Source: Geodermatophilaceae bacterium (GTDB taxonomy: Bacteria; Actinomycetota; Actinomycetes; Mycobacteriales; Geodermatophilaceae). From it: a DNA stretch of 34,017 nucleotides. Below, one piece after another: positions 1 to 34,017 of the stretch. The DNA is taken from NCBI GenBank assembly GCA_013812145.1, contig JACCTY010000168.1:1-34017 (forward strand), read 5' to 3'. The translations under genes and the position numbers were made by a program. Every line of letters starts with the position of its first letter. The stretch's first letter is position 1. Below the pieces are notes generated by a model that had not been told where the DNA came from, did not search any database, and was given only the letters and a program-made list of their open reading frames with translations.

Positions 1-2
1 GC

Positions 3-140
3 GGTGTCGGCTGCAACCTGGACCTCACCACGCAGGACAACCGGATCGTCCGGGTCGACTCACCGATCGACCATTCGGTCACCCACGGGCACCTGTGCAT
101 CAAGGGCCGCTTCGGCTACGCCCACGTCCAGCCCAGCTGA
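3..140 (+). CDS. C-terminal fragment of an iron-sulfur oxidoreductase subunit (partial)
   Basis: The window opens inside a gene; 45 codons remain before the TGA at 138-140. The readable residues include GCNLDLTTQDNRIVRVDSP and end near HLCIKGRFGYAHVQPS. This pattern, a Cys, then a short beta region with 'IVRV', then a 'LCIKGRFGY' Cys, matches the molybdopterin-oxidoreductase 4Fe-4S domain found in NuoG, FdhA and related subunits, where the Cys residues bind a 4Fe-4S cluster. Because the protein stops directly after this domain, it resembles short NuoG/HoxU-like electron-transfer subunits rather than a full catalytic molybdoenzyme. Its stop lies only 4 bp from the end of the convergent YihY/BrkB gene. 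The full length and the exact subfamily cannot be judged from this piece. Confidence 0.7.
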   Translation, partial: GVGCNLDLTTQDNRIVRVDSPIDHSVTHGHLCIKGRFGYAHVQPS

Positions 141-144
141 CCGG

Positions 145-1137
145 CTAACCCTCGTCGCCGGGGAGGCTGTCGGCCTTGACGGCGTCGCGTTCGCCTATCG
201 GCCGTTCCGGGCCGCGGGTGGTGTCCTTCGCGGTCTGCTGTTCGGCCTCGGCGTTGATCTCCGCGCCGAGCAGCACGATGTAGCCGCTGATGAACAGCCA
301 CAGCAGCAACACGATGACGCCCGCGAGTGCGCCGTACGTCTGGTCGTAGCTGCCGAAGTTGTTGACGTACAGCGAGAACCCGACCGAGGCGATGATCCAG
401 ATGATCGTGGCCACCACGGACCCGACCGAGACCCAGCGGAGCTTGGGGGCGTCCCGGTCGGGTGCGACGCGATAGACGACGGCCAAGCCCGCCAGGACCA
501 GTACGACGAGCAGCACCCACCGGCCGACCTGCAGCAGGATGACGCCGACGATACCGAGATTGAGCACCTCGAAGACGACCGGGGCCACCGCGACCAGGCC
601 AACCGCCAGCAGCATGAACACGATCGCGCCGACGGTCAGCAGCAGCGCGAGAGCGCGCAGCCTGAGGAAGCCGCGGGTTTCCTCCTCGTCGTAGCAGACG
701 TTGACAGCGTTAATCAGGTTGCTGACTCCGCCGGAGACGCTCCAGAGCGCCCCGAGCAAGGACAGGATCAGCCCGACACCCAGGGCACCGTCGGAGCCGG
801 CAGCTACCGAGATCATCTGGTCACGGATGATGCGCTGCGCCCGGGGTGGTAGTCCCCCGCTGAACGAATCCACCTGTTGCTGGACGTCGGCGGGGTCGGC
901 GACCAGACCGTACGTGAGCACGGCGGCGATCAGCGCGGGGAACAGTGCGAGGAACGCGAAGAAGGCCAGACCGGCGGCCAGCATGGAGACGTTGTCCTTC
1001 TTGGACTCTCGCCAGGCCCTCCTCACCACCTGCAGCCAGCCCTGGCGCGGGATCTCCGACGGCCGCTCGGCTTCGGCCCCGGGCGTGTCTCGTGTGCTGG
1101 CGTTCCGCTGGCTGTCCTGGTCGGCGTCGGTACTCAT
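145..1137 (-). CDS. YihY/virulence factor BrkB family membrane protein
   Basis: A 330-residue protein of the YihY/BrkB family (also called the UPF0761 group), inner-membrane proteins whose biochemical role is not settled. After a polar N-terminus of about 50 residues come the family hallmark around 'SMLAAGLAFFAFLALFPALIAA', several further hydrophobic segments, and the 'YGALAGVIVLLLWLFISGYIVLLGAEINAE' type of C-terminal helix pair. Six membrane helices are likely. I chose ATG at 1137 because a GGGGAAGAG ribosome-binding sequence lies 7 nt upstream; a GTG eight codons earlier (1161) is in frame but has no such site. It converges on the Fe-S fragment at the left and is divergent from the small membrane protein at 1197. 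Confidence 0.9.
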   Translation of the reverse strand: MSTDADQDSQRNASTRDTPGAEAERPSEIPRQGWLQVVRRAWRESKKDNVSMLAAGLAFFAFLALFPALIAAVLTYGLVADPADVQQQVDSFSGGLPPRAQRIIRDQMISVAAGSDGALGVGLILSLLGALWSVSGGVSNLINAVNVCYDEEETRGFLRLRALALLLTVGAIVFMLLAVGLVAVAPVVFEVLNLGIVGVILLQVGRWVLLVVLVLAGLAVVYRVAPDRDAPKLRWVSVGSVVATIIWIIASVGFSLYVNNFGSYDQTYGALAGVIVLLLWLFISGYIVLLGAEINAEAEQQTAKDTTRGPERPIGERDAVKADSLPGDEG

Positions 1138-1184
1138 GGCGGCACTCTTCCCCAGCCGCACCGGGTCTACACAGTCAACGGCGG

Positions 1185-1190
1185 TAACGT
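1185..1190 (+). promoter_or_regulatory. -10 element of a probable leaderless promoter
   Basis: TAACGT ends 6 nt before the GTG at 1197. That spacing would put transcription start on the first base of the start codon, and no usable ribosome-binding site precedes the GTG. No convincing -35 hexamer is seen. Confidence 0.45.
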
Positions 1191-1196
1191 GGAGAC

Positions 1197-1565
1197 GTGC
1201 GCCGCATTCTCCTGTCGCCGGCCTGGCTGATCGGACACCTGCTCGCGCTGGCCGCCGTTGCGACCTGTCTCCGGCTGGGCTGGTGGCAGCTGGCCCGCTT
1301 CGAGTCCGCGACGGGCAGCGTGCAGAACGCCGGCTATGCCCTGCAGTGGCCGGTGTTTGGCGTGTTTGTGCTGGTTTTCTGGGCGTACGTGATCAGAACC
1401 GAGCTGCGCCCGCCCGCAGCCGATGCGAAGCGGCCGGACACTCCGGTGGAGGACTCCCACACCCGCATCGTCATCGACGAGCAGTCCGATCCCGAACTGG
1501 CGGCGTACAACCGATATCTCGCCGAATTGCACGCGGCAGACACCGGATCCAAAAGGCCCGACTGA
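1197..1565 (+). CDS. Small conserved actinobacterial membrane protein, two TM segments
   Basis: A 122-residue protein beginning MRRILLSPAWLIGHLLAL. It has a first hydrophobic segment (about residues 6-25, followed by the tryptophans of 'RLGWWQLARFES'), a short 'GSVQNAGYALQWPVF' linker, and a second segment at about 49-66. The soluble tail of about 55 residues is acidic and ends near 'NRYLAELHA'. I recognise the layout as a widespread actinobacterial family that databases often label only as a transmembrane or SURF1-like/glucitol-activator-like protein; none of those functions is supported here. The GTG start at 1197 is backed by the TAACGT hexamer and by the usual N-terminus of the family. 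It is divergent from the YihY/BrkB gene and is followed at once by the convergent tRNA-His. Confidence 0.75.
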   Translation: MRRILLSPAWLIGHLLALAAVATCLRLGWWQLARFESATGSVQNAGYALQWPVFGVFVLVFWAYVIRTELRPPAADAKRPDTPVEDSHTRIVIDEQSDPELAAYNRYLAELHAADTGSKRPD

Positions 1566-1578
1566 AACCCGAACGCGG

Positions 1579-1652
1579 GGTGAGTGACGGGACTTGAACC
1601 CGCGACACCCGGGATCACAACCCGGTGCTCTACCAGCTGAGCTACACCCACC
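1579..1652 (-). tRNA. tRNA-His (anticodon GTG)
   Basis: A complete cloverleaf can be folded on the minus strand. The acceptor arm GTGGGTG pairs with CACTCAC, there is an extra 5' G (position -1, a tRNA-His hallmark) facing C73, the D arm is GCTC/GAGC, the anticodon stem CCGGG/CCCGG has loop TTGTGAT, and the T arm is GCGGG/CCCGT. The 3' CCA is not encoded. It lies just downstream of orn on the same strand, an arrangement common in actinobacteria. Confidence 0.95.
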
Positions 1653-1682
1653 ATTGTCGTCCGAGGACGCACTCGACAGAGG

Positions 1683-2300
1683 TTACCCGATCGATCCGGC
1701 CCGCTCGGTAGCCAATTCGGCGGCAGCCGCCGCGGCCTCGGCCGAGTTCGGTCCGGGCTGTCCCACGAAGACGGTCTTGCGGTAGTACCGCAACTCCTGA
1801 ATCGACTCGCGGACGTCGGCAAGGGCCCGGTGCGCGAGTCCCTTGGCGGGCTGGGCGAAGTAGACGCGGGGGTACCAGCGGCGGCTCAGCTCCTTGATCG
1901 AGGAGACGTCGACCATGCGGTAGTGCAGGAAATCGTCCAGATCCGCCATGTCGCGGGCGATGAAACCCCGGTCGGTGGCGATCGAATTGCCGCACAGGGG
2001 GGCGGCCCGGCGATCCGGCACGTGGCTGCGGATGTAGGACAGAACCTGCTCCTCGGCCTCGACGAGCGTCACGGTCGAGCGGCGTACCTCCTCGGTGAGG
2101 CCGGACTCCCTGTGCATGGCCGCCACCACGTCGATCATGCCGTCCAGATCGCTGTCGGCTGCCTGAATCACGATGTCGACGCCCTCGCCGAGGACGTTCA
2201 GCTCGGAATCGGTCACAAGCGCCGCGATCTCGATGATCTTGTCCTGCCGGAGGTCCAAACCGGTCATCTCGCAGTCGATCCAGACCAGCTTGTCCGTCAT
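1683..2300 (-). CDS. orn: Oligoribonuclease
   Basis: A 205-residue DEDDh-family 3'-5' exoribonuclease that degrades two- to five-nucleotide RNA fragments to mononucleotides, the last step of RNA turnover, and clears linear di-GMP. The acidic and basic catalytic residues are all visible: D9 and E11 in '[10 protein letters not shown]', D110 in '[10 protein letters not shown]', and H157 with D162 in '[14 protein letters not shown]'. Length fits the family, with a longer alanine-rich C-terminal tail than in E. coli. ATG at 2300 is the start: TAGAGT lies exactly 6 nt upstream, suggesting a leaderless message. tRNA-His follows 30 bp downstream on the same strand, and the HerA-like gene is divergent. 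Confidence 0.97.
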
Positions 2301-2306
2301 GCACCG

Positions 2307-2312
2307 ACTCTA
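2307..2312 (-). promoter_or_regulatory. -10 element for leaderless orn transcription
   Basis: On the minus strand TAGAGT is followed by six bases and then the orn ATG. No ribosome-binding site fits the ATG, so a leaderless transcript is the simplest reading. The -35 region is not recognisable. Confidence 0.45.
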
Positions 2313-2379
2313 CGGGAGGCCCGTCGTACGCCGATTAGGCTCGGAAGCCCAACTGATCATGCAGCCGGAGGGGTCAGCG

Positions 2380-3903
2380 ATGTCCGAGGTCACCAGCCGG
2401 ATCGCGGCGGGTTACGAGTTCACCGGTACGGCGCTGCGCCTGGGGGCGGTGGTCCACGACGGCGCCGCTGATCCGGCCGCACAGGTTCGGATCCCGCTGG
2501 CGATGCTCAACCGGCACGGGTTGATCGCCGGCGCGACCGGCACCGGGAAGACCAAGACCCTGCAGTTGATCGCCGAGCAGTTGTCCGAGCAGGGCGTCGC
2601 GGTCTTCGCCGCAGACGTCAAGGGCGACCTGTCAGGGCTGGCCACACCGGGGGACAGCAACGAGAGGATCGCCGCCCGGTCCGCCGAGGTCGGAGACAGT
2701 TGGCAGCCCTCGTCGTACCCGACGGAGTTCTTCACGTTGGGCGACGCCCCGGACGGGATCCCGCTGCGGGCGACGATGACGTCGTTCGGTCCCGTCCTGC
2801 TGTCCAAGGTGCTCGGTCTCAACGAGACGCAGGAGTCCTCGCTCGGGCTGATGTTCCACTGGGCCGACCAGGCGGGATTGCCGCTGCTGGACCTCAAGGA
2901 CCTCCGAGCGGTAATCACGTTCCTGACAAGTGACACCGGCAAGCCGGAACTGAAGGCCCTCGGCGGGGTGTCGACGGCCACCGCCGGCGTGATCCTGCGC
3001 GAACTCGTCGGCCTGGAGAACGACGGCGCCGACGTGTTCTTCGGCGAGCCGGAGTTCGACACCGCCGACCTGATGCGGACCACCGAGGATGGCCGCGGCG
3101 TGATCAGTTGCCTCGAGCTCGCCGGCGTACAGAACCGGCCGACACTATTCTCCACGTTCCTCATGTGGGTGCTGGCCGACCTCTTCGACGTACTGCCGGA
3201 GATCGGTGACGCGGACAAGCCGAAGCTGGTGTTCTTCCTCGACGAGGCGCACCTGCTGTTCCACGCTGCCTCGGACGCGTTCTTGCAGGCCGTCGCCCAG
3301 ACGGTTCGCTTGATCAGGTCCAAGGGTGTCGGCGTCTTCTTCGTTACTCAGAACCCCACCGATCTTCCCGACGAGGTGCTCGGGCAACTTGGAAACCGGA
3401 TCCAGCACGGGCTGCGGGCGTTCACACCGGACGACGCCGACGCCCTCCGCAAGACCGTGCGCACCTACCCGTCGACCGAGGACTACGACCTCGAGGAGGC
3501 GTTGACAGCGCTCGGCATCGGCGAGGCCATCGTCACGGTGATGTCCGAGCGGGGTGCGCCCACTCCGGTCGCGTGGACCCGGCTGCCGGCGCCGCGATCA
3601 CGAATGGCCCCCTCGGACGACGCCGTCCGCCAGCAGGCCGTAACGGAGTCGGCGTTGCATGCGCGGTACGCCGAAGCGGTGGACCGGGATTCGGCGTACG
3701 AACGGCTGGCGGCGCGGGTGAACGCGCCGGCGCCGGTGCGCGACCCGAAGCAGCGGCGGGTGCCGACCCGCGAGGACCGGGCTGAGCCGGCCCAGGAGAC
3801 ACTGGTCACCCAAATCCTGGACTCCGGCGCCTTTAGGTCGTTCCTGCGCTCGGCCGGGAGCGCGCTCGGCCGGAGCATGTTCGGGACCCGCCGCCGGCGC
3901 TGA
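2380..3903 (+). CDS. HerA-like / DUF853 P-loop ATPase
   Basis: A 507-residue ATPase of the DUF853 (HerA-helicase-like C-terminal) family. Walker A is GATGTGKT at residues 51-58, preceded by 'NRHGLIA'. Walker B is in 'KLVFFLDEAHLLF', and 'GVGVFFVTQNPTDLPDEVLGQLGNR' contains the sensor and arginine-finger region typical of FtsK/HerA-type hexameric motors. The C-terminal 60 residues are basic and end in 'RRRR'. HerA proteins translocate DNA, but for this stand-alone bacterial branch the substrate is unknown. ATG at 2380 has an excellent GGAGGGG site 6 nt upstream; the frame is open further upstream, but that stretch runs antisense to orn and is not coding. No NurA nuclease partner is adjacent. 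Confidence 0.9.
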   Translation: MSEVTSRIAAGYEFTGTALRLGAVVHDGAADPAAQVRIPLAMLNRHGLIAGATGTGKTKTLQLIAEQLSEQGVAVFAADVKGDLSGLATPGDSNERIAARSAEVGDSWQPSSYPTEFFTLGDAPDGIPLRATMTSFGPVLLSKVLGLNETQESSLGLMFHWADQAGLPLLDLKDLRAVITFLTSDTGKPELKALGGVSTATAGVILRELVGLENDGADVFFGEPEFDTADLMRTTEDGRGVISCLELAGVQNRPTLFSTFLMWVLADLFDVLPEIGDADKPKLVFFLDEAHLLFHAASDAFLQAVAQTVRLIRSKGVGVFFVTQNPTDLPDEVLGQLGNRIQHGLRAFTPDDADALRKTVRTYPSTEDYDLEEALTALGIGEAIVTVMSERGAPTPVAWTRLPAPRSRMAPSDDAVRQQAVTESALHARYAEAVDRDSAYERLAARVNAPAPVRDPKQRRVPTREDRAEPAQETLVTQILDSGAFRSFLRSAGSALGRSMFGTRRRR

Positions 3904-3935
3904 GCAAATCCGGGCTCGCGCCAAGGACGCACACA

Positions 3936-5051
3936 GTGAGACCATCAACGGACATGCCCGCTGACCGTTCCCCCGAACAACCCTCTGGTGACGCGCCGGA
4001 GGGTCGGTCGGCCGACAACCTGGCCACCGAGGGGCGTGCCCTCGATCGGCGTGCGCTCGATCGGCGGGCCTTCGATCGGCGGGCAATGGTGCGGCGCTCG
4101 GCCGCCGTACTGGCCGGCACAGCCGGAATCCTCGCCGCGCCTGCGCTGATGGCAACCGCGGCGGCCGAACCGGGCGACACGCTGCGCCTCGGTGGGCGAA
4201 ACCGGGCAGGGGATGCGCAGACCCGGTTGCAGTCGACGACGACGGTGGCCTCGCTCTCGGTCCTGAATGAACGCGTCCGCAGTAGCGAGCCCGACGGCGA
4301 CGTCGACCTCGTGGCGGCCCAACTCCGGCTGGAGAGCCCGGTTCCCGGCGCCGTCCGTCCGCAGGTGCCCGACGTGCAGACGATGGCCGCCGGGGACATC
4401 GCCGCCGCCGGCGGGCTGCTGTACTTCGGCGCGGAATCGGGCAACTTCGACGTCGTCGCGAGCCAGGTGTTCACGTCCTACTTCGCCAACTATCTGCACC
4501 CGGTGCCCGCGCGGAATGCCACCGTCCTGGACACCCGGGTGCTGACGGTGCCCGATCGGGCGCTGTTCACCGCCGGTGACCTGACCGCCGACGGTCGGCT
4601 GGTTGCCGGCCGTCGTGTCGCTGTCGACCTGCGGGTGCTCGTCAACACTGCGGCGGTGCCCCCGCAGGCTGCCGTCGCGCTCTCCCTGCAGATCTTCGGT
4701 GCCGCCGAGACCGGCGTCCTCACCGTGTATGCCGACCAGAGCGCCGCAGCCGGCGTCGATGTCATGGCTTACGCCGTCCTTCCTGGCAAGGTCACCGCGG
4801 ACGGTGCACCGTTTGCGCTGCCGGCCAGCGGTGCGGCGATCGTGGGGCTGGACGCCGACGACCGACTGTGGCTGTCAATATCCCGCACCGCGCACGTCGT
4901 CGTCAGGGTGACCGGCCTGTTCGTCCCGGACCCCACGGCCATCGTGGACACGGCGGAAACCCTGTTGGAGACCTCGCCGTACGCCCGGCGGGTCCAGCGT
5001 CAGCGGCGGGCGCTGCGCCGGCTGATTGCGGACAACGCTCTGCCCAAGTGA
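3936..5051 (+). CDS. Secreted protein with 'VLDTR' surface-type beta domain
   Basis: A 371-residue exported protein. An unusual charged N-terminus with three LDRRA/FDRRA repeats (about residues 36-50) leads into an RR-containing signal segment ('MVRRSAAVLAGTAGILAAPAL', cleaved probably near ATAAAEPGD), which could use the Tat route. The mature part contains 'NATVLDTR', 'VAVDLRVLVNTAAVPP', 'GVLTVYADQ' and ends the domain with 'HVVVRVTGLFVPD'. This order matches a domain I recognise from actinobacterial surface and hydrolase proteins (xLDTR...LNVTxxxP...GFLTVYP...DVxGYF); its function is unknown. GTG at 3936 has AAGGA 8 nt upstream. The ATG at 4086 is possible but has no good ribosome site. The gene starts 33 bp after the HerA-like gene. 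Confidence 0.75.
   Translation: MRPSTDMPADRSPEQPSGDAPEGRSADNLATEGRALDRRALDRRAFDRRAMVRRSAAVLAGTAGILAAPALMATAAAEPGDTLRLGGRNRAGDAQTRLQSTTTVASLSVLNERVRSSEPDGDVDLVAAQLRLESPVPGAVRPQVPDVQTMAAGDIAAAGGLLYFGAESGNFDVVASQVFTSYFANYLHPVPARNATVLDTRVLTVPDRALFTAGDLTADGRLVAGRRVAVDLRVLVNTAAVPPQAAVALSLQIFGAAETGVLTVYADQSAAAGVDVMAYAVLPGKVTADGAPFALPASGAAIVGLDADDRLWLSISRTAHVVVRVTGLFVPDPTAIVDTAETLLETSPYARRVQRQRRALRRLIADNALPK
4041..4085 (+). repeat. Three 15-bp in-frame tandem repeats
   Basis: Units CTCGATCGGCGTGCG, CTCGATCGGCGGGCC and TTCGATCGGCGGGCA encode LDRRA, LDRRA and FDRRA just before the signal segment of the secreted protein. Such repeats can change copy number by slippage without breaking the frame. Confidence 0.9.
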
Positions 5052-5066
5052 CGAACCGGTGGTTCG
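5052..5066. terminator. Short inverted repeat just after the secreted-protein gene
   Basis: CGAACC-GGT-GGTTCG begins one base after the stop codon. It is a perfect 6-bp stem but is not followed by a T run, so termination is only a suggestion; high-GC actinobacteria often lack the U tract. Confidence 0.3.
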
Positions 5067-5175
5067 ATCTGTTACGAGTGGCACGCCGTCGATCGCCCCG
5101 GGACCGCTGAAGTAGCCGTGTCGGCACCGCTCCTGACGGGGGAACGCGGGAGCATGTCGTAACGTCCAATGACGA

Positions 5176-5191
5176 GGCCGGTGCACCGGCC
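5176..5191. repeat. 16-bp perfect palindrome upstream of the NERD-like membrane protein gene
   Basis: GGCCGGTGCACCGGCC is a perfect palindrome 42 bp before the GTG at 5234. It could be a protein-binding site or a strong 5'-UTR hairpin. No regulator for it is encoded nearby. Confidence 0.4.
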
Positions 5192-5233
5192 ACGGAGATG
5201 GCTGCCGCGGGAGTCGAGTGGAGGTCGGGGTAG

Positions 5234-6871
5234 GTGCTGTGTCTCGCACCCATCGAACTCGGGTCCGATGCCGAACGCCGGCTCTATCGGGTCCTCTCCG
5301 GCCTGGGTCCTGGGACGGGTGTCCTCGGTGGGCTCGTCGTCTTCGTTCCCGTCGTCGACGGCGCGAGGCAGCGCCGGCAGGCTGATGCGGTCGGCTTCCT
5401 GCCCGAGGCCGTCGTCGTCATTCGCGCGGTCGGGATGGGACGGCAGGCCGGTGAACTCCGGCCCAGCTCCACTGGCATGTGGACGGTGGGCGGAGAGATT
5501 CTGCGGCTCAGCGGCGGCGGATCGAGCCCCGCGGTGCAGCTGCGCAAAGCGGTCGAGCTCATCCACGCGACGCTGGACTCGGGCGGGCTCGACCCGGGCT
5601 CACCGTCCGCGCTCGCTGCCATCGACGGGCCCATCACGTCGGTTCGAGACCGCTCCGCCGGAGGGCCGGTCGCCTGTAGCATGGACGCCGGCGACGTGCT
5701 GACCGGCCTGCGGCACTGCGCGAACGTCGGCTCGCAGGGTGACACCAGGGTGTGGACGACAGCCGACGTCAAGGCCGCACTGACCATCTTCGGGCTGCAG
5801 GCCCGCGGCCCGTCGGTGGAGGAGCTCAACAACGAAGGCTTTCTCTACTCGCCGTATGTCCTGCGCCGGTCGGAGTCGGCGGTCGTTGCACATGCGGACC
5901 TCGCCCCTACGGTCAGCCTGCTGTCGGGGCCGTTCGCGGCAGAGCGCGCACCCACCAAGACACCGCAACCGGTCGAGCCGTTCTGGGACGAGCCGGCCCG
6001 GTCCGAGCCACCGGTCACGCCGGCCGTCGCCCCGCGCCAGCGCCTCACCGAACCGCGGCCCGTCGCCGAACAGCAGCGCGCCGTCAAGCCGCCCGAGCCC
6101 GCTGCGGCGGCGCTCGACGACAGCGGCGTGGGGGGCTTGTTCGGTGAAGCGGTCGGCCGCGACGCCGATCGGCAGCCGGAACCACCGAAGTCACCGCGGC
6201 GTCCGCCGCCTCGGGTGCCAGAGCTCAAGCGCAGATCCCGCCCGGCCCTGCTGCTCGGCGTTGCCGTGCTGCTGGTCCTGGCCGCCGTGGCAGGTCTGCT
6301 GTACGCGCTGTCCAGTGGTCTTCGGGGCAACGATCCGGCCGAGTCGGACGCTCGAGCCGGCGGCACGTCGTCGTCCGCTCCCGTGCAGACCACCCCGGGC
6401 ACGAGCCAATCGGCCCCGGCCACACAGGAGTTGTCCGGATCGACGTACACCCTGCAGGCCCAGCGCAGCGACACCGACTGTGCGTCCAACGCCTACGGCC
6501 AGGTGGCGGAGTTCTTCGGTACGACGCCGTGCACGGGGCTGACCCGGGCACTGTTCACTACCACCGTCGACGACGCGCCGGCCGTGGTCTCGGTGTCGGT
6601 CGTGGCCATGCCCGACGAGGCGAGCGCGGCCGACCTGCAGGAACTGGCGGACACCAGCGGCACCGGCAACGTCAGCGACCTTCTGCGCGCCGGAGAGCAG
6701 ATCGACGGGGGGCCGAGCGAACTCGTCGCGGCGGCCTACAACTCTGAACTGTCCGGTAGCGAGGTCAGGATCGTCGAGGTGGCCTGGGTCGACGGTGACA
6801 CCGAGGGCGACGAGAGCCTGCTCGACGCTGCCGCGGAGGACGCTCTGCTCTTGGAAGTCCCGGAGGACTGA
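5234..6871 (+). CDS. Single-pass membrane protein with degenerate NERD-like N-terminal domain
   Basis: A 545-residue protein in four parts. Residues 1-115 resemble a NERD (nuclease-related) domain: 'SDAERRLYRVLSGL', a central 'EAVVVIRAVGMG' strand, then 'TGMWTVGGEI' and 'SSPAVQLRKAVELI'. The E-x-K core normally found in the central strand is replaced by 'IRAVGM', so nuclease activity is doubtful. Residues 120-230 are a second soluble region of no known family, followed by a proline-rich linker (about 235-333). One membrane helix lies at about 336-358, and an outer Ser/Thr-rich stalk leads to a compact C-terminal domain with two cysteines near 'DTDCASNAYGQV' and 'GTTPCTGLT' that may form a disulfide. 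GTG at 5234 has GGAGG 9 nt upstream. The next gene follows after 2 bp. Confidence 0.65.
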   Translation: MLCLAPIELGSDAERRLYRVLSGLGPGTGVLGGLVVFVPVVDGARQRRQADAVGFLPEAVVVIRAVGMGRQAGELRPSSTGMWTVGGEILRLSGGGSSPAVQLRKAVELIHATLDSGGLDPGSPSALAAIDGPITSVRDRSAGGPVACSMDAGDVLTGLRHCANVGSQGDTRVWTTADVKAALTIFGLQARGPSVEELNNEGFLYSPYVLRRSESAVVAHADLAPTVSLLSGPFAAERAPTKTPQPVEPFWDEPARSEPPVTPAVAPRQRLTEPRPVAEQQRAVKPPEPAAAALDDSGVGGLFGEAVGRDADRQPEPPKSPRRPPPRVPELKRRSRPALLLGVAVLLVLAAVAGLLYALSSGLRGNDPAESDARAGGTSSSAPVQTTPGTSQSAPATQELSGSTYTLQAQRSDTDCASNAYGQVAEFFGTTPCTGLTRALFTTTVDDAPAVVSVSVVAMPDEASAADLQELADTSGTGNVSDLLRAGEQIDGGPSELVAAAYNSELSGSEVRIVEVAWVDGDTEGDESLLDAAAEDALLLEVPED

Positions 6872-6873
6872 GG

Positions 6874-7896
6874 GTGCGTCTGCTGGTCCTGGGCGGGACG
6901 GTGTTCGTGTCCCATGCCGTGGCGGCAGCGGCGGTGGCGCGTGGACACCGGGTGACGTGCGCGGCGCGTGGCGTCTCGGGCAGCGTGCCCGTTGGCGCCG
7001 AACTGGTCCGCGTGGACCGGGACCAGCCTGACGGGCTCGAGCCGTTGGACGGACGCACCTTCGACGCCGTGGTCGATGTGGAGTCCCTCTCGTTCACCCG
7101 GGTACGCCGCGCGTTGGCGGCGCTCGGTCCAGGGGCTGGGCACTGGACCTACGTCTCGACGAGCTCGGTTTACGCCGACAACGAGACGCCTGGGCAGCGC
7201 GCCGGAGCAGCGCCGCTGCTCGACCCCGCACCGGACGGAGCCGACGAGACCGACCGCGGGCAGTACGGCCCGCTCAAGGTGGCCTGCGAGAACGCGGTCC
7301 GCTCGGCTGTTGGCGAGCGGGCGTTCGTCTGCCGGCCCGGGCTCATCGTGGGGCCGGGTGACTGGTCCGACCGCTTCGGCTACTGGCCGGCCCGGGTGTC
7401 ACTCGGGGGCCGCTTCCTGGCGCCCGGCCGCGCGGAGAACGAGGTTCAGTACGTCGACGTCAGGGACTGCGCGGCCTGGATCGTCACGGCGGCCGAGCAG
7501 GGGCTGGTCGGTACCCTTGATGCGATGTGCCCGGCGGTCCGGTGGGGCGACTGGCTGACCGACCTCAGCACGGCGGTGGGATCAGCCGGCGAGCCGGTGT
7601 GGGTGCAGCAGGACTTTCTCGTCGAGCACGGCGTCGAGCCGTGGATGGGCCCCGGGTCACTGCCCATGTGGTTGCCGATTCCGGAGTACGCCGGCTTCAT
7701 GACGCGCGACGTCAGTGAATCGCTCACAGCCGGCCTGCGGATCCGGCCGCTGCAGGACACCGCCGCCGCGAGTCTGGCGTGGGAGCGGGAGCTCGGCCTG
7801 GACCGCGAACGGCGTAGTGGCATCACCCGCGAGCGGGAAGCCGAATTGTTGCGGCTCTGGGCAGACCGGAGCGGACCGGCTACGCCGTCGTGTTGA
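6874..7896 (+). CDS. NAD-dependent epimerase/dehydratase family (SDR) protein
   Basis: A 340-residue extended short-chain dehydrogenase/reductase. The Rossmann motif is GGTVFVS (residues 7-13) where GGTGFIG is usual. The active-site region shows 'YVSTSSVYAD' and the Y131-x3-K135 pair in 'YGPLK'. 'VCRPGLIVGPGDWSDRFGYWPARV' is the typical GP-x-D segment of isoflavone-reductase-like or nucleotide-sugar epimerase-like proteins. The C-terminal 'MWLPIPEYAGFMTRDVSESLTAGLR' region is common in actinobacterial paralogues of unknown substrate. GTG at 6874 begins 2 bp after the previous stop, so the two genes are probably co-transcribed. Its last 17 bp overlap the convergent FG-GAP remnant. Confidence 0.85.
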   Translation: MRLLVLGGTVFVSHAVAAAAVARGHRVTCAARGVSGSVPVGAELVRVDRDQPDGLEPLDGRTFDAVVDVESLSFTRVRRALAALGPGAGHWTYVSTSSVYADNETPGQRAGAAPLLDPAPDGADETDRGQYGPLKVACENAVRSAVGERAFVCRPGLIVGPGDWSDRFGYWPARVSLGGRFLAPGRAENEVQYVDVRDCAAWIVTAAEQGLVGTLDAMCPAVRWGDWLTDLSTAVGSAGEPVWVQQDFLVEHGVEPWMGPGSLPMWLPIPEYAGFMTRDVSESLTAGLRIRPLQDTAAASLAWERELGLDRERRSGITREREAELLRLWADRSGPATPSC

Positions 7897-8071
7897 TGTA
7901 GATGACGAACGTCGACGGCCGTCGGGCAGCGAGCAGCTCGGCGAGGTCCGGCTTTCCGTCTCCGCTGAAGTCAGCTGCCGTCACCGACACCGGACCGTTG
8001 GCTGTCGGATAGGCGGTGGGCGGCGCGAATTCGCTGCCGGCCTGGTTCACAGGCAAGACGGCGGGCGAACA
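7880..8071 (-). pseudogene. Remnant of an FG-GAP/VCBS-repeat protein (C-terminal end)
   Basis: Read on the minus strand, 63 codons run from just after an in-frame TGA (8072-8074) to TAG at 7880-7882. They contain 'SEFAPPTAYPTANGPVSV', 'TAADFSGDGKPDLAELLAAR' and a final 'FVIYINTTA'. This is the classic end of an FG-GAP/VCBS beta-propeller repeat (calcium-binding DFSGDGKPDLA loop, terminal LLNTT-like strand) of secreted proteins. There is no start codon; upstream the frame meets several stops, and repeat-like fragments fall into other frames. It looks like the decayed tail of a once longer gene. It overlaps the SDR gene end by 17 bp. Confidence 0.7.
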
Positions 8072-8360
8072 TCAGGACATCCCCGATCAGAGCTGGACCG
8101 CCAGCGTCGGCGGCGACTCATTGTGAGTCGGCTCGGATCAGGCAGCAATCGTCCGTAGGTGCTAGCACCACTGCCTCGAGGTGATCAGTTCGGCGTTGTG
8201 GTCACTGCCCGATGGCCGGCACTTCTCGGTGCACTGCTGCGGCCCAGATCCCAAGCGTTGGGCCGAAACGTGCCACCCGAAGGCGTCCTCGATTGCGCCG
8301 TCGGCCACCTCAGGGACGACCAACCTTGCCCAACCCCGACGAACGCGCGGTCCGGACCAG
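8072..8360. other. Region without an assignable gene
   Basis: Both strands carry only short open stretches. A minus-strand frame (down to 8162) reads 'VADGAIEDAFGWHVSAQRL...' and a plus-strand frame reads 'SLPDGRHFSVHCCGPDPKRW'; neither has a ribosome site, and neither can be tied to a family. The left part is probably further debris of the FG-GAP gene. The right end holds the gluconokinase promoter. Confidence 0.4.
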
Positions 8361-8366
8361 TAGCGT
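8361..8366 (+). promoter_or_regulatory. -10 element for leaderless gluconokinase transcription
   Basis: TAGCGT ends 6 nt before the ATG at 8373. The CGGGG immediately next to the ATG is too close to act as a ribosome-binding site, so a leaderless message is likely. Confidence 0.45.
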
Positions 8367-8372
8367 CCGGGG

Positions 8373-8885
8373 ATGGGTGACGGCTCGCCGGACATAGTGG
8401 TTGTGACGGGGGTTGCGGGCGTCGGCAAGTCCGTGGTGGCCCAAGGCATCGCGCGGGCGACCGGATGGACGTTGGCCGAGGGAGACGGATTTCACCCGCC
8501 GGCCAACGTGGCGAAGATGCGCGCCGGGCGCGCCTTGACCGACGCGGACCGCTGGCCGTGGCTGGCTGCGCTGCGTGACTGGATCGCCGTCCAGGAGCGC
8601 GCCGGATCGAGCTGCGTCGTATCCTGCTCGGCGCTCAAACGGAGCTATCGTGACGTGCTGCGCGACGGCAACCCGTCCGTGCGGTTCTGTGCCCTGCAGG
8701 CCGACGGCGAGGTGCTTCGTGGGCGGCTGGAGAGCCGCCGAGAACACTTCATGCCGGCATCCCTGCTGAACAGCCAGCTGGGCACCCAGGAGCCGCTGGG
8801 CGCGGACGAGCCGGGTGTGCGGGTCGATGCCGCCGGTGAGCCCGCGGTCGTCGTCGTCAGCGCGCTCGATGCACTCGGCCTGTAG
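8373..8885 (+). CDS. gntK: Gluconokinase (GntK/IdnK type)
   Basis: A 170-residue P-loop sugar kinase that phosphorylates D-gluconate to 6-phosphogluconate with ATP, feeding the pentose phosphate pathway. Walker A is GVAGVGKS at residues 13-20. 'LAEGDGFHPPANVAKMRAGRALTDADRWPWLAAL' holds the family's substrate-binding signature, 'SCSALKRSYRDVLR' the second conserved block, and 'RLESRREHFMPASLLNSQLGTQEPL' the lid region. Length matches the short bacterial gluconokinases. It stands alone, with no gluconate permease or GntR regulator beside it. Confidence 0.93.
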   Translation: MGDGSPDIVVVTGVAGVGKSVVAQGIARATGWTLAEGDGFHPPANVAKMRAGRALTDADRWPWLAALRDWIAVQERAGSSCVVSCSALKRSYRDVLRDGNPSVRFCALQADGEVLRGRLESRREHFMPASLLNSQLGTQEPLGADEPGVRVDAAGEPAVVVVSALDALGL

Positions 8886-8890
8886 CTTGG

Positions 8891-8908
8891 CCCGGCACTG
8901 ACGCCGGG
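8891..8908. terminator. Inverted repeat after gluconokinase
   Basis: CCCGGC-ACTGAC-GCCGGG begins 6 bp after the gluconokinase stop: a perfect 6-bp stem with a 6-nt loop and no T run. It could terminate gntK before the sppA promoter. Confidence 0.35.
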
Positions 8909-8924
8909 AGGCGTGGCCGCTGGG

Positions 8925-8930
8925 TAGGTT
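8925..8930 (+). promoter_or_regulatory. -10 element for leaderless sppA transcription
   Basis: TAGGTT ends 7 nt before the ATG at 8938, and no clear ribosome-binding site is present. Confidence 0.4.
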
Positions 8931-8937
8931 CGCAGGC

Positions 8938-10626
8938 ATGACGACCGACCGGCATGGCGCACTGCGGAAGTCGGCCGAACACCGCCACGCGCCGGTCGTT
9001 CTCGAGTTCGACGCGACGATGCCGCCGCCGGACGGGCGGGGTGACCCACTGGATCGCCTGCTCGGACGGGGCAGTCCGTCGTTGACATCGGTGCTGGAGG
9101 GGCTGGAGCGGGCCGGCCGCGACCGCAACGTCGCTGCGCTCATCGTCAAGGTCGGGGGCGCCGGATGGGAGTTGGCCCGCGCCCAGGAGTTCCGTGACGC
9201 GGTGCTGCGTTTCCGCGGCCGAAGCGGTCGGCCGGCGGTGGCCTGGTCGGAGACGTTCGGGGAGTTCGCCGGAGGAAGCATCGGCTACTACCTGGCCACC
9301 GCCTTTGACCAGATCTGGCTGCAGCCCTCGGGTGGCGTCGGTCTCACCGGCGTCGCGGTGGAGGCGACGTTCCTGGCCGGGGCACTGGACAAACTGGGCG
9401 TGCGGCCGGAGATCGCGCAGCGGCACGAGTACAAGAACGCCGCCGACTCGCTGCTGCGCACCGGCTTCACCGACGCGCACCGGGAGGCCGCGGCTCGGCT
9501 GGCCGCGTCCGCCGCTGACCAGATCGTCTCCGGCGTCGCCTCGGCGCGAGGTCTTTCCGTGGACCAGGTGCAGCGCCTCGTGGACCGCGCTCCGCTGGCT
9601 GCTGACATCGCCCTGCAAGAGGGACTCGTGGACCGGCTCGGGTACCGCGATCAGGTGTACGCCGACGTACGACGCCGTACCGGCGACACCGCACGGCTGC
9701 TGTTCCTGACCCGCTATGCCAGGGTGCGAACGTCGCCCGTCGAAAGGCTCCGGCAGCATGGCCGCCCCGTCGTGGCGGTGGTCGAAGGAATCGGGCAGAT
9801 CCATTCGGGCCGTAGCCGGCGCGGGCCGCTGCGCGGACCGTCCATCGGCTCGGACACCCTGTCGGCGGCCCTGCGCGCAGCAGTCGCCAGCGAACCGGCG
9901 GCGGTGGTGCTGCGCGTGAACTCACCCGGCGGGTCCTATGTCGCCTCCGACGTCATCTGGCGGGAGGTTGCCTGCGTGCGTGCAGCGGGCCTGCCGCTCG
10001 TCGCCTCCATGGGCGACGTCGCGGCGTCCGGCGGGTACTTCATAGCCATGGGCGCGGACTCCATCGTGGCCGAGCCGGGAACGTTGACCGGTTCGATCGG
10101 CGTCTTCGGCGGCAAGCCCGTGACCGCGGACCTGCTCGACCGTCTCGGTGTCGGGCACGATGCGGTGACCGAGGGGCGGCACGCCCGGATGTTCTCGACC
10201 CGGCGCGGTTTCACCGCCGAGGAACGCAACCTGCTCGAGGAGTGGCTCGACCGGGTTTACGCCGACTTCACCGCGAAGGTCGCGCAGGGTCGAGGGATGA
10301 GCTCAGAGCAGGTGCACGAGGTGGCCCGGGGTCGGGTCTGGACCGGAGCGGACGCCCAGCGGCGGGGGCTGATCGACGAGCTCGGCGGGTTGCGCCGCGC
10401 GGTGGATGTCGCTGCGGACCGGGCCGGTGTCGACGCCGAACGGGTGCGGATCCGGCGGTTCCCGGAGGTCCGCCCGTTGAGCCGGCTGCGGCCGGCCCGC
10501 TCCAGCGAGGATCCGGCAGCCGCGGCCGGGTTGGCGGACTGGGGATCGCTGTCGTCGATCGCCGACGTGCTCGGGTTGCCGCCGGATGGGCCGCTGGTTC
10601 TCCCCTACGCGTTGCGGCTGCGCTGA
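8938..10626 (+). CDS. sppA: Signal peptide peptidase SppA, long (67K) form
   Basis: A 562-residue serine/lysine-dyad peptidase of family S49 with two tandem domains. The long form uses a lysine from the first domain and a serine from the second: K166 in 'HEYKNAADSLLRTGF' and S364 in 'GDVAASGGYFIAMGAD', separated by 198 residues, close to the E. coli spacing. 'VLRVNSPGGSYVASDVI' is the conserved oxyanion region, and 'GTLTGSIGVFGGKP' follows as expected. SppA cleaves leftover signal peptides. No N-terminal membrane helix is visible, unlike E. coli SppA, so this one may be soluble or peripherally attached. Its stop overlaps the ATG of the next gene (TGATG). Confidence 0.93.
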   Translation: MTTDRHGALRKSAEHRHAPVVLEFDATMPPPDGRGDPLDRLLGRGSPSLTSVLEGLERAGRDRNVAALIVKVGGAGWELARAQEFRDAVLRFRGRSGRPAVAWSETFGEFAGGSIGYYLATAFDQIWLQPSGGVGLTGVAVEATFLAGALDKLGVRPEIAQRHEYKNAADSLLRTGFTDAHREAAARLAASAADQIVSGVASARGLSVDQVQRLVDRAPLAADIALQEGLVDRLGYRDQVYADVRRRTGDTARLLFLTRYARVRTSPVERLRQHGRPVVAVVEGIGQIHSGRSRRGPLRGPSIGSDTLSAALRAAVASEPAAVVLRVNSPGGSYVASDVIWREVACVRAAGLPLVASMGDVAASGGYFIAMGADSIVAEPGTLTGSIGVFGGKPVTADLLDRLGVGHDAVTEGRHARMFSTRRGFTAEERNLLEEWLDRVYADFTAKVAQGRGMSSEQVHEVARGRVWTGADAQRRGLIDELGGLRRAVDVAADRAGVDAERVRIRRFPEVRPLSRLRPARSSEDPAAAAGLADWGSLSSIADVLGLPPDGPLVLPYALRLR

Positions 10627-12602
10627 TGGACGTGTTGTGGCGCCCGTCCGCGCAGGTCGTCGACGCGGCCAACATCACCGCGTACCGGCGTTGGCTCGGT
10701 GGTCGGGGCGTGCGGCCGGGTCCGGAGTACGACGACCTGTGGCGCTGGTCCGTGGACAACCTTGAGGAGTTCTGGACCTCGATCTGGGAGTACTACCAGA
10801 TCGAGGCGTCGACGCCGTACGACGCCGTGTTGCCTCACCGAGCGATGCCGGGCGCGGTGTGGTTCCCGGGTGCCAGGCTCAACTATGCCGAGCACGCGCT
10901 GCGCTACGACGGCGGCGACATGCCCGCGCTTCTCGCGGTGAAGGAGGACGGCGCGCGGGAGGTGAGCTGGACTCAACTGCGCGCCGAGGTCGCCTCGGTC
11001 GCTGCCCGCTTCCGGTTGTGGGGCGTGGGCGCCGGTGACCGGGTCGTCGGCTACCTGCCGAACGTGCCGGCGGCGGTCGTGGCGTTTCTGGCGTGCGCGA
11101 GCATCGGCGCGGTCTGGTCGTCCTGCGGGCCGGACTTCGGCACCCGCAGTGTCATCGACCGGTTCGGTCAGATCGAGCCGGTCGTCCTCATCGCGACCGA
11201 CGGGTACCGCTACGGCGGCAGGGTCTTCGATCGGCTGGCCACCGTCGCCGAGATCCGTTGCAAGCTGCCTTCGGTGCGGCATGCGGTGCTTGTGTCCACA
11301 GTGGACAGTGGTGCTGCGGCCGGCTTCACACCGTGGGGGGAGCTGACCGCGGACTCGACGGCTGAGTGCGACTTTGCGCAGCTTCCGTTCGACCATCCGC
11401 TGTGGGTGCTCTACTCCTCCGGTACGACGGGGCTGCCCAAGCCGATCGTGCACGGGCACGGCGGCATCCTGCTCGAACACCACAAGTCGTTGGGACTGCA
11501 CTTCGATCTGAGGCCGGCTGACCGCTTCTACTGGTACACCTCGACGAGCTGGATCATGTGGAACATCCTGGTCGCCGGTCTGCTGCACGGGGCCACGATC
11601 GTGCTGTACGACGGCAGTCCGGCGTACCCCTCCCAGGACGCGCAATGGTCGCTCGCCGCCGAACACGGGGTGACGTTCCTGGGGACGGGAGCGGCGTACG
11701 TCGCCGGTTGCGCCCGTGCCGGGCTGCGCCCCTGCGACCAGTTGGACCTGTCGGCGGTCCGGGGGATCGGTGTGACCGGCTCGCCGTTGCCGGCCGACGC
11801 GTTCCGCTGGGTGTACGACGCCGTTGCACCGGACGTGTGGCTCACGTCGGTCAGTGGCGGCACCGACGTGGCGACCGGCTTCATCAAGGGCGCTCCGGTG
11901 CTCCCGGTGCACGTCGGCGAGTTGCAGTGCCGTGGGCTGGGGGTTGCCATGGCGGCCTGGGACGACGGCGGCTCGCCCGTGGTCGACGATGTGGGCGAGT
12001 TGGTCGTCACCCAGCCCATGCCGTCGATGCCGCTGTACTTCTGGGGCGACCCGGACGGTTCGCGGTATCGCGAGAGTTACTTCGAGATGTTCCCGGGAGT
12101 CTGGCGGCACGGCGACTTCGTCACGATCACCGCGCGCGGCACGGTGGTTGTGCACGGCCGGTCGGACTCGACGATCAACCGGCAGGGCGTTCGGATGGGC
12201 AGCGCCGACATCTACGACGCCGTGGAGCGGTTGCCCGAGGTGGCCGAGTCGCTTGTTATCGGAGCAGAACTCCCCGACGGGGGCTACTACCTGCCGCTGT
12301 ACGTCGTACTGGCCCCTGGTGCGGTGCTGGACGGCGACCTGCGGGCCCGGATCAACTACACGATCCGTAGCGAGGTCAGTCCGCGACATGTGCCCGACGA
12401 GATCATCGAGGCGCCGGGCGTCCCGCACACCTTGACCGGTAAGCGGATCGAGGTGCCGATCAAGCGGCTGCTGCAGGGCCATCCGGTTGAGGGGGCGGTG
12501 AATCTCGGTGCCCTCGACCGGCCGGAGCTGATCGACTTCTACGTCGACCAGGCCCGGCTGCTCGCGCAGTCCAGGGCGTCAGTGGATTCCAGTCGCGGGT
12601 GA
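10626..12602 (+). CDS. Acetoacetyl-CoA synthetase (acetoacetate-CoA ligase)
   Basis: A 658-residue ANL-superfamily adenylate-forming enzyme that converts acetoacetate, ATP and CoA to acetoacetyl-CoA. Evidence includes an N-terminal 'YRRWL...DNLEEFWTSIWEYY' block, the 'PGARLNYAEHAL' motif, the phosphate-binding loop 'LYSSGTTGLPKPIVHGHGG', the 'WIMWN' and 'SVSGGTDVATGF' motifs that distinguish acetoacetyl-CoA from acetyl-CoA synthetases, and 'RHGDFVTITARGTVVVHGRSDSTINRQGVRMGSADIY' plus the catalytic lysine of 'TLTGKRIEVPIKRLL'. Length is normal. ATG at 10626 overlaps the SppA stop; the frame is open 128 codons further upstream, but only antisense to sppA. The lower leucine pathway encoded from 15339 produces acetoacetate, so metabolic cooperation is plausible. 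Confidence 0.95.
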   Translation: MDVLWRPSAQVVDAANITAYRRWLGGRGVRPGPEYDDLWRWSVDNLEEFWTSIWEYYQIEASTPYDAVLPHRAMPGAVWFPGARLNYAEHALRYDGGDMPALLAVKEDGAREVSWTQLRAEVASVAARFRLWGVGAGDRVVGYLPNVPAAVVAFLACASIGAVWSSCGPDFGTRSVIDRFGQIEPVVLIATDGYRYGGRVFDRLATVAEIRCKLPSVRHAVLVSTVDSGAAAGFTPWGELTADSTAECDFAQLPFDHPLWVLYSSGTTGLPKPIVHGHGGILLEHHKSLGLHFDLRPADRFYWYTSTSWIMWNILVAGLLHGATIVLYDGSPAYPSQDAQWSLAAEHGVTFLGTGAAYVAGCARAGLRPCDQLDLSAVRGIGVTGSPLPADAFRWVYDAVAPDVWLTSVSGGTDVATGFIKGAPVLPVHVGELQCRGLGVAMAAWDDGGSPVVDDVGELVVTQPMPSMPLYFWGDPDGSRYRESYFEMFPGVWRHGDFVTITARGTVVVHGRSDSTINRQGVRMGSADIYDAVERLPEVAESLVIGAELPDGGYYLPLYVVLAPGAVLDGDLRARINYTIRSEVSPRHVPDEIIEAPGVPHTLTGKRIEVPIKRLLQGHPVEGAVNLGALDRPELIDFYVDQARLLAQSRASVDSSRG

Positions 12603-12657
12603 CGCGGACATGTGGGTCAAAACCGTCGGAGCCCCGACACAGGGTCTCACCGGAGCT

Positions 12658-12674
12658 GACCGGCCCGGCCGGTC
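12658..12674. repeat. Inverted repeat between the acetoacetyl-CoA synthetase and DinB genes
   Basis: GACCGGC-CCG-GCCGGTC is a perfect 7-bp stem 55 bp after the synthetase stop and 21 bp before the DinB start. It could be a terminator or a 5'-UTR hairpin. Confidence 0.35.
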
Positions 12675-12695
12675 CCGAGAAGAACGGAGCAGCAC

Positions 12696-13271
12696 ATGAC
12701 CGGAACGCCGTCGAACGCAGACGTCCCTGCCGAGCGCGCCGACCTGCTCACCGCTCTGGCCCGCCATCGCGGCTTCCTGACGCAGACCATCCAGGGTCTG
12801 ACAGCCGAGCAGGCAGCGAGCACTCCGACGGCGAGCGAGCTGTGCCTGGGTGGCCTGATCAAGCATGTCGGCGTAACCGAACGTCGCTGGATCGACTTCG
12901 CGGTGCGCGGCCCGGAGGCATTCGGGCCGGAGATCGACTGGTCTCAAATCGACTGGGCCAACCTGGCGGCCGATCCGGTTGTCTCGGAGGTGTTCGCCGA
13001 GCGGGCGGCCGATTTCCAGCTGCTGCCGGGCGAGACCGTGGACGGGGTGCTGGCCGACTATGCGGCGGTGGCCGCGGACACAGAGCGAATCGTTGGCGAC
13101 CTGCCCGACCTGAACGCGGCGCACCCGTTGCCGGCTGCGCCGTGGTTCGAGCCCGGAGCGACATGGTCGGTGAGGCGGGTGCTGCTGCACGTGATCGCTG
13201 AAACCTCGCAGCACGCCGGACACGCGGACATCCTGCGGGAGACGATCGACGGGGCGAAGACGATGGGTTGA
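12696..13271 (+). CDS. DinB family protein (DUF664 type)
   Basis: A 191-residue four-helix-bundle protein. 'LCLGGLIKHVGVTERRWIDF' contributes H57 and the C-terminal 'HVIAETSQHAGHADILRE' contributes H173 and H176, the three-histidine metal site of the DinB/DUF664 superfamily. In actinobacteria members of this fold include mycothiol-dependent isomerases and S-transferases; the substrate of this one is unknown. ATG at 12696 is supported by an AACGGAG ribosome site. The gene stands alone on the plus strand and converges on a run of minus-strand genes. Confidence 0.88.
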   Translation: MTGTPSNADVPAERADLLTALARHRGFLTQTIQGLTAEQAASTPTASELCLGGLIKHVGVTERRWIDFAVRGPEAFGPEIDWSQIDWANLAADPVVSEVFAERAADFQLLPGETVDGVLADYAAVAADTERIVGDLPDLNAAHPLPAAPWFEPGATWSVRRVLLHVIAETSQHAGHADILRETIDGAKTMG

Positions 13272-13302
13272 GCTGCCCTCGTCCGCGCTGAGTTGATCAA
13301 AC

Positions 13303-13446
13303 TTATGCATGGGGCAGGCGCGGCAGGTTGGTGGCTAGCCGTTGCGCCGCTCCGGCTCGCCCAGCTCCCCGGTCGCGCAGCTCCCGCCAGGTCACGACAT
13401 CGCCGGCCAGCCGTCGGTCGATGCTGTCGGCGGTGACGGCTCGCAT
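13303..13446 (-). CDS. Possible small protein or C-terminal remnant (47 aa)
   Basis: ATG at 13446 begins 'MRAVTADSIDRRLAGDVV' and the frame runs through 'TWRELRDRGAGRAGAAQRLA' to TAA. The sequence has good amphipathic helix character and normal high-GC third positions. The frame is also open upstream of the ATG ('TAREDFGRP'), so it may be the tail of a longer broken gene rather than a complete small protein. I do not recognise a family. It lies 40 bp downstream of the conserved hypothetical gene on the same strand. Confidence 0.35.
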   Translation of the reverse strand: MRAVTADSIDRRLAGDVVTWRELRDRGAGRAGAAQRLATNLPRLPHA

Positions 13447-13486
13447 CGGGCGGCCGAAATCTTCGCGGGCAGTCCGCCGAGGTCCA

Positions 13487-13846
13487 TCAGGTGCTCGTGA
13501 GCCGTTGGGCGTGTTCCACTTCCTCCGCCCTGACAGTGCTCGACTGGCTGCTGCGCAGGCGCCACCAGGTCGCGGCTCCGCTCGGATGGTCCAGCTGGCC
13601 CAGCTCTAGCGCGCGGTCGATGAGCTCCCGCACCTCGTTCTCTCGCTCCGGTTCGGCGGCAAACAACGTGCGCACCCGTACGCCGTCGTCGACCCGCTCC
13701 GCACTGGTGTGGTGGGGCGCCAGTGGGCATGGCGGCTCATGCTTCCAGTGCCCGCAAAGCTCCATGGTGATCACCGCCCCCGGAGCCCGCAGGTCGCCGT
13801 CGGTTTCCATGGCCAGGATCGCTTCGTGGGCGAAGGTTTCGCGCAT
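13487..13846 (-). CDS. Conserved actinobacterial hypothetical protein
   Basis: A 119-residue soluble protein starting 'MRETFAHEAILAMETDGD'. The central block 'VITMELCGHWKHEPPCPLAPHHT' has a C-G-H-W-x-H-x-x-x-C-x-x-x-P-H-H pattern that could bind a metal, followed by 'VRVRTLFAAEPERENEVRELIDRAL' and a tail with a tryptophan pair. I recall this Cys/His block as conserved in an actinobacterial family of unknown function. A GTG nine codons earlier (13873) is the alternative start; ATG at 13846 gives the more typical N-terminus, but neither has a strong ribosome site. It lies downstream of the APH-like gene on the same strand. Confidence 0.65.
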   Translation of the reverse strand: MRETFAHEAILAMETDGDLRAPGAVITMELCGHWKHEPPCPLAPHHTSAERVDDGVRVRTLFAAEPERENEVRELIDRALELGQLDHPSGAATWWRLRSSQSSTVRAEEVEHAQRLTST

Positions 13847-13898
13847 CAGCCCAGTCTGTCGGCGATCCGGCACATCGTCATCCGACGGGTTTGCGTAG

Positions 13899-14618
13899 TC
13901 AGAAGAACTCGTCCAGCAATTCGTAGAACGCGAGCTTGTCCGCGGCGTCGTTTGCTCCGCATCGGGCGAGATACCGCTCCGCCCGAGCCGGGCCGTACTG
14001 AGGGTTGAGGTGAGCGCTTCGTAGGCTGCGGTTCATCAGGGCGAGATCCATGCAACGGCCCGCCCGGCCGGCCCGAGCGGCGTCCACGATGCCGACAACC
14101 TCGATGGTCTGCGGATCTAGGAGGATGTTGGGCAGACACCAGTCGCCGTGCGTGACCACGACGTCCTCCGCGGCTTGGGCTGCGGGCAGCAACCACTCGA
14201 GTTCCCGCACCAGACGCGGGGCATCCCAACCTTGCCGCTCCGGGTCAAGGTTGGCCAGATCGACCCGCCCCTCCTCCGCAGCCGCCCGCGCCTCGGGCAC
14301 TGTCACTGACAGCGTGCGGTCGAAAGGACAGCTTTCCGCGGGAAGAACATGCAGGGCTCGGGTGACCTCGGCGAGGGCGTCCACAACTCGGTCGAGGTCG
14401 CCCGCTGGCCATGGATCGGCCGCACCACGCCCCTGAACCTCGCGGGTGAGGAGCCAGTCGGCCCCCACGTCGAGAACCTCGGCCGCGGGCAGTCCCTGCA
14501 GCCGCAGCCAGGACAACGCCCGCGCCTCGACGTCTGCATCCTGCGTGAATTTGCGATAGACACCTGGGCGTCGCTGCACGCGCGCACCCGACATTCCCAG
14601 CGTCACCGGCTCCCACAC
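13899..14618 (-). CDS. APH(3')-like aminoglycoside phosphotransferase family protein
   Basis: A 239-residue kinase-fold protein of the aminoglycoside phosphotransferase family. The catalytic loop is HGDWCLPN at residues 157-164 (D159, N164), and the metal-binding aspartate is D179 in 'GIVDAARAGRAGRCMDLAL'. The C-terminal 'KLAFYELLDEFF' is the usual end of APH(3') enzymes. The N-lobe begins 'WEPVTLGMSGARVQRR', a shortened nucleotide-binding loop, and the protein is about 25 residues shorter than APH(3')-II. Chromosomal actinobacterial copies often have no shown resistance role, so antibiotic phosphorylation is not established here. The start is GTG at 14618; ribosome-binding evidence is weak (AGG at -11). 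Confidence 0.85.
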   Translation of the reverse strand: MWEPVTLGMSGARVQRRPGVYRKFTQDADVEARALSWLRLQGLPAAEVLDVGADWLLTREVQGRGAADPWPAGDLDRVVDALAEVTRALHVLPAESCPFDRTLSVTVPEARAAAEEGRVDLANLDPERQGWDAPRLVRELEWLLPAAQAAEDVVVTHGDWCLPNILLDPQTIEVVGIVDAARAGRAGRCMDLALMNRSLRSAHLNPQYGPARAERYLARCGANDAADKLAFYELLDEFF

Positions 14619-14676
14619 CTGTGTCAGCCTGGCCTACCGGCCATACCTGCGCGCTTGCCTTGGGCAGAAACCGGTG

Positions 14677-15258
14677 TCAGGCGAGGATCGCGGCAACGGC
14701 CATCCGGTGCAGCAGCGCGGCCATCTCCTGGCGCGGCAGCGCCTGTGCGCTGTGCGGCGTCGAGTTGAGCAGCCCGAAGACCGCATGTGCGGCCGCCCGG
14801 GCGGCCGGCTCGGTCCGCGTCGGGTCCAGCCGGCGCAACACTCCCACCCACACCTCGACGTACCGGCGCTGCAGTCTGCGCACCCGACGCCGGTCCGGCT
14901 CGGCAACGCTGGCGAGGTCTCTGTCCTGTACGACGATCAGCGACGGGTTGGCGAGGGCGAACTCGATGTGCCATCCGATCAGAGCCTCCAGAGCCAACCG
15001 CGGGCTCGGCGCCGCGCTGACCCGGGCGGTGCCCTCCGCCAGCAGCCGTTCGCTGATCCGGAGGAGCATCTCGGCCAGCATCGAGTCCTTGCTGGGGAAG
15101 TGCCGGTAGATGCCGGGACCGGAGATCCCCACGGACGCGCCGATGTCGTCGACGCCGACGCGGTGGAAGCCGCGTTCGGCGAACAGCTTCGCGGCTTCGT
15201 CGATGATCTCCTCGCGACGGCTGCCCGGCGCCCGACGCACACCGGAAGCTGTTGTCAT
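14677..15258 (-). CDS. TetR-family repressor, probable regulator of the leucine catabolism operon
   Basis: A 193-residue TetR regulator. The N-terminal helix-turn-helix is seen in 'EEIIDEAAKLFAERGFHRVGVDDIG' and 'VGISGPGIYRHFPSKDSML' (about residues 16-60). The C-terminal ligand domain contains 'LIVVQDRDLASV' and ends 'MAALLHRMAVAAILA'. It is divergent from accD1 with an 80-bp gap carrying two copies of a palindromic site, the normal layout for self-regulating TetR proteins. Known counterparts in the same position are BkaR (Rv2506) of M. tuberculosis and the TetR gene beside the SCO2776-2779 cluster of Streptomyces. A CoA thioester of the pathway is the likely inducer (inference). ATG at 15258 has TAGCAT 7 nt upstream. 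Confidence 0.9.
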   Translation of the reverse strand: MTTASGVRRAPGSRREEIIDEAAKLFAERGFHRVGVDDIGASVGISGPGIYRHFPSKDSMLAEMLLRISERLLAEGTARVSAAPSPRLALEALIGWHIEFALANPSLIVVQDRDLASVAEPDRRRVRRLQRRYVEVWVGVLRRLDPTRTEPAARAAAHAVFGLLNSTPHSAQALPRQEMAALLHRMAVAAILA

Positions 15259-15265
15259 GCGCAGG

Positions 15266-15271
15266 ATGCTA
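15266..15271 (-). promoter_or_regulatory. -10 element of the TetR gene promoter (leaderless)
   Basis: On the minus strand TAGCAT lies 7 nt before the ATG of the TetR gene. The region where its -35 should sit overlaps the first operator copy (15281-15296), which fits autorepression. Confidence 0.5.
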
Positions 15272-15280
15272 GCCGATCGA

Positions 15281-15324
15281 GTTAACGGCTGCTAACCTCA
15301 CAGCCGAGGTTAACGGCTACTAAC
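15281..15324. promoter_or_regulatory. Double operator between the TetR gene and accD1
   Basis: Two near-identical 16-mers, GTTAACGGCTGCTAAC (15281-15296) and GTTAACGGCTACTAAC (15309-15324), are direct repeats 28 bp apart, and each is itself an imperfect palindrome with GTTA...TAAC ends. They differ at one base. The second copy ends 14 bp before the accD1 ATG, just ahead of its GGGAGGA ribosome site, where bound repressor would block the operon promoter. The inner halves also form TAACCTC...GAGGTTA. Confidence 0.85.
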
Positions 15325-15338
15325 TGCGGGAGGATCCG

Positions 15339-16952
15339 ATGGACTGGCCGGTGCTTGCCACCCGCCTCGTCTCCGGCGATCCTGCGTCGGCAGCCAACAC
15401 GGAGACCAACAGGGGATTGGCTGCTGACTTGCGGGCGCAGCTGACGGCGGTCGCGCTCGGCGGGGGAGAACCCGCCCGGCAACGGCACCTGGACCGCGGC
15501 AAGCTGCTTCCGCGCGAGCGCGTCGACGCCCTCGTGGACCCGGGATCGCCGTTCCTCGAACTCTCGCCGATGGCCGCCTACGGCATGTACGACGACGAGG
15601 CACCCGCGGCCGGGATCATCACCGGCGTCGGCCGGGTCGCCGGCCGGGAGTGCGTCATCGTGGCGAACGACGCCACCGTCAAGGGCGGGACGTACTACCC
15701 GATGACGGTCAAGAAGCATCTGCGCGCACAGGAAGTGGGCCTGCAGAACAGGCTGCCGTGCCTGTACCTGGTGGACTCCGGCGGGGCCTTCCTTCCCCGC
15801 CAGGACGAGGTCTTCCCGGACCGCGAGCACTTCGGCCGGATCTTCTACAACCAGGCCACGATGTCCTCGCGCGGCATCCCGCAGGTCGCCGCGGTGCTGG
15901 GCTCCTGCACCGCCGGCGGCGCCTACGTGCCGGCCATGAGCGACGAAGCGGTGATCGTGCGCAACCAGGGCACCATCTTTCTCGGTGGCCCACCGCTGGT
16001 GAAGGCCGCGACGGGGGAGGTCGTCACCGCCGAGGCGCTCGGCGGCGGGGACCTGCACAGCCGGACCTCCGGCGTCACCGACCATCTGGCCGAGGACGAC
16101 GCCCATGCGCTGCAGATCGTCCGGCAGATCGTGTCGACGTTGGCGCCCCGAGCGCCGCGGGCCTGGGAGGTCGCACCCACGGAGGAGCCCGCCGTCGACC
16201 CGGCCGGCCTGTACGACGTCGTACCGGCCGAGACGCGGACGCCGTACGACGTCCGCGAGGTGATCGCTAGGCTCGTCGACGGCAGCCGGTTCCACGAGTT
16301 CAAGGCGCTGTACGGGCAGACCCTCGTCACCGGATTCGCCCGGCTGCACGGCCATCCGGTCGGGATCGTCGCGAACAACGGCATCCTGTTCAGCGAGTCC
16401 GCGCTGAAGGGCGCGCACTTCATCGAGCTGTGCGACCAGCGGAAGGTGCCGCTGCTGTTCCTGCAGAACATCACCGGCTTCATGGTCGGCCAGGAGTACG
16501 AAGCCGGCGGCATCGCGAAGAACGGCGCGAAGATGGTCACCGCTGTGGCGTGCGCTCGGGTGCCCAAGTTGACCGTGATCATCGGCGGCTCGTTCGGCGC
16601 GGGGAACTACTCCATGTGCGGGCGGGCGTATTCGCCGCGGTTCCTGTTCACCTGGCCGAACGCGAGGATCTCGGTGATGGGCGGGGAGCAGGCGGCGTCG
16701 GTGTTGGCCACTGTCCGGCGAGAGCAACTCGAGGCTCGCGGGCAGGAATGGTCCACAGTGGACGAAGAGGAGTTCAAGAGCCCGATCCGCGACCAATATG
16801 AGAGCCAGGGCCACCCCTACTACGCCAGCGCGCGGCTGTGGGACGACGGCGTCATCGATCCGCTGCAGACCCGGATGGCGCTGGGACTTGCGTTGTCCGC
16901 CTGTGCCAACGCACCGCTGGAGCCGGTCGGCTACGGCGTTTTCCGGATGTGA
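15339..16952 (+). CDS. accD1: Acyl-CoA carboxylase beta (carboxyltransferase) subunit, methylcrotonyl-CoA type
   Basis: A 537-residue carboxyltransferase that moves CO2 from carboxybiotin to an acyl-CoA, in this context most likely 3-methylcrotonyl-CoA. Key features are '[21 protein letters not shown]', the first oxyanion hole in '[20 protein letters not shown]', '[20 protein letters not shown]', and the second in '[21 protein letters not shown]' with the '[10 protein letters not shown]' end. Length fits MccB-type subunits. The partner biotin-carrying subunit follows after 7 bp, with HMG-CoA lyase next, which is what points to leucine breakdown rather than propionyl-CoA carboxylation. GGGAGGA lies just upstream of the ATG, directly after the TetR operators. 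Confidence 0.95.
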
Positions 16953-16959
16953 CGCGCTG

Positions 16960-18945
<1,986 letters not shown>

Positions 18946-18948
18946 GAC

Positions 18949-19863
18949 ATGCCCACCGCACTCGCGGGACTGCCCCAGAGCGTCACCATCTACGAGGTGG
19001 GACCTCGCGACGGCCTGCAGAACGAACGAGTCACGGTTCCGGTCGAAGTCAAGGCCGAGTTCATCGAGCGATTGGTGGCCTGCGGCCTCCGAACTATCGA
19101 GACCACCAGCTTCGTGCACCCGAAGTGGGTGCCGCAGCTGGCGGACGCGGACGTACTGATAAGTGGTCTGCGCCGCACGGACGGTGTGCGGTATCCGGTC
19201 CTCGTCCCCAACGAGCGCGGGCTGGACCGGGCGCTGGAACTTGGAGTCACGGACATCGCGATCTTCGCTAGCGCCACCGAGACGTTCGCGCAGAAGAACC
19301 TCAACCGCACCCTCGACGGGCAGATCGCAATGTTCGAGCCGGTGCTCCGCCGGGCCCGGGCGGCCGGTCTGACGGTCCGCGGCTACGTGTCCATGTGCTT
19401 CGGCGATCCATGGGAAGGCGACGTGCCGGTCGGGCAGGTCAACCGGGTCGGGCGGCAACTGCTCGACCTCGGCTGTACCGAGTTGTCCCTCGGCGACACG
19501 ATCGGTGTTGGTACGCCGGGGCAGGTGCGCGAACTGCTGCGTTCGTTCGTCGCCGCCGGAACGCCGATCGGCGCGCTTGCCGTCCATTTCCACGACACCT
19601 ATGGCCAGGCGCTGGCCAACACGCTGGCGGCGCTGCAGGAGGGCGTCACCACGGTGGACTCGTCGGCAGGCGGACTGGGTGGCTGCCCCTACGCCGAGAG
19701 CGCGACGGGCAACCTTGCCACCGAGGACCTGGTTTGGCAGTTGGAGGGGCTGGGGATCGACACCGGCGTGGACCTGACGGCGCTGGTGCGGACCAGCGTC
19801 TGGATGGCGCAAGAACTCGGACGGTCAAGTCCGTCCAAAGTCGTGCAGGCACTGAGCGAATAG
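18949..19863 (+). CDS. Hydroxymethylglutaryl-CoA lyase
   Basis: A 304-residue TIM-barrel lyase that splits (S)-3-hydroxy-3-methylglutaryl-CoA into acetoacetate and acetyl-CoA, the final leucine-pathway step. 'YEVGPRDGLQNE' is the N-terminal metal-binding and catalytic motif, 'HFHDTYGQALANTL' carries the metal histidines, and 'GGLGGCPYAESATGNLATEDL' is the signature with the active-site cysteine. ATG at 18949 has GGAGGG 10 nt upstream, 3 bp after the accA1 stop. No separate methylglutaconyl-CoA hydratase gene is present in this operon, so that step must be encoded elsewhere. Confidence 0.96.
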   Translation: MPTALAGLPQSVTIYEVGPRDGLQNERVTVPVEVKAEFIERLVACGLRTIETTSFVHPKWVPQLADADVLISGLRRTDGVRYPVLVPNERGLDRALELGVTDIAIFASATETFAQKNLNRTLDGQIAMFEPVLRRARAAGLTVRGYVSMCFGDPWEGDVPVGQVNRVGRQLLDLGCTELSLGDTIGVGTPGQVRELLRSFVAAGTPIGALAVHFHDTYGQALANTLAALQEGVTTVDSSAGGLGGCPYAESATGNLATEDLVWQLEGLGIDTGVDLTALVRTSVWMAQELGRSSPSKVVQALSE

Positions 19864-19872
19864 GGAGAACGA

Positions 19873-21024
19873 ATGTTGGATTACCGGCTCGATGAGGAGC
19901 TGGAGGCCCTGCGGCAGACGGTGCGCGAGTTCGCCGTCGAAGTGGTCGCACCGGTCATCGGGGACTACTACGAACGCAACGAGTTCCCGTACGAGATCGT
20001 CAGGCAGATGGGGAAGATGGGCCTGTTCGGTCTGCCTTTCCCCGACGAGTACGGCGGGATGGGCGGCGACTACTTCGCGCTCTGCATCGCGCTGGAGGAA
20101 CTGGCCCGGATCGACTCGTCGGTAGCGATCACGCTCGAGGCGGGGGTGTCGCTCGGCGCCATGCCGATCTTCCGGTTCGGCACCGAGGAGCAGAAGCAGG
20201 AGTGGCTGCCGCGGCTGTGCACCGGAGAGATGCTGGGTGCGTTCGGGTTGACCGAGCCGGGCGGCGGCTCCGACGCCGGCGCCACCCGGACCACGGCTCG
20301 GCTCGACGGCGACGAGTGGGTGCTGAACGGCACCAAGGCGTTCATCACGAACTCAGGGACCGACATCACCGGATTCGTGACCGTCACGGCGGTCACCGGC
20401 GAGCAGGCCAACGGCCGTAAGGAGATCTCGGCGATCCTCGTCCCGTCCGATACGCCGGGCTTCACGGTGAGCAAGAAGTACTCGAAGGTCGGCTGGAACG
20501 CCTCGGACACCCGGGAGCTCTCCTTCGACGACTGCCGGGTTCCGGCGGCGAACCTGATCGGCGAGCGGGGCCGCGGTTATGCCCAGTTCCTGTCGATCCT
20601 GGATGAGGGCCGGATCGCAATCGCGGCCCTGTCGGTCGGCCTGGCGCAGGGCTGTGTCGACGAGAGCGTGCGCTACGCCAAGGACCGGGAGGCCTTCGGT
20701 CGCCCGATCGGGCAGAACCAGGCCATCGCCTTCAAGATCGCCGACATGGACGTTCGGGCGTCCACGGCTCGGCTGGCCTATTACCGGGCCGCGGAGCGGA
20801 TGCTGCGCGGCGAGCCGTTCAAGCGCGAGGCAGCCATCGCCAAGCTGTACGCGTCGGAGATCGCGGTCACGAACGCCCGCGAGGCAACCCAGGTTCACGG
20901 CGGGTACGGCTTCATGAACGAGTTCCCGGTCGCCCGGATGTGGCGGGACTCGAAGATCCTCGAGATCGGCGAGGGTACGTCGGAGGTCCAGCGCATCCTC
21001 ATCGCCCGCGAGCTCGGCCTCTAG
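19873..21024 (+). CDS. acdH: Acyl-CoA dehydrogenase, AcdH/FadE19 type (branched short-chain)
   Basis: A 383-residue FAD-dependent acyl-CoA dehydrogenase. Visible motifs are 'AFGLTEPGGGSDAGATRTTA', 'WVLNGTKAFITNSG', 'DREAFGRPIGQNQAIAFKIADM' and the C-terminal 'ILEIGEGTSEVQRILIAREL'. The catalytic base is E367 in GEGTSE, the position used by short- and medium-chain enzymes. Classical isovaleryl-CoA dehydrogenases instead have a non-acidic residue there (GAGTSE) and a base in another helix. The gene position after the HMG-CoA lyase gene matches S. coelicolor acdH and M. tuberculosis fadE19, thought to act on branched short acyl-CoAs such as isovaleryl-CoA. It ends the operon, 7 bp from the convergent serine hydrolase. 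Confidence 0.93.
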   Translation: MLDYRLDEELEALRQTVREFAVEVVAPVIGDYYERNEFPYEIVRQMGKMGLFGLPFPDEYGGMGGDYFALCIALEELARIDSSVAITLEAGVSLGAMPIFRFGTEEQKQEWLPRLCTGEMLGAFGLTEPGGGSDAGATRTTARLDGDEWVLNGTKAFITNSGTDITGFVTVTAVTGEQANGRKEISAILVPSDTPGFTVSKKYSKVGWNASDTRELSFDDCRVPAANLIGERGRGYAQFLSILDEGRIAIAALSVGLAQGCVDESVRYAKDREAFGRPIGQNQAIAFKIADMDVRASTARLAYYRAAERMLRGEPFKREAAIAKLYASEIAVTNAREATQVHGGYGFMNEFPVARMWRDSKILEIGEGTSEVQRILIARELGL

Positions 21025-21031
21025 TCCGGTT

Positions 21032-22036
21032 TCAGGTGCCCAGCAGTTCGTCGAGGCGGCGGGTGATCGGCCAGGCGCCGTCGGAGGTGTTCGAGAGCAC
21101 GGTGTGCGTGATGCGAGCGACCGGATCGTGGACGGTGCGGAAGGAAACCCCGGCGTCGCCGCCCACCAGGATCACCGCCGGACCCGATTCGTGCAGCCAG
21201 AACCCGATGCCGTAACGCGCCGACTCCTCCGGGACGTCGCTGCGCGGGCCAACCATGTCAGCGACCCGGGCCGCCGGCACGATCCGCCCACCGATCAGCG
21301 CCGCCCATAGCGAGTGGATGTCCCCTGCGGTGGAGTAGATGCCGCCGTCACCGCTGCCGAGGACGGGCAGGTGGAAGATGTTGGTGCGCGGTCCGTCGAC
21401 GGTGAGGTAGCCGCGGGCGGGGCGAGCGCCGAGCTCGTCGGAACGCAGGAAGTCGGTGTCCTGCAAACCCGCTGGTTCACACACCCGCTGGCGCACGAGC
21501 TGGTGGTAAGGAATGCCACTGCTCCGCTCGGCGATGAGGGCGAGCACGACGTATCCGCCGTTGCAGTACGAGAACCGCTCGCCCGGCGTGAACTTGGTCG
21601 GATACCCGTCGAGCACGCGGAGAAATTGTTCTGTGTCGACAAGCTCGTGGACGGGAACAGGCAACACGTAGTCGTTGATGTCGCCACCGGCATCCTCATC
21701 GAAATAGTCGCCGATACCGGACCGGTGCGTCAGCAGGTGCTCCACGGTCACCTCGGACCCGATCAGCGGCAGGTCATCCCCGAGCACCGACCGCGCGGGC
21801 GTGCTCATTCCGAGCACGCCGTCTTCGATCAGGCTCACCACTGCCAGCGCCGTGAAAGCCTTGCCGCCACTGGCGATCCCGAACTGGGTGTCGACGGTGT
21901 TCGCAACGCGGTGACCGCGATGCGCCAGCCCGAACGCCTTGACCAGCATGACCGTGTCGTCGACATCGACGCGCACGACACCGGAGAACCCGGTCTCCGC
22001 GGCCGTCTCCTCGACGCCCTCGTCCAACCGGCTCAC
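21032..22036 (-). CDS. Serine hydrolase, class C beta-lactamase / DD-peptidase-like
   Basis: A 334-residue penicillin-binding-fold hydrolase. The nucleophile motif is S56-G-G-K59 in 'FGIASGGKAFTALAV', the second is Y157-C-N in 'ERFSYCNGGYVVLALI', and the third region is 'LVGGDAGVSFRTVHDP'. 'HLLTHRSGIGDYFDED' is the conserved loop of this superfamily. No signal peptide or lipobox is visible, so it is probably a cytoplasmic esterase/peptidase-like member rather than a secreted beta-lactamase; the substrate is unknown. GTG at 22036 is preceded by TACGGT at 6 nt, suggesting a leaderless message. Confidence 0.88.
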   Translation of the reverse strand: MSRLDEGVEETAAETGFSGVVRVDVDDTVMLVKAFGLAHRGHRVANTVDTQFGIASGGKAFTALAVVSLIEDGVLGMSTPARSVLGDDLPLIGSEVTVEHLLTHRSGIGDYFDEDAGGDINDYVLPVPVHELVDTEQFLRVLDGYPTKFTPGERFSYCNGGYVVLALIAERSSGIPYHQLVRQRVCEPAGLQDTDFLRSDELGARPARGYLTVDGPRTNIFHLPVLGSGDGGIYSTAGDIHSLWAALIGGRIVPAARVADMVGPRSDVPEESARYGIGFWLHESGPAVILVGGDAGVSFRTVHDPVARITHTVLSNTSDGAWPITRRLDELLGT

Positions 22037-22042
22037 GTCGGG

Positions 22043-22048
22043 ACCGTA
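22043..22048 (-). promoter_or_regulatory. -10 element for leaderless serine hydrolase transcription
   Basis: TACGGT on the minus strand is followed by six bases and then GTG. It sits in the gap between the hydrolase and the membrane-protein remnant. Confidence 0.4.
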
Positions 22049-22057
22049 CCGGAACGT

Positions 22058-22366
22058 TCAGCGACCGGCGGCTTGCAGGTCGAGGGCACCGGACTCCCGC
22101 CGGGCATTGCGACGGGCAGCGAGCCGATTTCCCAGGGTCGCCAGGCCTAAGCCGGCCCCGAAGATCGCCGAGGACACGAGCAGGTAGGACAGCCCTATGG
22201 TGTCCGGATCCTCCTTGAGCAGCAGCACGCTCTGGAAGGTGAACACCTCGGTGTACACCGCGATCACCGCTACGTAGGCGGCAAGTCGGTGGCGCAGGAT
22301 GTACCCAAGCGGGAAAGCGGTGGATCTCGCCGTGGAGGACGTCGTGGTCTCCGACCTGGTCGCCAA
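22058..22366 (-). CDS. Two-helix membrane protein, probably lacking its native 5' end
   Basis: The frame reads 'FPLGYILRHRLAAYVAV' and 'IAVYTEVFTFQSVLLLKEDPD', then 'TIGLSYLLVSSAIFGAGLGL' and a basic tail 'NRLAARRNARRESGALDLQ'. Two membrane helices are clear; the family has no known role. There is no ATG or GTG at a sensible place. TTG at 22366 gives 102 residues with a Ser/Thr-rich N-terminus, but those first codons overlap, antisense, the kinase remnant starting at about 22320. I think the native beginning was lost at that junction (about 22300-22320) and the rest is fortuitously open. Its last base is 22 bp from the hydrolase start. Confidence 0.55.
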   Translation of the reverse strand: MATRSETTTSSTARSTAFPLGYILRHRLAAYVAVIAVYTEVFTFQSVLLLKEDPDTIGLSYLLVSSAIFGAGLGLATLGNRLAARRNARRESGALDLQAAGR

Positions 22367-22624
22367 TACCGCTTCTACGTGGTGACCGAGTCGCTCGCGA
22401 ATGCCCTGAAGCATGCGCAGGCCACCCGCGTCGCGGTTCAGGTGGCTCGGGACGGCGGCGGGGTCCGCGTGCTGGTGGTCGACGACGGCGCCGGCGGCGC
22501 CAGGGAGGGACGCGGGATGCTGTCCCTGCGGGATCGGGTGGGAACGGTCGGCGGTCGGCTGACGCTGCACAGTCCCGCCGGTCAAGGGACGACGGTTCAG
22601 GCGGAGATCCCATGCGCATCGTGA
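22320..22624 (+). pseudogene. Sensor histidine kinase remnant (ATPase domain only, frameshifted)
   Basis: The first frame reads 'VDLAVEDVVVSDLVANTA' (22320-22373); the frame then shifts and continues 'FYVVTESLANALKHAQATRV', 'LVVDDGAGGAREGRGMLSLRDRVGTVGG' and 'SPAGQGTTVQAEIPCAS'. These are the N-box, G1 and G2 parts of the HATPase_c domain of NarL-partner kinases. One missing T in GC(T)TTCTAC at about 22374 restores one continuous frame. The sensor part and the phospho-acceptor histidine helix are absent upstream, where antisense membrane-protein sequence begins. Its end overlaps the response regulator start by 13 bp, the normal coupling of an intact pair. Confidence 0.8.
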
Positions 22625-23256
22625 TCGGCGAGGACTCCGTGTTGTTCCGGGAGGGGCTCACCCGGCTACTGAGCGAGGCGGGTCACCGGGTCGAGGCCGC
22701 CGTCGGCCACTCCGGACAGCTCATGGACGCGGTCCGCGAACACGATCCAGACCTCGTCATCATCGATGTCCGGATGCCTCCGTCCATGACCGACGACGGC
22801 GCGCGGGCAGCCCAACAGCTGCGCGCGGAACGGCCGACCCTGCCGGTGCTGTTGCTGTCCCAGCACGTCGAGACCAGACACTCGGTGGGGCTGGCTGCTA
22901 CCGGCGGGTTCGGCTACCTGCTCAAGGACCGGGTACTCCGCATCGACGATTTCCTCGACGCTCTGTGCAGGGTCGCTGCGGGTGGTTCCGCGCTCGACCC
23001 CGAGATCGTCGGGGCATTGCTCACCCCTCTGCGCCGGGGCGACCCGCTGACGCGGCTGTCTGCCCGTGAAAAGGAGGTGCTCGCGGTCGTCGCGGAGGGG
23101 CGCTCGAACACCGCCGTCGCCAGGGCACTGATCCTGACCGAGCGGACCGTCGAGACCCACATGCGCAGCATCTTCCAGAAGCTCGGGCCGCCCGACAGCA
23201 ACGACGACCACCGGCGGGTCCTGGCCGTGGTCGCCTACATCACCGCGGGGACGTGA
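22612..23256 (+). CDS. NarL/FixJ-type response regulator
   Basis: A 214-residue two-domain transcription regulator. The receiver domain has the acidic pair in 'VIGEDSVLF', phospho-acceptor D52 in 'DLVIIDVRMPP', T/S switch region 'LLLSQHVE' and K in 'GYLLKDRV'. The LuxR-type helix-turn-helix is 'LSAREKEVLAVVAEGRSNTAVARAL' and 'TERTVETHMRSIFQKLG'. Length is normal and all key residues are present, so the protein should be functional. Its cognate kinase gene directly upstream is reduced to a broken fragment, so it may now be activated by another kinase or small phosphodonor, or be silent. ATG at 22612 lies inside the kinase remnant. Confidence 0.93.
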   Translation: MRIVIGEDSVLFREGLTRLLSEAGHRVEAAVGHSGQLMDAVREHDPDLVIIDVRMPPSMTDDGARAAQQLRAERPTLPVLLLSQHVETRHSVGLAATGGFGYLLKDRVLRIDDFLDALCRVAAGGSALDPEIVGALLTPLRRGDPLTRLSAREKEVLAVVAEGRSNTAVARALILTERTVETHMRSIFQKLGPPDSNDDHRRVLAVVAYITAGT

Positions 23257-23308
23257 GCCCGGATGACCCGCGGTGGCGATGCTCGAGCGCGCCAGCAAGG
23301 ATCGGCTC

Positions 23309-23545
23309 ATGGATGACAGCGAGATCAGAGACCGGATCAGTTCACTCGTGGAGGAGGAGCACCGGCTCCGGGAGAATCCGGACGGGTTGAGCCCTGAGGA
23401 CCGGACCCGGCTCGAGGGCCTGGAAGTGGGGTTGGACCAACTGTGGGACCAGCTGCGGCAGCGGGACGCGCTGCGCCAGGCCGGTGCCGATCCCGACCGC
23501 GCCCGGCAACGCCCGGCCGATGAGGTCGAGGGCTACCTGCAGTAG
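23309..23545 (+). CDS. DUF2630 family protein
   Basis: A 78-residue, highly charged, helical protein starting 'MDDSEIRDRISSLVEEEHRLR' and ending 'RPADEVEGYLQ', which fits the DUF2630 family of actinobacteria from end to end. The 'LVEEEHRLR' and 'LDQLWDQLRQRDALRQAG' helices suggest a helical hairpin; the function is unknown. ATG at 23309 is chosen because AAGGA lies 7 nt upstream and the family begins here; a GTG 12 codons earlier is in frame but not needed. It follows the response regulator by 52 bp. Confidence 0.9.
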   Translation: MDDSEIRDRISSLVEEEHRLRENPDGLSPEDRTRLEGLEVGLDQLWDQLRQRDALRQAGADPDRARQRPADEVEGYLQ

Positions 23546-23572
23546 CTGATCTGCAGCTGGCAGGCCCAGGTG

Positions 23573-23650
23573 CAAGCGGACAAGCAGCAGGATGGAATAC
23601 GGCTGTCTGCTGAGGCAATCCTCGCAATGCGGGACGCCGGTCGTTCGTGA
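23573..23650 (+). pseudogene. Possible remnant of a small gene tail
   Basis: Directly behind the DUF2630 stop the same frame stays open and reads 'VQADKQQDGIRLSAEAILAM' then 'RDAGRS' before TGA at 23648. The composition looks like the helical C-terminus of a small antitoxin-like protein, but no start with a ribosome site is present and no toxin lies next to it. This is a weak call. Confidence 0.2.
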
Positions 23651-23682
23651 GACTTGTAGACGATGCCTCTGCCATGGCCGGC

Positions 23683-24267
23683 TCATGCGGGCCACGGGTC
23701 CCCGGTGCGCGTTCGCGGCGGCGCCGGCGGGGGATTGACCGGGGTCGTGTACTGGCCGGTGTAGTGCAGCAGTGGCGCGCCGCGATCCGCGACGTACGCG
23801 ACGTCGAGCACCCGGCCGATGAGAAGCGTGTGATCGCCGGCGACGACCCGCTGTTCGGTCCGGCACTCCAGCGCCACCATCCCGTCCGCGATGATCAAAG
23901 CGTCCGTGTGACTGCCGCGGCGGTGCGGCAGGTCGGCGAGCAGGAGCCGCGCACTCGGGCGGCCGGTCTCGCTGAACCGGGTGGCGATGGAACGCTGACC
24001 GGCGGCGAGAACCGAGACCGTCCAGAGGTCCTGCCGCAGAAGAACTTCGTGCAGGTACGACGCGTGGGCCACGCTGGCCAGGACCAGCGGCGGGTCGAGC
24101 GAGATCGAGGCGAACGCGGTGACGGTGATCCCATGGTCGTCCAGCTCATCGCGAACCGTGAGTACGGTGACGCCGCTGGCGAATCGGCTGAGCGCGGCCT
24201 TGAACAGCTGCGCCGACACCGCAGTGACCGGGCCGCCGTAGTTACCGTCATCTTTCCGTTCCGTCAC
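23683..24267 (-). CDS. Flavin reductase family protein
   Basis: A 194-residue FMN-binding split-barrel protein of the flavin reductase (DIM6/NTAB, HpaC-like) family. 'LFKAALSRFASGVTVLTV' is the N-terminal signature, 'GITVTAFASISLDPPLVLASV' the flavin-phosphate loop, and 'LIIADGMVALECRTEQRVVAGDHTLLIGRV' the third conserved region, with 'PLLHYTGQY' near the C-terminus. Such proteins reduce FMN or FAD with NAD(P)H, often to supply a two-component monooxygenase; none is adjacent here. GTG at 24267 has TACCGT 7 nt upstream (leaderless). It is divergent from the disulfide oxidoreductase gene. Confidence 0.9.
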   Translation of the reverse strand: MTERKDDGNYGGPVTAVSAQLFKAALSRFASGVTVLTVRDELDDHGITVTAFASISLDPPLVLASVAHASYLHEVLLRQDLWTVSVLAAGQRSIATRFSETGRPSARLLLADLPHRRGSHTDALIIADGMVALECRTEQRVVAGDHTLLIGRVLDVAYVADRGAPLLHYTGQYTTPVNPPPAPPRTRTGDPWPA

Positions 24268-24274
24268 CTGGCCA

Positions 24275-24301
24275 ACGGTAGGCCCGAGCCGCCCCTACAG
24301 T
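24275..24301. promoter_or_regulatory. Divergent promoter pair: flavin reductase / disulfide oxidoreductase
   Basis: Minus-strand TACCGT (24275-24280) lies 7 nt before the flavin reductase GTG, and plus-strand TACAGT (24296-24301) lies 34 nt before the oxidoreductase ATG. The two -10 elements are only 15 bp apart, so polymerases could not use both sites at once. Confidence 0.4.
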
Positions 24302-24335
24302 CGCATTCACTCTTTCCAACGGCTGCGGAGGTCTC

Positions 24336-25754
24336 ATGCGGACGTACGACGTGATCGTGATCGGAGCCGGCTCGACCGGCGAGAACGTCGCCGATCGGGC
24401 CGTCCGCGGCGGGCTCACGGCATGCCTCGTCGAGAACGAGTTGGTGGGCGGCGAATGCTCGTACTGGGCCTGCATGCCCAGCAAGGCGCTGCTGCGCGGG
24501 CCCGAAGCCGTGGCCGCCGCCAAGGCGGTCGACGGCGCCAAACAGTCGGTCACCGGCACAGTCGATGCTCCGGCAACCCTGGCCCGGCGGACCAAGTTCA
24601 CCAGCGAGTGGAACGACGCGTCGCAGGTGAAGTGGGCCGTCTCGAGGTCGATCCACGTGATCCGCGGCCGGGGTCGGCTCACCGGCGAGCGAACGGTACG
24701 AGTCACCGGCAGCGACGGCTTCGTCAATGACCTGACAGCGACGCACGCGGTCGTGATCTGCACCGGGAGCACGGCCAGCCTGCCGCCCATTCCCGGACTT
24801 GCCCAGGCCCGGCCGTGGACGTCGCGGGAGGCGACCAGTGCCAAGCAGGTGCCGACCAGCTTGGCGATCATCGGTGGCGGTGTTGCCGGCTGCGAACTCG
24901 CCACGGCTTGGCGCGCGCTGGGCGCGGAGGTCACGCTGCTCCATATTCACGAGCGACTACTCACCGCCAACGAACCGTTCGCCGGTGAACTCGTCGCCAA
25001 CGCGCTGCGCGAATCCGGCGTCGACGTGCGGACTGGAGTGAGCATCAGTGAGGTGCGCCGCGACGGCGACGGGCCGACAACCGTTGTCACCGACGACGGC
25101 GAGATCACTGCCGAGGTCTTGCTGGTCGCCGCCGGACGGCGGGCCGGCACCGACGACGTCGGCCTGGAGGCGATCGGGGTCGAGGCCGGCTCCTGGCTCG
25201 ACGTCGACGACACCTGCCGGGTCTCCGCGGTCGACAGCGGCTGGCTCTACGCCGCCGGCGACGTCAATCACCGCGCGCTGCTCACACACATGGGCAAGTA
25301 CCAGGCACGGGCCTGTGGCGAGGCCATCGTGGCGCGCTCCCGTGGCGAGCAGATCAGCGGCGAGGCTTGGTCCCCGTACGCCGCCACCGCCGATCACTGC
25401 GCTGTCCCGGGTGTGGTGTTCACCGAGCCGCAGGTGGCCTCCGTCGGCCGGACCGAGCAGCGGGCCCGCGAGGACGGCGTCAGAGTGCGGGCCGTCGAGT
25501 ACGACCTCGCGGCGCTGGCCGGCTCGGCGCTCTACGCCGACGGCTACATCGGCCGGGCGAAGATCGTCGTGGATGAGGACCGCAGGGTGATCGTCGGGGC
25601 GACGTTCGTAGGCCCCGGAGTGGGAGAGCTGCTGCATTCGGCGACCGTCGCGGTCGTGGGCGAGGTACCGATGGACCGGCTGTGGCACGCAGTGCCGTCG
25701 TACCCCACGATCAGTGAGATCTGGCTGCGACTCCTGGAGACCTACGGTCTCTGA
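24336..25754 (+). CDS. FAD-dependent pyridine nucleotide-disulfide oxidoreductase
   Basis: A 472-residue flavoprotein of the lipoamide dehydrogenase/mercuric reductase family. The FAD motif is 'VIGAGSTGENVADRA' at the N-terminus, the redox disulfide C41-x4-C46 sits in 'GGECSYWACMPSKALL', the NAD(P) motif is 'IIGGGVAGCELATAWRALGAEVTLL', and 'LYAAGDVNHRALLTHMGKYQAR' binds FAD. The C-terminal dimer region reads 'HAVPSYPTISEIWLRLLE'; where lipoamide dehydrogenase has H-P-T with the catalytic histidine, this protein has Y-P-T. True lipoamide or mercury reduction is therefore unlikely and the substrate is unknown. ATG at 24336 has GCGGAGG close upstream. Confidence 0.9.
   Translation: MRTYDVIVIGAGSTGENVADRAVRGGLTACLVENELVGGECSYWACMPSKALLRGPEAVAAAKAVDGAKQSVTGTVDAPATLARRTKFTSEWNDASQVKWAVSRSIHVIRGRGRLTGERTVRVTGSDGFVNDLTATHAVVICTGSTASLPPIPGLAQARPWTSREATSAKQVPTSLAIIGGGVAGCELATAWRALGAEVTLLHIHERLLTANEPFAGELVANALRESGVDVRTGVSISEVRRDGDGPTTVVTDDGEITAEVLLVAAGRRAGTDDVGLEAIGVEAGSWLDVDDTCRVSAVDSGWLYAAGDVNHRALLTHMGKYQARACGEAIVARSRGEQISGEAWSPYAATADHCAVPGVVFTEPQVASVGRTEQRAREDGVRVRAVEYDLAALAGSALYADGYIGRAKIVVDEDRRVIVGATFVGPGVGELLHSATVAVVGEVPMDRLWHAVPSYPTISEIWLRLLETYGL
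25737..25751. repeat. Inverted repeat at the oxidoreductase 3' end
   Basis: GAGACC-TAC-GGTCTC spans the last codons of the oxidoreductase gene: a perfect 6-bp stem with a 3-nt loop. It could be a weak terminator or chance. Confidence 0.25.
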
Positions 25755-25850
25755 CCGGATAGCATCGCCGTACGCGCAGATCCTGGCCCGGCTGTCTCCG
25801 ATCCCGCCGCGGTCGGCGGGGGTCGATCAGGTTCGAGGCACCCGTCCCCA

Positions 25851-27320
25851 TTGGAGCGTCTGTTGCTCGTCGACATCCGGCCCGTCGCCAGGCTCCGTGG
25901 CAAGACACCGGTGGACGTGGCGACGCCGCTCACGGCCGTGTTGGAAGCGCTACGGGACGGAACCGCCGACCTGTCCCGCGTGCGGGTGGTCTGCGACTGG
26001 ATCCAGTACAAGGAGAACTTCCGCGAGGTCGTCGATGTCCGGCAGACGGCGCCTGGTTCGCCGGACCAGGAACTCGAGGTGGCGGTTGATCTGCGGCGGG
26101 CGGGGGACTGCGATGTCGCGGACCTGACCCGCCGTCTGATGACCCAAAACGGCAGCCCGGATGCGCCGGACCGGGTCTGGCTGGAGGGGTGGCTCCCGGG
26201 GAGCAAAGGCTGTATCTGGGCGTTCAACCGGTTGTACTGGCAGGCATTGCACCTGTGGGAGCGGGCCACCGGGCGGGGGTACGAGTCGGCTCTGCCGGGT
26301 GGCGCGAGCGACGCCCGGAACGAGGCGGCGGTCCGCGAGCTGGTCAGCGACCTGTTCCGGATCTGGGATGACCTGTCCGAACGTCGGGCGTTGCCCGAGG
26401 AGCTGTACGTCGTCGAACTCGGCGTCGGCAACGGCAACCAGGCCAAGGCCTGGCTGGATGAGTTCAGGGTCATGGATCAAGCGCACGGCCGCGACTACTA
26501 CCGCCGCCTGCACTACCTGATGTGTGACTACTCCCCGCACGTCCTGGACATCGCCCGCAAGACAGTAGCGGGGCACGGCGAGCATGTCAGCTCGCTGGTA
26601 CTCGACGCCACGACGCCCACCACCGTCCTAGGCTTTCTGCGCTACAAGGTCTTCCTCGTCTACGTCTCCAACGTGTACGACAACCTGCCCTGCGACGAGG
26701 TAGTGAACATCGGCGGGCGGGCCTACTGCGTAGAGACCCGGGCGTTCCTGCCCGAGGCCGAGGCCGCGGAGATCGCCGCCACGGCCTCCACCGCGACGAC
26801 CGACCTCCCGGCGCTGATCCACAAGCTGCTCCAGATCGGCCCAGAGCTGGTCGCCGAGGCGATGCCGACACAGTTCACCGATGTGGACGCGGCGGTCGAA
26901 TTCTGGCGGCGGTGCTGGCAGTCGCTGCGCCGCGCGGAGCGGTTCGTCCCGATGCCGGGCCTTGACTCCTACCAGATCACCTCCAGCCTGTCGGGGGAGA
27001 TGCTGCGTCCACTGCTCGACGCGCACGGGGATCTGCGCATCAACGTCAACAACGGCGCCGTGGCGAGCTTCGTCGACACGTTGCCGCTGCTGCATCCGTA
27101 CGGCCGTCTGGTTTGCCACGACCTGTTCATCACCGACGTGGAGCAGAGCAGGACCGGCTTTCGTGGACCGGGCAAGTACGACGGCTCGGTGGTCAACTGG
27201 GTCAACGGGCCGCTGCTGGCGCACATCGGCTCGCGCAAGGGCATCGACGTTCGCTACGCGCCGTTCGCCCACCGGAAGGGCACCAGCATCGTGACGATGA
27301 CCGCTCAGGTCAGGGACTGA
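25851..27320 (+). CDS. SAM-dependent methyltransferase-like protein, partner of a MetE-like enzyme
   Basis: A 489-residue protein whose centre has a class I SAM-binding glycine loop, 'VVELGVGNGNQAKAW' at about residues 187-201, followed at normal spacing by 'HYLMCDYSPHVLDIARKTV' and 'VFLVYVSNVYDNLP'. The N-terminal 110 residues ('VDWIQYKENF'-like region reading 'VVCDWIQYKENFREVVDVR') and the C-terminal 'LRINVNNGAVASFVDTLPLLHPYGRLVCHDLFITDV' are not in any family I can name. The next gene starts 1 bp after its stop, so the two are translated together. The only start in a frame open since the previous gene's stop is TTG at 25851; GAGG lies 12 nt before it. No promoter is obvious. Confidence 0.7.
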   Translation: MERLLLVDIRPVARLRGKTPVDVATPLTAVLEALRDGTADLSRVRVVCDWIQYKENFREVVDVRQTAPGSPDQELEVAVDLRRAGDCDVADLTRRLMTQNGSPDAPDRVWLEGWLPGSKGCIWAFNRLYWQALHLWERATGRGYESALPGGASDARNEAAVRELVSDLFRIWDDLSERRALPEELYVVELGVGNGNQAKAWLDEFRVMDQAHGRDYYRRLHYLMCDYSPHVLDIARKTVAGHGEHVSSLVLDATTPTTVLGFLRYKVFLVYVSNVYDNLPCDEVVNIGGRAYCVETRAFLPEAEAAEIAATASTATTDLPALIHKLLQIGPELVAEAMPTQFTDVDAAVEFWRRCWQSLRRAERFVPMPGLDSYQITSSLSGEMLRPLLDAHGDLRINVNNGAVASFVDTLPLLHPYGRLVCHDLFITDVEQSRTGFRGPGKYDGSVVNWVNGPLLAHIGSRKGIDVRYAPFAHRKGTSIVTMTAQVRD

Positions 27321-27321
27321 C

Positions 27322-28359
27322 ATGCCGATACTCCTGCCGACGACCGTGGTCGGGTCGTACTCCGTGCCGGAATGGCTGGAGCGGCTCAAGACCGACTTCT
27401 ACCGCAAGCGGCTCAGCGCCGCCCACCTGGCCGACGTCCACGACGTTGCCGTCAAGGCGGCCATCAAGGACCAGGAACTGGCCGGCATCGACATCGTCTC
27501 CGACGGTGAGCTGCGCCGTGACAACGACGTGGACTACCTGCTGGCCCGGATGCCCGGCGTACGAGCCACGACGACTGTCAAGTCCTATTACTTCGACTAC
27601 TACGACCTCGTCGTTGCAACTCCCCTGACAGAGCAGCCGGTCGGCCTGGCCGAGGACTTCCGGTTCACCCGGGAACACACCGACAAGCCGATCAAGTTCT
27701 CCTTTACGGGACCTTTCTCGCTGTCCCGCCGGGTCAGGGACGAGGTGTACGGCGACCGGGCGGAACTGGTGCGAGCGCTCGCGCGGGCCCTGAACGCCGA
27801 GGCTCGTGACCTGGTTGGCGCCGGTGTCACCATGCTGCAGATCGACGAGCCGTTCCTTGCCGGCTACCCGGAGCAGGTCGCGCTGGCGGTGGAGGCGATC
27901 AACATCGTCACGGCCGGCGTCGAGGCCACCTGGGGCCTGCACGTCTGCTACGGCAACCGCTATGCCCGGCCCTCTTGGGAGGGGCACTACTCGTTCCTGT
28001 TCCCCACTGTGCTCGAGGCTCGGGTGGACCAGCTGATCCTGGAGTTCGCCCGTAAGGGGGACGAGGACCTCCCCGCGATCGCCGAACTCGGCTGGGACCG
28101 CGCGCTCGGTCTCGGCGTTCTGGACGTCAAGAGCGAGGACGTGGAGTCGCGCGACCAGGTGGCGATGCGGATCAGCCGGGCGCTGGAGGTGATCGACGCC
28201 GACAAACTGATCGTCAACCCGGACTGCGGTCTGCGGCACGTCTCGCCCCCGGTCGCCCGGGCCAAACTGCGCGCGATGGTCGAAGGCGCCGCGATGGTCC
28301 GCAACCGGCTGCTCGGCAGGTCCGAGGAACTCGTCTCAGCCGGCGACCCCGCGTCCTAG
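27322..28359 (+). CDS. MetE C-terminal-domain-like methyltransferase (core MetE)
   Basis: A 345-residue protein resembling only the catalytic barrel of cobalamin-independent methionine synthase. It begins 'LLPTTVVGSYSVPEWLERL', has 'GIDIVSDGELRRDND', 'TMLQIDEPFLAG', and retains the zinc ligands H207 and C209 in 'WGLHVCYGNR', E241 in 'ILEFARKG' and C302 in 'VNPDCGLRH'. The N-terminal folate-binding barrel of full MetE is absent. Such short forms transfer a methyl or alkyl group to a thiol, but the donor cannot be folate in the usual way. The tightly coupled methyltransferase-like gene upstream suggests a two-part pathway. Methionine synthesis is one option among several. Confidence 0.8.
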   Translation: MPILLPTTVVGSYSVPEWLERLKTDFYRKRLSAAHLADVHDVAVKAAIKDQELAGIDIVSDGELRRDNDVDYLLARMPGVRATTTVKSYYFDYYDLVVATPLTEQPVGLAEDFRFTREHTDKPIKFSFTGPFSLSRRVRDEVYGDRAELVRALARALNAEARDLVGAGVTMLQIDEPFLAGYPEQVALAVEAINIVTAGVEATWGLHVCYGNRYARPSWEGHYSFLFPTVLEARVDQLILEFARKGDEDLPAIAELGWDRALGLGVLDVKSEDVESRDQVAMRISRALEVIDADKLIVNPDCGLRHVSPPVARAKLRAMVEGAAMVRNRLLGRSEELVSAGDPAS

Positions 28360-28459
28360 TGCCGTTGTCGCCACGCGTTGCCCCTGTGCGGCGACACACC
28401 GGCTGAGATCCCAGCCTGATCCTGCTGTTGCTCGGGCGCAGATGGTGCTGCTGTCTCGC

Positions 28460-28525
28460 CAGAGCGATGCACGGAAATGTGCCAGTTATCGGCTCGAAGT
28501 GGCACTTTCTCGTGCATCGCCTCTG
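28460..28525. repeat. Large imperfect palindrome (REP-like) in the intergenic gap
   Basis: Left arm GCGATGCACGGAAATGTGCCA (28464-28484, 21 nt) and right arm 28500-28520 are inverted copies matching at 18 of 21 positions around a 15-nt centre. Beyond them CAGAG and CTCTG extend the symmetry with a one-base bulge. It lies between convergent genes (MetE-like stop at 28359, GNAT stop at 28605), a typical place for repetitive extragenic palindromes. No transposase is nearby. Nothing else is recognised in the rest of this 245-bp gap. Confidence 0.75.
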
Positions 28526-28604
28526 ACCGCGGAGTCCACAACGAACAGGCCGACATGATCCGCCGCAATCAAGGTGGCGAAGGTTGCCTGAGGCGGGACT
28601 GCAA

Positions 28605-29117
28605 CTAGCTCAGCCGCTGGGTTTGCAGCCGCAGCGCGTAGATACAGAACCGCAGCCCAAGGTGTTCGAACTCGCGCTGCTGGACGAATCCGGCGTCCTC
28701 GTAGAGCGCTCGCGCCGCGTGAAAGATCGCGGCGGTGTGCAGCCCGACTGTCGGCGCCGCGTCCGAGCGGGCGCGATCGAGGCAGTCGATCAGCAGGGCT
28801 CGTCCGACACCACGGCCCCGCCACGCCGGTACGACGGCCATCCCCCGAACGACTGCCCACTCCTGGGGCACCCGGTTGTACTCCCGGGGGCCGGGCGGCA
28901 AGTAGGTGGCCGTGCCGACAGCGAGTCCCTCGGCGTAGGCGGCGGTCAGAACCCCCGCGGCGCCCCGGGCGACGATCCCGGCCAGGTTGCCCGACATCCG
29001 TTTCCACTCCGGCGCGGTGAGCGAGGGTTCGAATTCGGCGTACGCCTGCCGGATGACGGTCAGGACGTCCGGACGCTCGTCGTCGCGAACAGGCCGAACG
29101 AGCAGATCCCGGCTCAT
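28605..29117 (-). CDS. GNAT family N-acetyltransferase
   Basis: A 170-residue GNAT acetyltransferase. The acetyl-CoA pyrophosphate loop is in 'GMAVVPAWRGRGVGRALLIDC' (R/Q-x-x-G-x-A-like RGRGVGRA). Flanking strands 'LAVGTATYLPP' and 'GLHTAAIFHAARALYEDAGFVQQREFEHLGL' fit the fold. The substrate is unknown. It begins 40 bp after the stop of the larger MetE-like gene on the same strand, so both may share a transcript; no good ribosome site precedes ATG 29117. Confidence 0.87.
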   Translation of the reverse strand: MSRDLLVRPVRDDERPDVLTVIRQAYAEFEPSLTAPEWKRMSGNLAGIVARGAAGVLTAAYAEGLAVGTATYLPPGPREYNRVPQEWAVVRGMAVVPAWRGRGVGRALLIDCLDRARSDAAPTVGLHTAAIFHAARALYEDAGFVQQREFEHLGLRFCIYALRLQTQRLS

Positions 29118-29157
29118 CGCGCTGCTGCGACGAGCCGGGATCCGCTGGCGGACGGGG

Positions 29158-30327
29158 TCAGGAGACGCCGAGCTTCTCCGCGGCCATCCGGGTGCCCTCG
29201 ACCCGGCTGGTGATCTTCTGGAAGGCGACGTCGCGCGCGTAGTCCGGCGAGCCGTGGTTGGGCTTCTCGTCGATGCTGAACGGTGAGAAGCCGCAGTCGT
29301 CGGTGGAGCCGATCTGCTGCTTGTCGATGAAGTTCGCCGCCCGGACGAGGTTGTCGCAGATCTCCTGCGCCCCCTCCACCCGCGGGCTCTGGGTGACTGT
29401 GCTGCCGAGGTAGGCCATCTGGGTCACGCCCTCGGCGTCGGAGCGCAGGTTCTTACCGATCGTCTCGTACACCGGGTCCTTCTCCCGCTCGGAGGCGAGC
29501 TGGATCAGGAAGTAGCCGGCGTTGATGTCGAACATGCTGGCCAGCAGGTTGTTGTAGGGCACGTCGGCGGAGTGCACCGAGTCACGGTCTCCGCCGGGAC
29601 AGGTGTGGATGCCGATGTTCTGCCGCTCCTCGGCGGAGAACCGGGCCATCACCCGGTTGTTCAGCTCGATGAAGTGCGGGAGCAGGCCGGCGCCGGTCCA
29701 CGGGTTACGGGGGTCCTCGCGGGTGGCCAGCCGGCCCTCGGTGAAGTCCACCGACACCCGCTCGGCACCGGCGGCGAACGCCTCGCGGATGTCCCGCTCG
29801 CATTCGTCGATCAGCGTTGCCTCGAAGTCCTCACGGGAGTAGCCCTCTACCGGGTCCTTGAGCGGGTACAGCAGGGCGAGCATCGACGGGGCGATGACGG
29901 CCTGCTTCATCGGCTTGGTGGCGTAGCCGATCGACTTGCGCAGCGTGTCCGCTGCGTGCTGGTTGTACTTGAACGGGCCGCTCTCCAGCTTCGGCAGCTG
30001 GCGACCGTGACCGTCGGCGAAGATGGCGAAGAACTGTCCCCCTGGGCCGAGGCCCGGGGCGAGCCCGGTGCCGGCGAGAGTGTCGGCGATCGGGTACGTC
30101 GCAAAGGATGACCAGCGCTGTTCTCCGTCGGAGATGATCGGCGACCCGGTGGCCTCGAACTTCTCGATCGAGTCCTTGACCGCGGCGTCCTGCAACTGCT
30201 CGAGCTCATCCTTGCCGATGTCGCCCGAGTCGTACTTCGCGTACGCCTCCTGCAACTTCGCCGGCCGGGGCAGCGAACCTACCGGCTCGGTGGGGATTCC
30301 AGTGGCCGCTCTGGGGTCGTAAGCCAT
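29158..30327 (-). CDS. Cobalamin-independent methionine synthase II family protein
   Basis: A 389-residue zinc-dependent alkyl-transferase-fold protein of the MetE-like family (COG0620), clearly different from the 345-residue MetE-like protein nearby. 'IPTEPVGSLPRP' starts the barrel, 'SPIISDGEQRW' follows, and the likely zinc ligands are H241 and C243 in 'IGIHTCPGGDRDS' and C345 in 'STDDCGFSPF'. Members of this branch include epoxyalkane:coenzyme M transferase relatives, so methionine synthesis is not proven. ATG at 30327 has GAGAGGA 7 nt upstream. A strong promoter lies 177 bp upstream, leaving a long leader. GNAT follows in the same direction. Confidence 0.85.
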   Translation of the reverse strand: MAYDPRAATGIPTEPVGSLPRPAKLQEAYAKYDSGDIGKDELEQLQDAAVKDSIEKFEATGSPIISDGEQRWSSFATYPIADTLAGTGLAPGLGPGGQFFAIFADGHGRQLPKLESGPFKYNQHAADTLRKSIGYATKPMKQAVIAPSMLALLYPLKDPVEGYSREDFEATLIDECERDIREAFAAGAERVSVDFTEGRLATREDPRNPWTGAGLLPHFIELNNRVMARFSAEERQNIGIHTCPGGDRDSVHSADVPYNNLLASMFDINAGYFLIQLASEREKDPVYETIGKNLRSDAEGVTQMAYLGSTVTQSPRVEGAQEICDNLVRAANFIDKQQIGSTDDCGFSPFSIDEKPNHGSPDYARDVAFQKITSRVEGTRMAAEKLGVS

Positions 30328-30497
30328 GGTTTCATCCTCTCGTGGATCGTCGATGACCGAGCGGTCGCTCAGCCGGGCGAACTCGAAGACTGCCGACCGA
30401 GCCGCCGTACGTCGGTTTCGGTGAAACCCATCGACAGGAGGGCGAAGCGGGACAGTTGGTCCCACGTCTGCCTAGACCGGGATGTGCCGCTACTAAT
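30328..30497 (-). promoter_or_regulatory. Long structured 5' leader of the MetE-like gene
   Basis: About 170 nt separate the predicted transcription start from the ATG. On the minus strand the leader can form hairpins GTGGGAC-CAACT-GTCCCGC, GGTTTC-ACC-GAAACC and GAGCG-AC-CGCTC. An open frame ('TWDQLSRFALLSMGFTETDV...') runs through it and ends in TGA before the gene. No B12 box or SAM riboswitch core was recognised. Confidence 0.4.
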
Positions 30498-30503
30498 GGG
30501 GCG

Positions 30504-30533
30504 ACCGTACTGCCGCCCAACGGAGGTCGTCAA
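30504..30533 (-). promoter_or_regulatory. Sigma-A promoter of the MetE-like gene
   Basis: Read on the minus strand: TTGACG at 30533-30528, an 18-bp spacer, and TACGGT at 30509-30504. This is the best -35/-10 pair in the window. Transcription would start near 30497, in the gap beside tRNA-Arg. Confidence 0.7.
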
Positions 30534-30553
30534 CAGCCCGATGACGCCCGCGG

Positions 30554-30626
30554 CGCGCCCGGCAGGACTCGAACCTGCGACCCACTGCTTAGAAGGCAGC
30601 TGCTCTATCCACTGAGCTACGGGCGC
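30554..30626 (-). tRNA. tRNA-Arg (anticodon TCT)
   Basis: A full cloverleaf on the minus strand: acceptor GCGCCCG/CGGGCGC with G73, D arm GCTC/GAGC, anticodon stem GCTGC/GCAGT with loop CTTCTAA, and T arm GCAGG/CCTGC with TTCGAGT. CCA is not encoded. It reads the rare AGA codon. No integrase or attachment-site repeat is seen beside it. Confidence 0.95.
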
Positions 30627-30662
30627 CAGCGACCCGGGCCAGCTTACCGATGAGAGCGACGC

Positions 30663-31076
30663 TCACCCGGGTCCGCGGGGGCCCAGACGGTCGGGGAAGC
30701 TCGCCCGTTCGACGACGACCCGACTGATCCGGCCGCGCCCGACCGGTGTGCCGTCGGCGTCGGTGGCAAGGATGTCGAAGTCCACCCGCCGCCCGTCCAC
30801 GGCAGTGACGAACGCCTCGACGCAGACCTGGGCACCCACCGCAGAGGGCCGCACATGCTCGAGTTCGACCCGCGTCCCGACCGATGTGTGGTCGGTGTGC
30901 AGCTCCGGTTCCAAGACGGCGACAGTCACGGCCTCCATCCAGGCGAGTAGCCGCGGGGTGCCGAGTGCCGGCACCGAACCACTGCCCATGGCGGCGGCGG
31001 TGTCGAGGTCCACCACCTCGAAGACGCGCCGGGCGCTTCGGCCCACCGCGATCAGGGTCGATCCGGTGCCGTTCAC
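30663..31076 (-). CDS. FlK-like hot-dog thioesterase
   Basis: A 137-residue hot-dog-fold protein. The catalytic triad of fluoroacetyl-CoA thioesterase FlK (Thr42, Glu50, His76) is matched in spacing by T40 in 'ALGTPRLLAW', E48 in 'WMEAV' and H74 in 'VGTRVELEHVRPSAVGA'. It presumably hydrolyses an acyl-CoA or acyl-ACP; fluoroacetate specificity is not implied. I prefer GTG at 31076 over the longer frame from 31163, because TACATT lies 7 nt upstream and the shorter protein then equals the family length. It is divergent from the ketosynthase-ACP-ketosynthase genes and may serve them. Confidence 0.82.
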   Translation of the reverse strand: MNGTGSTLIAVGRSARRVFEVVDLDTAAAMGSGSVPALGTPRLLAWMEAVTVAVLEPELHTDHTSVGTRVELEHVRPSAVGAQVCVEAFVTAVDGRRVDFDILATDADGTPVGRGRISRVVVERASFPDRLGPRGPG

Positions 31077-31083
31077 GGCAGTG

Positions 31084-31089
31084 AATGTA
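31084..31089 (-). promoter_or_regulatory. -10 element for leaderless thioesterase transcription
   Basis: On the minus strand TACATT is followed by seven bases and the GTG at 31076. This decides the start codon in favour of the shorter protein. Confidence 0.5.
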
Positions 31090-31174
31090 GCCAGCCGGGG
31101 GCCATTGGCGTCGGCGGCATAGGGTGGCGCGCGATCGAACCGCAGTGGCATGACGGCAGGCACGGAGGTGTGGC

Positions 31175-32388
31175 ATCGCGCGTCGGGTCGTCGTCACCGG
31201 CGTGGGCATCGTCAGTCCGGTCGGGCCTGACGCCGAGTCGAGCTGGCAGGCGTTGCTGGCCGGTCGGTCCGGTGTCGCCGCCACCGCGGGCATTGACGTC
31301 ACGGACCTGCCCGTGCGGATCGCGGCGCAGGTACCGGATCTGGACGTCGCCGCGATGCTCGGCGTTCGGCAGACGCGAGCGTTGGACCGCTTCGCGCAGC
31401 TGGCCGTGATCGCCGCTCGGGAGGCGGTGATCAGTGCGGGCTGGGAGCTGACCGGCGGTCCGCGCTGGTCGACGGTCATCGGAACCGGGTTCGGCGGCGT
31501 CGAGACGTTCGAGCAGGCCATGATCACGCTGAGCCAGCGTGGGCCGAGGCGGATCAGTCCCTACACCGCGCCAGCGATGATCCCGAACGCCGCTGTGGCG
31601 GCGGTCGCCCTGGATGCCGGTGCCCGCGGGCAGTCGCTGTGCCCGACGACGGCCTGTGCCGCCGGCACTGACGCCGTCGGCCTCGGCGCCGACCTATCCG
31701 GTTGGGTCGAGCCGACGTCGTACTGGCTGGTGGCGCCGTGGCTCCCGTGACGCGCGCGATGTTGGCCTTTTTCGCCGGGACGCGGGCCGCCTCGACCCGC
31801 AACGACGAGCCGGAGCGGGCCTGCCGCCCCTTCGACCGGAACCGGGACGGGATGGTCATCGCCGAAGGCGCAGCCGTACTGGTGCTGGAGGACGCCGAGC
31901 TCGCAGCCGCGCGGGGAGCAACGGTGCTGTGCGAGGTCGTCGGCTATGCGGCGACCAGCGACGCCTACCACGTGACGGCTCCCGATCCGGCCGGGACCGC
32001 TGCCGAGGCCGCCCTCCGGCATGCGCTCTCCGTCGCCGGCGTGACGCGGACCGACCACGTCAACGCCCATGGCACCGGTACCCGGCTGGGAGACGCCGCG
32101 GAGGCGGCCGTGCTGTCGCGAGTTCTCGGTGCGGAGGTGCCCACGACGGCGACGAAGTCGATGACCGGCCATCTGATGGGCGCCGCCGGTGCACTCGAGG
32201 CGGCCGTCAGCGCGCTGGCCATCCGTGACCAGCGGATACCGCCGACGACCAATTGCGACGTACTGGACGCGGAGTGCGCCGGCGTTTCGGTGGTCCGGAC
32301 CGCTGTGGGCGCGGCGCTGCGCGACGTCGTCAGTACGAGTTTCGGTTTCGGCGGCCACAACGCGGTGCTGGTGCTGCGCCGGCCGTGA
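31175..32388 (+). pseudogene. Beta-ketoacyl-ACP synthase (FabF-like), frameshifted
   Basis: Conserved from 'RRVVVTGVGIVSPVG' through the active-site cysteine in 'CPTTACAAGTDAVGLGADL' (TGT at 31655), both catalytic histidines in 'HVNAHGTGTRLGD' and 'KSMTGHLMGAAGALEA', to the terminal 'STSFGFGGHNAVLVL'. The frame breaks at about 31695: GACCT-ATCCGG needs one more base to read D-L-I-R-L-G-R-A-D. The start is also odd: a GGAGG site at 31164-31168 is followed 6 nt later by ATC in the correct frame, not ATG or GTG; the first in-frame GTG (31202) would cut off the first beta strand. Otherwise all catalytic residues are intact, so decay is recent or the sequence contains an error. Confidence 0.85.
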
Positions 32389-32436
32389 GCGCACCGGCCG
32401 CCGTGGGAGGATCGGGCCGGTCGAAAAGGAGATCCG

Positions 32437-32487
32437 ATGAGCCGACAGCGAGCCGTGCACGCAGCGCACGAGGCGGGCCACCGATGA
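32437..32487 (+). CDS. 16-residue micro-ORF coupled to the ACP gene
   Basis: ATG at 32437 has a strong AAGGAG site 5 nt upstream and encodes MSRQRAVHAAHEAGHR. Its TGA overlaps the ACP start as ATGA. It contains three histidines and no known motif. It could be a translational-coupling leader for the ACP gene or a shifted remnant. Confidence 0.45.
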   Translation: MSRQRAVHAAHEAGHR

Positions 32488-32732
32488 CCCAGCCCGTCAC
32501 CGCGGACACCGTGCGCGCCGACGCCGCCCGGCACCTCGGCATCGGCAAGGAACAGCTGCTGCCCGATGTACTGCTCTCCGAGGACCTCGGCCTGGACTCC
32601 CTCGCCGGAATCGAACTGTCGATGTCACTGGAGGAGCGCTACGGCATCAACATCACCGACGACGAGCTGTCGGAGGTGACGACGTACGGCCAGCTCGAGC
32701 AGCTCGTCCTCGCCAAGGCAGCCACGTTGTGA
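32484..32732 (+). CDS. Acyl carrier protein
   Basis: An 82-residue acidic carrier protein. The phosphopantetheine attachment serine is S39 in 'LSEDLGLDSLAGIELSMSLE', followed by 'RYGINITDDELSEVTTYGQL', the normal helix II-III pattern. ATG at 32484 is preceded by a moderate GAGGCGGG site and by the coupled micro-ORF. Its TGA overlaps the GTG of the next ketosynthase (GTGA). Its place between two ketosynthases suggests a dedicated carrier for a type II fatty acid or polyketide-like pathway rather than the housekeeping AcpP. Confidence 0.95.
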   Translation: MTQPVTADTVRADAARHLGIGKEQLLPDVLLSEDLGLDSLAGIELSMSLEERYGINITDDELSEVTTYGQLEQLVLAKAATL

Positions 32733-33922
32733 TCGAGGCGCGTAACGGTCGGCGCGTCGTCATCACCGGGCTGGGGGTCGTCGCACCCTGCGGCACCGGA
32801 CTAACTGAATTCTGGGCTGGCCTGCGCCGGCCAGCCGAGCCGGTCATCGACCGGCGGATTCTCGACTTCGACCCTGCGCGGTGGGGGATAGGGCATGTCG
32901 AGGCCCGCCGGATGGACCGGTTCGCGCAGCTCGGCGTCGCAGCGGCCGCGCAGGCCCTGACCGACGCCGGTCTCGACGGGGACGAGCGGCCGTACGACGA
33001 GGACCGGTGCGGCATCGTCATGGGCACCGGCATCGGCGGTGCCTACGCATGGGAGTCACAGTGCAAGATCCTCTTCGAGAAGGGGCCCGCTCGGGTGTCC
33101 CCGCTCGTCGTACCCAGCGTGATGCCGAACGCCGCAGCCGCGATGGTGTCCATGCGTTACGGCTGGCGTGGCCCGGTGGAGACGGTGGTGACGGCGTGCG
33201 CGTCGGGAACGCACGCGGTCAGTAACGGAGCGCGGCTGGTCGCCTCCGGTCGGTGCGACGCCGTGCTCGTGGGCGGTTCGGAGTCATGTCAGACCGGCAT
33301 CATGTCCAACGGCTTCCTGAACATGAAGGCCCTGTCGGGGTCCGGGATCTCCCGCCCGTTCGATGTCAACCGGGACGGTTTCTGCTCGGCCGAGGCCGGC
33401 GGCCTGCTGGTGCTGGAAGAGGCCAGCGCCGCCGCGGCGCGGGGCGCCGCGGTGTACGCCGAGGTGGCCGGCAGCGCATCCACTGCGGACGCCTATCACA
33501 TCACCGCACCCGCGCCCGACGGCCGCGGCGCGATCGCCTGCATGCGCGCCGCGATGACCGACGCCGGGTTGTCGCCCGACGAGATCACCCACGTCAATGC
33601 CCACGGCACCTCGACACAGCTCAACGACGCCACCGAGGCAGCGGCGGTCGCGGCGGTCTTCGGCGCGACCCGGCCCGCGGTCACCTCGATCAAGGGGGTG
33701 ACCGGCCACGCCTTCGGCGCCGCGGGCGCGATCGAGGCGGTGGCCCTTGCGCTGAGCTTCCGGTACGGCGAACTGCCCCCCACGATGGGTGTCGAGCACG
33801 TCGATCCGGCCTGTGACATCGACGTCGTGCTGGAACCGCGGCCCTGGACGCCCGGCCCGGCGCTGTCCAACTCCTTCGCCTTTGGTGGCCACAACGGCAC
33901 CGTGGTACTTGTGCCCGCGTGA
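32729..33922 (+). CDS. Beta-ketoacyl-ACP synthase II (FabF-like)
   Basis: A 397-residue condensing enzyme. 'RRVVITGLGVVAPCG' starts the fold, the nucleophile is C157 in 'VVTACASGTHAVSNGARL', the histidines are in 'HVNAHGTSTQLND' and 'IKGVTGHAFGAAGAIEA', and 'NSFAFGGHNGTVVLV' closes the protein. The full Cys-His-His triad is present, so it is a true condensing enzyme and not a chain-length factor. The GTG start overlaps the ACP stop. Its upstream paralogue (31175-32388) is broken, so this copy may now carry the activity alone. No malonyltransferase, ketoreductase or dehydratase gene is visible in the window. Confidence 0.94.
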   Translation: MIEARNGRRVVITGLGVVAPCGTGLTEFWAGLRRPAEPVIDRRILDFDPARWGIGHVEARRMDRFAQLGVAAAAQALTDAGLDGDERPYDEDRCGIVMGTGIGGAYAWESQCKILFEKGPARVSPLVVPSVMPNAAAAMVSMRYGWRGPVETVVTACASGTHAVSNGARLVASGRCDAVLVGGSESCQTGIMSNGFLNMKALSGSGISRPFDVNRDGFCSAEAGGLLVLEEASAAAARGAAVYAEVAGSASTADAYHITAPAPDGRGAIACMRAAMTDAGLSPDEITHVNAHGTSTQLNDATEAAAVAAVFGATRPAVTSIKGVTGHAFGAAGAIEAVALALSFRYGELPPTMGVEHVDPACDIDVVLEPRPWTPGPALSNSFAFGGHNGTVVLVPA

Positions 33923-33924
33923 GC

Positions 33925-33930
33925 TAATCT
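33925..33930 (+). promoter_or_regulatory. -10 element for the putative Trp leader transcript
   Basis: TAATCT begins 2 bp after the ketosynthase stop and ends 7 nt before the GTG of the leader peptide, so the transcript would start at that GTG. It is the closest match to the TANNNT pattern in this part of the window. Confidence 0.55.
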
Positions 33931-33937
33931 GTCCGGT

Positions 33938-33979
33938 GTGAGTGCCCGAGCTTCCGGTCGTGGCTGGTGGGCGCCGTAA
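33938..33979 (+). CDS. Putative tryptophan leader peptide (13 aa)
   Basis: GTG AGT ... TAA encodes MSARASGRGWWAP with two consecutive TGG codons at 33965-33970. Tandem Trp codons in a peptide this short, placed at the 5' end of a transcript and immediately before a stop codon lying in a hairpin loop, are the hallmarks of ribosome-mediated attenuation as in trpL of E. coli and actinobacterial trp leaders. The start would be leaderless. The regulated gene lies beyond the window; trpE, a class II DAHP synthase or trpS would fit. Confidence 0.6.
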   Translation: MSARASGRGWWAP

Positions 33980-33991
33980 CGGCGGCCCACC
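33966..33991 (+). promoter_or_regulatory. Attenuator-type 1:2 hairpin over the Trp codons
   Basis: GGTGGGCGCCG (33966-33976) pairs with CGGCGGCCCACC (33980-33991) over 11 bp with a single bulged G. The loop is exactly the TAA stop codon, and the left arm contains most of the tandem TGG codons. Regions 3 and 4 (antiterminator, terminator) would lie past the window end. Confidence 0.6.
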
Positions 33992-34017
33992 CATCTCGCG
34001 CATCCCTTGTTCGCGGT

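Follow-up and report, generated by a model that had tools for sequence, protein, structure and literature searches.

A MidA-fold methyltransferase-like protein and a putative core methionine synthase encoded as a pair suggest an undescribed pathway for methyl groups in soil actinobacteria

Two adjacent genes of a Geodermatophilaceae bacterium, encoding a methyltransferase-like protein (MT) and a core-MetE protein (ME), suggest that soil actinobacteria have a methyl-group pathway that has not been described. We propose, with about an even chance of being right, that MT and ME both act as enzymes in a single dedicated methionine/S-adenosylmethionine (SAM) loop linked to folate one-carbon (C1) units. 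According to the available text of PMC7857596 (Price et al. 2021), core methionine synthases have no folate site, and the identity of their cellular methyl donors is for the most part a prediction, not a proven fact. The pair would represent a further core methionine synthase family with a dedicated partner of its own, unlike MesX, and would give a function to one branch of the MidA-like methyltransferases. Moreover, the operon in which it is commonly found names nearly every other step of a methyl cycle and thereby offers concrete genes with which to trace the source and fate of the methyl group. No description of the pair or the operon was found among the matches listed in a search of the titles and abstract openings of open-licence PMC papers.

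The stretch of DNA analysed here (the window; 34,017 nucleotides) is contig C164 of a 3.08-Mb draft genome (G000). Both open reading frames lie where the original prediction had placed them: MT ends with a TGA at 27318-27320, and ME (345 amino acids; 27322..28359, forward strand) starts with an ATG at 27322, leaving a gap of 1 nt. The frame of MT was likewise as predicted, and its length probably was not; a 489-residue protein had been read from a TTG at 25851, from which MT residue numbers are counted throughout. Because the N-termini of homologous proteins align with a TTG at 25863, MT probably starts there and has 485 amino acids (25863..27320, forward strand). Six nucleotides before this codon lies a GGAG (25853..25856, forward strand; GGAG-CGTCTG-TTG), a likely ribosome-binding site with which a start at 25851 would overlap. 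Among four loci of the window's genus, dN/dS was 0.08-0.14 for MT and 0.08-0.11 for ME, and both genes are under purifying selection there.

ME matches Pfam Meth_synt_2 with 159.6 bits and scores 21.1 bits against Meth_synt_1, below the cut-off of 27; judged by these profiles, the folate barrel is missing from ME as a separate domain, as had been predicted. Its closest solved relative is 3rpd (152.7 bits by phmmer, E=1.5e-43), a MesD protein (PMC7857596), and residue equivalents were derived from an alignment of ME to 3rpd together with the roles of the zinc and homocysteine residues assigned in the available text of that paper. The four zinc ligands named in the original prediction, H207, C209, E241, and C302, are each kept in 78/78 ME sequences, as are two homocysteine-binding equivalents, E63 and D175; a third, S12, is kept in 77/78, with one gap. 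The slot of a MesD-specific tyrosine (Tyr226 of 3RPD, by an inferred numbering offset) holds N212 in 78/78. Given these seven conserved zinc and homocysteine residues, ME should hold homocysteine on zinc in the fashion of a methionine synthase, and its sequence has the features of a putative zinc-dependent core methionine synthase. ME nevertheless scores under every matched NCBIfam methionine synthase cut-off. The best model is PRK04326, which we take to represent the archaeal split-type methionine synthase, and the likeness to split MetE reaches 286.2 bits, yet stays under the cut-off of 406; further scores were 178.3/392 for PRK09121, 174.8/258 for PRK00957, and 98.2/399 for PRK01207. The original prediction had pictured a thiol-alkylation pair. 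Its pairing stood up (see below), and the conserved homocysteine-binding residues of ME argue against thiol alkylation of the epoxyalkane:coenzyme M transferase type and favour homocysteine/methionine over a novel thiol.

For MT, sequence comparison was less telling: the match to Pfam Methyltransf_28 (24.9 bits) is just above the cut-off of 23.3, and a sequence search gave no solved relative (best E=0.38). The structure prediction that had been put forward as a check gave an AF2 model with a pLDDT of 89.9 and a pTM of 0.91 (72 aligned sequences), in which residues 106-489 form a predicted MidA/COG1565 SAM-methyltransferase fold. The top five structural matches, 1zkd, 5zu0, 4f3n, 5ztz, and 4g67, are all MidA/COG1565 entries (VIA Z of 18.2-18.8), with 270-292 residues aligned at 10-16% identity; other SAM methyltransferases rank next at Z 17.6 and below, a small margin. 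The SAM-type glycine loop recognised earlier was borne out by E189, G191, G193, and G195, invariant in 82/82 sequences, as is D226. Taken together, the Pfam score and the modelled fold place MT in the Methyltransf_28/MidA superfamily, and support it as a predicted SAM-dependent methyltransferase-like protein. The question whether the gene belongs to a known, unrelated family is thus answered in part: the superfamily is known, and it does not give the substrate.

Of two regions of MT that could not be placed originally, one now corresponds to the second, C-terminal half of the modelled MidA fold. The other, residues 1-105, would be a small domain ahead of the methyltransferase fold that still lacks a placed fold: the N-terminal part alone (137 residues; a moderate model, pLDDT 77.1) gave no Foldseek PDB match at E<=0.001, the best being 0.49. 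Six of its residues, D49, Q52, Y53, E76, D80, and R82, are invariant in 82/82 sequences. MidA acts on complex I, one of whose subunits it methylates at an arginine, and the gene context of MT gives no hint of such a reaction. While MidA/NDUFAF7 (COG1565) proteins are the best structural matches of the modelled MT, MT differs from them in its low identity, its extra N-terminal domain, and its one-carbon gene context.

The coupling of MT and ME, which the original prediction had proposed to check by co-occurrence, is strongly supported. ME lies directly downstream of MT in 78/80 loci with at least 1.1 kb of downstream sequence, and the gap between them, measured to the ME start codon nearest the MT stop, is at most 20 nt in 71/78 measured loci (median, 1). 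Two loci depart from this: L084 has a shortened MT and lacks both MetF and ME, and L093 is a 38% homologue without ME. The 82 loci collected are not independent: several belong to a single genus, and a few share a genome (for example, L018/L030 and L043/L044). A comparison of the window's genome with those of 58 relatives (59 in total) showed MT in 11 genomes and ME at 65% identity or more in nine, all of which carry MT; the remaining MT carriers, G018 and G031, gave no close ME, and their MT is cut off by the end of a contig. None of the 48 genomes of this set without MT has a close ME. All other ME matches in the 59 genomes reach at most 174 bits; their identity does not exceed 38% in long alignments, and a single 81-residue segment reaches 46%. 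Mantel correlations of MT with ME (r=0.71), MetK (0.82), and MetF (0.76) reflect common descent of the gene set and were rejected as a pair-specific signal.

The MT-ME system is rare. At E<=1e-60, ME was found among 394 class-level genomes in the window's own and in none of the other 393, and MT occurs in 2/396 phylum-level genomes, the window's own and one with a distant homologue. A scan of species-representative genomes gave 95 relatives of MT; the 80 of these that were listed include Pseudonocardia, Actinomycetospora, Nonomuraea, Microbispora, Mycobacterium, Micromonospora, Desertimonas, Streptosporangiaceae, and metagenome-assembled genomes (MAGs) labelled Chloroflexota or Proteobacteria. 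Among the matches listed, the closest (86-89% identity) are MAGs labelled Geodermatophilaceae bacterium. A plasmid-borne island was also considered and rejected, with 0 matches in 72,556 plasmid records.

Outside the window's genus, the pair commonly lies among one-carbon genes, which were found by clustering and identified by Pfam/NCBIfam on representatives. The typical order is MetV-like (PF12225), MetF (PF02219), MT, ME, and MetK, followed in varying order by PurU or Fhs, a PfkB kinase (presumably an adenosine kinase), SahH, and FolD. MetK is found in 55/72 loci with at least 2.5 kb downstream, and MetF and the MetV-like gene in 46/74 and 47/74 loci, respectively, with at least 1.6 kb upstream. 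Overall, at least one folate-arm gene (MetV-like, MetF, FolD, PurU, or Fhs) is present in 62/82 loci and at least one SAM-arm gene (MetK, SahH, or the kinase) in 61/82. Loci with full flanks also carry a homocysteine S-methyltransferase-MTHFR fusion (17/49; NF006396, 484.9 bits over 453 in L035) and a PucR regulator (21/49). Besides the operon MetF, G025, G045, and G055 each encode another MetF outside the operon that scores higher and is presumably the housekeeping copy; G000 has the stronger copy and one weak further match. Neither arm is present in 12/82 loci, including the window and its three congeners (L012-L014), and some of these loci are on short contigs, L013, L023, L044, and L049 being excepted. 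In the window's genus, only the MT-ME pair of this operon stays together. At gathering thresholds, a riboswitch search of the window and 14 loci (15 sources) returned tRNAs only.

Because this gene set spells out a methyl cycle, we place ME at the entry and MT at the exit of the proposed loop: (i) ME would methylate zinc-held homocysteine to methionine, (ii) MetK would convert methionine to SAM, (iii) MT, as a MidA-fold methyltransferase, would spend SAM on an acceptor, and (iv) SahH and the PfkB kinase would clear S-adenosylhomocysteine and adenosine and restore homocysteine. The folate arm would tie the loop to C1-folate and formate, and in the window's genus the remaining steps would be supplied by genes elsewhere. 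Its starting points, namely the domain and residues of ME, the SAM-type fold of MT, their pairing, and the neighbour genes, are supported by sequence and structure models; from them we infer which reactions run, in which direction, and any contact between the two proteins. Against the loop stand the 12 loci, the window included, that have none of these neighbours, and the flanks, in which no substrate-specific gene was constant among the matches listed (see below).

A different use of the same pair, which we consider unlikely, is that MT and ME together form a two-part methionine synthase, with MT as the methyl-donating subunit, comparable to what has been proposed for MesX with MesD. MT would then bind or make a methylated intermediate and hand the methyl group to the zinc-bound homocysteine of ME in place of the folate barrel, and methyl-tetrahydrofolate from the operon MetF could be its source. 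The near-strict pairing and close spacing, the absence of the barrel from ME, the MetF upstream of many loci, and the conserved N-terminal domain of MT, which could hold a second ligand, are in keeping with this, as is the result that the MetE N-domain (PF08267) was not found in draft G000 (95% complete; 9/14 controls positive). However, the fold and conserved loop of MT are of the SAM methyltransferase type, the SAM-arm genes (MetK, SahH, and the kinase) would be left unexplained by a plain methionine synthase, and MT has no MesX (PF08908) match in the Pfam scan. In addition, MetH scores above cut-off in 48/54 pair-bearing genomes, G000 included, so that the pair as sole methionine synthase in general was rejected; by sequence, it is usually not the only one. 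The MetE folate domain is also above cut-off in 28/54 of these genomes, in 25 of them with at least 188 bits. MetH is in pieces in G002, G479, and G484, and only partial MetH matches were found in G491, G493, and G494, of which G494 has a strong MetE N-domain match and the other two weak ones. Since G491 and G493, two Chloroflexota MAGs (loci L055 and L066), have neither a clear MetH nor a clear MetE folate domain, the pair might be the main methionine synthase there, which fits a two-part enzyme.

For the methionine/SAM loop that we prefer, the direction of flow must also be considered, and we lean, weakly, towards methyl disposal, because the presence of FolD and PurU fits C1 units leaving as formate. 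PurU is found in 22/82 loci and Fhs in 8/82, and both together in 0/82; FolD matches 10 loci, 7 with PurU, 1 with Fhs, and 2 with neither. The direction stands on weak ground, since the mutual exclusion of PurU and Fhs gives P=0.072 even with relatedness ignored. In the available text of PMC3621897, metF and purU are required for growth on chloromethane, a methyl-disposal route. The ATP cost of a SAM loop counts against the disposal reading and would be odd for such a route. The opposite, anabolic direction appears rather doubtful: a self-contained methyl-supply cycle would carry C1 units from formate or serine through methyl-tetrahydrofolate and methionine to SAM, feeding one heavily used methylation by MT of, for example, a cell component or metabolite. 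MetF, ME, MetK, MT, SahH, and the kinase do make up an activated methyl cycle, and Fhs can run from formate. Nevertheless, PurU releases formate and accompanies most FolD matches, ME lacks the folate barrel for the use of methyl-tetrahydrofolate, and genes for solute ABC transporters (dipeptide and branched-chain types) beside several loci suggest substrate uptake.

A more specific version of methyl disposal, which we regard as quite improbable, would have the pair close a new pathway, with MT as a SAM:tetrahydrofolate methyltransferase. ME would move the methyl group of a methylated nutrient to homocysteine, MetK would activate it as SAM, and MT would pass it to folate, on which MetF-MetV, FolD, and PurU/Fhs would oxidise it to formate; if true, homocysteine would be the catalytic carrier in an aerobic, corrinoid-free methyl-disposal route. 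Very improbable is the reading that MT is a MidA enzyme of the protein-arginine type, ME is a methionine synthase that has diverged, and the two merely share an operon with no pathway linking them. Although both belong to known superfamilies and MetH mostly covers methionine supply, three observations argue for one shared MT-ME function: their adjacency across genera and classes, the absence of ME beside a shortened MT at L084, and the purifying selection that acts on both genes in a genus where the other operon genes are missing.

By analogy with known systems, the pair may function as a core methionine synthase and its dedicated partner, comparable to MesD with MesX, within an operon for the activated methyl cycle of the kind reported for the Dehalococcoides core-MetE. 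Like ME, MesD is described in the available text of PMC7857596 as a core-MetE without the folate barrel that has all zinc and homocysteine residues, a single dedicated partner gene, and often MetH in the same genome. In contrast, the partner there is DUF1852, that of ME is a MidA-fold methyltransferase, and MesD needs no MetF in that account, whereas the MT-ME operon carries MetF in many loci. Assignment to MesD calls for about 55% identity or more to ACIAD3523 (390 bits by BLASTp; 560 by phmmer; available text of PMC7857596), and the phmmer score of ME given above refers to the MesD structure 3rpd, not to ACIAD3523 itself. With no DUF1852 (PF08908) match, MT was rejected as a MesX homologue, and the pair appears to fall outside MesD/MesX; a genome scan for PF08908 gave 0 matches in 8 genomes and 0 in the controls too, and is thus no proof of absence. 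Split MetE, an archaeal catalytic plus folate subunit in the available text of PMC7857596, likewise has two adjacent genes, but its folate subunit carries Meth_synt_1 (PF08267), for which MT has no match, and the pair thus lies outside this group as well. The Dehalococcoides core-MetE (MesB) resembles ME in that its operon also encodes SAM synthetase and SAH hydrolase; methylcobalamin is its donor, presumably supplied through the anaerobic CoFeSP, and no MidA-like partner is seen in the available text of PMC7005905 (Deobald et al. 2020). Finally, as far as the available text of PMC3621897 describes it, MetF2-FolD-PurU of Methylobacterium extorquens CM4 comprises the same folate-arm genes and takes a folate-bound methyl group to formate, with methyl entry by the corrinoid proteins CmuA/CmuB, which MT-ME and the SAM loop would replace.

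Among 104 flank proteins from 24 loci, no substrate-specific gene was constant across loci among the matches listed, and FolD (7) was the sole family with more than 5 matches (25 of 105 families listed). BphC-like proteins lie 3' of the operon in Nonomuraea and Microbispora loci (L029, L034, and L045), BphC_D1 matches 3/104 flank proteins, and an aldolase near L091 was recognised by eye. A methoxy-aromatic substrate was rejected and is kept as a lead only, since no aromatic gene turned out to be constant across loci (25 of 105 families listed). An F420 luciferase-like gene was rejected as a plain replacement for MetF, with which it co-occurs in L057, L085, L087, and L088. The window itself also encodes, outside the MT-ME operon and on the opposite strand, a distant second Meth_synt_2 protein (ME2; 29158..30465, reverse strand; Pfam 24.0 bits, cut-off 21) that matches 1ypx (E=2.8e-7); it is matched in 13/85 loci examined, the window counted, and is a recurrent neighbour of the MT-ME pair.

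Two loci carry a relative of MT, the MidA/COG1565-fold SAM-methyltransferase-like protein, without the core-MetE protein ME that directly follows it in the window. In one of these (L094; G393:C369, 5417-6934, minus strand), the homologue shares 38% identity with MT, has no ME adjoining it on its 7.3-kb contig, and represents a distantly related lineage within the MT family, set in a different gene context. The other, in Pseudonocardia acaciae (L084, 7989-9329), encodes a shortened MT that lacks the first ~38 residues; ME and MetF are absent, the MetV-like gene is kept, and this MT is probably a decaying copy.

ME is one of five MetE-like genes in the draft genome to which the window belongs (G000). 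The second, ME2 (window 29158-30465, minus strand), is a very distant Meth_synt_2 protein with ~21% identity to ME, and a match to it is present in 13 of the 85 loci with the MT-ME pair, the window counted. Two further core-MetE paralogues, each ~32% identical to ME, lie within ~10 kb of contig C95 (L095, 51-983 and 9120-10220), near genes that by eye resemble CoA transferases and a CoA ligase, and the fifth is a match on contig C58. The same genome also encodes, on contig C85 (L096, 1796-8783), a BCCT transporter, an MttB-like methyltransferase, a corrinoid protein, and a pterin methyltransferase; from these by-eye identifications, the group is likely a quaternary-amine demethylation set. The metH model, too, gave matches to its corrinoid and pterin components.

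Neighboring genes recur around the methyl-cycle operon in subsets of loci. Upstream of it, an F420-dependent luciferase-like oxidoreductase is found at eight loci, mostly of Streptosporangiaceae type (L057, L079, L081, L083, L085, L086, L087, and L088); its TIGR03560 assignment was shown for L083, and MetF is absent from four of the eight. Downstream, some Pseudonocardia loci encode a protein with a PEP-utilizer mobile domain, together with a second protein of 477 aa (L020, 13237-17518; L028, 15006-16870), followed in L020 by a pyruvate phosphate dikinase-like protein. The 477-aa protein gave no match in Pfam (L028 copy) or NCBIfam (L020 copy). Within the window itself, a ketosynthase-like gene recognized by eye (31202-32388, plus strand) is seemingly divided over two overlapping frames (31202-31750 and 31702-32388), which appears to reflect a draft-assembly frameshift or a broken gene.
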